The notes under the pieces were generated by a model, which saw nothing but the letters and a program-made list of their open reading frames with translations, had not been told where the DNA came from and did not search any database. This document shows, piece after piece, positions 1 through 64,000 of a DNA stretch of 64,000 bases. The stretch covers positions 62,001 through 126,000 of the forward strand of contig NZ_FO082820.1 in NCBI RefSeq assembly GCF_000967425.1, given 5' to 3'. The position numbers were made by a program, and so were the translations under genes. The stretch's first letter is position 1; every line of letters starts with the position of its first letter. The stretch is from Pseudorhizobium banfieldiae (lineage in GTDB: Bacteria; Pseudomonadota; Alphaproteobacteria; Rhizobiales; Rhizobiaceae).

Positions 1-32
1 CTTGGAACCGAGCGACAGGAAGGAGCGGCAGC

Positions 33-728
33 ATGATCCAGACCACCTTTACGGACCGCAGCGTCATGGCGGAACTGATGGCGAAGATGCTGTGGGAGAT
101 CGGTGCTGTCCACTTCAGCGCCGACAAGCCCTACAAGCTGTCCTCCGGCATGATGAGCCCCGTCTACATCGATTGCCGTAAGCTCATCTCTTATCCCCGC
201 ATCCGTTCCACCATCATGGACTTCGCAGCCGCCACGGTCATGCGCGACGCCGGCTTCGAAAAATTCGATTGCGTTGCGGGTGGCGAGACCGCAGGCATCC
301 CCTTTGCAGCCTTTCTTGCAGAGCGTCTCGGCCTGCCGATGATCTATGTCCGCAAGGCTCCTAAGGGACACGGCCGCAACGCCCAGATAGAGGGTCACAT
401 GCCGGAAGGGGCTCGGGTGCTGGTGATAGAGGACCTGACCACGGCCGGTGGTTCCATGTTCAAGTTCATCGACGCCATCCGCGCCGCCGGCGGAACCGTC
501 GACCACGCTATTGCCCTCTTCTTCTATGGCATCTTTCCGGAGGCCGAGGCGCGCTTCTCCAATGGTCAGGTGCGGCTTCACCACATCGCCACCTGGCGCA
601 ACGTTCTCGCGGTGGCTCAAGCGGAGCGGCTCTTTGACGACAAGACACTTTCGGAAGTCGAGGCCTTTCTCGATGCACCACTCGCCTGGTCGGGCCGCAA
701 TGGTGGCGTGAGTGAGCTTTCGCTCTAG
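33..728 (+). CDS. pyrE: Orotate phosphoribosyltransferase
   Basis: PyrE joins orotate to PRPP to give OMP, the fifth step of pyrimidine synthesis in the cytosol. The 231-residue protein carries the PRPP-binding loop [14 protein letters not shown] at residues 129-142, with the two acidic residues and TAGGS characteristic of type I phosphoribosyltransferases, and a conserved substrate region [14 protein letters not shown] near residue 110. The ATG follows a strong AGGAAGGAG Shine-Dalgarno. Length fits the alphaproteobacterial form. The start of a sugar kinase lies 55 bp downstream on the same strand, so co-transcription is likely. pyrD is in the same window near 33 kb but is unlinked. Confidence 0.96.
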
Positions 729-783
729 CCAAGCGACAAAAGCTCAAGTATCGAAGGACGCAGCAGTTCTGGGAGGGACCGAC

Positions 784-1734
784 ATGATCCTGTGTTGCGG
801 CGAGGCGCTGATCGATATGCTACCGCGCGAGACCACGCTCGGCGAAACGGGCTTCGCGCCCTATGCCGGCGGTGCCGTTTTCAATACGGCGGTCGCGCTT
901 GGACGGCTCGGCCAGCCGACCGGCTTCTTCACCGGTCTCTCGGACGACATGATGGGGGACATCCTGCGTGACACCTTGCGCGCCAGCAATGTCGATTTCA
1001 GCTACTGCGCCACCCTCTCGCGCCCGACGACCATAGCCTTCGTGAAGCTCGTGCAGGGGCAGGCATCCTATGCGTTTTACGACGAGAACACGGCCGGAAG
1101 GATGATCACGGAAGATCATCTGCCGGACCTAGGCGACGAGTGCGAGGCGCTCCACTTCGGCGCGATCAGCCTGATCCCCGAACCCTGCGGGTCGACCTAT
1201 GAGGCGCTCTTGAAACGCGAACATCAGCTGCGCGTGATCTCGCTCGATCCCAATATCCGTCCCGGCTTCATCAGGGACAAGGCTTCGCACATGCTGCGCA
1301 TTCGGCGGATGGCCGCCATGTCCGACATCCTGAAGTTCTCCGACGAGGATCTCGCCTGGTTCGGCCTGGACGGCGATGCAGACGCACTTGCACGCCACTG
1401 GCTTCATCATGGCGCCAAGCTGGTCGTTGTCACGCGCGGAGCAGAAGGCGCGACAGGCTACACGGCAGATCATCGGGTTACGGTGCCGAGCGAGAAGGTA
1501 ACTGTCGTCGACACGGTCGGTGCCGGAGATACCTTCGACGCCGGCGTCCTTGCTTCGCTGAAGCTGCAGGGGCTCCTGACCAAGGAGCAAGTGGCGAAGC
1601 TTTCCGAGGCAGAGATCCGCACCGCGCTTTCCCTGGGATCGAAGGCGGCCGCCGTAACAGTTTCGCGGGCAGGTGCCAACCCGCCATATGCTCACGAGAT
1701 TGGTTTGCCGCCCTTTCGCGGCCAACCGTCCTGA
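784..1734 (+). CDS. frk: PfkB-family sugar kinase, probably fructokinase
   Basis: This 316-residue ribokinase/PfkB-family enzyme phosphorylates a sugar with ATP. Fructose is the likely substrate, given the family and the phosphoglucose isomerase gene next door. The catalytic motif DTVGAGDTFDAG is clear; GAGD is residues 246-249 and Asp249 is the expected base. The N-terminal ILCCGEALIDMLP and GGAVFNTAVALGRLG match the sugar-binding half. I chose the ATG at 784 because GGGAGGGA sits just upstream; an in-frame extension back to 712 would overlap pyrE. Substrate specificity cannot be read from sequence, so fructokinase is inferred. Confidence 0.9.
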   Translation: MILCCGEALIDMLPRETTLGETGFAPYAGGAVFNTAVALGRLGQPTGFFTGLSDDMMGDILRDTLRASNVDFSYCATLSRPTTIAFVKLVQGQASYAFYDENTAGRMITEDHLPDLGDECEALHFGAISLIPEPCGSTYEALLKREHQLRVISLDPNIRPGFIRDKASHMLRIRRMAAMSDILKFSDEDLAWFGLDGDADALARHWLHHGAKLVVVTRGAEGATGYTADHRVTVPSEKVTVVDTVGAGDTFDAGVLASLKLQGLLTKEQVAKLSEAEIRTALSLGSKAAAVTVSRAGANPPYAHEIGLPPFRGQPS

Positions 1735-1762
1735 GGAGCCTGGCCGGGCGCTACCATCTCGT

Positions 1763-1792
1763 AGACGGCGCCTGCTAGGAGACGGCGCCTGC
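1763..1792. repeat. Two 13-bp direct repeats in the frk-pgi convergent gap
   Basis: AGACGGCGCCTGC occurs at 1763-1775 and again at 1780-1792. Each contains the palindrome GGCGCC. The repeats sit between the convergent ends of the sugar kinase and pgi. They could help form a bidirectional transcript end, but there is no U-run, so function is open. Confidence 0.5.
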
Positions 1793-1829
1793 CGCCCTAC
1801 TCGGTAGAAACGGTGGACGCCCGGACGCG

Positions 1830-3455
1830 TCAGCTTCTGGTCTTCAGCAGCCGCGCCACGAGCCCCGCCGTCGAGCTGTCGTGGTCGTCGGCGGTTTCCT
1901 TGCCTTCGACGATCGGCAGCAGGCCGGTCGCAAGTTCCTTGCCCAGTTCGACGCCCCACTGGTCGAACGAGTTGATCCGGAACAGCACGCCCTCGACGAA
2001 GACGCGATGCTCGTAGAGGGCGATGAGGCGGCCGAGTGCAAAGGGCGTGAGTTGGTCATAGACGAAGGTGATCGAGGGACGATTACCGGGGAAGACGCGA
2101 TGCGGCGCGATCGCCTCCGCCTGGCCTTCGTCCATCCCCTTTGACGTCAGCTGTGCCTTCGCCTCCTCCAGCGTCCGGCCCTTCATCAGCGCTTCCGACT
2201 GCGCCAGGCAGTTGGCGATCAGCAACTCGTGCTGGTGGCGCAGATGCGGCTCGAACCCGTTTGCCGCGATCATGAACTCAGCCGGAACGATGCTCGTGCC
2301 CTGATGGATGAGCTGGTAGAAGGCATGCTGGCCGTTGGTCCCCGGCTCGCCCCAGACCACGGGTCCGGAATCCCCCTCCACCGGCGTCCCGTCCACGGTC
2401 ACACCCTTGCCGTTCGATTCCATGTCGAGCTGCTGCAGGTATGCGGGGAAACGCGCCAGACGCTGGTCATAGGGCAGGATCGCCCGCGAGGGATAGCCCA
2501 GCACATTGCGGTGGTAGAAGCCGATCAGCCCCAGCAGCATAGGCAGGTTCTCACGGACCGGCGCGTCGCGGAAATGCAGGTCCATCGCGTGCGCACCGTC
2601 CAGGAAGCGGCCGAAATTTTCCGTGCCGATCGCGATCATCAGCGGCAGGCCGATCGCCGACCAAATCGAATAGCGTCCGCCAACCCAGTCCCAGAAGCCG
2701 AAGACGCGTTCGCTCGCGATCCCGAAGGCAGCCACCTTGTCGAGGGCGGTGGAAACGGCGGCGAAGTGATGCTTCACCGCATCATCGCCGAGCTTCTCGG
2801 CAATGAACGCCCGCGCCGAAGCTGCGTTCGTCATTGTTTCAATGGTCGTGAACGTCTTGGAGGCGATGATGAAGAGCGTCGTCTCGGCATCCAGGCCCTT
2901 TAGCGTGTCGGCGATGTGGGCACCGTCGACATTGGAGACGAAATGTGCGCGGGGGCCGTCGTGGAAGGGCGAAAGCGCGAGCGTCGCCATGGCCGGGCCG
3001 AGATCCGAGCCGCCGATGCCGATATTGACCACATCGGTGATCCTGCGCCCAGTTGCACCCTTGAGGCTCCCCGATCGAATACCATTCGCGAAGCCAGCCA
3101 TGGCGGCGAGCACGCCATTGACGTCCGGCATCACATCCTTGCCGTCCACCAGGACAGGCTGGTTGGATCGATTGCGAAGCGCCGTGTGCAGGACGGCGCG
3201 GCCCTCCGTGAAGTTGATGGCCTCGCCGGAAAACATCGCATCGCGCTTCTGCGCAACCCCTGCCTCTTCCGCCAGCGTCTCCAGGAGAGTGATGACCCGA
3301 TCGTTGACGGCCGTCTTGGAGAAGTCCATCAGCAGGTCGTCCAACGAGACACTGTACCGCCTAAAGCGTTGCGGATCGGCAGAAAATGCCGCCCGCAGGT
3401 CGGTCGCAGCCGTGGTGGCGGCGGTGGTCTTCAGCTCGTCGATGATGGCCCGCAT
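1830..3455 (-). CDS. pgi: Glucose-6-phosphate isomerase
   Basis: Pgi interconverts glucose-6-phosphate and fructose-6-phosphate. The 541-residue protein matches the long bacterial form (E. coli 549). Visible family features are [11 protein letters not shown] near residue 146, [14 protein letters not shown] near 255, and the [19 protein letters not shown] segment that carries active-site residues. I placed the start at 3455 because GAGGAC lies at a suitable distance and the protein then begins [11 protein letters not shown]; an 11-residue in-frame extension has no family support. It is convergent with the sugar kinase, which would feed it fructose-6-phosphate. Confidence 0.96.
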
Positions 3456-3516
3456 GGAATGTCCTCGTGATCCGGGGGAGGGATGCACGGGAACCTATAA
3501 GACTTCCATGTCAAAT

Positions 3517-3544
3517 CAAGCGCAGCCTGAGGCGGCTGCGCTTG
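3517..3544 (-). terminator. 11-bp stem hairpin after fadD
   Basis: CAAGCGCAGCC (3517-3527) pairs perfectly with GGCTGCGCTTG (3534-3544) around a 6-nt loop. It lies 14 bp past the fadD stop and about 60 bp before the pgi start, on the same strand. It is probably the fadD terminator, although the following U-run is poor. Confidence 0.6.
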
Positions 3545-3557
3545 TGGATAATCGCCC

Positions 3558-5255
3558 TCAGCCGCGCAGTTCGCGACGAAGGATCTTGCCGACATTGGAC
3601 TTCGGCAGCTCGTTGCGGAATTCGATCAGCCGTGGTCGCTTGTAGCCGGTCAGGTTGGCTGCGCAGTGCTCCCGCACGTCATGCTCCGTCAGCGCCGGAT
3701 CCTTCTTGACGACGAAGAGCTTCACCGCCTCGCCGGAATGCGGGTCCGGCACACCGACCGCCGCGCATTCCAGCACGCCCGGATGCATGGCTGCGACTTC
3801 CTCCACCTCGTTCGGATAGACGTTGAAGCCGGAAACGAGGATCATGTCCTTCTTGCGGTCGACGATCTTCGTGTAGCCGCGCTCATCCATGTAGCCCATG
3901 TCGCCGGAGCGGAAGAAGCCGTCGTCTGTCATGACCTTGGCGGTCTCGTCCGGCCGCTGCCAATAGCCGGCCATCACCTGCGGTCCGCGGATGCAGATTT
4001 CGCCGACTTCGCCGAGCGGGAGTGGCTTGCCGTCTTCGTCGCGAATGGAAATCTCGGTCGACGGCAGCGGCAGCCCGATCATGCCCGTGAATTCCTGCGT
4101 ATCGAAGCGGTTGGCGGTGGCAACGGGGGAGGTTTCCGACAGGCCATAGCCCTCGGTGATCGCAGTGCCGGTCAGCGCCTGCCAGCGTTCGGCAACCGGC
4201 CGCTGCACGGCCATGCCGCCGCCAAGGGCCAGGATCAGCGAGGAGAAGTCGATCTTTCCGAAGTCTGCATTGTTCATCATCGCGTTGAAGAGCGTGTTGA
4301 GGCCCGGGAAGACATGCACCTTGTGCTTCTGCAGTTCCTTGACGAAGGCGGGAATGTCGCGCGGATTGGCGATGAGGATATTGTGCCCGCCCATGGCGAC
4401 GCCCATCAGCGAATTCACCGTCAGTGCGAAGATATGGTAGAGCGGCAGTGCGCAGACGAAGGTCAGGACCTCGGGCCTTGGCCTGTTCTCGAACGCCGCC
4501 TCCAGCCACATGCTGATCTGCATCTTGTTGGCGATCAGGTTGGCATGCGTGAGAGCCGCCCCCTTTGAGACGCCCGTCGTGCCGCCGGTATATTGCAGGA
4601 AGGCGACATCGTTGCTGTCGATATCGACCGGCTTCAATGGAAGATGCGAGCCTTCCGTAAGGACCTTCTTGAACGGAATAGCCGAGGGGATCGACCAAGC
4701 CGGAACCAGCTTCTTGACCTTCCGGACCACCAGGTTGACGATATGGCCCTTCATGCCCAGCATGTCGCCCATTGCCGTCACGACGATGTGCCGCAAGCCG
4801 ACTTCGGCTGCCACCTGCTGGACGGTGTGCGCGAAGTTCTCCAGAACGAAGATCGCCTTCGCGCCCGCATCCTTCAGCTGATGCTCGAGCTCGCGGGGCG
4901 TATAGAGTGGATTGACGTTGACCACGACGAAGCCGGCCCGAAGGATCGCGTAGGTGACGACCGGGTTCTGGAGCACGTTCGGCATCATGACGGCGACGCG
5001 GTCGCCCTTCTCCAGCCCCTGCGCCTGAAGCCAGGCGCCTACTTTGCGCGTTTCCACTTCCAGCTCGCGATAGGTCATCTCCCGGCCCATGCTCGAGAAG
5101 GCCACGCGCGGCAGATATTCTACGCAGCAGCTCTCGAAGAGTTCGCCGAGCGAACGATAGGAAAGGGCGGGGATTTCGGGGGGAACCGAAGAGGGATAGG
5201 AGGCAAGCCAGAACTTCTCGGAGTTGTCACTTGCCTGCGCAGGCGCTTCGTTCAT
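3558..5255 (-). CDS. fadD: Long-chain fatty acid-CoA ligase
   Basis: This enzyme activates long-chain fatty acids to acyl-CoA through an acyl-AMP intermediate and feeds the beta-oxidation operon at 56-61 kb. The 565-residue protein has the AMP-binding P-loop YTGGTTGVSKG near residue 222, the adenylation motif GYGLSETSP, and the C-terminal signature RSGDMGYMDERGYTKIVDR followed by KDMILVSGFNVYP, typical of FadD. The start at 5255 has an AGGAGG Shine-Dalgarno; an in-frame extension to 5330 would not align with FadD. An upstream site shares a 12-bp half with operator-like palindromes before the acyl-CoA dehydrogenase and nitronate monooxygenase genes. Family assignment is firm; chain-length preference is inferred. 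Confidence 0.93.
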   Translation of the reverse strand: MNEAPAQASDNSEKFWLASYPSSVPPEIPALSYRSLGELFESCCVEYLPRVAFSSMGREMTYRELEVETRKVGAWLQAQGLEKGDRVAVMMPNVLQNPVVTYAILRAGFVVVNVNPLYTPRELEHQLKDAGAKAIFVLENFAHTVQQVAAEVGLRHIVVTAMGDMLGMKGHIVNLVVRKVKKLVPAWSIPSAIPFKKVLTEGSHLPLKPVDIDSNDVAFLQYTGGTTGVSKGAALTHANLIANKMQISMWLEAAFENRPRPEVLTFVCALPLYHIFALTVNSLMGVAMGGHNILIANPRDIPAFVKELQKHKVHVFPGLNTLFNAMMNNADFGKIDFSSLILALGGGMAVQRPVAERWQALTGTAITEGYGLSETSPVATANRFDTQEFTGMIGLPLPSTEISIRDEDGKPLPLGEVGEICIRGPQVMAGYWQRPDETAKVMTDDGFFRSGDMGYMDERGYTKIVDRKKDMILVSGFNVYPNEVEEVAAMHPGVLECAAVGVPDPHSGEAVKLFVVKKDPALTEHDVREHCAANLTGYKRPRLIEFRNELPKSNVGKILRRELRG

Positions 5256-5372
5256 TTGGGCCTCCTCTTCCCTCTCATCTTGGCGGCGTCTCATGGCGCA
5301 AAGTCCTCCACTCTGCGGCAAGAGTCCCACTATGCCATGCTCTGTCCCACCGGGCCATAAGCTGATTGCTAT

Positions 5373-5394
5373 ATAACCTGCACGTAAACGTCAA
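5373..5394 (-). promoter_or_regulatory. Candidate fatty-acid regulator half-site upstream of fadD
   Basis: On the minus strand this reads TTGACGTTTACG followed by a poorly conserved right half. The 12 bases are identical to the left half of the near-palindrome at 55878-55899 before the acyl-CoA dehydrogenase gene. It lies about 120 bp upstream of the fadD start. The sequence match is observed; the regulatory role is inferred from shared placement before lipid-catabolism genes. Confidence 0.5.
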
Positions 5395-5417
5395 CGGTTC
5401 GCACGGTGGCCCGTCGG

Positions 5418-5442
5418 GGAACGAACGCGTGGACCATGAGTT
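5418..5442 (+). promoter_or_regulatory. Possible general-stress (EcfG-type) promoter
   Basis: GGAAC at 5418-5422 is followed after 16 nt by AGTT at 5439-5442. The alphaproteobacterial EcfG consensus is GGAAC, N16-17, CGTT, so the -10 matches 3 of 4. The start codon of the PRC-barrel gene is 39 bp beyond. PRC-barrel genes are often stress-induced, but the match is imperfect. Confidence 0.35.
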
Positions 5443-5481
5443 TCGAAGGAAGCACTCACCGAACCATAAAGGAGGCATGTG

Positions 5482-5874
5482 ATGTTGCATCAGGAACCGC
5501 GCGCGGGGCAGGACCCCTATGTGAAGGACACCCCGTCGCTGATCGCAAGCGACAAGGTGGAAGGTACCCGCGTCTATGGCGCCGACGGGCAGCATATCGG
5601 CTCGATCGAGCGCGTTCTTCTGGAGAAGCGTGGCGGCCGCGTGGCCTATGCAGTCCTCAGCTTTGGCGGCTTCCTCGGCATCGGCGATGACTACTATCCG
5701 TTGCCGTGGGAAAAGCTGAACTACGATGAGGAACTCGACGGCTACCGCATCGACCTGACGAAGGACCAGATCACCGGCGCACCCCGCTACAATGATCTGG
5801 AAGACGACAGCTGGTATCAGGACAAAGGCCGCACCATCTACGACTATTATGGCGTTCCGCCCTACTGGGTATGA
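5482..5874 (+). CDS. PRC-barrel domain protein
   Basis: This is a 130-residue soluble protein with one PRC-barrel domain covering about residues 13-90: VEGTRVYGADGQHIGSIERV, then AYAVLSFGGFLGIGDDYYPLPW. The tail is rich in Asp and Tyr and ends YYGVPPYWV. PRC-barrel proteins occur in RNA processing, photosynthetic assembly and, in rhizobia, as small stress-induced proteins; the specific role here is unknown. AGGAGG is centred 7-8 bp before the ATG at 5482; a GTG one codon earlier is possible. It is monocistronic, with a strong hairpin terminator 24 bp downstream and a possible EcfG-type promoter upstream. Confidence 0.88.
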   Translation: MLHQEPRAGQDPYVKDTPSLIASDKVEGTRVYGADGQHIGSIERVLLEKRGGRVAYAVLSFGGFLGIGDDYYPLPWEKLNYDEELDGYRIDLTKDQITGAPRYNDLEDDSWYQDKGRTIYDYYGVPPYWV

Positions 5875-5897
5875 CATCTGGAATCAGCAAGACAAAC

Positions 5898-5923
5898 GAG
5901 AGGCTCCGCATGCGGAGCCTCTT
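5898..5923 (+). terminator. Rho-independent terminator after the PRC-barrel gene
   Basis: AGGCTCCGCA (5901-5910) and TGCGGAGCCT (5911-5920) form a perfect 20-bp palindrome, extended by further pairs to 5898-5923 and followed by CTTTCCGTTT. It lies directly after the PRC-barrel stop codon. Confidence 0.8.
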
Positions 5924-5990
5924 TCCGTTTGGTTAATAGCTGCATGCCAATCATGCGATCAGCCGTCTCGGAGCCGGAGCAAGCGGAAAC

Positions 5991-7106
5991 ATGTCTCACT
6001 CAGCAGGGCAGGGGAGCGTGCGCGATCTTGAGCGCGACGATATCTCCAAGGTTGCCCGCCTGTTCCAGAACACGTTTCGCAACGGCCAGGATGTTTCCGG
6101 ATCGCTCGTAGAGTACATTCGGGAGGTCTTCCTCGATCACCCTTGGCATGAAGAGGATCTGCGCTCGAAGGTCTTTGTGGGCGAGAAGGGCGAGCTCAAG
6201 GGCTTCATCGGCGTCTTTCCATCGCGCCTGCAGCTCGAAGGCAGGCCGGTTCGCGCCGCGTTCGCGGGCTCCATGATGGTGCAGGAGCCCGAGCGAAATC
6301 CGCTGGCCGGTGCGCGCCTCCTGCGCGCATTCCTCGCCGGCCCCCAGGATATTTCCTTGACCGAGACGGCGAATGCCACCGCGCTTGGCATGTGGCAGAA
6401 GCTCGCATTGCCGCTCGATACATCGTATAGCCTCAACTGGCTGCGGGTCTTTCGGCCGGTTTCCGCCGCAGTCAACGCTGCTGAACGCCGTCTCCCGGCT
6501 GCGCGTCTGCTTCGGCCGCTGGGCAGAGCCGCGGATGCGGTAGTCGAGAAGACCGGCCTCTCCTCCCTTCGTGTGTCGAAAGGTGCAACCGCGCGCCGCA
6601 TCAGCTTCCGGGACGCGAGCGAGAACGAGTTCGCCGAAGCGGTGCTTTTATTGAGCAAGAGCTTTCCTCTTCACCCGCTCTGGGATCGCGCCATGCTCGA
6701 CTGGTTCATCGGGCATGCGCGCCAGAAACGGGCACTGGGGGCACCCGTCTGGCGCATAGCAGAATCGACGACCGGCGACATTGCCGCCTGCTATGCCTAT
6801 TTCGGCGGAGCCGGCCGTATCGGCTGGCTGCTGCAGGCGCTCTGTGCGCCGGCGATCGCCGGTGATCTCGTCGATGACCTGTTTGCCCACGCGGACGCCA
6901 GCGGTTGCGCCGGGATCCGGGGCGGCGGCCATCCGTGGTTGACCCACGAACTGATCACCCGCAAGGCAGTCTTCTATGGGCGGGCCTTCGTCGTGGCCCA
7001 TTCGAAGGATGAGAGCCTCCTGCAGCCCATCAAGTCGGGGCAGGCACTGATCAGCGGCCTTGCCGGAGAGAACTGGACCCGATTGATCGGCGACCGGTTC
7101 GACTGA
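5991..7106 (+). CDS. GNAT-like acyltransferase of unknown substrate
   Basis: This 371-residue protein looks like a double GNAT-fold acyltransferase. The N-terminal part (LERDDISKVARLFQNTF, then KGFIGVFPSRLQ, then the core strand AAFAGSMMVQEPERN) resembles a GNAT domain, and a second, more diverged half begins near residue 200. No signal peptide or membrane segment is visible. It converges on the ACP/ligase/NadE-like operon with only 15 bp between stop codons, so an acyl-transfer role using the ACP- or CoA-activated product of that operon is plausible. That link is inferred from position only. The ATG lacks a strong Shine-Dalgarno. Confidence 0.6.
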   Translation: MSHSAGQGSVRDLERDDISKVARLFQNTFRNGQDVSGSLVEYIREVFLDHPWHEEDLRSKVFVGEKGELKGFIGVFPSRLQLEGRPVRAAFAGSMMVQEPERNPLAGARLLRAFLAGPQDISLTETANATALGMWQKLALPLDTSYSLNWLRVFRPVSAAVNAAERRLPAARLLRPLGRAADAVVEKTGLSSLRVSKGATARRISFRDASENEFAEAVLLLSKSFPLHPLWDRAMLDWFIGHARQKRALGAPVWRIAESTTGDIAACYAYFGGAGRIGWLLQALCAPAIAGDLVDDLFAHADASGCAGIRGGGHPWLTHELITRKAVFYGRAFVVAHSKDESLLQPIKSGQALISGLAGENWTRLIGDRFD

Positions 7107-7121
7107 CCGGATGCCACCCCA

Positions 7122-8117
7122 TCAAAGCATGGTCGCCGGTGCGGCGTGCAGATACTCGGCTACCTTGCGCTTGGACGCGATATTGCGCCACACCGCATCC
7201 ACCTGCTCCGGCGTCAGGCCAGCCGCATCGGCGACGGCATCCGGTGAAACACCATGGTCGAGCCCAAAGAGGCAGATGTCCATCCGGTCGTAGGGAAGCG
7301 AGAAGTAATATTCGTCCTGGCCCTGGGGCAGCGACCAGGTATCGGTTGTCGGCGGTCGGCGACGGATCTCTTCCGGCACGCCCAAAGCCTCTGCAAGCTG
7401 ATAGACCTGGGTCTTGTAGAGGTGCGCGATCGGCTTGAAGTCCGCCGCGCCGTCGCCGTTCTTCACGAAGAAGCCCTGGTCGTACTCCAGCCGGTTCGGC
7501 GTCCCCGCGACCGCATAGTTCAGGCGGTCGCCATGGTAGTACTCGATCTGCTTGCGAGTGCGCTGCTTCATATTGGCCGCCGCGATCATGCCGAGATAGA
7601 CGTCGAGCGGCATCCGGTGCCGGCTCTGCTCCCCGGTCGGCGAAGCGACGACAAGCCAGGAAATATTGTAGCCGCGGCTCGAGAGGGCATTCTCCAGCAC
7701 CACCTTGCAGCCCCAGCCTTCGCCGAATTCCGGCACGATCTGCCGTATGAAGCCGTCTCGCCGGGTATAGCAGCCCGCCGCGGCGAGGGCCGGTCCGATG
7801 TCTTCCAGTACCGTCTTGACACCGGTCGCTGCGGCCAGCGCCTGTCCCAGCCGCAGGCTTTCCGGGTCGGAATCGTGCTCGGGCATGAAGATGCCGGTCA
7901 CCCTGGAAGGGCCGAGGGCCCGGGCGCAAAGGGCTGCCGTGACGCTGGAGTCAATGCCGCCGGACAGGCCCACCACGACGCCGCGCTTGCGCAGGTCCTT
8001 CAGGACGGTCTCCCTGATCCAGGCGCAGATGCGCTCGATCTCGGCCTCGGCATGGACGCGGAGGCTGGCGGCGGAAAAGGCCGCATCCTGGCGGGCGATC
8101 TTCATCGTCTGGTTCAT
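7122..8117 (-). CDS. NadE-type ATP-dependent amidating enzyme (NAD synthase family)
   Basis: The 331-residue protein belongs to the NH3-dependent NAD synthase family. The ATP-pyrophosphatase P-loop GLSGGIDSS is at residues 50-58, and the family segment GFFVKNGDGAADFKPIAHLYKTQ is clear. It has no glutaminase domain. NadE makes NAD from deamido-NAD, but here the gene is the last member of an operon with an acyl carrier protein and an acyl-adenylating ligase, so it may amidate another carboxylate. The start ATG overlaps the ligase stop codon (ATGA), so translation is coupled. Whether this is the cell's NAD synthase or a specialised paralogue cannot be decided from the window. Confidence 0.82.
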   Translation of the reverse strand: MNQTMKIARQDAAFSAASLRVHAEAEIERICAWIRETVLKDLRKRGVVVGLSGGIDSSVTAALCARALGPSRVTGIFMPEHDSDPESLRLGQALAAATGVKTVLEDIGPALAAAGCYTRRDGFIRQIVPEFGEGWGCKVVLENALSSRGYNISWLVVASPTGEQSRHRMPLDVYLGMIAAANMKQRTRKQIEYYHGDRLNYAVAGTPNRLEYDQGFFVKNGDGAADFKPIAHLYKTQVYQLAEALGVPEEIRRRPPTTDTWSLPQGQDEYYFSLPYDRMDICLFGLDHGVSPDAVADAAGLTPEQVDAVWRNIASKRKVAEYLHAAPATML

Positions 8118-9667
8118 ATTGCAGTCTCCAGTTTCCCCTCGACGAGGTCGCCCTCGGCGCTCATCCTGATCTTGCCGGTTGTCGTTCGCGGAAGCATATC
8201 CCTGAACTCAACCATCTTCGGCACCATGTAATCCTCTAGCTGGCTGGCGCAGTGACGCATGACGTCGCGCTCCGATAGCGTGCAGCCGGGTTCCAGCGCC
8301 ACATGGGCGCGGACGACCTGGCCGAAGACCGGATCCTCCATTCCCGTCACCGCCGCCTCCCGGATCCCGGGCAGGGCGTAAAGCACCCGCTCGACCTCCT
8401 GCGGGCTCACCTTCTCGCCGCGAGTCTTGATGATGTCGTCCTTGCGGCTGACGAAATAGAGAAAGCCGTCGGCATCAGTCCTGAAAAGGTCGCCCGTTCG
8501 CAGGCGTCGTCCGCCCTTGATTTCCGCCGGGCGTTGCCTTGGATCCGCCCCGTCGCCCCAGTAGCCGGCCATGACATGCGGCCCCTCGACCACCAGCTCG
8601 CCCACTTCCCCGGGAGTGCAGGGTTGGCCGTCGTCCCCCACGACATAGGCGCGCGTGCCTGGAATGGCCTTGCCGACGGATGTCGGGCGGCGTGCGAGTT
8701 CAGTCGGCTCGAGATAGCTCACCCGCAGGCACTCGGTCTGCCCGTACATGATGAAGATCAGGGTGTCTGGCATCATTTCCCTGAGCCGACCGGACAAGGC
8801 GGGCGGCAGCGCCGCTGCGGCGCTCGTGACGTAGCGAAGGGAGGCGAATTGGCTGTCAGGAAGCTCCTTCATGCCGGCGATCAGCGCGGCCATGGCCGGA
8901 ACCAGGGGCAAGCCTGTCGCCTTCTCCTCGGCAAGCCGGTCGAGGATCGTTCGGGGAAAGGCAAAGCTCTTCTCCAGCACCAGCCTTCCAGCAACGGAGG
9001 CCATGGTCACCATCTGCGTGATGCCATAGCCGAAGGAGAGCGGCAGAACGCTCAGGACGATGTCGTTCTCGGTATTGCCGAGATAGCCTGCGATCGACTG
9101 GCAGGCGGCATCGACATTCGCATGCGTCAGCATCACGCCCTTCGGGCGTCCGGTGGAGCCGGAGGTATGAATGAGGAGGGCGAGCTCCGACTCGTCCGCG
9201 CGCGGCTCGGGCCGATCCGTTGGCCCGCCGAATGTCATAGCCGCGAACGACAGCGCATCCCCGACGGCATCATTCGCGGCTTCCGTGTTGATGACGATGG
9301 GCTGGCAGCCGCTTGCTCCGATCGCCGCCTGGACGGACAGGATCTGCCGTGCCTGGGTTACGACTGCTGCGGGCCGGATGCTTGAAAATATGGCTGCGAG
9401 CTTCTCCGATTTCATCGACGGATAAAGCGGACAGGCTACGGCACCAGCCTTCCAGGCTGCAAAGAAGCTCAGCGGAGCCTCAATCCCGTTTTCCAGCAGC
9501 AGCGCCACCCGGTCACCCGGCTGGACCCCGGCCTTGAGGAGCGCGGCGGCGAGGTGATCGGATCGAGTATCGAGCTCGGCATAGTTCAGGCGGCACCCAC
9601 CCGCGACAAGAGCGACCTTGTCGGGATAGCGGCGGGCGCTTTCGCGGAGCCTTGCCTCGAGCCGCAT
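8114..9667 (-). CDS. Acyl-adenylating AMP-dependent ligase
   Basis: This 517-residue ANL-superfamily enzyme activates a carboxylic acid as acyl-AMP for transfer to CoA or to the phosphopantetheine of the ACP encoded just upstream. It has the P-loop HTSGSTGRPKGVML near residue 167, the adenylation motif IMYGQTECLR, and the hinge/C-terminal motifs LRTGDLFRTDADGFLYFVSR and TTGKI. It resembles ligases that partner stand-alone ACPs in polysaccharide and lipid gene clusters. I chose the ATG at 9667, 7 nt after the ACP stop; an in-frame TTG at 9685 would overlap the ACP. The downstream NadE-like gene overlaps its stop. Substrate unknown. Confidence 0.85.
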   Translation of the reverse strand: MRLEARLRESARRYPDKVALVAGGCRLNYAELDTRSDHLAAALLKAGVQPGDRVALLLENGIEAPLSFFAAWKAGAVACPLYPSMKSEKLAAIFSSIRPAAVVTQARQILSVQAAIGASGCQPIVINTEAANDAVGDALSFAAMTFGGPTDRPEPRADESELALLIHTSGSTGRPKGVMLTHANVDAACQSIAGYLGNTENDIVLSVLPLSFGYGITQMVTMASVAGRLVLEKSFAFPRTILDRLAEEKATGLPLVPAMAALIAGMKELPDSQFASLRYVTSAAAALPPALSGRLREMMPDTLIFIMYGQTECLRVSYLEPTELARRPTSVGKAIPGTRAYVVGDDGQPCTPGEVGELVVEGPHVMAGYWGDGADPRQRPAEIKGGRRLRTGDLFRTDADGFLYFVSRKDDIIKTRGEKVSPQEVERVLYALPGIREAAVTGMEDPVFGQVVRAHVALEPGCTLSERDVMRHCASQLEDYMVPKMVEFRDMLPRTTTGKIRMSAEGDLVEGKLETAI

Positions 9668-9674
9668 CGGGGTT

Positions 9675-9932
9675 TCAGGCGGCAACCGGCAGCTTGCGCG
9701 CCAGGTAATTGGTCATGGCATCGACGCTGTCGAGGTTTTGCGGGATAATTTCTTCATCCTCGATGCTGATGCCGTAGCTGGTCTCTAGGAAGGCGATCAA
9801 TTCGAGCACACCAGTTGAATCCATCACGCCGCTTTCCAGCAGAGACTGGTCGTCGGCGATCTCCGCATCCGCGCGAAAAAGGAAGTTTTCGGCAATGAAC
9901 TCGCGCACCGCGGGTCGGAATCTCTGGCTCAT
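9675..9932 (-). CDS. Stand-alone acyl carrier protein
   Basis: This 85-residue ACP-like protein has the phosphopantetheine attachment motif MDSTGVLEL, with Ser39 as the modified serine, inside a typical four-helix ACP pattern with acidic helix II (FLETSYGISIEDEEI). It differs clearly from housekeeping AcpP, which carries the DSLDTVE motif. It heads the operon with the acyl-adenylating ligase and NadE-like enzyme; its stop is 7 nt from the ligase start. It presumably carries the acyl group activated by that ligase. The chemistry of the final product is unknown. Confidence 0.88.
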   Translation of the reverse strand: MSQRFRPAVREFIAENFLFRADAEIADDQSLLESGVMDSTGVLELIAFLETSYGISIEDEEIIPQNLDSVDAMTNYLARKLPVAA

Positions 9933-10163
9933 GACTGGTCGCTCCGAGGTATATCTCTATCTGCCATGCCGTCGCGTAAGGATTTGCGGCATGTCTCAAC
10001 GAGAATTCACCATGACACCGTCACCTGAATCTTTCGCTAAATTGCATCGTAAAGACTTCGCAAAACATGCAGAGGTTGTAATGTTCGGCAATGGTTGCGC
10101 GACGCGGCTGAATGGGCCGACGCCCACAGCTCTATACTTCTCGACCATGAAATCCGCGCCGGC

Positions 10164-10940
10164 ATGAAGATCGCGACCTTCAACGTCAACGGTGTCAACG
10201 GCCGGATCGACACCCTTCTCCGCTGGCTCGACGAGGCGCGTCCTGACGTGGTCTGCCTTCAGGAGTTGAAGGCGCCGCAGGAGAAGTTTCTCCGCCATGC
10301 ACTAGACAAGGCAGGCTATGGGGCGGTCTGGCACGGGCAGCAGCGCTGGAATGGGGTGGCCATCCTGGCACGCGATGTTGAGCCGATCGAGACACGCCGC
10401 GGCCTGGGCGGTGATCCAGAGGACAGTCACAGTCGCTATATCGAGGCGGCCGTCAACGGCGTGCTGATTGGCTGCCTGTATGCGCCGAACGGAAATCCGG
10501 CACCAGGCCCCAAGTTCGACTACAAGCTCGGCTGGTACGAGCGCTTCCTTGCTCACACGCAAGACCTCTTGGAGACGGGCGCTCCGGTGGTGCTCGCAGG
10601 CGACTACAATATCATGCCGACGGACATCGACGTCTATGCGCCGGAGCGCTGGCAGGACGATGCGCTGTTCCGGCCCGAGGTGCGCGAGGTCTTCCGCAAC
10701 CTCATGTCGCAGGGCTGGACGGACGCCCTGCGTCATCTTCATCCCGATGAACGGATCTACACGTTCTGGGACTATTTCCGGAACGCCTGGGGTCGCAATG
10801 CCGGCCTCCGCCTGGACCACCTGCTGCTCAGCCCGTCCGTTGCGGCCCGTCTGGACGAGGCCGACGTCGACCGCCACGTGCGCGGCTGGGACCATGCCAG
10901 CGACCACGCGCCGACATGGGTTACACTTCTCGACGATTGA
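10164..10940 (+). CDS. xthA: Exodeoxyribonuclease III
   Basis: This 258-residue AP endonuclease/exonuclease of the XthA family acts in base-excision repair at abasic sites. Metal-binding and catalytic motifs are visible: FNVNG at residues 6-10, QELK with Glu34, the GDYN motif (AGDYNIMPTDIDVY), RLDHLLLS, and the terminal HASDHAPTW. I chose ATG at 10164 so that the protein begins MKIATFNVNG, as in all family members; an in-frame upstream extension is not family-like. The 231 bp between the ACP start and this gene shows no other gene. Confidence 0.93.
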   Translation: MKIATFNVNGVNGRIDTLLRWLDEARPDVVCLQELKAPQEKFLRHALDKAGYGAVWHGQQRWNGVAILARDVEPIETRRGLGGDPEDSHSRYIEAAVNGVLIGCLYAPNGNPAPGPKFDYKLGWYERFLAHTQDLLETGAPVVLAGDYNIMPTDIDVYAPERWQDDALFRPEVREVFRNLMSQGWTDALRHLHPDERIYTFWDYFRNAWGRNAGLRLDHLLLSPSVAARLDEADVDRHVRGWDHASDHAPTWVTLLDD

Positions 10941-10979
10941 GGAGCCGGCACGGACGAGCATGCCCCCGCCGGCAACGGG

Positions 10980-11906
10980 TCAGAGGGCAGCCCGCTTGTC
11001 GCGGCGGCCGAGCCGCTGCAACAGATAGTCCACCTCGGCCCGCGCCGTCTCCGAAAGGGCAAGCCCCGGCTTGCGCTGCGCATCCGACGTGATGACGCCA
11101 CGCCGTTTCAGCACGTGCTTTCGCACGGCAAGCCCGATGCCGAGCTGCTGCTCGTAGCGGATCAGCGGCAGGTGTGCATCGAAAAGGTCGTGCGCCTCGT
11201 CTCGCTTGCCGTCGGCGAACAACCCGATCAGCTCGTTCAGCATGTCCGGAAAGCCGTATCCTGTCATTGCGCCATCGGCGCCACGTTCCGGTTCGAAATC
11301 GAGGAACATGCCGCCATTGCCGCAGAGGATCGAGAATGGCCGTAGTTCCCCCGCCTTCTGCAGGGCGCGGAGCTTGGAGATCTTTTCCAGCCCCGGCCAA
11401 TCCTCATGCTTCAGCATCAGGCAGGAGGAATGGTTCGAGATGACCTTCGCCACCACGCTCGCCGACATGACCACGTTCAGCGTCAGCGGATAGTCCTGCA
11501 AAACCCACGGCACGTCTTCGCCGACCGCCTCCACCGCCTGCCCGAAGTAGCTGATGATCTGCTCGTCGGTCCGGAGTGCCGGCGTCGGCGCGATCATCAC
11601 GCCGGCGGCTCCCATGTCCATGGCATCGCGGGCAAGCGATCGCATTGCCGCAAATCCGGGAGCCGAAACGCCGACGATCACCGGCACTCGCGAGCGGCCG
11701 ACCACCTGCCGGATGATCGCCCGGCTCTCGGACGGCTCGAGCTTCGGGGCTTCCCCCATGATGCCGAGGATGGTGATACCGGTGCAACCGCTGTCCTGGT
11801 AGAAATCCGTCAGCCGATCGACCGACGGCGTATCGAGGGAGCCGTCCGGCAGGAACGGCGTGGTGGCGATGGCGTAGACGCCCTTCGATTGGGTGGAAAA
11901 GCTCAT
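10980..11906 (-). CDS. Dihydrodipicolinate synthase/N-acetylneuraminate lyase family aldolase
   Basis: This 308-residue class I aldolase of the DapA/NAL superfamily has the GIMGEAPKL substrate motif at about residues 48-56, catalytic Tyr139 (VLQDYPLTL) and Schiff-base Lys166 (CLMLKHEDW), at nearly the spacing seen in DapA. It is unlikely to be the lysine-pathway enzyme, because it is encoded in an operon with an RraA/HMG-aldolase-like protein, an arrangement typical of catabolism of oxo-acids or sugar acids. The start ATG overlaps the upstream stop (ATGA) and has GGAAGGA as ribosome site. Substrate is unknown; a pyruvate-yielding aldolase or dehydratase is the best inference. Confidence 0.85.
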   Translation of the reverse strand: MSFSTQSKGVYAIATTPFLPDGSLDTPSVDRLTDFYQDSGCTGITILGIMGEAPKLEPSESRAIIRQVVGRSRVPVIVGVSAPGFAAMRSLARDAMDMGAAGVMIAPTPALRTDEQIISYFGQAVEAVGEDVPWVLQDYPLTLNVVMSASVVAKVISNHSSCLMLKHEDWPGLEKISKLRALQKAGELRPFSILCGNGGMFLDFEPERGADGAMTGYGFPDMLNELIGLFADGKRDEAHDLFDAHLPLIRYEQQLGIGLAVRKHVLKRRGVITSDAQRKPGLALSETARAEVDYLLQRLGRRDKRAAL

Positions 11907-12604
11907 TGGGCGTCCTTCCATGCCTGGTAGCGCGCCTTGGTCTCGGCATTCATCGGATAGAGGCCGGGAAGCGGCACGCCGCGGTCGACCTCTGTCATGA
12001 TCCAGGCCTCCATGCGCTCCTGCTCCGGCGCCTCGGCCAGTACCGCATCGAGCAGTTTCGCCGGGATCAGCACCGCCCCGTCTTCATCCACCACGATGAT
12101 GTCGTCCGGGTAAACCGCAACGCCGCCGCAGGCGATCGGCTCCTGCCAGCCGACAAACGTAAGGCCTGCAACGGAGGGTGGCGCAGCGACGCCGTTGCAC
12201 CAGACATCCAGGCCGGTGCCCAGCACGCCTTCCGCATCCCTTACCACGCCATCCGTCACCAACCCGGCAACGCCCTTCTTGACCATGCGCGAGCAGAGGA
12301 TGTCGCCGAAGATGCCTGCATCGAGCACACCCATTGCGTCGGCGACGGCCACGCAGCCTTCCGGCATCGCCTCGATTGCGGCGCGTGTGGAGATCGGTGA
12401 CGCCCAGCTTTCCGGCGTGGCGAGGTCTTCCCGCGCCGGCACGAAACGGAGCGTGAAGGCGGGGCCGACGACGCGTCCCTGCCCAGCCTTCAGGGGCTTG
12501 GTGCCGCGCATCCAGACATTGCGCAGGCCCTTCTTCAGCAGCACGGTGGTCAGCGTAGCGGTGGAGACACCCTTCAGCGTCTCGACGATCTTCGGATCAA
12601 GCAT
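11903..12604 (-). CDS. RraA-like / 4-hydroxy-4-methyl-2-oxoglutarate aldolase family protein
   Basis: This 233-residue protein has the RraA fold. It retains the metal/substrate signature of class II HMG/oxaloacetate aldolases: Gly100-x-Ile102 and, after about 20 residues, Arg122-Asp123 (TDGVVRD). This argues for enzyme activity rather than a pure RNase E inhibitor role. It is the first gene of a two-gene operon with a DapA-family aldolase and overlaps it by 4 bp. GAGGAAA precedes the ATG. The likely joint role is cleavage of a hydroxy-oxo-acid in aromatic or sugar-acid catabolism, which is an inference. Confidence 0.85.
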   Translation of the reverse strand: MLDPKIVETLKGVSTATLTTVLLKKGLRNVWMRGTKPLKAGQGRVVGPAFTLRFVPAREDLATPESWASPISTRAAIEAMPEGCVAVADAMGVLDAGIFGDILCSRMVKKGVAGLVTDGVVRDAEGVLGTGLDVWCNGVAAPPSVAGLTFVGWQEPIACGGVAVYPDDIIVVDEDGAVLIPAKLLDAVLAEAPEQERMEAWIMTEVDRGVPLPGLYPMNAETKARYQAWKDAQ

Positions 12605-12710
12605 GTAATTTCCTCGGCACTTGGGTGGCGGAACGGTCCGTCACGGCCGCGGATATTCTGTTGTCCGACAAGATGCGTCAAGCAAGGCAAACTTGCTTTC
12701 GGTTCGCCCT

Positions 12711-12890
12711 TTAGTCCTTGCCCGACGTCCGGTCGGTATCGCCGTTCTGGAAGATCCGTCGGTCGTCATCGGCCTCGCCGACGTCGAACTCTTCCACGGG
12801 CGAGATCGGTGAATTCCCCGAGACCTTTGCCTGCTCGTCGGTCTTCTGCTGGGCTTCCTGCTTGGTCTCTTGCTTGTCAGTATGGTTCAT
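12711..12890 (-). CDS. Small hydrophilic protein, candidate general-stress protein
   Basis: This 59-residue, very hydrophilic protein is rich in Lys, Gln, Glu and Asp, with no hydrophobic core and no Cys. The N-terminal half (MNHTDKQETKQEAQQKTDEQ) is repetitive and the C-terminal half acidic, so it is probably intrinsically disordered. AGGAGG precedes the ATG at 12890. An EcfG-like promoter (CGAAC, 16 nt, CGTT) ends 26 bp upstream of the start. I do not recognise a family. Small disordered proteins under EcfG control are common in rhizobia, so a stress role is suggested only by promoter and composition. Confidence 0.7.
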   Translation of the reverse strand: MNHTDKQETKQEAQQKTDEQAKVSGNSPISPVEEFDVGEADDDRRIFQNGDTDRTSGKD

Positions 12891-12915
12891 CGTCTGCCTC
12901 CTGGTTCTCAATGAG

Positions 12916-12940
12916 AACGAGCGAAAGCAGGGTTTGTTCG
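12916..12940 (-). promoter_or_regulatory. EcfG-type general stress promoter
   Basis: On the minus strand CGAAC (12936-12940) is separated by 16 nt from CGTT (12916-12919). This matches the EcfG consensus GGAAC, N16-17, CGTT except for the first base. It is correctly placed 26 bp before the start codon of the small hydrophilic protein. An overlapping palindrome GTTCTCAATGAGAAC at 12904-12918 lies across the predicted transcription start. Confidence 0.55.
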
Positions 12941-13014
12941 CATAAGGACGAAAGCGTATCGTTCAGCGACCGCGGTCTGGCACCGATTAAACCTAATCCG
13001 TGGAAACCCCGTCG

Positions 13015-13209
13015 CTACCGAAACCACCGCTCCGCCGCCGCGAGAAGCTCCTCCTCGGACCTCACCCCGTCCTGGAACAGCCGCACCAGCAGCATTGCCA
13101 GTTCGTCGGGATGGGTGTCGTGCTCGGGTATCACCTGTGCGAACACTCGTTCGAGCAAGGCAAGGTCTTCGGGACGAAGAAGAACATCGGAGGGAATACG
13201 GCCACGCAT
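13015..13209 (-). CDS. Small conserved-looking hypothetical protein
   Basis: This 64-residue protein reads as a compact all-helical domain: PSDVLLRPEDLALLERVFAQV, then HPDELAMLLVRLFQDG, then SEEELLAAAERWFR. Composition is normal for a folded cytoplasmic protein and codon use matches neighbours, which supports a real gene. There is no strong Shine-Dalgarno before the ATG. I do not recognise a named family and assign no function. It lies between the small stress-like protein and tRNA-Thr on the same strand. Confidence 0.6.
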   Translation of the reverse strand: MRGRIPSDVLLRPEDLALLERVFAQVIPEHDTHPDELAMLLVRLFQDGVRSEEELLAAAERWFR

Positions 13210-13258
13210 GATGACACGCTACGGCCCGAAAAGGCTTTAGGCAAGAGTGTGTGGTAAA

Positions 13259-13334
13259 TGGTGCCGCTTACGTGACTCGAACACGTGACCCCATCATTAC
13301 GAATGATGTGCTCTACCGACTGAGCTAAAGCGGC
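13259..13334 (-). tRNA. tRNA-Thr (anticodon CGT)
   Basis: The minus strand folds as a complete 76-nt tRNA with acceptor GCCGCTT/AAGCGGC, a D-arm (GCTCAGTCGGTAGAGC), an anticodon stem-loop with TTCGTAA (anticodon CGT at 13299-13301), a T-arm containing TTCGAGT, discriminator A and an encoded CCA. Confidence 0.95.
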
Positions 13335-13446
13335 ATGACAGCCGGCGGGCCGGCTGCGATGTGATGCGGCTGATACAGGCAAAGAACGCCGATTTCAAGC
13401 CGGGAATTTTCCGCAATGGAATTTTACCGGATGGGCGCTGTCGGTC

Positions 13447-14406
13447 TCAACCGCACAACCCCTCCCGTGCGGCGCGATATTCCCGTTCCAGCCTGTCGAC
13501 CAATTCCGCCACCGGAACGACAGCCTTGACGGACCCGACCCCCTGGCCCGCGCCCCAAATGTCCTTCCAGGCCCTCGCGCCGGTGGTCGCCTTGTCAAAA
13601 TCCATCTTGGAGGGATCGGCGACGGGCAGATTCTCCGGATCCATGCCTGAAGCAAGGATCGAGCCCTTCAGGTAGTTGCCGTGGATCCCGGTGAAATAGT
13701 TCGAGTAGACGATGTCGGCAGCCTGGGACTGGGCGATCATCTGCTTGTAGGCATCTGACGCGCGCGCCTCCTCGGTCGCGATGAAGGGCGTGCCGATATA
13801 GGCCATGTCGGCACCCATGGCCTGAGCGGCCAGAATCCCGCCGCCCGTGCCGATGGCCCCGGCAAGCAGCAGCGGGCCATCGAACCATTCACGGATCTCC
13901 TGCACCAGTGCGAAGGGTGACAGCGTGCCGGCATGGCCGCCCGCGCCGGCAGCCACCGCGATCAGCCCGTCGGCCCCCTTGCGGATCGCCGAGTTGGCGT
14001 GCCGGTTGTTGATCACGTCGTGCAGCACGATGCCCCCATAAGCATGAACGGCGGCATTGACCTCGGGGACGGCGCCGAGCGAGGAGACGACGATCGGCAC
14101 CTTGTACTTCACGCACATCATCAGGTCGTGCTCCAGCCGCTTGTTGGAGGTGTGCACGATCTGGTTGACGGCGAAGGGGGCGGCCGGTTTGTCGGGATTG
14201 GCGGCGTCATGCGCGGCAAGCTCTTCCGTGATCATTGCCAGCCATTCGTCGAGCTGGCTCTCCGGCCGCGCATTGAGTGCCGGAAAAGCGCCCACCACCC
14301 CGGCCTTGCATTGGGCCAGCGTCAGCGCCGGATGCGAGATGATGAAGAGCGGAGAGGCGACAACCGGCAGGCGCAGTTTGTCCTTCAGGATGGGCGGCAG
14401 CATCAT
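13447..14406 (-). CDS. Nitronate monooxygenase family flavoprotein
   Basis: This 319-residue TIM-barrel FMN protein is of the nitronate monooxygenase / 2-nitropropane dioxygenase family (also related to FabK). Typical features are the N-terminal PVVASPLFIISHP, the AGAGGHAG flavin/catalytic loop, and the phosphate-binding LLAGAIGTGGGILAAQAMGA. Two tandem ATG codons follow AGGAGG; the second, at 14403, has the better spacing. A 22-bp near-palindrome identical in core to that before the acyl-CoA dehydrogenase operon lies 12-33 bp upstream, which suggests control with lipid or branched-chain catabolism. The real substrate could be a nitronate or an acyl compound. Confidence 0.88.
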   Translation of the reverse strand: MMLPPILKDKLRLPVVASPLFIISHPALTLAQCKAGVVGAFPALNARPESQLDEWLAMITEELAAHDAANPDKPAAPFAVNQIVHTSNKRLEHDLMMCVKYKVPIVVSSLGAVPEVNAAVHAYGGIVLHDVINNRHANSAIRKGADGLIAVAAGAGGHAGTLSPFALVQEIREWFDGPLLLAGAIGTGGGILAAQAMGADMAYIGTPFIATEEARASDAYKQMIAQSQAADIVYSNYFTGIHGNYLKGSILASGMDPENLPVADPSKMDFDKATTGARAWKDIWGAGQGVGSVKAVVPVAELVDRLEREYRAAREGLCG

Positions 14407-14417
14407 ATCCTCCTCGG

Positions 14418-14439
14418 CTTACGTTTACGCAAACGTAAG
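14418..14439 (-). promoter_or_regulatory. Near-palindromic operator before the nitronate monooxygenase gene
   Basis: The 22-bp site has left half CTTACGTTTAC; the reverse complement of its right half matches at 10 of 11 positions. Its core ACGTTTACGCAAACGT is identical to the core at 55881-55896. Lying 12 bp from the start codon, it would place a bound regulator over the leader. It resembles what I remember of LiuR-type (MerR family) sites of fatty-acid and leucine catabolism; the regulator itself is not in this window. Confidence 0.65.
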
Positions 14440-14599
14440 CTTCCCTAGCAGAGGCGGACGCGTTCGAAAAGGGTCATGGGAGTGCAGTTGAGAGAGCCGG
14501 CCGCAGATTCGACAGAATGCCGGTGCTTGCAGTTCGCGAGCGGAAAGATTACCGAAACGTAAAGGCAGGCGCCGGGCGCGAGGCGATGACAGGGCTGGA

Positions 14600-15868
14600 T
14601 TGGCATTGAGCGGTTTGGAAACAGCGATCAGAAACGCGTTGGAAAAGTCCGAGCGCACCAATCCCGATGTCCGGGCCCGCATCTATCAGTCCGCGCGGCA
14701 GGCCTTGGATGCCGGCCTGAAGAAGCAGGGCGTTTCCGATGAGCAGGTGGTTTTGGCGCAGCACCAGCGGCTCGAACAGAAGATACGGGAGATCGAGTTC
14801 GAGGAGCGGAAGGCCGTCGCAGCTGCCGCGTCGACCCCGGCTGCTGCGACACCACCCGCTGCGCCTCGGGTAGCACCGGCGGAGGCGCCTGCCGCGACCT
14901 CACCTGCAGTGTCTCCAGCTGCCCACCCGATTGCCCCACCGGTCTCTTCGGGTGTTTCGCGGGACGCGTCGCGTTCCACTGCGTCCCGGCCGCAGGATGA
15001 CGCGCCCCTTCTGGGTGGGGCGACGCGCGATGCCGCTCGGGACATCTCAAGCGCGCCAGGTGTGGCCAGTGCTTCTGGCCGCGATTCCCTACGCGCCGCT
15101 CGGGATATTCCTTTCGAGGCCGCCCAGGAGCCGCAGGCGGCCCCGCTTCCCGTAGGCGAAGCGCGCGAACCGAAACGTCCACGCGACGAGACCCTGCTCG
15201 AAACCCGACCCGAACGCACGGCAAAGCCGCGCCGGCGCCGCGGTTTCCTGTCCGTGCTCCTTGCATGGCTCGTCTTCTTTATCCTGGTTGGTCTTGCGGC
15301 CTGGTGGGCCTATTCGTCCGGCCTTGTCCAGCAGTCGCTGCAGCAGGCTCTTGATGCTGCCGAACGGACGGCGGGCGACCCGTCTTCCGACCTCGGAGAC
15401 CGAGGGCCCCAGAATGGTTTCTCCGAAGACTGGACGGAGATTTTCTCCGGCGATACGAACACGCTTGAAGGTGGTGCAGCCGCTCGGCTGGAGCCGGTAG
15501 CCATCCAGGGCACGACTGCGGCGCGCGTGATGTCCGGCGCGCCTACCTCCGAAGGCGATGTTTCCATTCCCGTGCCTGCGGAAATCCTGCAGGAGCTGGC
15601 GGGCAAGTCTTCCACGATCGCCTTGACCGTGCAGTCGGCAGCGGAAACGTCGGTTCAATTCTCGGTCCGTTGCGACTTCGGAAGCCTCGGCGCCTGTCCC
15701 CGCCATCGCTTCACGGCGCGGCAGGAGCGGGCGGACGTGCTGCTGCGCGTGACCTTCGAACGCTCGATCGCTCCGAACGCCCCCGGTAGGCTGGTGGTCA
15801 ATACCGGACTCGAGGGCGCGGAGGCGGCGATCCTTCTGCATTCGGTTCGGGTGCTTCCGGGGCAGTAG
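14600..15868 (+). CDS. Single-pass membrane protein with Ala/Pro-rich linker, unknown function
   Basis: About 422 residues in three parts. A charged helical N-terminal region (residues 1-75) includes NALEKSERTNPDVRARIYQS. A long low-complexity Ala/Pro/Ser/Arg linker (75-215) ends in the basic stretch KPRRRRG. One transmembrane helix (about 219-241, SVLLAWLVFFILVGLAAWWAY) precedes a 180-residue domain with two Cys (RCDFGSLGACP). Topology by the positive-inside rule puts the N-terminus in the cytosol and the C-terminal domain in the periplasm. I recognise no family. The start is uncertain: TTG at 14600 is used here, and in-frame TTG codons at 14606 and 14615 are alternatives. It converges on ppk2 with 2 bp between stops. 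Confidence 0.7.
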   Translation: MALSGLETAIRNALEKSERTNPDVRARIYQSARQALDAGLKKQGVSDEQVVLAQHQRLEQKIREIEFEERKAVAAAASTPAAATPPAAPRVAPAEAPAATSPAVSPAAHPIAPPVSSGVSRDASRSTASRPQDDAPLLGGATRDAARDISSAPGVASASGRDSLRAARDIPFEAAQEPQAAPLPVGEAREPKRPRDETLLETRPERTAKPRRRRGFLSVLLAWLVFFILVGLAAWWAYSSGLVQQSLQQALDAAERTAGDPSSDLGDRGPQNGFSEDWTEIFSGDTNTLEGGAAARLEPVAIQGTTAARVMSGAPTSEGDVSIPVPAEILQELAGKSSTIALTVQSAAETSVQFSVRCDFGSLGACPRHRFTARQERADVLLRVTFERSIAPNAPGRLVVNTGLEGAEAAILLHSVRVLPGQ

Positions 15869-15870
15869 CC

Positions 15871-16752
15871 TCAGCCCAGGAACTCGGGACCTTCGCCGAG
15901 GATGTTGTGATCGATCTCGCCGATCGCCTTCTCGTCCCGACCCTCGTAGTCGATCGATAGCAGAATCTGTCGGATCACGTTGATCCGAGCCCGCCGCTTG
16001 TCGTTCGCCTTCACCACCGTCCACGGTGCATGCTTCGTGTGCGTCTTCTTCAGCATGCGGTCGCGCGCATCGGTGAATTCGTCCCACTTCGTCAGTGCGG
16101 CGATATCCATCGGCGAGAGCTTCCAGATCTTCAGCGGATCGTGGCGCCGGTCGTGAAAGCGTTTCAACTGCATCTCCTGGCCGATGTTCAGCCAGAACTT
16201 GAAGAAGTGGATGCCCTCATCGACGATGAGTTCCTCGAACCGCGGCACTTCGTGGAGGAACTTCTTGCATTGTTCAGCGGTGCAGAAGCCCATGACCGGC
16301 TCCACCACGCCGCGGTTATACCAGGAGCGGTCGAAGAGCACGATTTCGCCAGCGGTCGGGAAGTGAGTGACATAGCGTTGGAAATACCATTGGCCTGCCT
16401 CCGTTTCCGTCGGCTTCGGCAGCGCCACAATCCGCGCCGAGCGCGGATTGAGGTAAGCGCGTATGGAGAAGATCGTGCCGCCCTTGCCGGCGGCGTCACG
16501 GCCCTCGAATACGGAGATCACCCGCTTGCCGCTGGCGTTCAGCCAGAACTGCAGCTTGACCAGTTCGATCTGCAGTCGCTCCAGCGTATCGGCGTAGTCG
16601 CGCTTATCCATCTTGTCGTCATAGGAATAGCCCTCTGAACCGAGCGCGTTCTTGTCGATCCAGTCCGGCAGCTTCGGATCGTCGATATCGAAGACGCGCC
16701 GACGCCCGCCGATCTCGATGTCAACCGAACGGTCCTGTTTTGAGCTGCTCAA
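15871..16752 (-). CDS. ppk2: Polyphosphate kinase 2
   Basis: This 293-residue PPK2-family enzyme transfers phosphate between polyphosphate and nucleoside diphosphates. It has Walker [12 protein letters not shown] near residue 83, the lid/Walker B segment [20 protein letters not shown], and the family tract [16 protein letters not shown]. It is the single-domain class I type. The start is a TTG at 16752, supported by GAGAGGAGAAGAGA directly upstream; the next in-frame ATG is 47 codons in and would remove conserved sequence. It is divergent from phoR with 143 bp between starts, a sensible pairing of polyphosphate and phosphate-sensing genes. Confidence 0.93.
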
Positions 16753-16895
16753 TCTCTTCTCCTCTCGTTAGACAACGCCGGCAAAACGACGGGACGCTTC
16801 CTCGTAATTTATCGTTCATCCGCCGGGCGTCGATGTATATCTGTCATCAGATCGGTCTAAGAGCCGAAAAATCTGGATCGGGAGGTGAGTCGCGC

Positions 16896-18140
16896 ATGGG
16901 TTCGCAGTGGGGGACCGGGTTGAACAAGTGGTTCGGCGGCTCCTGGCTGCTGCTGCTTGCCCTGTCGCTCGCCGGGGCATTGAGCGTCTTCGCAGGCGTA
17001 CCGGTCTGGCAGGCGGGCCTTGCCTGGTTCGTGCTCACCGGCCTCGTCCTGGTCGCCGATCATAAACCCGAGCCAGCGCCAGAGCGACCGGCGACCGCAG
17101 AGGAGCAGGCGCCGCACGATGTCGTAGAGGTCATCTCTGCCTCGCTCAATGCGCTCGACATACCCACCCTCCTGCTAGACGGGGAGGCCAACGTGCTATC
17201 CCAAAATGCCGGGGCCGACCGCCTCTTGGGCTCGCTGCCGCTTGGCGCTCATGTAGCCGGACGGCTGCGCTCCCCCGCGGTGCTGGACATCATCCGGGAG
17301 ACACTGGCCACCGGCAGGCCGAACCAGCTCGAGCATGTCGAGCGTCTGCCCTCGCAACAGGTCTACGTCGTCCGGATCGCGCCGGTTGAACTGCCCGGGC
17401 GGGACCAGCGGGACCGGCTGTACCTGCTCTCGTTTCGGGATGTGTCCGAACTGCATCGGCTCGACCGAATGCGCAGCGACTTCGTCGCCAATGCGAGCCA
17501 CGAACTGCGCACACCGCTTGCGTCGTTGCGTGGTTTCATCGAAACCCTGCAGGGGGCGGCCAAGTCGGATCCAAAGGCCCAGGAGCGGTTCCTGTCGATC
17601 ATGCTGGACCAGTCGACGCGTATGAGCCGGCTGATCGATGACCTTCTTTCCCTTTCCAGGCTCGAGTTGAGGTCGAATGTGGCGCCGGAGGGCAAGGTGG
17701 ACCTCGTGCCCCTGCTTTCCCATGTCCGCGATGCACTCTCGCCTCTGGCAGAAGAACTCCATGTGGAGATCAACCTTCATCTGCCGGAACGTGCGGTCGA
17801 AGTGACCGGTGACCGCGACGAACTGGTGCAGGTGTTCGAGAACCTGGTGGAGAATGCCTGCAAGTACGGCCAGGACGGCAAGACCGTCGATGTCTTCCTG
17901 AAGTCTCCGGAAGCCGGGCCCGTCGAGGTCAGCGTTGTCGATCACGGCCCCGGCATTCCTTCGGAGCACGTCCCTCGTCTGACGGAGCGTTTCTACCGCG
18001 TCAGCGTTGCCGATAGCCGCTCCAAGAAGGGAACCGGTCTCGGGCTGGCAATCGTGAAGCACATCCTTACCCGCCATCGGGCAAGGCTGGTGGTCACGTC
18101 CGAGATGGGCAAGGGCAGCCAGTTCACCGTCCGCTTCTGA
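16896..18140 (+). CDS. phoR: Phosphate regulon sensor histidine kinase
   Basis: This 414-residue membrane kinase has two N-terminal transmembrane helices (about residues 8-50), a PAS-like region (about 75-175), the H-box ANASHELRTPLASLRGF (phosphoacceptor His), an N-box ENLVENACKYGQ, and G-boxes VVDHGPGIP and KGTGLGLAIVKHI. The architecture and PhoR-type H-box identify the phosphate sensor, partner of PhoB. GGAGGTGAG precedes the ATG at 16896. In related rhizobia phoR is followed by pstSCAB-phoU-phoB; here it is followed after 98 bp by convergent gcrA, so the pst block has moved or been lost. With PhoB absent from the window, identity rests on domain pattern and position. Confidence 0.85.
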   Translation: MGSQWGTGLNKWFGGSWLLLLALSLAGALSVFAGVPVWQAGLAWFVLTGLVLVADHKPEPAPERPATAEEQAPHDVVEVISASLNALDIPTLLLDGEANVLSQNAGADRLLGSLPLGAHVAGRLRSPAVLDIIRETLATGRPNQLEHVERLPSQQVYVVRIAPVELPGRDQRDRLYLLSFRDVSELHRLDRMRSDFVANASHELRTPLASLRGFIETLQGAAKSDPKAQERFLSIMLDQSTRMSRLIDDLLSLSRLELRSNVAPEGKVDLVPLLSHVRDALSPLAEELHVEINLHLPERAVEVTGDRDELVQVFENLVENACKYGQDGKTVDVFLKSPEAGPVEVSVVDHGPGIPSEHVPRLTERFYRVSVADSRSKKGTGLGLAIVKHILTRHRARLVVTSEMGKGSQFTVRF

Positions 18141-18193
18141 ACCAGAAATCGTGCGGTGGGCGGCGAGATCCTGATCTGGCATGGCGCAACGAA

Positions 18194-18218
18194 AAAGCGG
18201 GCCATCAAGGCCCGCTTT
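18194..18218. terminator. Bidirectional terminator between phoR and gcrA
   Basis: AAAGCGGGCC (18194-18203) pairs with GGCCCGCTTT (18209-18218) around ATCAA. It has A-rich sequence on its left and T-rich on its right, so it can terminate the convergent phoR and gcrA transcripts. Confidence 0.85.
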
Positions 18219-18238
18219 CCACCATCGGCATTTTTGGG

Positions 18239-18766
18239 TCAGGCCCGTGCTGCAGCCTTCCGCCGGTCTGCCACCGGCTGATAGGCAAGGCGGGCATGAT
18301 AGCCGCAATAGGGAGAGGCTTCCGAGGCGTCGACGCCGCAGAAGTGGAAGTCGTCCTTCAGCGGGTCTCCCATCGGCCACTTGCAGGTGCGTTCGGTCAG
18401 ATCCGTCAGTGCAAGCTTGCGCGAGATCGGCACCACCACGTCGTTGGAAGGAACATAGGACAGCTCGGGCAGGGCAACCTCGACGTCATCCTTCAAAGCC
18501 GTCGCGCCGACCGTCCGGGCTGTGGGCCGGGTTGCAACGCGTGCCGGATAGTTGGCTGGACGGGCCGGCGCCGCTGGGCGTTTGGCCGAGCGGTTAGCAC
18601 CGGTCGATCCGCCTGCCTTGGCGCGTCCGGGAAGGTTCAGCCGGTGAACCTTGCCGATGACCGCATTCCGGCTGACCCCGCCCAATTGGGCCGCGATCTG
18701 GCTGGCGCTCAGGCCCTCCGCCCACAGTCTCTTCAGCTTTTCGACGCGCTCGTCTGTCCAGTTCAT
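18239..18766 (-). CDS. gcrA: GcrA cell-cycle regulator
   Basis: GcrA is an alphaproteobacterial transcription factor that binds sigma-70 RNA polymerase and promoters carrying GANTC sites methylated by CcrM. The 175-residue protein has the N-terminal DNA-binding helices WTDERVEKLKRLWAEGLSAS and the signature SRNAVIGKVHRLNLPGR. A Pro/Ala/Arg-rich linker follows, then the C-terminal polymerase-binding domain TCKWPMGDPLKDDFHFCG ending CGYHARLAYQP. The start at 18766 is supported by GGAGAAC and by the universal MNWTDERV opening. Its upstream region contains an exceptional cluster of GANTC sites, consistent with methylation-dependent or autogenous control. Confidence 0.96.
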   Translation of the reverse strand: MNWTDERVEKLKRLWAEGLSASQIAAQLGGVSRNAVIGKVHRLNLPGRAKAGGSTGANRSAKRPAAPARPANYPARVATRPTARTVGATALKDDVEVALPELSYVPSNDVVVPISRKLALTDLTERTCKWPMGDPLKDDFHFCGVDASEASPYCGYHARLAYQPVADRRKAAARA

Positions 18767-18801
18767 GCCCGTTCTCCGCATTTGAACGTGTCCGGCATGC
18801 A

Positions 18802-18993
18802 GAATCCCCCGCCCTTGGCGCGAACGACAATTCGCGCCAGCTACTAGATATAGCTTGTTAGGTGACTAGTTCCGCCGCATGCAGTCTAGTTGTTGATTGG
18901 TAAACTACTGGGCCGGTGACTCCGTGGCAAGAGTCAGCGGAATCGGCACGAATCGATTTCCGGGTTTTCCCCAACTTGCTTTTCAAGCGAGTC
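18802..18993. promoter_or_regulatory. GANTC (CcrM methylation) site cluster in the gcrA-argD gap
   Basis: Six GANTC sites lie at 18802, 18918, 18931, 18940, 18950 and 18989. Five fall in the 76 bp from 18918 to 18993, where random expectation is about 0.3. The region separates divergent gcrA and argD. GcrA acts at methylated GANTC promoters, so this is a likely cell-cycle control region. The sites are observed; the function is inferred. Confidence 0.75.
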
Positions 18994-19036
18994 ATTTTTG
19001 TCACAGCCGCGAAGGTTGCAGGAAAGGGGGCTTTTG

Positions 19037-19095
19037 TTGACATATCGGGGCGAAATGCCGATAGTGCCGGCGCCGCCCGACAGGGCGGCATTTTT
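19037..19095 (+). promoter_or_regulatory. argD promoter and 5' hairpin
   Basis: TTGACA (19037-19042), a 17-bp spacer and GATAGT (19060-19065) form a good sigma-70 promoter pointing at argD. Transcription would begin near 19072, exactly at a GC hairpin GCCGCCC/GGGCGGC (19072-19078 and 19083-19089, loop GACA) followed by ATTTTTG. The hairpin may cap the mRNA 5' end or terminate upstream read-through. Confidence 0.6.
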
Positions 19096-19143
19096 GATTG
19101 ATCGGGGCCACGCCCCTTGCATCTCCTAGAGGAGCCGCTCCCC

Positions 19144-20340
19144 ATGGCCGAGGCCGCGCTGTTCGAAACCTATAACCGTGCTCCACTGCGCTTTGCGCGC
19201 GGCGAGGGTGTCTGGCTGGTGACGGAGAGTGGTGAGCGCTATCTCGATTTTGCCGCAGGGATCGCAGTCAATTCCCTCGGCCACGCCCACCCGCATCTGG
19301 TGGAGGCGTTGAAGGCCCAGGCAGACAAGCTGTGGCACCTGTCGAACCTCTATGACATCCCTGGTCAGGAGCAACTGGCGCGCCGGCTGACGGAAGCGAC
19401 CTTCGCAGAAAGGGTCTTCTTTACCAACTCCGGCGCCGAGGCACTCGAGTGCGCGATCAAGACGGCGCGACGCTACCAGTTCAGCAAGGGGCATCCGGAG
19501 CGGTTCCATATCATCACCTTCGAAGGTGCCTTCCACGGTCGAACGCTGGCGACGATCGCTGCCGGCGGACAGGCGAAGTACCTCGAAGGTTTTGGTCCCA
19601 AGGTCAGCGGCTTCGATCAGGTGCCTTTCGGCGATCTGGACGCGCTGAAGGCTGCGATCACCGACGCCACCGCTGCGATCCTGATCGAGCCGGTGCAGGG
19701 CGAGGGCGGCCTGCGCCTCGTCTCCCGGGAGTTCATGCGTTCCCTGCGGGACCTCTGTGATGAGCACGGTCTCCTTCTCATCCTTGACGAGGTACAGTCC
19801 GGCGTCGGTCGGACCGGCAAGTTGTTCGCTCATGAGTGGTCCGGCATCGCGCCCGACATCATGGCAGTGGCGAAGGGTATTGGCGGTGGTTTCCCGCTCG
19901 GCGCTTGTCTTGCGACGGAAGAGGCGGCAAGCGGTATGAAGGCCGGCACCCACGGCACCACCTATGGCGGCAACCCGCTGGCGATGGCAGTAGGCAATGC
20001 CGTTCTGGACGTTGTGCTTGCCGAGGGTTTCCTGGACCACGTGCGTGACGTCGCGCTGGTCTTCCGGCAGGGGCTGGAGGGCCTGAAGGATCGGTTCCCC
20101 GATGTCATCGACGAGATCCGCGGCGAGGGCCTGATGCTCGGCATCAAGGCAAAAGCGCCGAGTACCGAGCTACTGATGGCCATGCGTGAGGAGCACATTC
20201 TCGCCGTGCCTGCAGGCGACAACGTGCTGCGGCTCCTGCCGCCTCTGATCGTCACCGCCGAGGAGGCTCGCGATGGTCTTGCACGCATCGAGCGTGCCGC
20301 CGAGCGCCTGCACCAGTCGGGCTTGAAGAAATCAGCGTAA
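19144..20340 (+). CDS. argD: Acetylornithine aminotransferase
   Basis: ArgD is a PLP enzyme that makes N-acetylornithine in arginine synthesis and can also act as succinyldiaminopimelate aminotransferase. The 398-residue class III aminotransferase has [18 protein letters not shown] near residue 92, [15 protein letters not shown] with Asp215, and the Schiff-base Lys244 in [21 protein letters not shown] lies 9 nt before the ATG. argF follows 33 bp downstream and hslO after that, an arrangement shared with other rhizobia. The promoter is a TTGACA/GATAGT element next to the GANTC cluster. Confidence 0.96.
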
Positions 20341-20373
20341 GGAGTGCGGGGCATCGAAGCCCTCATCGAAGAC

Positions 20374-21291
20374 ATGGCATCACCCAAGCATTTTCTCGAT
20401 CTTTCAGCCGTCGCCGCCGATGACCTGCGGGTGATCCTCGATGATGCGCTCACGCGCAAGTTGGCGACCAAGGCCGGCAAGGCCGACAAGCCGCTCGCCG
20501 GCAAGATGCTCGCGATGATCTTCGAGAAGCCTTCTACGCGTACCCGCGTGTCCTTTGACGTCGGCATGCGCCAACTGGGCGGGGAGACGCTCTTTCTCTC
20601 GGGTACCGAGATGCAACTCGGCCGCGCGGAAACGATTGGCGACACCGCAAAGGTCCTCTCCCGCTACGTCGACGCGATCATGATCCGTACAACCGACCAT
20701 TCGCGCCTTCTGGAGCTTGCCGAGCATGCGACCGTTCCAGTCATCAATGCACTGACGGATGACACGCATCCCTGCCAGATCATGGCGGACATCATGACCT
20801 TCGAAGAGCACCGCGGACCGGTGAAGGGAAAGACGATCGCCTGGACGGGCGATGGCAACAATGTACTCCATTCCTTCGTCGAGGGCGCTGCGCGCTTCGG
20901 TTACCGCATGAACATGGCCGTGCCGATGGGGTCGGAGCCGTCCGACAAGTTCCTGAACTGGGCGCGTAACAACGGCGGCGACATCATGCTCTTCCATGAC
21001 GCAGAGCGGGCAGTTTCCGGCGCGGACTGCGTCGTGACGGACACCTGGGTTTCCATGAACCAGGAGCACAAGGCGCGCGGTCACAACATCTTCCAGCCCT
21101 ACCAGGTAAACGGCGCGCTGATGAAGCGGGCCAAGCCGGAAGCGCTCTTCATGCATTGCCTTCCGGCCCACCGCGGCGAGGAAGTGACCGACGAGGTCAT
21201 CGATGGACCTCAGTCGGTTGTGTTCGATGAGGCGGAGAACCGGTTGCACGCCCAAAAGTCCATTCTCGCCTGGTGTCTCGGCGCTCTTTGA
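20374..21291 (+). CDS. argF: Ornithine carbamoyltransferase
   Basis: ArgF condenses ornithine and carbamoyl phosphate to citrulline. The 305-residue protein has the carbamoyl-phosphate motif [12 protein letters not shown] with STRT at residues 54-57, the HPCQ motif ([11 protein letters not shown]), and the ornithine loop [12 protein letters not shown]. Length fits anabolic OTC. I chose ATG at 20374, which gives [10 protein letters not shown] as in relatives; a GTG at 20344 would overlap the only strong AGGAG and is unlikely, so initiation here may rely on coupling from argD. Confidence 0.96.
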
Positions 21292-21456
21292 GCCTGTTCT
21301 TGACTTCGGGCGGCCCCGATACCACCTGTCGGCTATCGAGCCTTTCCCGGTGACGGAAGGGCATTCCACGATATTGCCGACAACTTTCACGCCCCGGCGG
21401 TTCCGTCCCCAGGCGCGCGTGCATAAATTGGCCCGTTAGGCGCCAGGGAGCAGACC

Positions 21457-22446
21457 ATGGCGGAAGCCACTGTTGAACTGAGTGATTTCAACTTCGCCGG
21501 CGATGACCGGGTTGTCCCCTTCCAGGTGGAAGGATTGGACGTTCGTGGCCGAGCGGTCCAGCTTGGACCGCTTCTGAACGCGATCCTCGGGCGCCATGAA
21601 TATCCCGCGCCTGTGGCCCGCCTTCTGGCGGAGGCGATCGTGCTGACGGCGCTTCTGGGGACATCCCTCAAGTTCGACGGCAAGTTCACCGTTCAGACGA
21701 AGGGAGACGGACCCGTCGATCTTCTGGTTGCCGATTTCACGACGCCCGACAGCCTTCGCGCCTATGCGAGGTATGACGAGGACGCACTTGCCGCGGCAGT
21801 TGCAGACGGCAAGACGTCGCCGCCGGAACTGCTGGGCGCCGGCGTCCTTGCCTTCACGATAGACCACGGCCGTGGCATGCAGCCCTACCAGGGCATCGTC
21901 CCGCTCGACGGCTCGTCGCTCGAGGAGATCGCCGGCGTCTATTTCCGCCAGTCGGAGCAGATCCCCACCAAGGTGAGGTTGGGTGTGGCCGAACTACTGG
22001 ATCGGGATGAGGCCGGCAAGCCGCGCCACAACTGGCGGGCGGGCGGACTGGTGGCGCAGTTCCTGCCACAGGCGCCCGAGCGCATGCGCCAGCCCGATCT
22101 CCATGGTGGCGATGGCGACGAGCGCGAGCATGACCACAGCGAGGACGATGCATGGTCCGAGGCTCGCGTCATGGTCGAGACGATCGATACGGACGAACTG
22201 ACCGATCCGCAGGTGCCGATCGAACGTCTGCTGTTCCGTCTGTTTCACGAGCGGGGCGTGAGGGTCTACAAGCCCCAGTCGGTCCTCGATCGCTGCAGCT
22301 GTTCGCGCGAGAGGCTCAAGGGCATTCTGGACAGCTTCAGCGCCGAGGAGATCGAGGCGAGCGAGCAGGACGGCGAGATTGCCGTCACCTGTGAGTTCTG
22401 CTCGACCACATACCGCTTCTCGCCGGAAGAGTTCACCGCGGCCTGA
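21457..22446 (+). CDS. hslO: Redox-regulated molecular chaperone Hsp33
   Basis: Hsp33 is a cytosolic holdase switched on by oxidation of a zinc-binding cysteine cluster. The 329-residue protein has the C-terminal CxC (Cys280, Cys282) and CxxC (Cys312, Cys315) separated by the usual helix-rich linker. An insertion near residues 212-230 is rich in His, Asp and Glu (LHGGDGDEREHDHSEDDAW) and is absent from E. coli Hsp33; it could bind metal. AGGGAG precedes the ATG. It follows argF by 165 bp, in the conserved rhizobial order argD-argF-hslO. Confidence 0.95.
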   Translation: MAEATVELSDFNFAGDDRVVPFQVEGLDVRGRAVQLGPLLNAILGRHEYPAPVARLLAEAIVLTALLGTSLKFDGKFTVQTKGDGPVDLLVADFTTPDSLRAYARYDEDALAAAVADGKTSPPELLGAGVLAFTIDHGRGMQPYQGIVPLDGSSLEEIAGVYFRQSEQIPTKVRLGVAELLDRDEAGKPRHNWRAGGLVAQFLPQAPERMRQPDLHGGDGDEREHDHSEDDAWSEARVMVETIDTDELTDPQVPIERLLFRLFHERGVRVYKPQSVLDRCSCSRERLKGILDSFSAEEIEASEQDGEIAVTCEFCSTTYRFSPEEFTAA

Positions 22447-22461
22447 CAGCCAGCCTTCGTC

Positions 22462-22854
22462 TCAGTTCAGCACCCTCAGAAGTCCCGGTGAATCCAGCGA
22501 GAACGCCGGGATTTCGACGTTGAATGCCTTCCCCTGGTCGTCTTCCATCCGGTAATGACCGAACATGATGCCGGAGGGCGTGTCGAGCGGGCAGCCGGAG
22601 GAATATTCGTAGGAATCGCCTGGCAGGAGCCGTGGCTGCTCGCCCACCACTCCGGGACCTTCGACCTCGTCGACAAGGCCGTTCTGGTCAGTGATGTGCC
22701 AGTAGCGATGCGTCAGCCGCACCGCCTGGTCCGAATGGTTCTCGATGACGATGTGGTAAGCCCAGACATAACGGCTATCCTCCGGACTGGATTGCTCCTC
22801 CAGATAATAGGGCTCGACGACGACCTCTATGTCACATGTCCTGGCGCGGTACAT
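22462..22854 (-). CDS. apaG: Co2+/Mg2+ efflux-associated ApaG protein
   Basis: This 130-residue single-domain protein has the ApaG fibronectin-III-like fold: [21 protein letters not shown], then [21 protein letters not shown], the conserved [21 protein letters not shown], and [11 protein letters not shown]. coli ApaG (125 residues) affects cobalt and magnesium tolerance; biochemical function is poorly known. I chose ATG at 22854, with AAGGTG upstream, over a GTG three codons earlier. It lies downstream of metZ on the same strand, a neighbourhood conserved in rhizobia, and faces hslO with 15 bp between stops. Confidence 0.93.
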
Positions 22855-22960
22855 GCGCGACACCTTCTACCACATCCCATCCGATATGCTGCAGCTCCGC
22901 GGGAACGTCAAGAAACCCGGCGGTTTGGAGGGGAGTTCGGTGGCCTCTTGCGCGAACTTT

Positions 22961-22982
22961 CGCCGGTTAAGGATAACCGGCG
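22961..22982 (-). other. 9-bp stem hairpin between metZ and apaG
   Basis: CGCCGGTTA pairs perfectly with TAACCGGCG around AGGA. It sits in the 171-bp gap between the metZ stop and the apaG start on the same strand. There is no U-run, so it may be a processing or stability element, or a weak terminator. Confidence 0.6.
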
Positions 22983-23025
22983 CGCCGACAGGCGGAACCT
23001 GCAACGCGCCCGGCGGCAGCCTTGG

Positions 23026-24210
23026 TCAACCCGGCAGCTTGTCGAGAGCCCGTGCGAAATCTTCGAGCAGGTCGTCAGTATCCTCTATCCCCGCCGATAG
23101 CCTGAGCGTTCCCGGCGAGATGCCGAGTTCGGCGCGCGCCTCGTCCGTCAAATTCTTGTGCGTCGTCGTCCCCGGATGGGTGATGAGGCTTTTGGCGTCG
23201 CCCAGATTGTTGGATATCTTCACCACCTCCAGGGCATTCTGCAGTCCGAAGGCTGCGGCCTTGCCGCCCTTGAGTTCGAGGCAGACGAGCGTCGAGCCGC
23301 CGGTCATCTGCTTGGCGATGATGTCGGCCTGCGGATGGTCCGCGCGACCCGGATAGATGACCCTTGCGACCTTCGGATGGTTTGCCAGGAGGTCGGCGAT
23401 CCGTCCGGCATTTTCCGTCTGCTGGCGCACCCGAAGCGGAAGGGTCTCGATCCCCTTCAGGAGCGTCCAGGCATTGAAGGGCGACATGGCAGGACCAGTG
23501 TGGCGGAAGTAATCCTGCAGGCTTTCCTTGATCCATTCACTATCGGAAAGGACGACGCCGCCGAGGCAGCGGCCCTGTCCGTCGATGTGCTTTGTGGCGG
23601 AATAGACGACGACATGGGCACCGAGCTCCAGCGGCTTCTGGAAGAGCGGTGTGGCAAACACATTGTCCACCACCACCTTGGCGCCGACCTGGTCTGCGAG
23701 CTTCGCAACGCCGGCGATGTCGATCACTTCGAGTGTCGGATTGGTTGGGCTTTCGAGGAAGAAGACCTTGGTGTTCTTCCGGGCCGCCTTTTCCCAGTTG
23801 GCGAGATCGCGACCGTCCACCAGCGTACACTCCACGCCGTATTTCGGCGCCAGCGTCTCCACCACCCAGCGGCAGGAGCCGAACAGGGCGCGCGCAGCAA
23901 CGATATGGTCGCCCGCCTTGACCTGACAAAGGATCGCTGCTGCGACTGCGGCCATGCCCGAGGCCATGGCGCGCGCATCCTCCGCACCTTCCAGCAGGCA
24001 CATGCGCTTCTCGAACATGTCGTTGGTCGGGCTGCCGTAGCGGGCGTAGATATAGCCTTCGCTCTCGCCCTTGAAGCGTGCCTCGGCCGCCTCCGCCGTC
24101 TCGTAGACGAAGCCCTGCGTCAGGTAGATGGCCTCGGAGGTCTCGCCATACTGGGAGCGGATCGTTCCGCCATGGACGAGCTGGGTTGCGGGGCGCCATT
24201 TCGTGGTCAT
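23026..24210 (-). CDS. metZ: O-succinylhomoserine sulfhydrylase
   Basis: MetZ makes homocysteine directly from O-succinylhomoserine and sulfide in methionine synthesis. The 394-residue gamma-family PLP enzyme has Schiff-base Lys207 in VYSATKHIDGQGRCLGG, the cofactor residues of YIYARYGSPTNDMFE, and FLESPTNPTLE. The opening MTTKWRPATQLVHGGT matches rhizobial MetZ, and AAAGGTG precedes this ATG. The leader carries a SAM-II riboswitch and an intrinsic terminator, so expression should fall when S-adenosylmethionine is abundant. A longer in-frame reading would run through the riboswitch and is rejected. Confidence 0.95.
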   Translation of the reverse strand: MTTKWRPATQLVHGGTIRSQYGETSEAIYLTQGFVYETAEAAEARFKGESEGYIYARYGSPTNDMFEKRMCLLEGAEDARAMASGMAAVAAAILCQVKAGDHIVAARALFGSCRWVVETLAPKYGVECTLVDGRDLANWEKAARKNTKVFFLESPTNPTLEVIDIAGVAKLADQVGAKVVVDNVFATPLFQKPLELGAHVVVYSATKHIDGQGRCLGGVVLSDSEWIKESLQDYFRHTGPAMSPFNAWTLLKGIETLPLRVRQQTENAGRIADLLANHPKVARVIYPGRADHPQADIIAKQMTGGSTLVCLELKGGKAAAFGLQNALEVVKISNNLGDAKSLITHPGTTTHKNLTDEARAELGISPGTLRLSAGIEDTDDLLEDFARALDKLPG

Positions 24211-24231
24211 GCGCTTGCACCTTTCAGACAC

Positions 24232-24261
24232 AAAAAAACCGGTCGCGTCAGCAGACCGGTT
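24232..24261 (-). terminator. Riboswitch expression platform: terminator with competing antiterminator
   Basis: On the minus strand AACCGGTC pairs with GACCGGTT around a 9-nt loop and runs into seven U residues, giving an intrinsic terminator 20 bp before metZ. The left arm CCGGTC (24254-24259) can instead pair with GACCGG at 24268-24273, directly at the 3' edge of the SAM-II aptamer, giving a mutually exclusive antiterminator. Confidence 0.75.
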
Positions 24262-24270
24262 TCGCCCCGG

Positions 24271-24326
24271 TCTTTTTAGCCACTTGTTTAACGTGGCTGC
24301 AAGCCGACCGGCCAAATCACCACGGG
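24271..24326 (-). ncRNA. SAM-II riboswitch aptamer
   Basis: The minus strand shows the conserved SAM-II features: GTGGTGATTTG at the 5' side, then CGGCTTGCAGCCACGTTAAA, then AAGTGGCTAAAAAG. CGTGG near the 5' end pairs with CCACG, and the AAGTGGCTAAAAAG segment closes the pseudoknot. It sits about 60 nt upstream of metZ, the classical location in alphaproteobacteria. Confidence 0.93.
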
Positions 24327-24407
24327 ATAAAGCTGCCATAGCGCCGCTCCTCGCTTGCGTCAATGGCAGGCATTTGGTTTTGTCCGGCAGGACGGGAAAG
24401 AACGACG

Positions 24408-25502
24408 ATGAAAAGAACCACCGGGATCCTGGCCGATCGGGCCATCGCAGCGCTGTTTGACAGCGGGCGCCTCACATCCGAGAAGGCGCTGGACAGCGAC
24501 CAGATCCAGCCCGCAAGCCTCGATCTGCGCCTCGGCACCAAGGCCTTCCGCGTCCGCGCAAGCTTCATGCCCGGCCCGAACAGCCGGGTTGCCGACAAGC
24601 TCGACCGGCTGAAGCTGCATGTGGTCGACCTTTCGGAAGGGGCGGTCCTGGAAACTGGCTGCGTCTATATCGTGCCGCTGATGGAACGACTGGACCTGCC
24701 GGCAGAAATGTCGGCCTCGGCCAATCCGAAAAGTTCCACCGGTCGCCTCGACATCTTCACCCGCGTCATCACCGACTACGCCCAGGAGTTCGACAAGATT
24801 CCTGCCGGCTATTCCGGCCCGCTCTATCTGGAAATCAGCCCGCGCACTTTCCCGATCGTCGTCCGTCGCGGCTCGCGCCTGTCGCAGATCCGCTTCCGCA
24901 TCGGCAATGCGCTGCTGAACGAGCCGGAGCTTCTGCAATTGCATGGCGCCGAAACGCTGGTGGCAGCCCGCGAGCCCAATATCAGCGGAGGCGGCATTGC
25001 GCTGTCGATCGACCTCACCGGCGACAAGGAAGGACTGATCGGCTACCGCGGCAAGCACCACACTGCCGTGGTCGACGTCGACAAGAAGGCCCAGCACGAC
25101 ATCTTCGACTTCTGGGAGCCTCTCTACAGCCGCGGCCGCCACGAACTCATTCTCGATCCCGACGAATTCTACATCCTCGTGTCTCGGGAAGCGGTCCACG
25201 TGCCGCCGCTTTACGCCGCGGAGATGACGCCTTTCGATCCGCTGGTGGGCGAATTCCGCGTCCATTATGCGGGCTTCTTCGACCCCGGCTTCGGGCATGC
25301 CGAGGCGGGCGGCCGCGGCAGCCGCGCCGTTCTGGAAGTGCGCAGCCACGAGGTGCCGTTCATTCTGGAAGACGGCCAGATCGTCGGCCGCCTCGTCTAC
25401 GAGCACATGCTGGAACGGCCCGGTGCCCTCTATGGCCTCGGCCTTGGCTCCAATTACCAGGCGCAGGGTCTGAAGCTGTCCAAGCACTTCCGGATCGGTT
25501 GA
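24408..25502 (+). CDS. dcd: 2'-Deoxycytidine 5'-triphosphate deaminase, two-domain form
   Basis: This 364-residue protein is about twice the length of E. coli Dcd (193) and consists of two Dcd/dUTPase-like halves in tandem, the form found in alphaproteobacteria. The first half has QIQPASLDLRLGTKAFRV and the nucleotide motif SSTGRLDIFTRV; the second repeats the plan with ELILDPDEFYILVSREAV and FDPGFGHAEAGGRG. It deaminates dCTP to dUTP for dTMP supply. Start at 24408 follows GGGAAAG; an in-frame extension to 24363 is unsupported. It is divergent from metZ. Family is firm; the division of labour between halves is unknown. Confidence 0.9.
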   Translation: MKRTTGILADRAIAALFDSGRLTSEKALDSDQIQPASLDLRLGTKAFRVRASFMPGPNSRVADKLDRLKLHVVDLSEGAVLETGCVYIVPLMERLDLPAEMSASANPKSSTGRLDIFTRVITDYAQEFDKIPAGYSGPLYLEISPRTFPIVVRRGSRLSQIRFRIGNALLNEPELLQLHGAETLVAAREPNISGGGIALSIDLTGDKEGLIGYRGKHHTAVVDVDKKAQHDIFDFWEPLYSRGRHELILDPDEFYILVSREAVHVPPLYAAEMTPFDPLVGEFRVHYAGFFDPGFGHAEAGGRGSRAVLEVRSHEVPFILEDGQIVGRLVYEHMLERPGALYGLGLGSNYQAQGLKLSKHFRIG

Positions 25503-25563
25503 CCCATACGCCTGCGATCCCCGCTTGACAGACGCCGCGAACTGGGCGAACTCTGCCCCCGTC

Positions 25564-25637
25564 GCGGGTGTAGCTCAATGGTAGAGCAGCAGCTTCCCAA
25601 GCTGACGACGAGGGTTCGATTCCCTTCACCCGCTCCA
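25564..25637 (+). tRNA. tRNA-Gly (anticodon CCC)
   Basis: A 74-nt cloverleaf with acceptor GCGGGTG/CACCCGC, a D-arm (GCTCAATGGTAGAGC), an anticodon loop TTCCCAA (anticodon CCC), a T-loop with TTCGATT, and an encoded CCA. The outermost anticodon-stem pair is a G-A mismatch. An insertion sequence begins 10 bp beyond the 3' end. Confidence 0.95.
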
Positions 25638-25647
25638 GCTAGCTCTC

Positions 25648-26948
25648 TGTCCGACCCGGAGACATAGGTAACGGTTTGTCCCTAAGACATGGGTGACAAC
25701 CTCGTGCCGAACGGGTTGTCGATGGTTTGCAATGTTCTCTGCTCCAGGTCGATATATCCGAGATCATAGTGCATGAAGCTGACGAGCCAAATGCCGTCGT
25801 CGACTTCCTTGAGCCCGAGCCTCTGTCCGGCCAGCACCGTCGAGATATTGATCTTCTTGCGATGGATGCAAAGCCGCCCGCAGTTGGTGACGATGGCGTC
25901 GCGATCGTGGAAGGGATAGTCGATGTCCGGCAGGCCCTGATAGAGTCTGGGCGATGTGGTGTAGAGCTCTGCCGGTACCTTCATAGACAGCGCCTCATGC
26001 GGCCGTTCTTCATTGAATTCGCTGACGAAACCGTCGAAACGCATCTGCTGCTGCAGGATATTGCGGCCCGGCGGCCTCGTCGCTTCCTTCTTGAGCGTCA
26101 GGTGCATGCGCTCGTGGCGGCCGTTCTCCTGCGGGTGGCCGGGACGGATGCGCTCGAGGGCGATGCCGAGCCTGAGCCACCAGACCGAGAGCTTTGACAG
26201 ATTGTAGAGCCCGTTGGGACTGGCGAAGGGCAGGCCGTTGTCGGAGCGGATCGCGGCCGGTAGGCCCCGCTCGGCAAAAACCCGCCGAAAGGCCTCGAAG
26301 ACACCCTGTTCGCGCGTCGATTCGAAGGCCTCGCAACACAGAAGATAGCGCGAGAGCTGGTCGGTGATCGTCAAGGGGTAACAGTATTGGCCGTTGCCCA
26401 GCTTGAACTCGCCCTTGAAGTCGGCGCACCAGAGATCGTTGGGACCAGGTGCTGCCGATAGCTGCGTGCCGACGGCCTTGTTCGCCCGGTTCCTCTTGCG
26501 GGCCTGGCTCACAAGGCCATGACGATCGAGTACGGCGTGTACGGTGCTCTTTGCCGGAATGCGCACATCGCCGGCCAGCCGTTTGACGAGCAGTTCCCTG
26601 ATCTTCCTGGCACCCCAGTAAGGCTTCTCCTTCTTGAGGCGAACAATCATCGCCTCAACCGTATCCGGCAACTGGTTGGCATAGCGCACCGGCCGTCGGG
26701 ATCGATCGGTCAGCGCTTCTAGGCCATCATCCTTGTAGCGGTTGAAGATCTTGTAGCCGGTCTTGCGCGAGATGCCGAACGCTCGGCACACCTCGCTCAT
26801 GCCTTCGCCCTCAAGCAGCCGGGCGACAAATCGTAGACGTTCCTCCATGACCGAAGTCTCTCTCCACGGCATCGACACCTCCCGACAAAGTCGAAAAGTG
26901 TTACCCATGTCTCCGGTACGAAATGTCACCTATCTCCCAGGTCGGACA
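25648..26948 (-). mobile_element. IS481-family insertion sequence, apparently complete
   Basis: A 1301-bp element bounded by inverted ends starting TGTCCGACC (25648-25656, and complement 26940-26948). Each end carries two subterminal copies of a motif close to AGACATRGGTRAC: 25659-25672 and 25684-25697 on the left, 26900-26913 and 26925-26936 (shorter) on the right, presumably transposase-binding sites. The single transposase gene has an intact DDE triad and no frameshift. The only flanking match is CTC on both sides, too short to call a target duplication with confidence. The left end is 10 bp from tRNA-Gly. Confidence 0.88.
25682..26872 (-). CDS. IS481-family transposase
   Basis: This 396-residue DDE transposase has an N-terminal helix-turn-helix ([20 protein letters not shown], about residues 17-46). 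The rve integrase core carries Asp151 in [10 protein letters not shown], Asp211 in [10 protein letters not shown], and Glu249 in [13 protein letters not shown], near the expected DD-35-E spacing. The C-terminal domain ends near the left inverted repeat. I chose ATG at 26872 because GGGAGGTG precedes it; a longer reading with GTG would translate through the terminal repeat. The frame is intact, so the element may be active. Confidence 0.92.
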
Positions 26949-27134
26949 CTCCAACGATGTCCAGCAATGTTTAGCAAGGCGCAGAGCGCCGGCGGTTGAA
27001 AAGCTTTGGCCCGCTGTCGGCTTGGTGTCCTGCGGACGCGTGCAGACTGGGCTCCATTGATAATGGGCGGCACGACCACTACTTCCACCCTGATGTGTAA
27101 GCGTGGCCGCATGCCGGGTCGATTAGGAGTGCAA

Positions 27135-27569
27135 ATGAACAGAACGCGTGCCGGCGTCACCCTGGCGGCTTGTCTGTTTCTCGCCGGTGGCGCTGCCAGC
27201 GCTGGAGCTGTGGAGGTGGAAAGCTTTGGCTTTCCCTATGCCAATGGACGCTTCGAAAGGTTCACCGATGTCACGGAGTCGGAGATCGGCGAAGCAGCGG
27301 CCCTTCGGATGGAGGAGCGCTATCCGCAGGTAAGGGAGACACAGCTCTTTTGCATCGGCCTGTCCGGACCCCTCCTGGCCTACATCGATGGGATATTCTA
27401 TGCACTCAACGAAAAGGCAGGGCGGCAAGGTGCCTACGTGACGACAGAGGCAGGCCGGGCGGATGTGCTCGACATCAACAGGGCGCCTTCACCGCTGGCT
27501 GGCGATTACCTTACCATTCTCGCGCTGGCGAGAAACGCCGGCGAAGCCTGTCAGACCCTTTTCCAATAG
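27135..27569 (+). CDS. Secreted protein of unknown function
   Basis: This 144-residue protein has a clear Sec signal peptide (MNRTRAGVTLAACLFLAGGA, probable cleavage after ASA near residue 24). The mature domain of about 120 residues has two Cys (FCIGLSGP and GEACQTLF) that could form a disulfide in the periplasm, and mixed alpha/beta composition. TAGGAG lies 5 nt before the ATG. I do not recognise a family. It sits alone between the insertion sequence and the convergent glycosyltransferase gene. Confidence 0.65.
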   Translation: MNRTRAGVTLAACLFLAGGAASAGAVEVESFGFPYANGRFERFTDVTESEIGEAAALRMEERYPQVRETQLFCIGLSGPLLAYIDGIFYALNEKAGRQGAYVTTEAGRADVLDINRAPSPLAGDYLTILALARNAGEACQTLFQ

Positions 27570-27669
27570 CGCCGGCGCGTGTCTCAAGGCAGTAGCCGGA
27601 GATTGTTTAATGCCTCGGGTGGCGTGCACGATACGGGCTTCCTCATATGGCGCCGCTTCGAGCTGGCTC

Positions 27670-29583
27670 TCAGCTGCTCGGCTGGTGTGGTGTCTTCTGC
27701 CAGAAGAAGGGTTTCGCCCGCAACTCCATGACCGCTTTCCACGAGGCGATGGAGGTCAGCAGCCAGTAGAGCGGAACACCTGTCCAGCGCATGCCGATCT
27801 GTCGCTGCTCGTCATCGGTCATCGCCTTGACGCCGAGCGTGACGAAGATCAGGTAGCTGCCGAAGATGTTGACCGCATCGACCACGAAGAGCATCAGCAC
27901 CCGTGCAGGGATGTCCTCTGCGGGCGCGGCCAGCATGGCAAGCGCCCCCTCGACCAGGAAGACGAAGATCAGCGGATGCAGGAGGGATGACAGGAGCATG
28001 CCGCCGATCAGCAGCTGGAAGATGAGGACGTTGCGCAGGCCCATCTGTGCAACGAGCCTGCCCGGCTGGCGCATCAACACCAGCCAGGTCTGCACCCAGC
28101 CCTTGAACCAGCGCGTCCGCTGCCCCATCCACACCGCACGCGTGGTCGGCGCATCCTCCTGCGTCGGCCGTTGAAGCACATCGGCGCGATAGCCGAGGCG
28201 AAACAGCCGCAGCCCCAGATCGGCATCCTCGGTCACATTGAACGGGTCCCATCCGCCGACCTCTCGCAATGCCGCGACCCGGAAGTGATTGGAAGTCCCA
28301 CCGAGCGGGATAGGCATGCGGTGTCTGGCAAGCCATGGCAGGAGGGCGCGAAAGAGGGCCGAGTATTCGAGCGCGAAAAGCGCACTGATCCACGACGCCT
28401 TCGCATTGCTGATCACGAGCGGTGCCTGCAGGCAGACGACCTCGGCGGGAAGCTCGCAGAAGCGACAATAGGCTTCGCGCAACTGGCCAGGGTGCGGCCG
28501 GTCCTCGGCGTCGTAGATCACCAGGTAATCGCCGCGGACACCGTTCAGAGCATAGGTGAGTGCCTTCGGCTTGGTGCGTGGTGCCGCGGGTGGAACCTCG
28601 ACGATCTCGAAGTTCGCCGGCAGCGTCTGGGCTCGCAGCGCGTCGATCGTTTCCCGATCGTCCGCTTCGCAGACGAGCTTGATGTCGAGCAGCGGAGACG
28701 GCCAGTCGATCCGCTTCAAGCCGTCCACCAACTGCCGGGCGACGGCCGCCTCCCGGTAGAGGGCGACCAGGATGGTGTAGCAGGGCAGGGGGCCGGTCAC
28801 GTCGCGCACCTCAAGCTCGTGTCGCCGCCGGTGGTGCAGAAGCGCCATGATCCTCAGGATGAGCCCGAAGAGGTAGAGGTAGGAAAGCGCCGGGTGGAGC
28901 AGCGAAAAGAACAATCCCGGCTCTGCGAGGGCGCAGGCGACCAGCGTCGCGGTCAGCAGTCCGGCGACAAAACCCTGTCCTCCCATCAGGACGATCCGCG
29001 CCGAAAGGTCCTGCCGCTGATCAAATAGCTCTCCGACGGTGTGACGAATCCTCCTGAGCGCTCCCGCCTCCCATACCGCGGCGCGCAGGGCGGTTGGTGT
29101 GGTCACAACGAGCCCCTCTCGCAGCGATGGCCGGTTCGCGAGGGTCGCTGCGAGACCGCCGAGGCGTGCCGCCCGGGGAATCACCGCCATCTGCGGCGCC
29201 TGCCGTTGATGCTGCAGCCGGATCATGGTTGGGCGCCGCAGCTGCGTGTCGGCGTGCTCGCTGTCGACGACGATCGCGCTGTCGATCCTCTCCAGGAAGG
29301 GGAGCCGCAGGAACCGCGCCATAGCGCCATAATAGGCGTTTTCCTCTATGCCCGGATGGTGGAGGAGTTCCTGCTCGAGGCTGGTTCCGTGGTCTCGTGC
29401 CTTGGCGGCAATGGCTTCCACCAGTGGCTTGGAGAAACCGAGGGACTGCAGTGCGGCCGCTTCGCCGGTTGGCGCCGGTGCCACGTCAAGATCCCGTTGC
29501 GCCGCCGTCTCCGGCACCCGGCCGTCATGGCCGGCGTCTCCGCTCCGAAGCGAAGGCGCTTGCGAATATTCCCCCAGACGCAT
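27670..29583 (-). CDS. Membrane glycosyltransferase, GT2 (cellulose synthase-like)
   Basis: About 637 residues. The N-terminal soluble part (residues 30-130, with EENAYYGAMARFLRLPFLER) resembles the small helical domain found before GspE-type ATPases and many rhizobial GT2 enzymes. Two membrane helices follow (about 195-245), then the GT-A catalytic domain with VCEADDRET, YDAEDRP, TEDADLGLRL and the processive signature QRTRWFKGW, then three or four C-terminal membrane helices. These features indicate a processive polysaccharide synthase using a nucleotide sugar. The polymer is unknown and no partner export genes are nearby. The start at 29583 lacks a strong Shine-Dalgarno; a longer frame is open upstream. 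Confidence 0.85.
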   Translation of the reverse strand: MRLGEYSQAPSLRSGDAGHDGRVPETAAQRDLDVAPAPTGEAAALQSLGFSKPLVEAIAAKARDHGTSLEQELLHHPGIEENAYYGAMARFLRLPFLERIDSAIVVDSEHADTQLRRPTMIRLQHQRQAPQMAVIPRAARLGGLAATLANRPSLREGLVVTTPTALRAAVWEAGALRRIRHTVGELFDQRQDLSARIVLMGGQGFVAGLLTATLVACALAEPGLFFSLLHPALSYLYLFGLILRIMALLHHRRRHELEVRDVTGPLPCYTILVALYREAAVARQLVDGLKRIDWPSPLLDIKLVCEADDRETIDALRAQTLPANFEIVEVPPAAPRTKPKALTYALNGVRGDYLVIYDAEDRPHPGQLREAYCRFCELPAEVVCLQAPLVISNAKASWISALFALEYSALFRALLPWLARHRMPIPLGGTSNHFRVAALREVGGWDPFNVTEDADLGLRLFRLGYRADVLQRPTQEDAPTTRAVWMGQRTRWFKGWVQTWLVLMRQPGRLVAQMGLRNVLIFQLLIGGMLLSSLLHPLIFVFLVEGALAMLAAPAEDIPARVLMLFVVDAVNIFGSYLIFVTLGVKAMTDDEQRQIGMRWTGVPLYWLLTSIASWKAVMELRAKPFFWQKTPHQPSS

Positions 29584-29631
29584 GACTCTGTTACACCGTC
29601 CTGCCGCCCTGTCCCGAAATGGATCATAGAC

Positions 29632-30507
29632 ATGCCCGCATTGCTTACATCCCTCAGAAGGCAGGGGATATTTCTCCTTTGGGTTGTCCTGGGGTGTGGT
29701 CTCGCCTTTGCCCCCGTTCACGAAGCAGGGGCGCAGGATACGGAGTTTCCGGTCCTCTTCGATGCGCGCGAGCGCCTTCCGCGTCCGGATCTCTCTAACC
29801 TGCTGCGGCTGCGGATCCTGACGACTGCCGATTTTCCTCCCTTCAATTTTGCCGATCAGACCGGCCGCCTCACCGGCTTCAACATCGATCTTGCCCGTGA
29901 AATCTGTCTCGAACTGAAGATCGAAAGCCGCTGCCAGATTCAGGCACTGCCTTTCGAGGAGCTGGAAGAGGCTTTGGCGAACGGTAACGGCGATGCGGTC
30001 ATGGCCGGGGTGGCGGTGACGGCGGAACGCCGCGAGTCATTCTCCTTCTCGCGTCCCTATCTGATGATCCCGGCGCGTTTCGCCCGCCATGATGACCGCG
30101 ATCTGGGGGAATTGGGCGAGAACGCGCTTGCCGCGCGGACGGTCGGCGTGGTGAACGGATCGGCGCATGAAGCCATGCTCAAGGCCTTCTTCCCGCGCGC
30201 TATCCCCGTGCTGTTCGCCGACCAGAATGCGCTGCTCGACGCCCTGAAGGACAACAAGGTCGCCGCCGTCTTCTCCGACGGTCTGAGGCTGCCCTTCTGG
30301 ATTGCCGCCGAGGCCTCCGCAAACTGCTGCCGCCTCTATGGCGGTCCCTACTTCTCGGAGACCTTCCTGGGGGAAGGAGTGACGGTGATGCTGAAGAAGG
30401 ACGATGACACCCTGCGGGATGCCTTCGATCACGCGCTGGCAACGCTCTCCCGCAACGGCCGCCTGCAGGACATCTACCTGCGCTACTTCCCGCACGGGCT
30501 TTACTGA
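29632..30507 (+). CDS. Periplasmic solute-binding protein, family 3
   Basis: This 291-residue protein has a signal peptide (hydrophobic core LLWVVLGCGLAFAPV, cleavage near residue 34) and a type-II periplasmic binding fold: LRILTTADFPPFNFADQTGR, LTGFNIDLAREICLELKI, and GDAVMAGVAVTAERRESFSFSRPY. These are typical of amino-acid-type ABC binding proteins. No permease or ATPase gene is adjacent, so it is an orphan binding protein or works with a distant transporter or a sensor. It is divergent from the glycosyltransferase with 48 bp between starts; shared regulation or a glycan-related ligand is possible but unproven. Confidence 0.85.
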   Translation: MPALLTSLRRQGIFLLWVVLGCGLAFAPVHEAGAQDTEFPVLFDARERLPRPDLSNLLRLRILTTADFPPFNFADQTGRLTGFNIDLAREICLELKIESRCQIQALPFEELEEALANGNGDAVMAGVAVTAERRESFSFSRPYLMIPARFARHDDRDLGELGENALAARTVGVVNGSAHEAMLKAFFPRAIPVLFADQNALLDALKDNKVAAVFSDGLRLPFWIAAEASANCCRLYGGPYFSETFLGEGVTVMLKKDDDTLRDAFDHALATLSRNGRLQDIYLRYFPHGLY

Positions 30508-30523
30508 GCGCCGGAGTATATTC

Positions 30524-31186
30524 CTACTGGCTTGCCCAGATGATCCTGGCCACCCATTCGATCTCCGCCATGTCGAAGGTCCGGTTCGGATGGTCGGGAT
30601 TGAGCGAGGTCAGCTCGATGCTGCGCGGGGTCTGCCGCAGCAGCACCTTCGCCATCACCTCGCCGTCCCGGGTCTTCACCACGACGCGGTCTCCGCGGCG
30701 AACCTGCGCGCCCGGTTCGACGATCAGCACGTCGCCGTCGCGGTAGAGCGGCACCATGGAATCGCCCTGGACCTCCAGGGCATAGACACCGGACTTTCGC
30801 GAAGGGGAGGCGGGGAAATCCACCACGTCCCATCCCTGCCCGGCCGGAAAGCCGCCATCGTCGAAGAAGCCGCCGGCGCCGGCCTGCGCGAAGCCGAGCA
30901 GGGGGATCGAACCGGCCTGCGGCGGAAAGCTACCCGTTGGGACGTCGGATCGTGCCTGGCCTGGCAGCGAACTCAGAAACTGGTCGATCGTGGCGCCCGT
31001 GGCCTCCAGCACCTTGGCGATCGACTCGGTCGAAGGCCATCGCAGCCGCCCGTCGGGCCCCAGTCGTTTGGACTTGTTGAACGATGTCGGATCCAGGCCT
31101 GCCCGGCGCGCCAGACCCGAAGGCGTCAGCTTGTGACGGGCGGCGAGTGCATCGATCGCACCCCAGATCGTGTCGTGTGACAGCAT
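30524..31186 (-). CDS. XRE/S24-family self-cleaving-type repressor
   Basis: This 220-residue protein has an N-terminal helix-turn-helix (about residues 5-65, LTPSGLARRAGLDPTSFNK) and a C-terminal LexA/CI-type peptidase domain. The Ser-Lys dyad is visible as Ser143 (VQGDSMVPLYRDGD) and Lys180 (GEVMAKVLLRQ). An Ala-Gly pair at residues 102-103 (FAQAGAGG) is in the position of the LexA cleavage site. This points to a repressor inactivated by RecA-stimulated or stress-linked self-cleavage. No phage genes are nearby, so it is a chromosomal regulator. The start at 31186 is chosen for the HTH opening; an upstream extension is Arg/Pro-rich shadow sequence. Confidence 0.87.
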   Translation of the reverse strand: MLSHDTIWGAIDALAARHKLTPSGLARRAGLDPTSFNKSKRLGPDGRLRWPSTESIAKVLEATGATIDQFLSSLPGQARSDVPTGSFPPQAGSIPLLGFAQAGAGGFFDDGGFPAGQGWDVVDFPASPSRKSGVYALEVQGDSMVPLYRDGDVLIVEPGAQVRRGDRVVVKTRDGEVMAKVLLRQTPRSIELTSLNPDHPNRTFDMAEIEWVARIIWASQ

Positions 31187-31259
31187 GACGATACATACTC
31201 CGGCGGATCGTCGTGGGCCTTGCGCCCCGAACCGTCTCGCCATCCAAAGGCATGGCGCA

Positions 31260-31288
31260 CCGGGATGCCTTTTCGGAGCACATCCCGG
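31260..31288. repeat. 8-bp inverted repeat upstream of the S24 repressor
   Basis: CCGGGATG (31260-31267) and CATCCCGG (31281-31288) are perfect inverted repeats with a 13-bp spacer, about 75 bp upstream of the repressor start. This could be an autoregulatory operator; nothing else supports it. Confidence 0.35.
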
Positions 31289-31369
31289 CGCAGGCAGCCA
31301 TACGGCCACTGACAACAGATTAGCGAAACGGAAGTCCCGGGTAAAGGGAAGGAAGGAATAAAATCCTTG

Positions 31370-32017
31370 CTATGCCACCATCGGCATGTTGATCCTGCTG
31401 AGCTTGATAACCGCCTGGGTCCGGCTGTCGACATTGAGCTTCAGGAGAATGGCGGAGACATGCGCCTTGATCGTCGCCTCGGACACGCCGAGTTCATAGG
31501 CGATCTGCTTGTTGAGGAGGCCTTCTCCCAGCATGGCCAGCACGCGGCTCTGCTGCGGGGTCAGTGTCCTCAACCGCTCAAGCAGTTCGCTCACGCCCGG
31601 ATCCTCGTCCGAGACCGGGAGCGGAACGTCGGGCGCCCATATGTCGCCCTCCAGCACCGCATTGATGCCGGCACGAATGTCATCGAGGCCGGAGGACTTG
31701 GAGATGAAGCCCGAGGCGCCCAGTTCGAGCGCCCGCCGGATCGTGTTTCCATCGTCGGTCGCCGATACGATGACGATCGGCAGTGCCGGAAACTCGGCCC
31801 GGAGCGACATCAGGCCGGAAAAGCCGCTCACACCCGGCATGGCGAGGTCGAGAAGCATCACATCCGCCTCGGGATTGTCGCGTGCGGCCTTGCGGGCTGC
31901 CTCGAAGTCCCCGGCCTCGATGATCCGGCGCTCCTCGCCTAGGTCGTGGACCGCCTGTTTCAGCGCGCCCCGGAAGAGCGGATGGTCGTCGGCTATGAGG
32001 ATCGTCAATGTCTGCAT
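31370..32017 (-). CDS. NarL/LuxR-family response regulator
   Basis: This 215-residue protein has an N-terminal receiver domain with the acidic pocket IADDHPLF (Asp10, Asp11), phospho-acceptor Asp57 (VMLLDLAMPG), Ser85 and Lys107. The C-terminal LuxR helix-turn-helix spans about residues 148-200 (LTPQQSRVLAMLGEGLLNKQ, IAYELGVSEATIKAHVSAIL). All key residues are present, so it should be phosphorylated and bind DNA. GGGAGGGGG precedes the ATG at 32017. No histidine kinase gene is adjacent, making it an orphan in this window. Targets are unknown. Confidence 0.9.
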   Translation of the reverse strand: MQTLTILIADDHPLFRGALKQAVHDLGEERRIIEAGDFEAARKAARDNPEADVMLLDLAMPGVSGFSGLMSLRAEFPALPIVIVSATDDGNTIRRALELGASGFISKSSGLDDIRAGINAVLEGDIWAPDVPLPVSDEDPGVSELLERLRTLTPQQSRVLAMLGEGLLNKQIAYELGVSEATIKAHVSAILLKLNVDSRTQAVIKLSRINMPMVA

Positions 32018-32125
32018 GCCACGCCCCCTCCCAAGAGCATAGTCGCATATTTGCATACAGTTTACGCGGGCCGGGCTCCGGAAACAATAGCCCTCTTCTT
32101 GTGGTGGAAAATCTGGGTGCGGCGC

Positions 32126-32536
32126 TCAGGTCCTCTGGGGCGCCGGCTCGGCATTGTCCCGCTCCGTCGTGAACTCCTCGATGATCTCCATGAAGCGCCG
32201 CATGAAGCGCTCCATGATGGAAAGGCTCTGCTCGATCTCGTCTTCTCCCGGCAGGGCGTTCTGGGAGGGCTGGGCGTCAAGTCGCTTCTCCAGCGCAGTA
32301 ACCCGTTCGCCGAGCAGGTCGAGTTCCTTTTCGTAGGCGGCCCGCTCGTCCGCGGCCATTCGACAGACCAGGTTGCCTTCCGCCTCGCGGCAGAGCGACA
32401 CCGCACCGGTTTCCCGGTCGAGGCGGATGAAGCCGCTCTCGGTTCGCTCCAGCTGGAAGCGCGATGGGTCCGCGTCCTGGGCATGGGTGTATGCGGGCAG
32501 AGCCAGGGGCAGAAGGATCCAGAACAGTCTTTTCAT
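32126..32536 (-). CDS. Secreted coiled-coil protein, unknown function
   Basis: This 136-residue protein has a signal peptide (KRLFWILLPLALPAYTHA, cleavage near residue 19). A short domain with two Cys (VSLCREAEGNLVCRM) follows, then a predicted coiled coil (about 70-130; AAYEKELDLLGERVTALEKR, and MERFMRRFMEIIEEF). A periplasmic location is likely and the Cys pair may form a disulfide. AAGGGAAG precedes the ATG. I do not recognise a named family. It is divergent from the DUF952-pyrD pair with 85 bp between starts. Confidence 0.7.
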   Translation of the reverse strand: MKRLFWILLPLALPAYTHAQDADPSRFQLERTESGFIRLDRETGAVSLCREAEGNLVCRMAADERAAYEKELDLLGERVTALEKRLDAQPSQNALPGEDEIEQSLSIMERFMRRFMEIIEEFTTERDNAEPAPQRT

Positions 32537-32621
32537 TTCGCTTCCCTTTCCTGCGGTGGACAAGCCGGTCTCTTTGCGGCAAACCGCCGGTCAGCAATCG
32601 ACGCGTTTCCGAAAGCCGCCC

Positions 32622-32969
32622 ATGAACACTATCGTCTATAAGATCGTTCCGCGAGCGCTTTGGCAGCAAGCCAGGCAAACAGGCGTTTTTGAAGGCGCAC
32701 CCGTCGATCTGCAGGACGGGTTCATCCACTTCTCCACGGCCTCGCAATGCCGCGAAACCGCCCGGCGTCATTTTGCCGGCATGGACGACCTCCTGCTCGT
32801 CGCCATCGATGGTGATGCGTTTGGGGAGGCGCTGAAGTTCGAACCCTCCCGCGGCGGTGATCTTTTCCCGCACCTCTACGCCTGGCTTCCGATGGATGCC
32901 GTACTGTGGGAGCGCTCCCTGCCGGTCGGCGACGATGGGCTGCATATTTTTCCGGAGGAGGTCGCCTGA
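32622..32969 (+). CDS. DUF952 family protein
   Basis: This 115-residue cytoplasmic protein has the DUF952 pattern: YKIVPRALWQQARQTGVFEG, the conserved LQDGFIHFSTASQ, DDLLLVAIDGD, and FPHLYAWLPMDAV near the end. Biochemical function is unknown, although the fold has been compared with ADP-ribosyltransferase-like domains. Its stop codon overlaps the pyrD start by one base (TGATG), so the two are translationally coupled. This DUF952-pyrD pairing recurs in rhizobia. Confidence 0.85.
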   Translation: MNTIVYKIVPRALWQQARQTGVFEGAPVDLQDGFIHFSTASQCRETARRHFAGMDDLLLVAIDGDAFGEALKFEPSRGGDLFPHLYAWLPMDAVLWERSLPVGDDGLHIFPEEVA

Positions 32970-34060
32970 TGTTCGGCCCCGTTACCGACCTGGCGCGTCA
33001 GGCGCTCTTCCTTCTTGATCCGGAAACGGCCCACGGCATGTCGATCGCGGCGCTGAAAAGCGGGGTCGTCCCCTCCTGTCGCGTTCCGGATGACCCGCGC
33101 CTCGCCGTGACGGTTGCCGGAATAGGCTTCCCCAATCCGCTTGGCATGGCGGCCGGCTACGACAAGAATGCCGAAGTGCCGGACGCACTGTTGAAGCTCG
33201 GCTTCGGTTTTGCGGAAGTCGGGACCGTGACACCGAAGCCCCAGGCCGGCAACGACAAGCCGCGCATCTTCCGTCTCGCTGGCGACCGGGCGGTGATCAA
33301 CCGGCTCGGCTTCAACAACGCGGGGCATGAGGCGGCCTTTGCGCGCCTGTCCGCACGCAAGGGCTCAGCCGGCATTGTCGGCGTCAATATCGGTGCCAAC
33401 AAGGACAGTGCCGACCGCGTGGCGGACTATGTCGCCGGCATCAGGCGCTTCTATCCCGTCGCGAGCTATTTCACGGTCAATATTTCCTCGCCCAACACAC
33501 CCGGCCTGCGCGACCTGCAGGCCCGCGACAGCCTGAAGGCACTTCTGGAAGCCGTCCTTGCGGCCCGCGCGGAGGAGGCATCTAGGATCGGCCGCTCGCT
33601 CCCGGTATTCCTGAAGATCGCTCCCGATCTGACGGAAGAAGGACTCGATGATGTTGCGGCCGAAGCCCTGGCTCACGATCTGGACGGCCTGATCATCTCC
33701 AACACGACACTCTCCCGCGATGACCTGACCGACCGTCGGCATGCCGCGGAATCAGGCGGGCTGTCGGGCGCCCCGCTCTTTCGCCTGTCCACGGCCGTCC
33801 TCGCGAAGATGCGGCAGCGCGTGGGAGCGGCACTCCCGCTGGTGGGGGTCGGGGGCGTCGGAAGTGCCGAGGATGCCATGGAGAAGATCCGTGCCGGTGC
33901 GGACCTTGTGCAGCTCTATTCCTGCATGATCTACGAAGGTCCCGCCCTGCCGGCTCGCATCCTGCGCGGCCTGTCCGACCTGCTCGATCGTGACGGGGCC
34001 GGCTCCATCCGCGACCTGCGCGATAGCCGGGTGGATCACTGGGCGGCAATGAAGCTCTGA
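32969..34060 (+). CDS. pyrD: Dihydroorotate dehydrogenase (quinone), class 2
   Basis: PyrD oxidises dihydroorotate to orotate and passes electrons to quinone at the inner membrane. The 363-residue class 2 enzyme has an N-terminal amphipathic extension (LARQALFLLDPETAHGM), the FMN-domain motifs NPLGMAAGYDKNAEV, GFAEVGTVTPKPQAGN, INRLGFNNAG, and the catalytic-Ser loop YFTVNISSPNTPGLRDLQ, then VGVGGVGSAEDAMEKIRAGA. AGGAGG precedes the ATG, which overlaps the DUF952 stop. Its last 25 bp overlap the end of the convergent MATE gene. Confidence 0.96.
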   Translation: MFGPVTDLARQALFLLDPETAHGMSIAALKSGVVPSCRVPDDPRLAVTVAGIGFPNPLGMAAGYDKNAEVPDALLKLGFGFAEVGTVTPKPQAGNDKPRIFRLAGDRAVINRLGFNNAGHEAAFARLSARKGSAGIVGVNIGANKDSADRVADYVAGIRRFYPVASYFTVNISSPNTPGLRDLQARDSLKALLEAVLAARAEEASRIGRSLPVFLKIAPDLTEEGLDDVAAEALAHDLDGLIISNTTLSRDDLTDRRHAAESGGLSGAPLFRLSTAVLAKMRQRVGAALPLVGVGGVGSAEDAMEKIRAGADLVQLYSCMIYEGPALPARILRGLSDLLDRDGAGSIRDLRDSRVDHWAAMKL

Positions 34061-35391
34061 GCCGTCTTGCGCGGCACCATGGCGGCGAGAAACACGCCGC
34101 GCATCAGCAGGAACAGGTTGAGTGCCGCCCAAAGCCCGTGATTGGCGTAGGTCGGCACCAGTGTCAGTAGCGCCAGGCAATAGGCGGCGAATGACATCAG
34201 CATCATGTTGCGCATCTCCCGCGACCAGGTCGCACCGATGAAGACGCCGTCCATCTGGAAGGCGAGCGCTCCGGCAAGGCCGGTCATCGCGGCCCAGGGA
34301 AGATAGGCGATTGCGATTTCCCGCACCTCCGGCGATGTCGTCAGCAACTGGATGATCGGCTGGCCGAACAGCAGGAAGAAGGCAGCAAGGACGCCTGCCA
34401 TGGCGAAGGACCAGACGGCCGTGAGCTTGATGGCACGGTGGAACGACGGGCGATAATTGGCGCCGACGGCCCGCCCGGACAGTTGCTCAGCAGCGCCCGC
34501 GAGCCCGTCCAGGAAGAATGACGAGAGCATGAAGATGTTCATCAGCACGGCGTTGGCGGCGAGCGTCACCGCACCGAAGCTTGAACCGACCTTCGTCAGG
34601 AGCGCGAAGGCGCCGTTGAGGACCAGGGAGCGGACCAGGATGTCGGCATTGAGCTGGAAGAGCTGCTTCAGCTTGTGCCGGTCGAGGAGGTCTGCCCGGG
34701 TCGGCCGCGCACCAGGCGAGAACCGGCGCACCACCAGCGCCAGGCCCACGGCGGCCGCCAGCACTTCGGCCGCAGCCGTTCCCCATGCCACTCCAGCGAC
34801 GCCCCAGCCAAACCACAGGCCCAGGATGATCGAAAGCAGGATGTTCGTGCCGTTCAACAGGATCTGCAGCGCCAGGCCGAACTTCGGCTGGCCGCGGCCG
34901 AAGACGAAGCCGAGGATGGCGTAGTTGAGAAAGGTGGCCGGGCTGGAGATGACGCGGATGGCGAAATAGTCCCGGACGACCGCCTGGACTGACCGATCGT
35001 CCGTCATCAGGTCGGGCGCTGCCCAGAGGATAACCGGCGCAAGCGCCAGCATCAGGGCGCCGAGCGCAAGCGCGCTGAGGGTGGCCCGCCAGAACACCGC
35101 CTGCAGTTCGCGCTCGTCGGCGCGTCCGAAGGCCTGTGCGGCCAGTCCCGTCGTTGCGGTCCGGAAGAAGCTGAGGCTGCCATAGATGAGATCGAAGAGG
35201 ATCGCGCCGATCGCGAGACCGGCCAGCGCTTCAGCCTGGCCAAGCCGGCCGACGACTGCGGTATCGGTCAGCCCGAGCAGCGGCGTGGTCAGGAAACCGA
35301 GCGTCATCGGCACTGCGATCGAAAGCACCAGTCCATGCGTGACTTCGAACGGCCGAGACACGACGTGCTGGGACTTCGAGGCCGGCTCCAT
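34036..35391 (-). CDS. MATE-family multidrug/Na+ antiporter
   Basis: This 451-residue membrane protein has about 12 transmembrane helices in two MATE repeats. Characteristic segments are TPLLGLTDTAVVGRLGQAEA near residue 38 and QMDGVFIGATWSREMRNMM in the second half. It probably exports cationic compounds using H+ or Na+. The start ATG overlaps the upstream CAP-protein stop by one base (TGATG) and has no separate Shine-Dalgarno, so it is coupled. Its 3' end overlaps pyrD by 25 bp on the other strand. Substrate unknown. Confidence 0.9.
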   Translation of the reverse strand: MEPASKSQHVVSRPFEVTHGLVLSIAVPMTLGFLTTPLLGLTDTAVVGRLGQAEALAGLAIGAILFDLIYGSLSFFRTATTGLAAQAFGRADERELQAVFWRATLSALALGALMLALAPVILWAAPDLMTDDRSVQAVVRDYFAIRVISSPATFLNYAILGFVFGRGQPKFGLALQILLNGTNILLSIILGLWFGWGVAGVAWGTAAAEVLAAAVGLALVVRRFSPGARPTRADLLDRHKLKQLFQLNADILVRSLVLNGAFALLTKVGSSFGAVTLAANAVLMNIFMLSSFFLDGLAGAAEQLSGRAVGANYRPSFHRAIKLTAVWSFAMAGVLAAFFLLFGQPIIQLLTTSPEVREIAIAYLPWAAMTGLAGALAFQMDGVFIGATWSREMRNMMLMSFAAYCLALLTLVPTYANHGLWAALNLFLLMRGVFLAAMVPRKTAQSFIAAQ

Positions 35392-35879
35392 CAGGCCGAC
35401 AACACCATGGCCCAATAGGGCCGGGCGGCCGGTGATTGTGCGACCGCGACGCCGACGCCGCTGAAGGAGCCCAGCATGTTCTTCAGGTGGCGCTGGGAAT
35501 CGATCCATGCCTGCACGGCGTCATCCACCGACCTCTGGCCGCTCGCGATGTTCTCTGCCGCAGGAAGCGGCACGTTGCGGCGCTTCATCCGGGTGGCGAA
35601 GCTGTCGCCCATGCCGATCAGGTGCGTCATCTGCTCGGCCTTTGCCATCCGCACGGCCTGCTCGGCGGCGGCGGCGCGCGCAGGCGCCTTGGCCGACAGC
35701 GCCGGAAGCCCCTGCTGGGCGCGCACGCGGTTGACCAGCGGCAGGGCGGCATCCGTCTCGTCCTCGACGCCGGCAACTGAGTCGGGTTTCAGGACGCTGG
35801 AGCATCCGGTTGCGATAAGGCCGCAGCCCGCGAGCACCAGGAAGCCCCGTCTCGGAAGGAAATTTTTTTCCAGTGTCAT
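35391..35879 (-). CDS. CAP/SCP-domain lipoprotein
   Basis: This 162-residue protein has a lipoprotein signal peptide (LVLAGCGLIATGCSS; lipobox TGC with Cys near residue 26) and a CAP (SCP/PR-1) domain: LVNRVRAQQGLPALSAKAPA, then the HLIGMGDSFATRM region, ENIASG, and VDDAVQAWIDSQRHLKNML. It should be anchored to a periplasmic membrane face. Bacterial CAP proteins are of uncertain function. It is the middle gene of a DUF6460-CAP-MATE run with touching or overlapping ends, a cluster also seen in other rhizobia. Confidence 0.88.
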   Translation of the reverse strand: MTLEKNFLPRRGFLVLAGCGLIATGCSSVLKPDSVAGVEDETDAALPLVNRVRAQQGLPALSAKAPARAAAAEQAVRMAKAEQMTHLIGMGDSFATRMKRRNVPLPAAENIASGQRSVDDAVQAWIDSQRHLKNMLGSFSGVGVAVAQSPAARPYWAMVLSA

Positions 35880-35880
35880 G

Positions 35881-36147
35881 TCAGCGCCTGTAGCTGAGGA
35901 GCCGCAGGATGATAAAGGCCGGGATGACGATCGTGGCCCCGAGGATCAGGTAGTCGCCGACGCGCCCGAGCGCATGGAAGCCCTGATACCAGAGGTCGAG
36001 AACGAAATTGCGGATTCCGTAGACGATATCCCATGGGTCGACGCCGAATATGGCCATCACGAAACCCACGATGAGCGATACGACGATGAGTTTGACGATC
36101 GTACGCCCCGGCGTATCGCCGAGAAGCCGGTTGACCCCGTCCGACAT
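35881..36147 (-). CDS. DUF6460 small membrane protein
   Basis: This 88-residue protein has two predicted transmembrane helices (about residues 20-38, IVKLIVVSLIVGFVMAIFGV, and 63-83) around the conserved loop DPWDIVYGIRNFVLDLW. That matches the small DUF6460 family of Rhizobiales. Function unknown. GGAGA precedes the ATG at 36147; a longer in-frame reading from 36291 is not family-like. Its stop is 1 bp from the CAP-protein start, so the three genes form an operon. Confidence 0.8.
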   Translation of the reverse strand: MSDGVNRLLGDTPGRTIVKLIVVSLIVGFVMAIFGVDPWDIVYGIRNFVLDLWYQGFHALGRVGDYLILGATIVIPAFIILRLLSYRR

Positions 36148-36293
36148 GCTTTCAGTCTCCGTTTGGCGGCAGGAATAGGCGGCATCGACGCGCGTCGCAA
36201 GCCCGTTTTCCACCGCCCCATGCCGCCCCTTCAAATAGAACTTGAGTTTTTTTGTGACTTCGGCCAATAACCCGCACCCCTCCAGGAGCACCC

Positions 36294-37223
36294 ATGCCGC
36301 CCGTCCAGCTTTCTTCCGGTGATGCCATCGCAGATCGGCGCATGGACTATGCCCGGATGCTATTCGACGGTGGCGATCTGCAGGCGGCGCTCGAACTGGT
36401 GGAGCAGGCTGTCGAACTGGTGCCTGCCTGGGCTGCTGGCTGGTTTCGTCTTGGTGAGTACCGGGAGAAGGCGAGCCTCATCGAACATGCGGTGGAGGCC
36501 TTCCGGAAGGTCCTTGCGATCGAGCCGCAGGATATCTTCGGCGCCCGCCTGAAGCTGGCGCTTCTGGGGGCCGAGGAGGTTCCGGAGCACCCGTCCAGCC
36601 GCTATGTCGAAAGCCTGTTCGACGGGTATGCGGATCGCTTTGAGACCGCTCTCGTGGAAAAGCTCGGATACAGCGTCCCGGCAAGGCTCGCGGAGATGCT
36701 GGTGACTGCTGCACCCTATCGGCTGACCGTGGACCTTGGCTGCGGCACCGGCCTGATGGGCCTTGAGGCTCGCCCGATGACCAAGCGTCTGGAGGGCTTT
36801 GATCTGTCCCTCAACATGATCGAGAAGGCGCGGCAGAAGCACATTTACGACCACCTCGCCCAAGCGGATCTCAGCCTCCCGGCAGACCGGACGAGACTGA
36901 TTTCGGATGGTCTAGTCCGTCACCGCGCCGATCTCGTCACGGCGGCCGATGTCCTCATCTATCTTGGCTCGCTCCAGACGGTCTTTCCGCTCGTGACGGA
37001 ACTGCTTGCGCCGGGGGGCCTCTTTGCCTTCTCGATCGAAGACGCCGGAGTTGATGAAGGCTTCGTGCTGCGCGACTCCCTTCGCTATGCGCATTCGGAG
37101 GACTATATCCGGCGGCTTCTGGACCTCCATCACCTCCGCCTGCTTGAGATCCAGCGCATCGAGCTACGTCACGATCGCGGCGAGCCGGTGCGGGGCATAC
37201 TGTTTCTGTCGCAGAAGCAGTAA
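36294..37223 (+). CDS. TPR-repeat SAM-dependent methyltransferase
   Basis: 309 residues. Two tetratricopeptide-like repeats (about residues 14-85: YARMLFDGGDLQAALELVEQ, then GWFRLGEYREKASLIEHAVE) precede a class I methyltransferase domain with motif I VDLGCGTGLMG at 146-156, the acidic ribose-binding position in EGFDLSLNMI, and a post-motif VTAADVLIYLG. This resembles the rhizobial TPR-methyltransferase family of unknown substrate. AGGAG precedes the ATG. It is divergent from the DUF6460 operon. Confidence 0.87.
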   Translation: MPPVQLSSGDAIADRRMDYARMLFDGGDLQAALELVEQAVELVPAWAAGWFRLGEYREKASLIEHAVEAFRKVLAIEPQDIFGARLKLALLGAEEVPEHPSSRYVESLFDGYADRFETALVEKLGYSVPARLAEMLVTAAPYRLTVDLGCGTGLMGLEARPMTKRLEGFDLSLNMIEKARQKHIYDHLAQADLSLPADRTRLISDGLVRHRADLVTAADVLIYLGSLQTVFPLVTELLAPGGLFAFSIEDAGVDEGFVLRDSLRYAHSEDYIRRLLDLHHLRLLEIQRIELRHDRGEPVRGILFLSQKQ

Positions 37224-37331
37224 CGAACCAACATATTCTTTCGTTTTGCGGTGTTCACTGCTGCAGCCGTTGAACAGGGTGCGCCAACGATTTATTGCAT
37301 TGCAGCATCCACGCATTCCAGAGGTCCAGGA

Positions 37332-37982
37332 TTGGCTCAGCAGAAGCAGGCGCAGAGGCGAAGCCTCGGCTTCTACAGCGCAGACCCTTCGCAGCATACG
37401 CTGCTGGAGGATAGCCAGGGCTTGGCCACCGGCGCCCTCGTCGCCGGCCTTGGCTTCTATCTGCTCAATCACGTCGGCCTGCTGACGGGAGGTACGGCGG
37501 GAGTGGCCTTCCTGCTCCACTATGCGTTCGGCATCTCGTTCGGCCTGCTGTTCTTCATCGTCAACCTGCCTTTTTATTATCTCTCCTTCCGGCGTCTCGG
37601 CCTCGGCTTCTCGTTGAAGACCTTCATCGCCATCGGCCTCGTCTCGGTGGTCACGGAGATCGAGCATCGCTTCCTGCTGATCGAATACCTCCATCCCGGC
37701 TGGGCAGCCATGCTTGGGGGGCTCCTCCTGGGATACGGACTGCTCGCCCTTTACAGGCACCGGGCCTCGCTCGGTGGGGTCGGAATCCTGGCGATCTACA
37801 TTCAGGATCGTTTCGGCATTCAGGCCGGGCTGGTGCAACTCGCCTTCGATCTCTGCGTCATGATCTGTGCCTTTGCTGTCGTTTCCCCTGCAACCGTGGC
37901 ATGGTCGATCCTTGGTGCGGTGGTGCTCAACGTCTTCCTGGCGATCAACCATCGCTCCGACCGGTATATCGTGGTGCGCTGA
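37332..37982 (+). CDS. YitT/DUF161-family membrane protein, copy 1
   Basis: This 216-residue protein has five predicted transmembrane helices and the YitT pattern GGTAGVAFLLHYAFGISFGL, then LYRHRASLGGVGILAIYIQD. I chose a TTG start at 37332 (AGAGG seven bases upstream) because the resulting N-terminus aligns with that of the adjacent paralogue: GFYSADPSQHTLLED against GFWASASDRHSIAED. A GTG at 37251 is a weaker alternative. It is coupled to copy 2 by a TGATG overlap. YitT proteins lack a firm function; some affect stress resistance. Confidence 0.82.
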   Translation: MAQQKQAQRRSLGFYSADPSQHTLLEDSQGLATGALVAGLGFYLLNHVGLLTGGTAGVAFLLHYAFGISFGLLFFIVNLPFYYLSFRRLGLGFSLKTFIAIGLVSVVTEIEHRFLLIEYLHPGWAAMLGGLLLGYGLLALYRHRASLGGVGILAIYIQDRFGIQAGLVQLAFDLCVMICAFAVVSPATVAWSILGAVVLNVFLAINHRSDRYIVVR

Positions 37983-38626
37983 TGGCAAATGCTGACGGGC
38001 AGAAGACACCGGTGGGGTTCTGGGCATCGGCCTCCGATCGCCACTCGATCGCGGAAGACATTCAGGGGATCGCAGCCGGTTCGATGCTGGCGGCCCTCGG
38101 CGTCACCATGCTCGCCTCGGCGGAACTGCTGATCGGCGGCACGGCCGGACTCGGCTTCCTCCTGCGTTATTCAACGGGCTTGAGCTTCGGCCTCGTCTTC
38201 TTCTCGCTCAACCTTCCCTTCTACTGGCTTGCCTATCGGCGGCTGGGCCTCGCCTTCACGGTCAAGACGTTCTCGGCGGTTGCCTTCACATCGGTTCTCA
38301 CGGAAGTGCTGCCGGCCTTCATCACCTTCGAGACCCTGCATCCCGTGGTCGCGGCCTTGTTCGGCGGTCTTCTGATCGGGACGGGGATGCTGGCGCTGTT
38401 TCGCCATCGGGCGTCGCTCGGCGGCTTCGGCATACTCGCTCTCTACCTGCAGGAGCGTGCCGGGTGGAGGGCAGGGTTCGTGCAGCTGGCGCTCGACCTT
38501 CTGGTACTCGCGCTCTCCTTCTTCGTCGCCACACCCTTCGTGATCGTCTGCTCCATCGTGGCAGCCGCGACCCTGAATCTTACGCTGGCGATCAACCACC
38601 GCACGGACCGCTACATCGTCCGGTGA
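37982..38626 (+). CDS. YitT/DUF161-family membrane protein, copy 2
   Basis: This 214-residue paralogue of the preceding gene aligns end to end with it without large gaps and ends in nearly the same sequence (AINHRTDRYIVR against AINHRSDRYIVVR). It has five transmembrane helices and the motif LFRHRASLGGFGILALYLQE. The start ATG overlaps the copy 1 stop, so equal expression and perhaps a heteromeric membrane complex are likely. It converges on rpoN with 5 bp between stop codons. Confidence 0.85.
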   Translation: MANADGQKTPVGFWASASDRHSIAEDIQGIAAGSMLAALGVTMLASAELLIGGTAGLGFLLRYSTGLSFGLVFFSLNLPFYWLAYRRLGLAFTVKTFSAVAFTSVLTEVLPAFITFETLHPVVAALFGGLLIGTGMLALFRHRASLGGFGILALYLQERAGWRAGFVQLALDLLVLALSFFVATPFVIVCSIVAAATLNLTLAINHRTDRYIVR

Positions 38627-38631
38627 TCTGC

Positions 38632-40194
38632 CTAGACGGCAGCGAGCCTCGCCATTGCCCGCTTTTCGCGCCGCCGCTGCACGGAGGAGGGAATGTTCAT
38701 CGCCTCCCTGTACTTGGCGACGGTGCGCCGTGCGAGGTCGACGCCACCCTTCTTGAGGGAAATCACGATGTCGTCGTCCGAGAGAATGGCATCGGCGCTT
38801 TCCTGATCGATCAGCGCCCGGATGCGGTGACGCACCGCCTCCGCGGAATGGGCGTCGCCGCCAACCTCGGTGGAGCCGATCGATACGGAGAAGAAATACT
38901 TTAGCTCGAACATGCCTCGCGGCGTCAGCATGTATTTGTTCGAGGTCACCCGGCTGACTGTGGACTCGTGCATCTTGATCGCCTCAGCGACCGCCTTCAG
39001 GGTGAGCGGCCGCAGGTGGTCTACGCCATGCACGAGAAACGCTTCCTGCTGCCGCACAATTTCCGTCGCCACCTTCAGGATGGTCTTTGCCCTCTGGTCG
39101 AGGCTACGGGTCAGCCAGTTCGCATTCTGCAGGCATTCCGCGAGGAAGTCCTGCTCTTGTCCGTTCTTGGCGCAGGACTTCGACACGGACTGGAAGTACT
39201 GCCGGTTGACCAGTACGCGGGGCAGGGTGTCTGGGTTGAGCTCGACCATCCAGCCTCCGGTCGAGCCAGGCCGCACGACGACGTCGGGTGCAACGGGTTC
39301 GGCGGCGTGTCGTTCGAAGCAGTCACCGGGCTTCGGGTTCAGCGTGCGGATCTCTGCCAGCATGTCGAGAAGGTCTTCCTCGCTGACCCCGCAAAGCCGG
39401 CGGAGCGAGGAGAAATCTCGGCGGGCGAGCAGGTCGAGATTGTCGACCAGCAGTTTCATCGCAGGATCAAGACGATCGCGCTGCTTCAGTTGGATCGCCA
39501 GGCATTCGCGCAGTGACCGCGCCATCACGCCGGGCGGATCGAGCGTCTGCAGCGCCGTCAGCACGGCTTCCGCCTGTTGCCGGTCCACGCCCAGGCGCTC
39601 GGCAATGTCCGCGGTGGACCCGGCAAAATATCCCGCCTGATCGACGGCGTCGATGAGATGTTCCGCAATCTGGCGCTCAGTCGCGCTCTTCAGGAGGAAC
39701 GGAACCTGCTGACCCAGGTGCTCGGCAAGCGTCATCGGAGCGGCGGCGAAATCCTCCAGGTCATAGTCGTCGCCGGACTGCGCTCCCGTCATTGACTTCC
39801 ACTGGCCGAGCAGTTCCGGTACATCGGCCTTCGCTGCAGGCCGGTCGTCCTGGAAGACGTTCTCGAAGCCCTGATCGATCTCCTGCAATCGCGCCGCAGC
39901 GACCTCGGGCCGGCTTTCGTACCAGTCATCCGAGGCGTCTAAGCTTGCCGGCCTGTCGTCGTCCGCTCCATCCTGCTCGCCGCGCGGCGCCGACTGTTCC
40001 GCCGATCGTGGTTCGCTGGCGTCATCCGTCTCCGGAGAAGCGAGATCGAGAAGCGGGTTCTTTTCGATTTCAGCAGCGATGAACTGGTTGAGTTCGAGAT
40101 GCGTCATCTGCAGCAGTTGAATGGACTGCAGCAATTGCGGCGTCATGACCAGTGACTGGCTCTGGCGCAGAAGAAGGCTGGCGGACAAGGCCAT
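38632..40194 (-). CDS. rpoN: RNA polymerase sigma-54 factor
   Basis: The 520-residue RpoN has the Gln/Leu-rich activator-binding region I (LLLRQSQSLVMTPQLLQSIQ), an acidic region II (about 55-120), the core-binding domain, the helix-turn-helix (LKAVAEAIKMHESTVSRVTS) and the RpoN box ARRTVAKYRE at 488-497. It transcribes nitrogen, dicarboxylate and other enhancer-dependent genes. It follows lptB, as in other rhizobia, but the usual downstream hpf and ptsN genes are absent and convergent YitT genes occupy the place. AGGGAG lies upstream of the ATG. Confidence 0.97.
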   Translation of the reverse strand: MALSASLLLRQSQSLVMTPQLLQSIQLLQMTHLELNQFIAAEIEKNPLLDLASPETDDASEPRSAEQSAPRGEQDGADDDRPASLDASDDWYESRPEVAAARLQEIDQGFENVFQDDRPAAKADVPELLGQWKSMTGAQSGDDYDLEDFAAAPMTLAEHLGQQVPFLLKSATERQIAEHLIDAVDQAGYFAGSTADIAERLGVDRQQAEAVLTALQTLDPPGVMARSLRECLAIQLKQRDRLDPAMKLLVDNLDLLARRDFSSLRRLCGVSEEDLLDMLAEIRTLNPKPGDCFERHAAEPVAPDVVVRPGSTGGWMVELNPDTLPRVLVNRQYFQSVSKSCAKNGQEQDFLAECLQNANWLTRSLDQRAKTILKVATEIVRQQEAFLVHGVDHLRPLTLKAVAEAIKMHESTVSRVTSNKYMLTPRGMFELKYFFSVSIGSTEVGGDAHSAEAVRHRIRALIDQESADAILSDDDIVISLKKGGVDLARRTVAKYREAMNIPSSVQRRREKRAMARLAAV

Positions 40195-40311
40195 GCGGAC
40201 GCAAACTCCCTAGCGGTCAACATTCCGGCGTCCGGATATCGACTTGGCCCAAAAATTGCTTTTTTGAATGATTTGGTCAAGCGGTCCGCATCGACCGCGA
40301 CAGTTTGCGCC

Positions 40312-41118
40312 TCAGAGCGTGAACTTGTCGCCCAGGTAGAGGCGGCGGACATCGGGATTGTTGACGATATCCTCGGCGCGGCCGTGAGTCAGCACCTCGC
40401 CCGCATGGATGATGTACGCGCGGTCGATGAGGCCCAGCGTTTCCCGGACGTTGTGGTCGGTGATCAGCACCCCGATGCCCCGGGCGGTCAGGTGGCGGAC
40501 GAGGTTCTGGATATCGGAGACGGAAATCGGGTCGACGCCGGCGAAGGGTTCGTCCAGCAGCATGAAGGCCGGATCGGTCGCAAGCGCCCGTGCGATCTCA
40601 AGGCGTCGTCTTTCGCCGCCGGAGAGCGCAACGGCTGCCGATTTCCGGAGGTGGCCGATATGGAACTCCTCCAGCAACTCGTCCAGCTTGCGCTCGCGCT
40701 TCTCCTTGCTTGGCTCGTGAACCTCGAGGACCGCGCGAATGTTCTGCTCGACCGTCAGGCCTCGGAAGATCGACGCTTCCTGCGGCAAGTAGCCGACGCC
40801 CAGTCGCGCACGCCGATACATGGGCATCATGGTCACTTCGTTGCCATCGATGGCGATCATGCCCTCGTCGACCGGCACGAGGCCGGTGATCATGTAGAAG
40901 CATGTTGTCTTGCCGGCACCGTTCGGGCCCAGCAGCCCCACGGCCTCGCCACGCCGCACCACGAGCGACACCCCGTTGACGACCCGGCGCGTATCATAGG
41001 TCTTGGACAGCCCGTGGGCGACCAACGTGCCTTCGTAGCGAGTCTTGTCCTTCACCGCGAACGGCTGGCGAGGGGACGGCCTGCGCGCCGCCAGTCTGGA
41101 TAGGAGGGGAAGTTTCAC
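40312..41118 (-). CDS. lptB: LPS export ABC transporter ATP-binding protein
   Basis: LptB powers extraction of lipopolysaccharide from the inner membrane with LptFG. The 268-residue ATPase has Walker [10 protein letters not shown] at 64-72, the Q-loop [16 protein letters not shown], signature [15 protein letters not shown], Walker [13 protein letters not shown], and switch His in LITDHNV. The start is a GTG at 41118 with GGAAG five bases before; no suitable ATG exists. It lies 13 bp after lptA and upstream of rpoN. A 25-residue basic N-terminal extension precedes the ABC domain. Confidence 0.95.
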
Positions 41119-41131
41119 ACTGCTTCCGTCG

Positions 41132-41692
41132 TTACTGCTGCTGCTGCTGCCGCGACTTCGGATCGAGCAGGATCTCGACGCGTCCGCCGCAGGCATCCAG
41201 CCGTGCTTCGCCGGTTTCCATATAGACGGTAAGCTTGCAGCCCTTGAAGACATTCGGGCCTTCGGAAAGCACGACCTGGTCGCCCGTCAGGATGAACGTC
41301 TGGGACGGCATGTCGAACTCGCCCTTGTCGGCGGTCGCCTGCTGCGTTCCGGAGTTGAGCAGGACCTTGTTGTCCAGGTAGATCTTCTCGATGTCCGCAT
41401 TGCCTCCGGTCATGGAGGCGCCTTCACCGGTGTAGAGCACGGTCATCTTGCCGGCGCGCATCGTCGTTGTCCCTTGGACGACCTTCACGTTGCCGGTGAA
41501 GTAGGCCTTCTTCTCCTGCTCCTTGATCTCGAGCTGGTCGCTCTCGATCTGGATCGGTTCATCATTGGAAAGCCGCATCCCATCCATCTGGCTCGTCGTC
41601 GCCTGGGCGAAGGCCGGACAGACGGCTGCAAGTGAAAGCAAGCCACCCACGATCATGGAAACGGATGTCTGGGAACGTCGACGAACGGTCAT
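41132..41692 (-). CDS. lptA: LPS transport periplasmic protein
   Basis: This 186-residue OstA-like protein has a signal peptide ([18 protein letters not shown], cleavage near residue 29) and the beta-jellyroll repeat pattern of Lpt[59 protein letters not shown]. It bridges inner and outer membranes for LPS. The protein ends in five Gln encoded by CAG repeats. It sits 10 bp after lptC and 13 bp before lptB in the same operon. Confidence 0.93.
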
Positions 41693-41702
41693 GGTGTCGG
41701 CT

Positions 41703-42371
41703 CTAACTGCCTCGGTTGCGGATGGCGGCGGCTTCGATGTTGACCCGAACCTGTCCCGCGAATGTAATGGTTCGCCCCTTATCCGTTATCTTGAGGGACT
41801 GTGCAACAATGGACGCCTGCTCGGTGTCAATTGCCACCGGATCGTCGGTATTCAGCGTCCCCGCGACAACATCGAGTTGCGCCGACTGGAACTTCGCCGT
41901 AGTCCCGTTGCTGAGATTGACGTCGAACGGGGCCGTCAGTTCCATGCGGTCGGTCCCGCGGTCGAAGATGCCTTCCGTCGCGACGACACGCGCGATTGTG
42001 TTGACGTTCAACGGGACCGCGGCCTTCACGTCCTCAAGCGTAATCATGTTCGGGTTGGCGATATCCTGCAGCGCCCGCACTGCCGTCATCGAATAGCTGA
42101 TGCCGTCGTCGTTGCGCCCAGCAATCGCCGGCCGTTCCATGACGATCTTGCCGTCTTCGATGCGGGCGCTCTCGACCGAGAGGTTCTCGGGAAGGTAGGC
42201 CCGGATCACCGAGACGGAGATGAAAATCGCCGAAATGACCACGGCGCCAATCGGAAGCCAGATGCGGAGCCTGCGCACGCGTGCGGAATGGGCGACTGCC
42301 GCCTGGTAGGCGTCAACCTCCGCCCGGCCCATGCTGGCCGGTCCTGGTGCTTTGAGCATTCTCTGCAGCAT
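41703..42371 (-). CDS. lptC: LPS export inner-membrane anchor protein
   Basis: About 222 residues with one N-terminal transmembrane helix (WLPIGAVVISAIFISVSVI, about residues 39-58) and an LptC-type periplasmic beta-jellyroll: ARIEDGKIVMERPAIAGRND, TAPFDVNLSNGT, FQSAQLDVVAGTLNTDD. LptC hands LPS from LptBFG to LptA. Start candidates are ATG at 42371 (used, GAGGAA upstream at a long spacing) or 42359; a TTG at 42449 is unlikely. It heads the lptC-lptA-lptB-rpoN operon and is divergent from sppA. Confidence 0.9.
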   Translation of the reverse strand: MLQRMLKAPGPASMGRAEVDAYQAAVAHSARVRRLRIWLPIGAVVISAIFISVSVIRAYLPENLSVESARIEDGKIVMERPAIAGRNDDGISYSMTAVRALQDIANPNMITLEDVKAAVPLNVNTIARVVATEGIFDRGTDRMELTAPFDVNLSNGTTAKFQSAQLDVVAGTLNTDDPVAIDTEQASIVAQSLKITDKGRTITFAGQVRVNIEAAAIRNRGS

Positions 42372-42531
42372 TGGCTGGGTCTGTTCCTCACATTCCGCAT
42401 GTTTTTCGGATCGCGCTTTCGCGCCAATATGGTTTTTATGGATCAACAAACAATAACAGCCAACATTAAATCGTGATAGTCGGTGGCGCAGCGCTTACCT
42501 ATCGAGCGTGCATCGGCAGCAGGGAAATCCA

Positions 42532-43485
42532 ATGGATCAATCGGCAATTGCAGATCGTCGGCGGCTGAGGCGGAAGCTCACCTTCTGGCGGATCCTCACA
42601 CTTCTGGTCATCATCGGGCTCGGATTCGCGGTCTACCGCATGAGCGCGGGCGAGGGCGGCCGTGCCACGCCGCACGTCGCCCAGGTCAAGATCACCGGCA
42701 TGATCCAGGATGACACTGAACTCCTGGAGCGGCTGGACAGGATCGCCGAAAGCGACAGCGTCAAGGCACTGGTGGTTTCCATTTCGTCGCCGGGCGGAAC
42801 GACCTATGGCGGAGAGCGGATCTTCAAGGCGATCCGCGCGGTGGCCGAAAAGAAGCCGGTCGTCTCCGACATCCGCACGCTTGCCGCTTCCGCCGGTTAC
42901 ATGATCGCCACCGCCGGCGACACGATCGTTGCAGGCGAAAGCTCGATCACCGGCTCGATCGGCGTCATCTTTCAGTATCCGCAGATTGCCGAGATGATGG
43001 ACAACCTCGGCATCTCGCTGGAGGAGATCAAGTCCTCGCCGCTGAAGGCAGAACCTTCGCCCTTCCATCCTCCGACCGAGGAGGCGCGGCAGATGATCCG
43101 CTCGATGATCATGGACAGCTACGACTGGTTCGTGGATCTGGTTGCCGAGCGCCGCAACCTTCCGCGCGACGAGGCGCTGCGGCTTTCCGACGGTTCCATC
43201 TTTACCGGCCGGCAGGCACTGCAGGCCAAGCTGATCGACACCCTCGGTGGCGACGATGAGATCCGCGCCTATCTTGCCGGCAAGGGCGTCAGCGAGGACC
43301 TGCCCATGGTCGAGTGGAAGGACGATGGAAGCAGTTCCTCCCTCTGGTTCGCACGAGCTATGACCGAGTTCGTCCGGCTGACGGGGCTCGGAAAGATGCT
43401 GGGCCTCGACAGCATGCGGCCCTGGATGGGCGAGAAGTTGTTCCTTGACGGTCTTGTCTCCGTTTGGCAGGTTGGCCGCAATTAA
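42532..43485 (+). CDS. sppA: Signal peptide peptidase SppA, short form
   Basis: This 317-residue inner-membrane serine protease degrades cleaved signal peptides. It has one N-terminal transmembrane helix (about 19-37), the ClpP/crotonase-like core with SISSPGGTTYGG, the catalytic-Ser motif LAASAGYMIA (Ser120), TGSIGV and probable general base Lys172 (SSPLKAEPSP). It is the short 36-kDa type. AGGGAAA precedes the ATG at 42532. ihfB follows 24 bp after the stop and is probably co-transcribed. Confidence 0.92.
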   Translation: MDQSAIADRRRLRRKLTFWRILTLLVIIGLGFAVYRMSAGEGGRATPHVAQVKITGMIQDDTELLERLDRIAESDSVKALVVSISSPGGTTYGGERIFKAIRAVAEKKPVVSDIRTLAASAGYMIATAGDTIVAGESSITGSIGVIFQYPQIAEMMDNLGISLEEIKSSPLKAEPSPFHPPTEEARQMIRSMIMDSYDWFVDLVAERRNLPRDEALRLSDGSIFTGRQALQAKLIDTLGGDDEIRAYLAGKGVSEDLPMVEWKDDGSSSSLWFARAMTEFVRLTGLGKMLGLDSMRPWMGEKLFLDGLVSVWQVGRN

Positions 43486-43509
43486 ATCTAGATTTTTCAG
43501 GGGGCAAAC

Positions 43510-43809
43510 GTGATCAAGTCGGAACTGGTCCAGATCGTTGCGGCACGTAACCCGCACCTCTACCATCGCGATGTCGAGAACATCGTGAACGCGGTCCTCG
43601 ACGAAATTACCGACGCGCTGGCCGCCGGAAACCGCGTGGAGCTGCGCGGCTTCGGCGCCTTTTCCGTCAAGAACCGCCCCTCGCGCTCCGGCCGCAATCC
43701 GCGCACCGGCGAATCCGTATTCGTCGAGGAGAAGTGGGTGCCTTTCTTCAAGACGGGCAAGGAACTGCGTGAGCGCCTCAATCCGGGCATGGGCGACGAG
43801 GCGGATTGA
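43510..43809 (+). CDS. ihfB: Integration host factor subunit beta
   Basis: The 99-residue IhfB has the HU/IHF fold: [20 protein letters not shown], the signature [20 protein letters not shown], and the DNA-intercalating Pro in the beta-arm. It bends DNA with IhfA, notably at sigma-54 promoters, and rpoN is encoded 3 kb away. The start is a GTG at 43510 after AGGGGG. It follows sppA and precedes lapA, the usual alphaproteobacterial order. Confidence 0.95.
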
Positions 43810-43840
43810 CGCGTCCTTCGCTCCGGGGATTGCACTTGAA

Positions 43841-43858
43841 AGGCGCCGCAAGGCGCCT
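43841..43858 (+). other. Hairpin between ihfB and lapA
   Basis: AGGCGCC pairs with GGCGCCT around GCAA (7-bp GC-rich stem). It sits 31 bp after the ihfB stop and lacks a U-run, so it is either a weak terminator or an mRNA-stability element. Confidence 0.45.
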
Positions 43859-43908
43859 ATTCTGCCTCCGGAGGCATAAGCTATCAGACACAGACGAGGC
43901 AGGACGAC

Positions 43909-44256
43909 ATGACGAGGCTGAAGAAGATTGTCACGCTGGTAATCCTGGTGCCGCTCGGCATCCTGCTCATCGTCCTTTCGGTCGCCAATCGTCAGAGCGT
44001 CACGCTCGCCCTGAACCCGTTTCGTCCGGCAGACAGCGTCCTCTCGCTCACCGCTCCTTTCTTCCTTTTCCTGCTCTTGTCGCTCATCCTAGGAATGCTC
44101 ATTGGGTCGATCGGCACATGGTGGACGCAGGGTCGGTATCGCAAGCAAGCGCGGATCGAGGCGCGCGAGGCGATCAAGTGGCAGACCGAGGCCGACCGGC
44201 AGAAGGCGCAGACACCGGCCGTCGTACCGGCAGGCCCGGCGCTCCCCCGCAGCTGA
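43909..44256 (+). CDS. lapA: LapA/DUF1049 inner-membrane protein
   Basis: This 115-residue protein has two transmembrane helices (about 8-26 and 49-70) separated by NRQSVTLALNPFRPADSVLS, and a charged cytoplasmic helix (RKQARIEAREAIKWQTEADR). This is the LapA pattern. In E. coli LapA works with LapB in LPS assembly control through FtsH and LpxC. Here it lies after ihfB, as in many proteobacteria, and close to the lpt genes; no lapB is seen in the window. AGGACGAC precedes the ATG. Confidence 0.85.
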   Translation: MTRLKKIVTLVILVPLGILLIVLSVANRQSVTLALNPFRPADSVLSLTAPFFLFLLLSLILGMLIGSIGTWWTQGRYRKQARIEAREAIKWQTEADRQKAQTPAVVPAGPALPRS

Positions 44257-44308
44257 CGCGGCGCTAAACCTCTTCTTTTTGTCCACGCCTTGCTTATCTT
44301 CTAGCGCC

Positions 44309-46831
44309 GTGGACCTTGTCGAAACACCATCCGCCGGCCGTGACGCCGTAACTCTGCCCCGGCCTTTCCTGAAATGGTTCGCCGAGAAGGGCTGGTCACC
44401 GCGTGCGCATCAGCTTGAGCTGCTGGCAAGGGCGCAGGCCGGCGAGAACATGCTGCTGATCGCGCCCACCGGCGCCGGCAAGACGCTTGCGGGCTTCCTG
44501 CCGTCGCTCACCGACCTGACGACCCGAGGCAAGATCCCTCCGGGCTCCGCCTTCACCGGCATCCATACGCTCTACATTTCGCCGCTGAAGGCGCTTGCCG
44601 TCGATATCGAGCGCAACCTGATGAAGCCCGTCTCGGAGATGGGCCTGCCCGTCACCATCGAAAACCGCACCGGGGATACGCCGCAGGCCAAGCGACAGCG
44701 CCAGAAGCTGACTCCACCGGACATCCTGCTGACGACGCCGGAACAGGTGGCGCTGCTGCTCGCCAACAAGGAAGCAGAACGCTTCTTCAAGGATCTGAAA
44801 TACGTCGTTCTCGACGAGCTGCATTCGCTGGTGACGTCGAAGCGCGGCCATCTGCTGTCGCTCGGGCTCGCGCGCATTCGCCGGCATGCGCCGCAGATGC
44901 AGACGATTGGCCTCTCGGCGACCGTCGCGGATCCGATGGATCTGCAGCGCTGGCTGGTGCCTCAGGGGGAACGCCCTTCGTCGCCGGCCGGCCTTGTGCA
45001 TGTCCAGGGTGGCGCTGCCCCCGACATCACGATCCTGGATACCGACAAGCGCATCCCCTGGTCGGGCCATGTCTCCACCTACGCCATTCCGGAGGTCTAC
45101 GAGGAGATCAAGCGCCACAAGACGACGCTGATCTTCGTCAACACCCGCTTCCAGGCTGAACTCCTGTTTCAGGAGCTCTGGACGATCAACGAGGACAACC
45201 TGCCGATCGCGCTGCATCATGGCTCGCTGGACGCGGGCCAGCGCCGGCGTGTGGAAGCGGCCATGGCGGCCAACAAGCTGCGCGCCGTGGTGGCTACCTC
45301 CACGCTGGATCTCGGCCTGGACTGGGGTGACGTCGATCTTGTGGTCCATGTGGGTGCGCCGAAGGGTGCGTCCCGCCTTGCGCAGCGCATCGGCCGATCC
45401 AATCACCGGATGGACGAACCGTCCAAGGCAATCCTCGTGCCGGCCAACCGCTTCGAGGTGATGGAATGCCAGGCGGCGCTCGACGCCAACTATCTCGGCG
45501 CGCAGGATACGCCGCCGGTGGGGGAGGGGGCGCTCGACGTGCTCGCCCAGCACATCCTCGGCATGGCCTGCGCCGAGCCCTTCGATCCGCTGGAGCTCTA
45601 CGAGGAGATCACCTCCGCCTCGCCTTACGCAAGTCTCTCCTGGGAGATGTTCGAACGCGCGGTCGATTTCGTTGCGACCGGTGGCTACGCGCTCCGCTCC
45701 TACGAGCGCTATGCCAAGATCCGCAAGACGCAGGAAGGACGCTGGCGTGTCTCCAATCCGCAGGTTGCCCAGCAGTATCGGCTGAACCTCGGCACGATCG
45801 TCGAAGCGACCGAACTCAATGTCCGTCTGGTGAAGCGCAACGCCAAGGGCACGCTCGGCCGCGGCGGCCTCTCCCTCGGCAAGGTCGAGGAGTATTTCCT
45901 CGAACAACTGGTGCAGGGCGATACTTTTCTCTTCGCCGGCAAGGTTCTCCGCTTCGAAGGTATCCGCGAAAACGAGTGCCTCGTCTCCAATGCCTTCTCC
46001 ATGGACCCGAAGATCCCGGCCTATGCCGGAGGCAAGTTTCCGCTCACCACCTATCTGGCGGATCAGGTCCGCGGCATGCTGGCCGATCCGAAGCGGTGGC
46101 AGTCGCTTCCCGATCAGGTGCGCGAGTGGCTGGAAATCCAGCAGGACCGCTCGATGCTGCCGAGCAAGGACGAACTGCTGATCGAGACCTTCCCGCGCGG
46201 CAAGCGCTTCTTCATGATCGCCTACTGCTTCGAGGGCAGGCTTGCCCACCAGACGCTTGGAATGCTGCTCACCCGCCGGCTTGAACGCCTCGGCGCCCGT
46301 CCCCTCGGGTTTGTCGCGACCGACTATTCGCTCGCAGTCTGGGCACTGAACGACATCGGCGGAATGATCGACGACGGTCGCATCAGCCTCACGGACCTCT
46401 TCGACGAGGACATGCTGGGCGATGATCTCGAGGCCTGGCTCGACGAGAGCTACATGTTGAAGCGCACCTTCCGCAATTGCGCCGTGATTTCCGGCTTGAT
46501 CGAGCGGCGTCACCCGGGCAAGGAAAAGACGGGCCGTCAGGTCACGGTATCGACCGACCTCATCTACGACGTGCTGCGCAGCCATGAACCGGATCACATC
46601 CTGCTGGAAGCGACGCGGCGGGATGCGGCATCCGGTCTTTTGGATATCGGCCGGCTTGGCGATATGCTGGCGCGAATCAAGGGGCACATCACCCACCGCG
46701 ATCTCGACCACGTCTCGCCGCTCGCCGTTCCCATCATGCTCGAGATCGGGCGAGAGTCGGTTCCGGGAGAGGCGCAGGATGCGGTGCTGGAGGAAGCCGC
46801 CGAGGAACTGATTGCGGAGGCGCTTTCCTGA
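44309..46831 (+). CDS. Ligase-associated DEXH-box DNA helicase (Lhr-like)
   Basis: This 840-residue superfamily 2 helicase has Walker A APTGAGKTLAG (residues 52-62), the DELH box (VVLDELHSLV), SAT motif III, RecA2 motifs LHHGSLDAGQRRRVE and RLAQRIGRSNHR, then the Lhr-type winged-helix and core C-terminal domains. This matches the ligase-associated helicase family, part of a DNA-repair set with an ATP-dependent ligase, an MBL exonuclease and a phosphoesterase. The start is probably GTG at 44309, without a clear Shine-Dalgarno, so it is tentative. The phosphoesterase gene overlaps its stop by one base; the ligase and exonuclease are not in the window. Confidence 0.88.
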   Translation: MDLVETPSAGRDAVTLPRPFLKWFAEKGWSPRAHQLELLARAQAGENMLLIAPTGAGKTLAGFLPSLTDLTTRGKIPPGSAFTGIHTLYISPLKALAVDIERNLMKPVSEMGLPVTIENRTGDTPQAKRQRQKLTPPDILLTTPEQVALLLANKEAERFFKDLKYVVLDELHSLVTSKRGHLLSLGLARIRRHAPQMQTIGLSATVADPMDLQRWLVPQGERPSSPAGLVHVQGGAAPDITILDTDKRIPWSGHVSTYAIPEVYEEIKRHKTTLIFVNTRFQAELLFQELWTINEDNLPIALHHGSLDAGQRRRVEAAMAANKLRAVVATSTLDLGLDWGDVDLVVHVGAPKGASRLAQRIGRSNHRMDEPSKAILVPANRFEVMECQAALDANYLGAQDTPPVGEGALDVLAQHILGMACAEPFDPLELYEEITSASPYASLSWEMFERAVDFVATGGYALRSYERYAKIRKTQEGRWRVSNPQVAQQYRLNLGTIVEATELNVRLVKRNAKGTLGRGGLSLGKVEEYFLEQLVQGDTFLFAGKVLRFEGIRENECLVSNAFSMDPKIPAYAGGKFPLTTYLADQVRGMLADPKRWQSLPDQVREWLEIQQDRSMLPSKDELLIETFPRGKRFFMIAYCFEGRLAHQTLGMLLTRRLERLGARPLGFVATDYSLAVWALNDIGGMIDDGRISLTDLFDEDMLGDDLEAWLDESYMLKRTFRNCAVISGLIERRHPGKEKTGRQVTVSTDLIYDVLRSHEPDHILLEATRRDAASGLLDIGRLGDMLARIKGHITHRDLDHVSPLAVPIMLEIGRESVPGEAQDAVLEEAAEELIAEALS

Positions 46832-47595
46832 TGCCCTTCGCGCCATGGAAAGACAGACGCTTGATGCACCGCCTCGGGCTGGCCGCCCGTACAGCAAACT
46901 TGACGGGCCGCGAGGCCGGATCGGAAGATACCGTTGTCCATGGCGTGGCGGCGGTCTGCGATCCGCTGGGCGCGCTTTACCTGCCGGATGCCGGTGCGCT
47001 GGTTGTTTCCGATCTCCATCTCGAGAAGGGTGCGGCCTTCGCCCGCCGCGGCATGATGCTGCCGCCTTACGACACGATCGCGACGCTCAACATTCTGGCG
47101 TCCGTGATCGCACGCTACGATCCGAGAACCGTGATTTCGCTCGGCGACAACTTTCACGACCGCAAGGGATCGGCGCACTTGCCGGACGACCTCAGGGCGC
47201 TGATCGGCGCGATGGCCCGCGGCCGCGACTGGATCTGGATCAATGGAAATCACGACCCGGATGGCACGATCGCTCTTCCAGGTACCTCCGTCGATGAATT
47301 GCTCTACGGCGGTCTCGTCTTCCGCCACGAACCGAGCCTCACGGTCGGCAAAGGCGAGGTTGCCGGTCACCTGCATCCGTCGGCGACCGTCCGCCGCCGC
47401 GAGAAATATGTTCGCCGACCCTGTTTCGCCACCGACGGGCTGCGGCTGCTGATGCCGGCCTTCGGCGTGCTCGCCGGTGGCCTCGATCTCAACCACAAGG
47501 CCATGCACGGCCTCTTTGACCGGCAGGCGCTCGTCGCCCACCTGCTCGGTCGCGATCGCATCTATTCCGTCCGCTACGCCAATCTTCTCGGCTGA
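46831..47595 (+). CDS. pdeM: Ligase-associated metallophosphoesterase
   Basis: This 254-residue calcineurin-like phosphoesterase has all metal-binding motifs: SDLHLEKGAAF, SLGDNFHD, INGNHDPD, and GHLHPSATV. It belongs to the ligase-associated PdeM family believed to act in DNA-damage response. The ATG at 46831 overlaps the helicase stop (TGATG); a second ATG 11 codons later (MHRLGLAART), with GGAAAG upstream, is equally possible and closer to family length. It converges on the anti-sigma gene with one base between stops. Confidence 0.9.
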   Translation: MPFAPWKDRRLMHRLGLAARTANLTGREAGSEDTVVHGVAAVCDPLGALYLPDAGALVVSDLHLEKGAAFARRGMMLPPYDTIATLNILASVIARYDPRTVISLGDNFHDRKGSAHLPDDLRALIGAMARGRDWIWINGNHDPDGTIALPGTSVDELLYGGLVFRHEPSLTVGKGEVAGHLHPSATVRRREKYVRRPCFATDGLRLLMPAFGVLAGGLDLNHKAMHGLFDRQALVAHLLGRDRIYSVRYANLLG

Positions 47596-47596
47596 A

Positions 47597-48328
47597 CTAT
47601 CGGGGCGGCTGCGCGAAGCCCTTGGCGAGAACCGGTCCGGTTGGACGGCCCGTTGGCGAACCACCGGCGTTCTCGAGCGTGATCTCGTAGAGTTGCGAAG
47701 CCTGCGGCAGGGGAAGCGGAGGACCTTCAAGACGAGATGAGCCCCCATCCTCCAGAAGGCCCAGCGAGACGGGACCCATTTCGCGGGACGGCAGCGTCCA
47801 GACCTCCACCGCCTTGTCCTCCGGCACGCGGACGTCGGCGAGAAGGCGGATCTGGGCTGTATCGTTGCCGAAGTCCTCGACCACCGCCTGCACTTCGCCC
47901 GCCTCGTTCAGGAGCACGGCGATCACGACGGGATCCGCCTGGCGCCCGAGGCTCCAGATCAGGGTGACGGCCAGCACCAGCGATGCAGCCATGGAAGAGA
48001 GAGCTGCCGCCCGCCAGCCGAAGCGACGGTTGTCGTTGGCGGGAGGCGTGAGTACAGCCTCTGGCGCTAGGGTCGCACCGCCGAGTGGCACGGCTGGAGC
48101 GCCATCCGACAATCCTGCCTCGATCCGTGTCCAGAGCCCGGCCGGTAAGGCCGCCGGTTCCACGGTCAGGTCGAGCGGCAGGTAACGCTCGCGGCTTGCG
48201 GCGATCGCTGTGCGCAGTGTCGGATTTTGCTCCGCCTCTTGCTCCACGGCCTGCAGCTCCGCGGGGTCGAGCAGACCCAACACGTACTCATCGGCGATCT
48301 CTGGGATGGTCGTGTTGTCGAACCTCAT
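47597..48328 (-). CDS. Anti-sigma factor, RskA type
   Basis: This 243-residue protein has a cytoplasmic anti-sigma domain (residues 1-75, IADEYVLGLLDPAELQAVEQ), one transmembrane helix (about 104-127, ALSSMAASLVLAVTLIWSLG) and a periplasmic RskA/anti-sigma-K C-terminal domain (VWTLPSREMGPVSLGLLEDG). It should hold the ECF sigma encoded immediately upstream at the membrane until a signal triggers release. The start overlaps the sigma stop by 4 bp (ATGA), giving stoichiometric synthesis. Signal unknown. Confidence 0.9.
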   Translation of the reverse strand: MRFDNTTIPEIADEYVLGLLDPAELQAVEQEAEQNPTLRTAIAASRERYLPLDLTVEPAALPAGLWTRIEAGLSDGAPAVPLGGATLAPEAVLTPPANDNRRFGWRAAALSSMAASLVLAVTLIWSLGRQADPVVIAVLLNEAGEVQAVVEDFGNDTAQIRLLADVRVPEDKAVEVWTLPSREMGPVSLGLLEDGGSSRLEGPPLPLPQASQLYEITLENAGGSPTGRPTGPVLAKGFAQPPR

Positions 48329-48885
48329 GCCATGCACTCCCGCAGTGCCGACAGGCCGCGGCGGATCCACGATTTCGTCGTGCCGAGCGGCAGCTTCAGC
48401 CGTCCGGCGATCTCGCCATGCGTATAGCCGCCGACATAGGCGAGCAGGATTCCGCGGCGCTTCCTGTCGTCCAGTGCGGCAAGGCACTCGTGAAGTCGGC
48501 TGTTGCGATCGAGTGCCTGCCAGGCGGACAGGATATGCTCCATCTGCTCGTCCTCGCGCAGCGCCTCGAGTCGATCCTCTTCAACAGTGTCTTCCCTGCG
48601 CCCGTCCCTGAGAACGTTGAGGGCCCGGTTGCGGACGATGGCGTAAATCCAGCCGCGTGCCGATCCGCGGCTCCCATCGAACTGCCGGGCGCTGGTCCAG
48701 ATGCGAAGGAAAGCTTCCTGCACGACTTCTTCCGCCAGGTCGCGCCGGCGTAGGATCCGTTCGGCCAAGGCAATGAGCCGTCCCGCTTCCACGTCGAAGA
48801 TGCGCTTCAAGGCGCTGCGCTCGCCGCGGCCACAGGCAACCAGCAGCACGGCCAGATCGTCGGTCGGCAGTTCCGCCAGGCTCAA
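48325..48885 (-). CDS. ECF RNA polymerase sigma factor
   Basis: This 186-residue sigma-70 family protein has region 2 (RLIALAERILRRRDLAEEVV, then GWIYAIVRNRALNVLRD) and region 4 (RRGILLAYVGGYTHGEIAGR, LKLPLGTTKSWIRRGLSAL). It is the SigK/RskA-linked ECF type by gene pairing. The start is a TTG at 48885 with GGGAG eight bases upstream; no in-frame ATG is near. It is divergent from a DUF4394 protein gene, whose expression it may control. The 188-bp divergent region contains an inverted repeat CGTCACG/CGTGACG. Confidence 0.9.
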   Translation of the reverse strand: MSLAELPTDDLAVLLVACGRGERSALKRIFDVEAGRLIALAERILRRRDLAEEVVQEAFLRIWTSARQFDGSRGSARGWIYAIVRNRALNVLRDGRREDTVEEDRLEALREDEQMEHILSAWQALDRNSRLHECLAALDDRKRRGILLAYVGGYTHGEIAGRLKLPLGTTKSWIRRGLSALRECMA

Positions 48886-48911
48886 GTCACATCTCCCGCA
48901 TCCACTGTTTT

Positions 48912-48939
48912 CGTCACGTAACTAATACACGCCGTGACG
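48912..48939. promoter_or_regulatory. Inverted repeat between ECF sigma and DUF4394 genes
   Basis: CGTCACG (48912-48918) and CGTGACG (48933-48939) are perfect inverted repeats with a 14-bp spacer in the divergent promoter region. GCATCC also occurs at both 48899 and about 48979, and could be ECF -35-like. Function is inferred only. Confidence 0.35.
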
Positions 48940-49073
48940 GCTTCCGGATGCGCCGCCGATTTTATTTTTTTCTGACTGCATCCAAACGCACCCGCTGGCG
49001 GGTCTTCCCTGTGAGGCAGGACGTCATCAAGCGCCGATTGCCTCACAACGCTAGATTCAACGGGAGAAAAGAC

Positions 49074-49862
49074 ATGATGAAACTGCGCACGGTTCTGATC
49101 GCCTCCAGCGTCCTCGCCGCCACTTCGGCTGCCGCATCCGCCGCGCCGGTCGTCGGCCTCGTCGGCGACAAGACGCTGGTGATGTTCGATACCGACAACC
49201 CGGCCGTTTCCGAAACCATGGACGTTACTGGCGTCGACCGCCTCGTCGGCATCGACCTTCGCCCGTCCAACAACACGCTGGTCGGCGTCACCCCCTACAG
49301 CACCATTGTCACGATCGACATGGAAACCGGCGCTGCGACCGAGGTCGCGAAAATGGACAAGCCGCTGACGATCGGCGATGCGCCGGTCGTCGTCGACTTC
49401 AACCCGATGGCTGACCGGCTTCGCTACATGACCGGCACCACCAACCACCGCGTTCATCCCGATACCGGCGAGGTGACGGTGGACGGCAGCCTCGCCTTCG
49501 AAGATGGTGACATGCACAAGGGCGAGGAGCCGAACATCGTCGCCGCGGCCTACATCAACTCCCATGGCAAGCCGGAAAAAACGGCGATGTACAACATCGA
49601 CGCCACCATCGGCGGACTTATCCAGCAGACGAAGCCCAACGACGGCACCTTGAAGGCCATCGGCAAGCTCGGTGGCGAAGGTATGCCTCCCACCTACGCC
49701 TTCGACGTGCAGACCACGGTTGATGGCAAGAACACCGCATGGCTGGTTGCTGGCGGCGCGCTTCACACCGTCGATCTGGAAAGCGGCAAGGCAACGAAGA
49801 CCGCCGACATCACCGGCGCAGACGGCGACATCCGCGACATCGCCGTTCTTCCGGCGATGTAA
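49074..49862 (+). CDS. DUF4394-domain secreted protein
   Basis: This 262-residue protein has a signal peptide (KLRTVLIASSVLAATSAAAS, cleavage near residue 24) and a DUF4394 beta-propeller-like domain with repeated strands: VGLVGDKTLVMFDTDNPAVS, LVGIDLRPSNNTLVGVTPYS, VVDFNPMADRLRYMTGTTNH, and HTVDLESGKATKTADITGAD. It is probably periplasmic or extracellular; function unknown. GGGAG precedes the ATG with good spacing. It is divergent from an ECF sigma/anti-sigma pair, a common layout for a sigma target gene. Confidence 0.88.
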   Translation: MMKLRTVLIASSVLAATSAAASAAPVVGLVGDKTLVMFDTDNPAVSETMDVTGVDRLVGIDLRPSNNTLVGVTPYSTIVTIDMETGAATEVAKMDKPLTIGDAPVVVDFNPMADRLRYMTGTTNHRVHPDTGEVTVDGSLAFEDGDMHKGEEPNIVAAAYINSHGKPEKTAMYNIDATIGGLIQQTKPNDGTLKAIGKLGGEGMPPTYAFDVQTTVDGKNTAWLVAGGALHTVDLESGKATKTADITGADGDIRDIAVLPAM

Positions 49863-49868
49863 CGCGAC

Positions 49869-49903
49869 GGGGAAGGCCGGGCCGGTCGCAACCGGCCTTC
49901 CCC
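49869..49903. terminator. GC-rich hairpin between convergent genes
   Basis: GGGGAAGGCCGG (49869-49880) pairs with CCGGCCTTCCCC (49892-49903), a perfect 12-bp stem with an 11-nt loop. It lies between the DUF4394 stop and the convergent TIGR02186 stop. There is no U-run, so it may act as a roadblock or Rho-assisted end for both strands. Confidence 0.6.
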
Positions 49904-49926
49904 CAGAAGCGCGTTTCGTGAGCCGC

Positions 49927-50730
49927 TCAATCCTTCCGGAACACCAGACTCGCACCCCAGCCGGTGATAACGGCAATCAGCACGCAGAGGAAACCGTAGG
50001 CGATCGGGCGATTGCGCGCCGCGTCGGTAATCGCCTGCTCGATGCCCGTCTTGACCACCCGCAGCGGCAGTTCGCGATCGAAGATCAGTTCGCCGCCCTT
50101 GAAGAGGTAGGCCCGGACGGTGTGGACGCCATCCGGAATGTTGGCGGGCAGCCGCAGTGAGGCGCGGAACAGGCTGGAACTGACGAAGCGCACGCCGCTC
50201 GTGTCGCGCTGGTAAAGGCCGCTGGAAAGCTTAAGCCGCCGGTAGGCCTCGCGGAACTCGGAGAGATTGACGGCATTTCCCAGATAGCCGGTCGGCGTCA
50301 GCGCCAGGTGGTTGATCCCCACGCCGATGCTGTTGAGCGAGGGCGCCTCGTCAATCGCGTCGATCTCGCGTGTGCTGGCAAGCGAATAGGATTCCGGCAC
50401 CTGCTCGAAGGTCATGGAATCGGTGTTCATCCAGATCCCGAGCACGCGCTCCTTCCTTCGCACCGTGGCGTAGTCTCGCGGGCCTTCGAGCGTGACGATC
50501 ACGTCGTACTGGCCGATCGCCAGGAACAGCTCGTCGGCATTGGTCAGCGCCCCGAAGACGGTCAGGTCGGCTCCCCGGAAGTCGGAGGTGATGGCGATCT
50601 CGCTCGTCGACGTCCCGATCTCCAGCCCCTCCTTGACCGCGGAGGCCTCCCCGAAGGGGACCTGTGCGACGGCCGGCGCGGCGGCGAGGATCAGACTGGA
50701 GACGGCAAGCATGCGCAGGAAGGTCAGCAT
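49927..50730 (-). CDS. TIGR02186-family membrane-anchored periplasmic protein
   Basis: This 267-residue protein has a signal peptide (LAVSSLILAAAPAVAQ), a periplasmic domain of about 210 residues (SEIAITSDFRGADLTVFGAL, TLEGPRDYATVRRKERVLGI) and a C-terminal transmembrane helix (IAYGFLCVLIAVITGWGASL). It matches an alphaproteobacterial family known as TIGR02186. The ATG overlaps the stop of the upstream TauE/SafE permease (TGATG), and this pairing is conserved in rhizobia. It is probably an accessory subunit of that permease, but its role is unproven. Confidence 0.85.
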   Translation of the reverse strand: MLTFLRMLAVSSLILAAAPAVAQVPFGEASAVKEGLEIGTSTSEIAITSDFRGADLTVFGALTNADELFLAIGQYDVIVTLEGPRDYATVRRKERVLGIWMNTDSMTFEQVPESYSLASTREIDAIDEAPSLNSIGVGINHLALTPTGYLGNAVNLSEFREAYRRLKLSSGLYQRDTSGVRFVSSSLFRASLRLPANIPDGVHTVRAYLFKGGELIFDRELPLRVVKTGIEQAITDAARNRPIAYGFLCVLIAVITGWGASLVFRKD

Positions 50731-51656
50731 CAGTAGGCGAAGCTCCCCACAGCGACCGAGTACACATCGTCGGGCGGAACGACGAGCGCGATTGCCAGGC
50801 GGATGCCGACGGCGAGCACGAGGAGCGCAAGCAGGGCACGCAGTTGCTCGCCGCGCAGCTTCTGCCCGACCCGCACCCCGTATTGGGCGCCTATGACGCC
50901 TGCGACCATGAGGATCGTCGCCAGCACGATGTCGACGGAATAGTTCGTCGCCGCCTGCACCATGGTCGTGTAGGCGGTGACGAAGATGATTTGGAACAGC
51001 GACGTCCCGACAACCACGCTGGTGGGGATGCGCAAGAGGTAGATCATCGCCGGCACCATGATGAAGCCGCCGCCGACACCCATGATCGAGGTCAGCACGC
51101 CGATCGCAAAGCCGAGCGCGAGCACCGGGATGGCGCTGAGATAGATCTTCGACTTCTTGAAGCGCATCTTGAAGGGCAGGCGATGCACCCAGATGTGCTG
51201 GCCGGGCCGCTTTGCGAGCGGTGGCTCGTTGCGCGCCGTCCGCCGCATGGCGCGCACGCTCTCGCTGAGCATCAGGCTGCCGACGGTGCCGAGCAGGATC
51301 ACGTAGAGAAGCGAGACGAACAGGTCCAGCTGGCCCAGGCGCCTGAGCCACGAGAAGATGGATATCCCGATCGTTGCCCCGGCAAGACCCCCGACCAGAA
51401 GCACGGTGCCGAGCTTGACGTCTAGGGTGCCGCGCCGGAAGTGGGTGATCGCGCCCGATATCGAGGAGGCCACCACCTGGTTGGCGCCAGTGGCGACCGC
51501 GACCACGGGCGGGATGTTGTAGAAGATCAAGAGCGGCGTGATGAGGAAGCCGCCTCCGACGCCGAACATGCCCGAAAGGAAGCCAACGGCCGCACCCATC
51601 CCCAGGATGATGAAGATGTTCACAGAAAGCTCTGCGATCGGCAGATAGACGGTCAC
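50730..51656 (-). CDS. TauE/SafE-family sulfite/organosulfonate permease
   Basis: This 308-residue membrane protein has about 8-9 transmembrane helices and the duplicated TSUP motif FGVGGGFLITP and MGVGGGFIMVP, one per half. TSUP proteins move sulfite, sulfonates, thiosulfate or related anions. The start is a GTG at 51656 with GAGG upstream. It is translationally coupled to the TIGR02186 gene. A 227-bp gap separates it from podJ upstream. Substrate unknown; an anionic sulfur compound is the family-based guess. Confidence 0.88.
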   Translation of the reverse strand: MTVYLPIAELSVNIFIILGMGAAVGFLSGMFGVGGGFLITPLLIFYNIPPVVAVATGANQVVASSISGAITHFRRGTLDVKLGTVLLVGGLAGATIGISIFSWLRRLGQLDLFVSLLYVILLGTVGSLMLSESVRAMRRTARNEPPLAKRPGQHIWVHRLPFKMRFKKSKIYLSAIPVLALGFAIGVLTSIMGVGGGFIMVPAMIYLLRIPTSVVVGTSLFQIIFVTAYTTMVQAATNYSVDIVLATILMVAGVIGAQYGVRVGQKLRGEQLRALLALLVLAVGIRLAIALVVPPDDVYSVAVGSFAY

Positions 51657-51883
51657 GGCCGAACCTCAAACACGATGGCGCCGCGGCAAGGGAGCGGTTC
51701 CGCCAGACGGATGCAATTCCGCGCCAGTGCCGGGAAGTGGCCCTGCACGACGGCAGGTTCCGGAAGCTTTTGTCTTGCGCCCGATACCGTGCCTAGTCAA
51801 CGGAAGGCGGCCGGGATATGCCGCCATTCCCGCCTTTTTGTGGCATCGTGATTAACACTGGCGGCGCGAGGAGCGCCGGCAGC

Positions 51884-54800
51884 TCATGCGTTGCGCTTCA
51901 GAAGTTCCTTCACCAGCGCGTCATTCACCTTGCCCGTCGGCTCCTGTCCGACGGACGTCTGGAATGCCTTGATCGCTTCCGTCGTCTTCGGCCCCATCTT
52001 GCCGTCAGGCGTCCCGGCGTCGAAGCCGCTCTTGTTGAGGATGGCCTGGATGTTGAGGATCGCCTTTTCCACATCGACGGAGCCGGTGGTCAACGGCGTT
52101 CCGTTGGTCCAGCCGTCGGGAAGCGTGACCTCGTTGGCCTCTGCCCTCAGGGGTTGCGCCTTCCAGCTGTCGGCAGCAGCGCGCGCGGCCTGGACCAGGT
52201 CCTGACGCATCGCCTTGGCCACTTCGTCGCGTTTCTGGGCGGCATCCTGATCGCCGCCCTTCGCGGCTATTGCGAACCACTTGTAGGACTGCACCAGATC
52301 CTGCGGAGCGCCATTGCCACGGGCATAAAGAATAGCAAGGTTGAACTGGCTGTCGGAGACACCGAGATCGGCAGCCTTCTTGAACCAGTCCACGGCTGTC
52401 GCATAATCCGGCTCGCCCGTTGCCCCCGAGGCATGGAGAACGGCAAGATTGTGCATGGCGCTGGCATTGCCTGCCTCGGCCGCCTGCCCGTAGTAGGTAA
52501 CTGCCTTGTCCACGTCACGGGTGACGCCCGTCCCCTTTTCGAAAAGGTTCGCCAGCCTGTACTGTGCCGGCGCAAAGCCCTTGTCGGCCGCCAGCTTGTA
52601 CCAGTTGGCAGCCTCGGAGAGATCCGTCGCGACGCCGCGGCCATCGGTGTAGCGAGCGCCGATTTCAAACAGGGCGAGCGGATCGCCCGACTCGGCCGCC
52701 TCCGCCAGCGGCTTCGGGCCGATCGAGGCAGGCACCACGATACGAGGCGCTGCCTCTTCAGCTGCGACAATCTCCACCGGTTCAGTGGCGGTCGCCTCTG
52801 GTTCCGCGGCCGCATCGGAAGCGATCTCCTCTGTCGGGTCCGCGGCCGTACCCGTGTCAGCAGCCGCGTCCTCGGCCGGCGGTTCCTCAACAGGAACAAG
52901 CGGGACAGCAGAGGTAGCCTTCGCCTCCGGTCCTGCTTCAGCCACAGCAGCAGTCTCCGCCGCGCCCTCGGACGCTGCGGGCGGAGCGTCGGTGGCAGGT
53001 GCTTCCATCGGTGCGGGCGGCGGCGGAAGGACCTCGCCCCCGCCGGTCAACGTTCTGACCAGCGGCACGGTCATCAGCACCAGCAGGACCGCGCCCACCG
53101 CCATCATGATCGGCCGGCGATGCCGGGTCAGTGCGCTTGCAGAGGCCTTGCTGGCCCCGCCCTTTCCGGAGGACGAGGCCCTGTCGGCGCCGCCCGTGGC
53201 CGGATCGGTCTCCAGGGCTGCAGCCTTGGCAGCACGGCGGGCCGCAGCAATGAAATCGGCGCGATCCGACTCCGTCACCGGACCCCGTCCGGCGGCTGCC
53301 GCCTGGCTGGCGCGAACTCGCTCGAGGATCTTGCGGACGTCCGGCGCGCCGGAGCCTGGCTCCAGAGGCTCGTTCTGCTGTTCGGCCGGCAATAGGTCTA
53401 CTGGCGCGAGCGGGGGTGTAGGATCGACGACGGTCCGTCCAGGTGCCGCGGCAGCCGTCTTCTGGCCGGACCGCAGTCGCTTGGTGATCTTGTTCAGGAG
53501 CCCGCCTTTCTCCACCTCACCCGGCTCTCCCACGGCGACGGGCGCCTCGGGCGAAATGGTCGACTCGTCCACCATTGCGTCGGCTGCCGCTGCGTCTTCA
53601 TCGAGGACCGGCGGACGGGAGGCGGCAGGGGCAGCATGGGCGGTGCTGCTGGCCAGCGAGTTCAACAGGTCGGCGTGAAACCGGTCCGCTTCGCGCGGCG
53701 CCTCTGCACGGGATGTCGCCTCGGGAGCCGCAAATTGCATGCGGGGCGCCGCATTCGGCTCCTGCTGCCATTTCTCTGTCGCCGAATGTTGCGGAAGAGG
53801 CTGCGTGAAGCGATCCTCCATCGTATCGAGCCGGTCGGCGATCTGCACCAGGGTGCTGTGAAGCGCGTTGAGCGTATGCTGTGATCGCTCTTCGCTGCTG
53901 CGGGTCAGTTCTTCCAGATGGCGAAGGTCCTCGGCCAGGGCGGCCACGGCACTCATGTCGACGGGATTGGCCGGGCCATGGCCCTGCCGGGAAAAGTTCT
54001 CGAGCACGGCCTCTGCGGCCTGCCTTGCTGCTTCGAGGATATATTCGTCGTTTGTCGCCAGATAGTTCTCGAGCTGGGTCACCCGATTGTCCATCTCGGG
54101 CATCGCACCCGCATGGCTTCCCGGCTGGCTGATCAGCGTCGACAGGTGCGCTATTTGCGCCTCCAGGTTTTGCAGCGCGGCGCTGTCGCCGGCCGGCGCA
54201 AGCGTCGCCTCGTCCAGTCTGGCGGCGATGCCACTCAGCCTGTCCTCGATCCGGTCGAATGCCGCCGGATCTGGCGAGTGCTGGCCATGCGCCCGGTGGT
54301 AGTCGATCTCCTCGATCTGCTGCGTCAGGCGATCCAGCCGCTCGACAAGGTCGTGGCTTCCTACCCCTTGCCCCAGACGGTCAACCTTGCTCGAGATCTC
54401 GCCCAGGAAGTCGGCCAGGTCGGCATCCTGCCCCCTGGAAGTCTGGGTCAGCATCTGCGAAAGCTGGTCCAGCCGTTCCTCCAGGCGCAGGACCTGGTCG
54501 CCGGCCAGTTGTTCGACCCGTTCGGACAGTCCCTCGATCCGCTCGGACAGGAGCCGTGTCGCATCGGGTCTCGCACCGACGGCCATGGCATCGATCTGTT
54601 GTGCCAGTGAGCCGAGCCGGTTTTCCAGCCGCTCGAGAAGCGCATAATCCATGGCCGGCGCGGAGGCAGCCCGGCCACTTGCAGCAATTGCCCGGCTGAT
54701 TTCGTCGAGCCGCTCGTCCAGAATGGCGAACTGCTCGTTCAACGCTTCGTCGTTCGGCTGCATCCGCGAACCGAGATGCTCCATCGCGGTTGCGACGGCG

Positions 54801-55651
54801 ACGAGCTTCTGCTCCAGCGCCCGGATGGCGGGGCTGTCGCTCATGGTGCCGAGCTGCCCCTTGATGTCGTCGATGCGATAGGCGAGGCCCACGAGTTCTT
54901 CGCGCAGTGCATGGGGGTCGAGGTCTAGGAGGCGCTCCTCCAGCCCATCCCACCGGCTGTCCAGCCGCTGCACCGTCTCCTCTCGCGCCAGTCCATCGAC
55001 CGCCGCCAGCAACTGCTCGTATTCGTCGCGAAGCGCATCTGCTGCAGGTCCGCCACGGTGACCCAGCGCATCTATTCCGTCCGCGAGGCGCGCAAGGTCC
55101 GCCCTGACATCGTCGTCGATGTGGGGTCGGCCGGAATTCGTGCGAAGGCCGCCGATCTCCGATCGTAGCCCCCCGATCTCGCGCGCGATCTCCTGGGCGA
55201 CATCCTGCCTGATCTCCTTGCGGAGGGCGGCCATCGCTTCCACCACCTCATGCATTGAATGACCGTCGGATTGCGGCATGGGAGTGGAGCGCGGCGTGGC
55301 GCCCGCTTCGGCTACGCCGGCGCGCGGTGCGGGCCTGCGCGGCTCGAGCGGAGGGCGAAATGACGGTGATGTGCGCTCCGGTGCCGGGCGGCGGTCACTT
55401 TCCGGGATTCGCGTGCCGGCAAGGCTTCGCTGCCGCTCGCGGATTTCCTGCAGGGGATCGCGATGGGCCGTTGTCTGCGGCAACTGCGGCGCCCTGGCCG
55501 GATGGCCCTTGTCGCCGGTCGACTGACGCGGATTGTCCCGGGTATGCATGAGCCCTTCCAGCCGCGCCTCCAGCCCTTCAATGGTCCTGTTCAGCGCGTC
55601 TAGCGACGATCTGTCTCCGTGAAGGGGATGTGTCGATCGTGAACCGTTCAT
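51884..55651 (-). CDS. podJ: Polar development protein PodJ
   Basis: About 1255 residues with PodJ architecture. A long disordered and coiled-coil cytoplasmic part (residues 1-840) is rich in heptads such as LEQKLVAVATAMEHLGSRM. One transmembrane helix (about 847-866, MMAVGAVLLVLMTVPLV) follows, then an Ala/Pro/Glu-rich periplasmic linker, four Sel1 repeats (about 980-1150, LFEIGARYTDGRGVATDLSE and successors) and a C-terminal peptidoglycan-binding domain (about 1193-1255, FDAGTPDGKMGPKTTEAIKA). Length is close to that remembered for Agrobacterium PodJ. In Rhizobiales PodJ marks the old pole and is needed for the growth-pole switch and proper division. The start at 55651 is tentative; an in-frame extension to 55750 exists. 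Confidence 0.88.
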   Translation of the reverse strand: MNGSRSTHPLHGDRSSLDALNRTIEGLEARLEGLMHTRDNPRQSTGDKGHPARAPQLPQTTAHRDPLQEIRERQRSLAGTRIPESDRRPAPERTSPSFRPPLEPRRPAPRAGVAEAGATPRSTPMPQSDGHSMHEVVEAMAALRKEIRQDVAQEIAREIGGLRSEIGGLRTNSGRPHIDDDVRADLARLADGIDALGHRGGPAADALRDEYEQLLAAVDGLAREETVQRLDSRWDGLEERLLDLDPHALREELVGLAYRIDDIKGQLGTMSDSPAIRALEQKLVAVATAMEHLGSRMQPNDEALNEQFAILDERLDEISRAIAASGRAASAPAMDYALLERLENRLGSLAQQIDAMAVGARPDATRLLSERIEGLSERVEQLAGDQVLRLEERLDQLSQMLTQTSRGQDADLADFLGEISSKVDRLGQGVGSHDLVERLDRLTQQIEEIDYHRAHGQHSPDPAAFDRIEDRLSGIAARLDEATLAPAGDSAALQNLEAQIAHLSTLISQPGSHAGAMPEMDNRVTQLENYLATNDEYILEAARQAAEAVLENFSRQGHGPANPVDMSAVAALAEDLRHLEELTRSSEERSQHTLNALHSTLVQIADRLDTMEDRFTQPLPQHSATEKWQQEPNAAPRMQFAAPEATSRAEAPREADRFHADLLNSLASSTAHAAPAASRPPVLDEDAAAADAMVDESTISPEAPVAVGEPGEVEKGGLLNKITKRLRSGQKTAAAAPGRTVVDPTPPLAPVDLLPAEQQNEPLEPGSGAPDVRKILERVRASQAAAAGRGPVTESDRADFIAAARRAAKAAALETDPATGGADRASSSGKGGASKASASALTRHRRPIMMAVGAVLLVLMTVPLVRTLTGGGEVLPPPPAPMEAPATDAPPAASEGAAETAAVAEAGPEAKATSAVPLVPVEEPPAEDAAADTGTAADPTEEIASDAAAEPEATATEPVEIVAAEEAAPRIVVPASIGPKPLAEAAESGDPLALFEIGARYTDGRGVATDLSEAANWYKLAADKGFAPAQYRLANLFEKGTGVTRDVDKAVTYYGQAAEAGNASAMHNLAVLHASGATGEPDYATAVDWFKKAADLGVSDSQFNLAILYARGNGAPQDLVQSYKWFAIAAKGGDQDAAQKRDEVAKAMRQDLVQAARAAADSWKAQPLRAEANEVTLPDGWTNGTPLTTGSVDVEKAILNIQAILNKSGFDAGTPDGKMGPKTTEAIKAFQTSVGQEPTGKVNDALVKELLKRNA

Positions 55652-55964
55652 TTCGCTGCTCGTTCCAGGTTGTCCGGCTTGGCGACGGGAATTCTGATGG
55701 ATCGGCCGCAGGTGCTGCCAACGGGCCTTCTCCACGTGCAATTTCGCCAAACGTGGTAAACAAGCCGTTAAATCCGGCAGACTTTTTTAACCTTTGCGCT
55801 ACGTTTGCCTTCGCCGCGGGAAGACCGGCAGGGGTGGGGCCTCGCGAGGGAGCATCAAAAAAACCGGTGAGCGCTGTTTGACGTTTACGCAAACGTCAAT
55901 TATTTGTGGGAGACATGATGGCGGACCCTCATGTCCGTGCGAGGTTTATGGAGGAAGCTCGACC
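55652..55964. promoter_or_regulatory. podJ-fadE divergent region with fatty-acid operator
   Basis: This 313-bp gap has no gene. At 55878-55899 lies a 22-bp near-palindrome with left half TTGACGTTTAC (10 of 11 positions match the right half) and core ACGTTTACGCAAACGT, shared with 14421-14436. It is 65 bp before the acyl-CoA dehydrogenase start, a suitable operator position. The podJ side shows no strong promoter that I can point to. Confidence 0.65.
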
Positions 55965-57758
55965 ATGCCTGTCTACAAGGCTCCGGTAAACGATACCCTT
56001 TTCGTACTGAACGACGTTCTCGGCCTGGAGCGCTACGGCAACCTGCCGGGCTTCGCCGATGCCTCTCCCGACATGGTCGAGGCGATCCTGGGCGAAGCCG
56101 CGAAGGTCGCCGAGGAAGCGCTCTTCCCGCTCAACCTGTCTGGCGATCAGGAAGGCTGCACGCGTCACGACGACGGCACCGTCACCGTGCCGAAGGGTTT
56201 CAAGGAAGCCTATGACCAGTATTGCCAGGGTGGCTGGATCGGTCTTGCCGTTCCGGAAGAGTTCGGTGGCCAGGGCCTGCCCTACACGCTGCACGCCGCC
56301 GTCGGCGAGTACATGTCGTCGGCCAACATGTCGCTCATGATGTATCCGGGCCTGACCCAGGGCGCGATCGCCGCGATCCTCGTCCACGGCTCCGACGAGC
56401 AGAAGCAGACCTACCTGCCGAAGATGGTTGAAGGCACCTGGTCCGGCACCATGAACCTGACCGAGCCCCATTGCGGCACCGACCTCGGGCTCCTGCGCAC
56501 CAAGGCCGTGCCGAATGGCGACGGCAGCTACAAGATCTCCGGCCAGAAGATCTTCATCTCGGCCGGCGAGCATGGGATGACCGACAACATCATTCACCTG
56601 GTGCTTGCCCGCATCGAGGGTGCCCCGGAAGGCACCAAGGGCATCTCGCTCTTCATCGTGCCGAAGTTCATGGTCAACGACGATGGCTCCGTCGGCGAAC
56701 GCAACTCCGTCGCCTGCGGCGCCATCGAGCACAAGATGGGCATCCACGGCAATTCCACTTGCGTGATGAACTATGACGAGGCGACCGGCTATCTGATCGG
56801 CGCCGAGAACAAGGGCCTTGCCGCCATGTTCGTCATGATGAACGAGGCACGCCTCGGCGTCGGCTTGCAGGGCCTGTCGATCGCTGAGACCGCTTACCAG
56901 AACGCCGTTACCTATGCCCGCGAGCGCATCCAGGGCCGCTCGCTTTCCGGCCCCAAGGCACCGGAAAAGAAAGCCGATCCGATCATCGTTCATCCGGACA
57001 TCCGCCGCACGTTGATGACCATCAAGGCCTTCAACGAAGCAGGCCGCGCCTTTATGCTGTGGACGGCCCTGAAGTCCGATATCGCTCACCGTTCTGAAGA
57101 TGCCGCCGAGCGCCAGAACGCCGACGACCTGCTCGGCCTCGCGACGCCGATCCTCAAGGGCGTCCTGACCGACAAGGGCTTCGACCACGCGGTCATGGCC
57201 CAGCAGGTCTATGGCGGCCACGGCTATATCGAAGAATGGGGCATGAGCCAGTATGTCCGCGATGCCCGCATCGCGATGATTTACGAGGGCGCCAACGGCA
57301 TCCAGGCGCTCGACCTCGTTGGCCGCAAGCTTGCGCTGAACGGCGGCCGCGCCGTCATGGCCATGTTCAAGGAGATCGGCGATTTCTGCGAGGAAAACCG
57401 CGCCGACGAGGCTATGGCGCCGTTCACCAAGGCGCTCAAGAAGGGCTTGAACGACCTGCAGGCTTCTACCATGTGGTTCATGCAGAACGCCATGGCCAAG
57501 CCCGACAATGCCGGCGCCGGCTCGACCGACTACATGCACCTCTTCGGCCTCGTCACCCTCGGCTACATGTGGGCGAAAATGGCAAAGGCCGCCCAAGCGG
57601 GCATCGCCGCCGGCGACCCGCGCGAGGACTACCTGAAGAACAAGCTTGTCACCGCGAAATTCTACATGGAGCGCATCATGCCGGAAACGGCCCTGCGCAA
57701 GGCCCGCATCGAAACCGGTGCCGATACCATGATGGAACTGGCCGCCGAGGCGTTCTGA
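55965..57758 (+). CDS. fadE: Acyl-CoA dehydrogenase with C-terminal extension (FadE-like)
   Basis: This 597-residue FAD enzyme catalyses the first step of beta-oxidation. It has the N-terminal acyl-CoA dehydrogenase domain, the middle-domain motif [38 protein letters not shown], and the catalytic-Glu motif [19 protein letters not shown], followed by the roughly 130-residue C-terminal domain found in long-chain and DmdC/AidB-like members. GGAGGAA precedes the ATG. It is first in an operon with thiolase and the FadB/J-type enzyme, and an operator shared with other lipid genes lies upstream. The fadE symbol is used for function; it is not the 814-residue E. coli type. Confidence 0.9.
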
Positions 57759-57783
57759 TCCTTCCCCTCCGCCGCAGAGGGAC

Positions 57784-57804
57784 GGGGAGGGCGAGACCCT
57801 CCCC
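57784..57804 (+). other. Perfect 8-bp hairpin inside the fad operon
   Basis: GGGGAGGG pairs with CCCTCCCC around CGAGA, between fadE and the thiolase gene. Without a U-run it is more likely an RNA-processing or stability element that tunes fadE relative to downstream genes than a terminator. Confidence 0.5.
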
Positions 57805-57853
57805 ACCGAATGACATTTCTGGCAAGACGATTGCCACCCAGGGAGATGAGACC

Positions 57854-59062
57854 ATGACCGAAGTCTTCATTTACGATCACGTCCGCACGCCGCGCGGCCG
57901 CGGCAAGAAGGATGGATCGCTGCACGAGGTGCCCTCCGTCCGCCTTGCGGCGAAGACGCTGGAAGCGATCCGCGACAGGAACGGCCTCGACACGTCCACC
58001 GTCGACGACATCATCATGGGCTGCGTCGATCCGGTCATGGATGCCGGCGCCGTCATCCCCAAGGCTGCCGCCTTTGAGGCTGGCTATTCCTTCGCCGCCC
58101 CCGGCATGCAGATCTCCCGCTTCTGCGCCTCCGGCCTCGATGCCGTCAACTTCGCCGCCGGCAAGGTCGCGGCAGGCTCCGACGACATCGTCATCGCTGG
58201 TGGCGTCGAATCCATGTCGCGCGTCGGCATGGGTATGTCCGGCGGCGCCTGGTACATGGACCCGTCGGTCAACTTCCCGGCCTATTTCATGCCGCAGGGC
58301 GTGTCTGCCGACCTGATCGCCACCAAGTACGGCTTCTCCCGCGACGACGTCGATGGCTATGCCGTCGAGAGCCAGAAACGCGCCGCCAAAGCTTGGGAAA
58401 AGGGCTACTTCAACAAGTCCGTCATCCCGGTGAAGGACCAGAACGGCCTCGTGATCCTCGACCGGGACGAGCACATGCGCCCGACCACCGACATGCAGTC
58501 GCTGGCCTCGCTCAACCCCTCCTTCCAGATGCCGGGCGAGATGGGCGGCTTCGAGGCCGTCGGCATCCAGGCTCATCCGGAAGTCGAGAAGATCAATTAC
58601 GTCCACCATGCCGGCAATTCCTCCGGCATCGTCGATGGCGCCTCCGCCGTGCTGATCGGCTCCAGGGCCGGCGGTGAGGCGATGGGCGTCAAGCCGCGCG
58701 CCCGCATCCGCGCCTTCACCAATATCGGCTCCGATCCGGCGCTGATGCTGACCGGCCCCGTCGACGTCACCGAAAAGCTCCTGAAGCGCTCCGGCATGTC
58801 GCTTTCCGACATCGACCTCTTCGAGCTCAACGAAGCCTTCGCCGCCGTCGTGCTGCGCTACATGCAGGCCTTCGACATCCCCCACGACAAGATCAACGTC
58901 AATGGCGGTGCGATCGCCATGGGCCATCCGCTCGGCGCCACCGGCGCCATGATCCTCGGCACCGTGCTAGACGAACTGGAGCGGCGTGATCTCAACACCG
59001 CCCTCGTCACGCTCTGCATCGGCGCCGGCATGGGCACCGCCACCATCATCGAACGCGTCTGA
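57854..59062 (+). CDS. fadA: Acetyl-CoA C-acyltransferase (3-ketoacyl-CoA thiolase)
   Basis: This 402-residue thiolase cleaves 3-ketoacyl-CoA in the last step of beta-oxidation. Active-site elements are Cys91 in [13 protein letters not shown], the His motif [15 protein letters not shown], and the second Cys in [10 protein letters not shown]. Gene context between fadE and fadB/J marks it as the degradative partner rather than PhaA. GGGAG precedes the ATG. Codon use in this operon is strongly biased to C/G third positions, suggesting high expression; the same bias creates long antisense frames that are not genes. Confidence 0.94.
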
Positions 59063-59082
59063 GATCGGGGAGGAGACCAATC

Positions 59083-61296
59083 ATGACCTACACCAACTTC
59101 ACCGTCGAAACCGACGCAGACGGCATCGCCCTCGTCACCTGGGACATGCCGGAAAAATCCATGAACGTCTTCACCGTCGAGGTGATGGACGAGATCGAGA
59201 AGATCATCGACGCGACCGTCGCCGACGAGGCCGTCAAGGGCGTGGTCTTCACCTCCGGCAAGTCCTCCTTCTCCGGCGGCGCCGATCTCACCATGATCAA
59301 GTCGATGTTCTCCATGCTCGCCGAGGAGAAGGCGAAGGATCCGCAGTCGGCCGTCCAGAAGCTCTTTGATGCCGCCGGCCGCATGTCCTGGCTGTGGCGC
59401 AAGATCGAGACCAATGGCAAGCCCTGGGTCTCCGCCATCAACGGCACCTGCATGGGCGGCGCCTTTGAGCTGTCGCTCGCCTGCCACGGCCGCGTCGCCG
59501 CCAATTCCAAGGCGGTCAAGATCGCGCTTCCCGAGGTCAAGGTCGGCATCTTCCCGGGCGCCGGCGGTACCCAGCGCGTGCCGCGCCTGGCGAACGCCCA
59601 GGACGCCCTGCAGATGATGACGACCGGCCAGTCGCTCACCTCCCAGCGCGCCAAGGCCATGGGCCTCGTCCACCAGGTCGTCGAGCCGGATCAGTTGATC
59701 CCGGCGGCCAAGCAGATGATCAAGGATGGCCTGAAGCCCGTCGCCCCCTGGGACGAGAAGGGCTTCAGGGTTCCGGGCGGCGGCGTCTGGACGCCGGCAG
59801 CCGCCCAGCTCTTCCCGGCAGCACCCGCCATCCTGCGCCGCGAGACCGCCGGCAATTATCCGGGCGCGCTCGCCATCCTGAAATGCGTCTACGAGGGCCT
59901 GCAACTGCCCTTCGATACCGCCTTGAAGGTCGAGCAGCGTTATTTCACACAGATCCTGCAGACCACCGAGGCCTTCTCGATGATCCGCTCGCTCTTCGTC
60001 TCCATGCAGGAGCTCGGAAAGGGTGCCCGCCGCCCGGCCGGAGTCCCGAAGACGGACATCAGGAAGGTCGGCGTCGTCGGCGCAGGCTTCATGGGCGCCT
60101 CCATCGCCTATGTCACGGCCGCCGCCGGCATCCCCGTTGTCCTGATCGACCGCGACCAGGAGGCCGCCGACAAGGGCAAGGCGCATTCCGAGAAGCTGGT
60201 CTCCGACCAGGTCGGCAAGGGCCGCATGACGAAGGAAGACGGCGAGAAGCTGCTTTCCCTCGTCACCCCGACCCCGGACTATTCCACGCTCTCCGATGTC
60301 GACCTCGTGGTCGAGGCCGTCTTCGAGGACCGCGCCGTCAAGAAGGCCGTCATCGAGCAGGTGGAAGCCGTCATCCCGGAAACCGCGATCTTCGCCTCCA
60401 ACACCTCGACCCTGCCGATCACCGGCCTGGCCGAGAATTCCAGGCGCCCGGAGCAGTTCATCGGCGTCCACTTCTTCTCGCCGGTGGAAAAGATGATGCT
60501 GACCGAAGTCATCCTTGGCGAGAAGTCGGGCGACAAGGCGCTCGCCATGGCGCTGGATTTCGTCGGCAAGATCAAAAAGACGCCGATCGTCGTCAACGAT
60601 ACGCGCGGCTTCTTCGTCAACCGCTGCGTCTTCCGCTACATCAACGAGGCCTATGACATGCTGGCTGAGGGCGTGCCGGCGGTGATGATCGAGAATGCCG
60701 CCAAGATGGCCGGCATGCCGGTCGGCCCGCTGTCGCTCAACGACGAGGTGGCCGTCGATCTCTCCCAGAAGATCATGAAGGCCTCGATCGCCGATCTCGG
60801 CCCGAACTCGGTGAAGCCGGAGCACATGGCGCTCATCGACAAGATGGTCGACGTGCTCGACCGCCGCGGCCGCAAGAACGGCCAGGGCTTCTATGACTAT
60901 CCACCAAAGCCTGCCAAGAAGTCGCTCTGGCCGGGCCTGAAGGACCTCTACCCGCAGAAGCCGGCCTCGGAGGTCGACGTCAACGTCCTGAAGCAGCGCT
61001 TCCTGGTCACGATCGCGCTCGAAGCCGCCCGCACGGTGGAAGAAGGCATCGTCACGGACCCGCGCGAAGCCGACGTCGGCTCCATCCTCGGCTTCGGCTT
61101 CGCCCCCTATACCGGCGGCACGCTCTCCTACATCGACGGCATGGGCGTAAAGATCTTCGTGGACCTGGCCGAGAAACTGGCCGCCCACTACGGCGACCAC
61201 TTCAAGCCGACGCCGCTCTTGAAGGAGATGGCCGCCAACGGCGAGACCTTCTACGGCCGGTTCGACCCCTATGGTGACGTGGAGAAGGCGGCTTAG
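59083..61296 (+). CDS. fadJ: Enoyl-CoA hydratase/3-hydroxyacyl-CoA dehydrogenase (FadB/FadJ type)
   Basis: This 737-residue bifunctional enzyme catalyses the two central beta-oxidation steps. The N-terminal crotonase domain (about 1-300) has [20 protein letters not shown] and [17 protein letters not shown] with the two catalytic Glu positions. The NAD-binding dehydrogenase domain starts near residue 327 ([20 protein letters not shown]), with [16 protein letters not shown] and the active-site His. Two C-terminal dehydrogenase domains follow ([39 protein letters not shown]). GGAGGAG precedes the ATG, 20 bp after the thiolase gene. The stop codon lies in the loop of the operon terminator. Confidence 0.95.
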
Positions 61297-61310
61297 GCCG
61301 CCTTTTCTTT
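61285..61310 (+). terminator. Rho-independent terminator of the fad operon
   Basis: AAGGCGGC pairs with GCCGCCTT around TTAG, followed by TTCTTTTG. The loop contains the TAG stop codon of the FadJ-type gene, so the terminator overlaps the coding end. Confidence 0.88.
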
Positions 61311-61317
61311 TGCTTAC

Positions 61318-62241
61318 CTAGTCATCGGTTGAAGCAGGTCTCATCAGCAAGTGAGACTCTAGAAGAAAGCCAAGCATTTCCGATATCAAGACCGAGAATC
61401 GCTCAATCGCTATGTGGTTTGATAACTCGGGATTCGTCAACAGGGGCCTCCAGCGGCCATTAGCTTTCCTTGGTAATGGGCCCAGCGCAAACCACAGCCA
61501 GAAAAGGTGTATCAGGATGCCTCTGAACGTCCCGGCAGAAGAAGCCAAGGGGTTGGGGAATATTGGGTAGCTATCGTACCCATCTTCTTCGATACCGAAT
61601 GCTGCCGCGAACCCTGCAGTGATTGTCGGATGGAGAAGCATAGATCCGGCGAGCTCGGCATCCTCACGGAGAAAATCGACCACTTGGCTGCCCGGTGCCT
61701 CGATAACCGACGACACGAAGTCCGATACGCGTCTCTTTATCTTGTTCTTGCTGACATGTCGGTGCCAAAACTGATTGGCCTCATCAGGTTCAACCGCTGC
61801 TACGAACTGAGCGGTTAATTGCTCGTCATGGATGCAGCAGATCAGCACATCCACGTGCTCCAGATATGCTCGTGTTAATGCTCTAGCCTGCAGATCAAAC
61901 CCTGCTTCTACCAGTTCGATAATTGCCCACAAGTCGTTGGCCAGCCGCGACAAGAAAGAAATTGCCGCAAGCTTCTCGGTGCTTGGCTCAACCTCTTCTC
62001 CGGTTGCGGGGAGATCTTGCACGAGGGCGACTGCCAACAGTGAGAGCCACGTAGCTGCAATGTTCGTACATCGATGGAGGACGTAGAACTCCGGATCGGT
62101 GTCGAGAATATGCTGAAGTTTCTTCCGCCGGCGATCTTGATCTTGCGCGTCGAGAGTTTCTGTATCGTCAGATGTCGACACGAAGCTTCGATATTGTTTC
62201 TCGATGGTGGAGTCGAACAGGTGCCTGATGTCGCGTTTCAT
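61318..62241 (-). CDS. Hypothetical protein of atypical composition (DUF5677-like)
   Basis: This 307-residue soluble protein is mostly helical. The region ISFLSRLANDLWAIIELVEA, then GFDLQARALTRAYLEHVDVL, resembles DUF5677-type proteins, which share a buried helical core with Arg and Glu; this is a weak assignment. No signal peptide is visible. The gene is clearly AT-richer than its neighbours and uses different codons (many ATT, TTG, CAA), so it is probably horizontally acquired. It sits between the fad operon terminator and the REP/GIY-YIG repeat region. Such proteins are sometimes found in defence or mobile islands, but nothing here proves a role. Confidence 0.7.
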   Translation of the reverse strand: MKRDIRHLFDSTIEKQYRSFVSTSDDTETLDAQDQDRRRKKLQHILDTDPEFYVLHRCTNIAATWLSLLAVALVQDLPATGEEVEPSTEKLAAISFLSRLANDLWAIIELVEAGFDLQARALTRAYLEHVDVLICCIHDEQLTAQFVAAVEPDEANQFWHRHVSKNKIKRRVSDFVSSVIEAPGSQVVDFLREDAELAGSMLLHPTITAGFAAAFGIEEDGYDSYPIFPNPLASSAGTFRGILIHLFWLWFALGPLPRKANGRWRPLLTNPELSNHIAIERFSVLISEMLGFLLESHLLMRPASTDD

Positions 62242-62251
62242 ACATGAACGT

Positions 62252-62292
62252 TCTTGGGTTTGGATCCTCGGGTCAAGCCCAAGGATGACGAA
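62252..62292 (+). repeat. REP-type palindromic element, copy A (forward)
   Basis: A 41-bp element with inner stem ATCCTCGGG, loop TCAAG and a right arm that reads CCCAAGGAT here, one change from CCCGAGGAT. It differs from the other copies at 2 of 41 positions. It begins 10 bp from the start codon of the AT-rich hypothetical gene. Confidence 0.9.
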
Positions 62293-62475
62293 GGAGAATA
62301 GGGACGCGCGGTGCCATACGGGAAGTCGGTGCTGGTGGTCCTGGTTGCTTCAACTTGATGACAATGCGGTTTAGCAAAGTCCACTTTCTACGAAGGCCAC
62401 CGGCAAGTGAAATCCCATCTGCTGCCATAGCCTTGCTCTGGCCTCTCTTGAGGCGCCCTTGGCACCTCCCTCTCT

Positions 62476-62516
62476 TTCGTCATCCTCGGGCTTGACCCGA
62501 GGATCCAAACCCAAGC
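62476..62516 (-). repeat. REP-type palindromic element, copy B (reverse)
   Basis: Its reverse complement is identical over 41 bp to copy C. It ends 2 bp from the stop codon of the GIY-YIG gene. Beyond the 41 bp it shares another 40 bp or so of similarity with the flank of copy D (AGAGAGG..., CAAGAGAGG, GGAGCAA-like blocks). Confidence 0.95.
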
Positions 62517-62518
62517 CC

Positions 62519-62803
62519 TCACCACAGCTCCAGATACAAATCCCGCCAGTCCGGGTTCCGCTCTTCGATCAGCGCGATCTTCCACTTGCGGTACCACTGC
62601 TTCATGGTCTTTTCCCGCTGGATGGCGTCGCGGACGTCCCAGTGCTCCTCATACCAGACGAGCTGTGTCAGCCCGTATCTGGAGGTGAAGCCGGGTGTCA
62701 GTCCTTCGCGATGCTCGTAGATGCGGCGTGCGAGATCGGACGTCACGCCGATGTAGAGCGTCCCGTGCTTGTGGTTGGTGACGATGTAGACATATCCCGC
62801 CAT
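62519..62803 (-). CDS. GIY-YIG family minimal endonuclease
   Basis: This 94-residue protein consists of little more than the GIY-YIG nuclease domain: GYVYIVTNHKHGTLYIGVTS is the signature, followed by DLARRIYEHREG with the catalytic Arg, and the metal-binding Glu probably in the AIQREKTMKQW region. It is similar in size to YhbQ/UPF0213 proteins and has no extra DNA-binding domain. The ATG at 62803 lacks a strong Shine-Dalgarno; an upstream in-frame TTG would lie inside repeat copy C. The gene is bounded on both sides by perfect inverted 41-bp REP-like copies, its stop only 2 bp from copy B. Nuclease activity is inferred from family. Confidence 0.9.
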   Translation of the reverse strand: MAGYVYIVTNHKHGTLYIGVTSDLARRIYEHREGLTPGFTSRYGLTQLVWYEEHWDVRDAIQREKTMKQWYRKWKIALIEERNPDWRDLYLELW

Positions 62804-62847
62804 GCGTGCAGGATGGTGGGGCCGGTACGTGTTCGTCAAGCGGGCAT

Positions 62848-62888
62848 GCTTGGGTTTGGATCCTCGGGTCAAGCCCGAGGATGACGAA
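62848..62888 (+). repeat. REP-type palindromic element, copy C (forward)
   Basis: A 41-bp element with stem ATCCTCGGG, loop TCAAG, stem CCCGAGGAT, preceded by GCTTGGGTTTGG and followed by GACGAA. It is identical to the reverse complement of copy B. The GIY-YIG coding start is 45 bp away, on the other strand. Confidence 0.95.
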
Positions 62889-63179
62889 TGGGGAGGGGGA
62901 TGCCCGGTGCCACAAGAGAAGTTTGCGGTGGAGGCGCGCGATCACCAACGTCTCACCTGAGGAGTCCGCAACGAGTCGGGCCTCGGGTCTTTCGACCGGC
63001 CGTCTTCTCCCATCAGCACCCTCTCCTTCCTGTTCGCGTTAGCAACGCGCGGATCAGCCCAATTCCCTTCCGGAGTATCTGGCCGACAAACACGAGGCCA
63101 TGCCTCAGACACCTTACGCTACCCGTTCTGCGACCTTTTGCTCCGCCCTCTCTTGGGGCACCCATGGCACCCCCTCTCT
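62889..63179. other. Interior of the second REP-bounded unit, no gene seen
   Basis: I see no convincing gene here. The left edge (CGGTGCCA...GAAGT...GGTGG) resembles the sequence after copy A, and the right edge (TTTTGCTCCGCCCTCTCTTG) resembles that before copy B. So 62848-63220 is a diverged, longer direct copy of the unit at 62252-62516. Confidence 0.6.
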
Positions 63180-63220
63180 TTCGTCATCCTCGGGCTTGAC
63201 CCGAGGATCCAAACACAAGC
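63180..63220 (-). repeat. REP-type palindromic element, copy D (reverse)
   Basis: It differs from copy B at one of 41 positions (AAACACAAGC in place of AAACCCAAGC). With copy C it bounds the second composite unit and lies 70 bp upstream of the YedK-type gene. Confidence 0.92.
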
Positions 63221-63249
63221 CCGCCACCTTGTCGTCCCTCCTGCCATCG

Positions 63250-63289
63250 CCTCTCCCCACCCACCCCCTCCCGCCCTACCTCACCCCCC
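63250..63289 (-). promoter_or_regulatory. G-quadruplex-capable tract directly before the YedK-type gene
   Basis: The plus strand is a 40-nt pyrimidine-rich tract ending in CCCCCC at the start codon. The complementary strand has six G-runs of 3-6 with loops of 1, 1, 1, 1 and 7 bases, meeting the usual G4 rule several times over. It also means the start codon has no Shine-Dalgarno. Confidence 0.6.
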
Positions 63290-63928
63290 ATGTGCAACGA
63301 CTACGAACAACACATCCGCTATGCCGAATACCTCCGCGCGCTGGAGGAGCAAGGCCTTGCCGCCCCGCCGCATCAGAGCGAGGCGGATCTCCCCCGGGCG
63401 GATGACGTGCGGATCGGCGATCTCGCCCCGGTGATGCGGGCGGAAGGCGAGGGCGTAGTGGCGCTGTCGTCCATGCGCTTCGGCTTCCCGCCGCCAGCTT
63501 CAGCCAAAGGGGGCAAGAAGGGCGGGCCGGTGTTCAACTTCCGCTCGGAAGGCCGAAGCTTTGCGCAAAGCCGCCGCTGCCTCATCCCGGCCTCGGCCTT
63601 CTTCGAGTTCACCGGCACGAAATACCCCAAGGCCAAGCACCGCTTCACGCTGAAGGACGCGCCCTTCCTTTGCATCGCCGGGCTTTGGCGGGATGTGGGG
63701 CGCGAGGCAGCAGGCGAGGGGGAGAAGAGCAACCAGCCCCCCGCCTTCACCATGCTCACCACCGCCCCCGGCCCCGACGTCGCCCCCATCCACGACCGCC
63801 AGGTCGTGGTGCTGCGGCCCGAGGACTGGCGCCACTGGCTCCATCTCACCAAACCCGAAGCCGACCTCCTCCGCCCCTTGCCGGCGGGGTCGCTCGCCGT
63901 GGAAGAGGTGCGGTCGGGGAGTGACTGA
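63290..63928 (+). CDS. SOS response-associated peptidase (YedK/HMCES family)
   Basis: This 212-residue SRAP-domain protein crosslinks to abasic sites in single-stranded DNA. Catalytic residues are all present: Cys2 (MCNDYEQH), Asn83 (FNFRSEG), Glu106 (ASAFFEF) and His168 (APIHDRQVVVL), close to E. coli YedK Cys2, Asn75, Glu105, His160. Because Cys2 must be the second residue, the start at 63290 is fixed even though no Shine-Dalgarno is present and the upstream is C-rich. MCND replaces the more usual MCGR. It lies just beyond REP copy D and before a different palindromic repeat. Confidence 0.92.
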   Translation: MCNDYEQHIRYAEYLRALEEQGLAAPPHQSEADLPRADDVRIGDLAPVMRAEGEGVVALSSMRFGFPPPASAKGGKKGGPVFNFRSEGRSFAQSRRCLIPASAFFEFTGTKYPKAKHRFTLKDAPFLCIAGLWRDVGREAAGEGEKSNQPPAFTMLTTAPGPDVAPIHDRQVVVLRPEDWRHWLHLTKPEADLLRPLPAGSLAVEEVRSGSD

Positions 63929-63948
63929 GGTAGTGCCTCTCCTCCGTC

Positions 63949-63991
63949 ATTCCTGTGCCCGGACTTGATCCGGGGATCGGTCACAGGAATC
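63949..63991. repeat. Second-family palindromic repeat after the YedK-type gene
   Basis: Nested inverted repeats: outer ATTCCTGTG/CACAGGAAT and inner CCCGGA, CTTGA, TCCGGG. The inner CTTGA loop plan parallels the REP copies A-D but the sequence differs. The window ends shortly afterwards. Confidence 0.75.
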
Positions 63992-64000
63992 CAGCAGCGC

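Follow-up and report, generated by a model that had tools for sequence, protein, structure and literature searches.

Four REP-type palindromes surround a small GIY-YIG nuclease gene in Pseudorhizobium banfieldiae, and the locus raises the question of whether such a nuclease is the enzyme that spreads them. CGTC-tagged REPs, which are mostly alphaproteobacterial, have been described as dimer-forming palindromes with a CGTC, TGTC or CCTC head, an 8-9 bp stem beginning with AT, a 4-5 nt loop and a CCA tail (Di Nocera, De Gregorio and Rocco 2013, PMC3733652). According to that 2013 survey, no dedicated transposase was apparent, the repeats were unassociated with transposase genes, and the way in which they spread was left open (PMC3733652). 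The window analyzed here is a 64-kb stretch, C1:62001-126000 of the 4.58-Mb genome. We consider it probable (about 0.7) that the locus in it belongs to a widespread pair, a solitary GIY-YIG nuclease and its cognate CGTC REPs, which would spread by homing-like cutting of the REP hairpin followed by repair.

Four CGTC-tagged palindromes in the window

The positions of the features are collected in Table 1, in which REPs A to D are given as 30-bp CGTC...CCA units on the CGTC-bearing strand. The first-pass annotation had described four palindromes of alternating orientation within ~970 bp, of which B and C were identical, inverted and enclosed a 94-codon GIY-YIG gene, with the stop codon 2 bp from the 41-bp copy of B and the start codon ~45 bp from C. 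This geometry was borne out. The four 30-bp units spanned 951 bp with alternating orientation, and the 41-bp unit of B and C formed an exact inverted repeat within 52-nt arms that were 90% complementary. Over 30 bp, B, C and D were identical and A differed by one change. A-B and C-D had further been taken for diverged direct copies of one another. Their ends indeed matched (86 nt at 81%, 51 nt at 98% and 37 nt at 84%), but their middles were unlike, and the description is thus valid for the ends alone.

Table 1. Features of the REP-nuclease locus and its surroundings (window coordinates unless a contig is given).
Feature	Position	Strand	Remarks
fadB-like gene (presumed)	59083-61296	+	Left neighbor of the site
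307-codon ORF	61318-62241	-	Flanked by the fadB-like gene and REP A
Outer inverted arm including REP A	62253-62332	+	Inverted pair with 63140-63219; 80 nt, 76% complementary
REP A	62261-62290	-	Type I CGTC-REP; one stem mismatch
Cassette 1 (REP B - GIY-YIG - REP C)	62452-62888	.	Two-copy in the genome
REP B	62478-62507	+	3' of the nuclease gene; outward-facing CGTC head
Solitary GIY-YIG nuclease gene, 94 codons	62519-62803	-	PF01541, 61.8 bits
REP C	62857-62886	-	5' of the nuclease gene; outward-facing CGTC head
Outer inverted arm including REP D	63140-63219	-	Partner of 62253-62332
REP D	63182-63211	+	Aligns with the lone REP at the same site in relative G050
SRAP-family gene (PF02586)	63290-63928	+	Right neighbor defining the site
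Cassette 2	C1:126014-126449		Starts 14 bp past the window end; palindrome-bounded

The window REPs showed a CGTC head, a 9-bp stem (ATCCTCGGG/CCCGAGGAT) starting with AT, a 5-nt loop and a CCA tail, and they therefore agree in head, stem, loop and tail with the CGTC-tagged REPs as the survey defines them. As single-stranded DNA, the type I REP hairpin had a folding energy of -10.1 kcal/mol (z -4.2). The palindrome motif matched four times in the 64-kb window, always at the A-D locus, and had no match in 100 shuffles. At one mismatch or less, 10 copies were present in the genome and up to 42 in one relative. Six of the 10 copies surround two GIY-YIG genes because a second palindrome-bounded cassette lies just past the window end.

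The nuclease and its second copy

The GIY-YIG domain covers residues 3-76 of the 94-residue protein. The catalytic residues of GIY-YIG enzymes are Tyr, Tyr, Arg, Glu and Asn. R27, E64 and N83 were invariant in 116 aligned rows, with Y6 and Y17 at 99%, and the protein thus combines the domain and the catalytic residue set that define the nuclease superfamily. The fold was predicted with a pLDDT of 96.1, and the closest solved folds were those of Slx1, UPF0213, I-TevI and the UvrC N-domain, Slx1 being first by Z. The domain fills most of the chain and a separate DNA-recognition domain (NUMOD or similar) is absent; the NCBIfam intron-endonuclease model scored 21.3 bits, below its cut-off of 56.05. 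The homologous family comprised 5,491 proteins at E <= 1e-5, clustered at 90%, and the top named match among the best 120 of them came from Pseudorhizobium halotolerans (98%).

Cassettes 1 and 2 were 92.5% identical across 438 bp and bounded by palindromes. Between their genes, 16 of 21 differences fell at third positions, with a dN of 0.018, a dS of 0.337 and a dN/dS of about 0.05. The third-position bias and the low dN relative to dS indicate that both proteins are maintained; the two solitary nuclease copies of the genome are under purifying selection, with conserved catalytic residues. A third GIY-YIG domain, the only other in the genome, belongs to an open frame of 707 residues, most likely UvrC. 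The intergenic DNA of G000 and G053 could not be aligned throughout, and a clean gene-free counterpart of cassette 2 was not found in that comparison.

Association of nuclease genes with REPs in other genomes

The first-pass annotation expected the element to accompany GIY-YIG genes in related genomes. The genus search gave 47 GIY-YIG match rows in 34 of 57 genomes, and 42 loci were analyzed, five fragments of 21-37 residues being left out. A REP lay within 250 bp of the gene at 36 of the 42 loci, on both sides at 27 and with both heads outward at 22; the six negative loci include two detector misses that were not counted as positive, L034 (masked bases) and L039 (a long-loop type II REP). The ParE-toxin genes served as controls that are equally small and patchy, represented by the best match, out of many, from each of 30 genomes, and none of these 30 loci had a REP of the three types defined below within 250 bp. 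When 30 genus loci were judged only by the inverted-flank score, 15 were strong, two of the 30 (L036 and L041) being misplaced.

Beyond the genus, we analyzed 80 loci from named genomes. Most were alphaproteobacterial; the others came from beta- and gammaproteobacteria, along with a few from records that bear the label of other phyla. At 55 of 78 testable loci, the two 300-bp flanks shared inverted repeats above the 99% quantile obtained from 2,606 random positions within those loci, and a strong inverted flank was missing at the other 23. Within 250 bp of the gene, REPs reached densities of 2.78 and 2.47 per kb, compared with 0.5 per kb or less in the reported bins from 0.5 to 5 kb. The REPs were biased in orientation (40 versus 15 upstream, 29 versus 18 downstream). 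A strict detector, which missed the variants of Caulobacter and sphingomonads, found both nearest REPs facing outward at 23 of the 80 loci. These loci fell into 64 groups by genes common to both sides and into 38 by any common neighbor.

A phylum survey with a different query found a match in 188 of 398 genomes. We read 50 loci, the 30 best matches and 20 lower-ranked ones picked before reading; 36 had strong inverted flanks, as against none of 224 local control positions, and 14 did not. The nuclease gene thus lies beside or between palindrome copies far more often than controls do. The annotation had named two outcomes that would speak against a link, and neither occurred: with one control family and random positions as references, the element was not equally common beside all gene types, and homologues elsewhere did not lack it.

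Y1 (RAYT-type) transposases were absent from 55 of the 57 genus genomes, including the window genome (PF01797, E <= 0.001). No gene of the three clades described below was present in 24 of the 57, and 21 of these 24 still held REPs, up to 22 of one type. Separately, a GIY-YIG homologue of Neisseria (L202) was seen amid dRS3-like CGTC REPs.

Protein clades matched to REP types

Three REP types were distinguished in the genus: type I (CCTCGGG..TTGACCC..CCA), type II (CCTGTG..TTGTCACAGG; its flanks begin with CCTC or CGTC) and type III (CCTCGGG..TTGTCCC..CTA). The type was called as the nearest of the three motifs. All 36 REP-bearing genus loci carried the type of their own protein clade (14 of clade I, 13 of clade II and 9 of clade III), with one REP of L045 tying between types I and III and, at L040, L041 and L043 at least, an additional REP with a fourth sequence separating the type II REP from the gene. 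The clades were supported at 85/86 (I, not starred), 100/97 (II) and 100/99 (III) in a tree of 40 of the 42 proteins (L034 and L199 were omitted as short), in which, as the tool warned, clades II and III join by their long branches.

The matching also held within single genomes. Four genomes (G013, G025, G026 and G045) contained two or three clades, and all 11 of their genes adjoined their own type; random dealing of types within these four genomes would give this with a chance of 1 in 288 (6 x 12 x 2 x 2). Genome-wide REP counts tracked the cognate clade as well, with p values, uncorrected for kinship, of 0.0024 (I) and 7e-4 (III). For clade II the likewise uncorrected value was 7.9e-5 with sub-clade Ib and 0.0022 without it, Ib having been pooled with clade II after its REP type was seen; the later tree nests Ib in II. 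One non-cognate association appeared, between sub-clade Ib (n=3) and type I (p 0.035). When two flanking copies per gene were subtracted, the cognate excess weakened to p 0.025, 0.07 and 0.010, again uncorrected for kinship, and all non-cognate tests gave p >= 0.2. All nine clade III genes occupy one site, so this pairing may be one old, vertically inherited event. Within the genus, every protein clade was paired with a single REP type.

Occupied and gene-free sites

The window locus lies between the SRAP gene and a left neighbor that we take to be a fadB-like gene. We fetched 30 SRAP loci and scanned the 16 closest with the three REP motifs; just ~300 bp beside SRAP was covered in G011 and G051. 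The identity of the fadB side was established in G000, G053, G050, G042 and G004, and partly in G044; in G050, G042 and G004, the DNA adjoining the site on that side matched. The 307-codon ORF has no Pfam match; its DNA was matched in G053, and no homologous DNA was present at the site in G050.

At this site, the gene of G000 and G053 belonged to clade I and had type I REPs, and that of G004 belonged to clade II and had type II REPs; each flank in G004 was a heterodimer in which the partner REP differs in sequence. Clade and REP type therefore switch together at one intergenic site. A truncated clade I gene and a REP were found in G044; G011 and, in degenerate form, G019 had a REP pair without a gene. 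In G050, the gene was absent and a single type I REP aligned with REP D. Compared with the REP-flanked genes of G000, G053 and G004, this lone REP is a candidate gene-free target. The remaining nine of the 16 loci had neither gene nor REP.

The sufB-sufC spacer was compared across 57 genomes. Nine had a REP-gene-REP arrangement, three had gene-less REP pairs, and G015 retained a deletion remnant of the nuclease gene between REPs. In G007 and G020, a REP pair replaced the single REP upstream of the gene. By eye, no REP pair was seen in the other 44 spacers (that of G047 has a degenerate palindrome and that of G027 is partly masked), and no REP was seen beside the other genes that occupy these spacers.

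On plasmids, next to the same gene, L200 carried one type II REPIN versus two in L230 and L231, with no clean junction. The gene was present in all eight plasmids of one group that held most of the query; of six longer plasmids in this group, the two examined had one extra REPIN each, with unclean junctions. For another plasmid query, a clean gene-free site was not found among the best 40 of 131 matches.

As a separate observation, the sufB-sufC spacers of the 57 relatives (L128-L157, L203-L229) held varied small accessory genes, named by eye as nucleotidyltransferase-like/partner pairs, GIY-YIG cassettes and other small ORFs.

Gene-less REP dimers

Among the matches listed, we picked 56 gene-less dimers (19 + 17 + 20) for their outward-facing shape; each consists of two inverted REPs with a short linker, which is the layout of a REPIN. 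For type II, we assembled the arms of 19 gene-less dimers and of 5 cassettes from 5 of the 13 type II gene loci. These 38 dimer arms and 9 cassette arms carried a second hairpin at a fixed offset. In 32 distinct sequences of this hairpin, a GTCN loop occurred in 31 and stem pairs 1-7 were kept in 29-31, compared with averages of 11-25 in shuffles. Several pair types were found at most stem positions; pair 3 was nearly constant and did not rise above every shuffle. The variation of stem sequence with retention of the fold, in gene-bearing and gene-less arms, supports common descent and selection on structure. The gene-less type II dimers thus share the arm anatomy of the gene-bearing cassettes. 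The linkers of types I and III had no common second-hairpin arm by eye, and the double-hairpin result therefore rests on type II. Target-site duplications at the 56 dimers showed no excess over shuffles, and the flanks were weakly pyrimidine-rich.

Two further repeats were noted. A long-loop type II REP with a REP-like hairpin nested in its loop occurs at 63945-63995 in the window and also at L039, L041, L044 and L084. In the window genome, a 780-bp repeat, 88% identical between its copies at 1.47 Mb (L016 4797-5570) and 4.16 Mb (L017 4249-5020), contains type I REP pairs without a gene, together with unexplained sequence; Rfam gave no match above the gathering score in L015-L017, which include this repeat.

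Proposed mechanism and alternatives

The enzyme-palindrome pairing with matching types recurs in many bacteria, which makes the nuclease a good candidate for spreading these orphan repeats. In the mechanism we propose, the nuclease would recognize the hairpin or cruciform form of its own REP and would nick or cut it, and the break would be repaired from another REP-bearing copy. Through such repair, the DNA bounded by the REPs, whether it includes the gene or not, would be copied into further REP sites in a homing-like gene conversion, and the REPs would thereby persist. On this view, the REPINs would stand to the gene-bearing cassette as non-autonomous relatives, just as REPINs do to RAYTs. 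The gene-free lone REP of G050, the lack of target duplication, the deletion remnant and the kinship to homing and branch-cutting nucleases indirectly favor homing-like repair over classical transposition. The REPs in 21 of 24 gene-less genomes fit later gene loss or independent spread of REPs.

A wider proposal, which we put forward tentatively and at somewhat less than even odds, is that the lone 90-residue GIY-YIG nuclease is the sole protein of an unrecognized class of mobile element. It would propagate CGTC-REP-bounded DNA and REPINs through structure-specific cutting of cognate hairpins and host repair. That would make it the engine that CGTC REPs, among them Neisseria dRS3 and Rickettsia RPE-4/RPE-6, have seemed to lack, with an origin independent of RAYTs. 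If true, REP-enzyme partnerships evolved at least twice, with unrelated chemistries, and the large "GIY-YIG nuclease family protein" group would gain a role; if mobility by GIY-YIG cutting proves true, the element may represent a new class. A nuclease with clade-matched palindromes makes the spread of CGTC REPs a simple bench question.

The repeats might instead move by RAYT-like transposition, with the nuclease releasing a REP-bounded single strand at replication and pasting it elsewhere without homologous repair, but we consider this unlikely. The stability of the single-stranded REP hairpins would suit it, as would the discrete, head-outward REPINs with diverse flanks (in dimers chosen for shape) and the difference in REPIN number between plasmid L200 and L230/L231. 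However, no target duplication was detected, the flanks are just weakly pyrimidine-rich, and the lone REP at the gene-free site of G050 better fits copying into an existing REP. In addition, GIY-YIG enzymes are hydrolytic nucleases for which we know of no covalent rejoining step, which also counts against transposition.

It is quite unlikely that the gene is a passenger, caught by REP recombination or terminator use among REPs that spread otherwise, with a nuclease role elsewhere in repair or anti-phage cutting. The persistence of REPs in gene-less genomes and the occupation of the same suf site by other genes would be expected of a passenger. However, the REP-free surroundings of the ParE genes and of the other suf-spacer genes argue against it, and clade-type matching within one genome and at one site would be unexpected. 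Moreover, the PADLOC matches of the nuclease were weak (E 0.018 and 0.027). A mere accumulation of REPs and nuclease genes in permissive intergenic DNA is very improbable, because, although the suf and SRAP sites take varied inserts, REP density drops within about 500 bp of the gene, orientation is biased, and the ParE and local controls, albeit unmatched for intergenic position, were all negative.

Comparison with known systems

The homing-like pair that we favor has a parallel in the REP/REPIN-RAYT systems, in which a REP-flanked gene encodes TnpA-REP, a Y1 HUH transposase, the REP type tracks the protein and gene-less dimers lie elsewhere. The first-pass annotation had drawn this parallel, with a GIY-YIG enzyme in the transposase's place, and it is supported by the clade-type matching, the same-site switch and the dimers that share cassette arms. 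The window system resembles REP/RAYT in its REP-flanked gene, type-tracking protein and gene-less dimers. However, RAYT/REPtron elements have a GTAG tag and a Y1 transposase, whereas the window system has a CGTC tag and a PF01541 GIY-YIG nuclease. MITEs and insertion sequences likewise have terminal inverted repeats and short gene-less forms; unlike them, the window system has no Y1 transposase in its genome and no target-site duplication.

The repeat class is already known. In the published survey, CGTC REPs are apparently without a dedicated transposase, whereas a GIY-YIG partner is proposed here. No paper linking GIY-YIG genes to REPs, and hence no such partner in print, was found among the matches listed, in a search with most subscription journals and all preprints outside its coverage.

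The free-standing GIY-YIG homing endonucleases (I-TevI relatives) have the same catalytic fold and residues, and spread by cutting and repair is proposed for both. Unlike them, the window protein has no room for a DNA-binding domain in its 94 residues, and its gene is palindrome-bounded. The literature search found no REP link for UPF0213 or Slx1. The nearest solved structures to the window protein are these small UPF0213 GIY-YIG proteins (1zg2 and 1ywl) and Slx1. The Slx1 chains are larger than the window protein (249-298 residues) and were solved with Slx4, and their structure entries are titled as branched-DNA processing.
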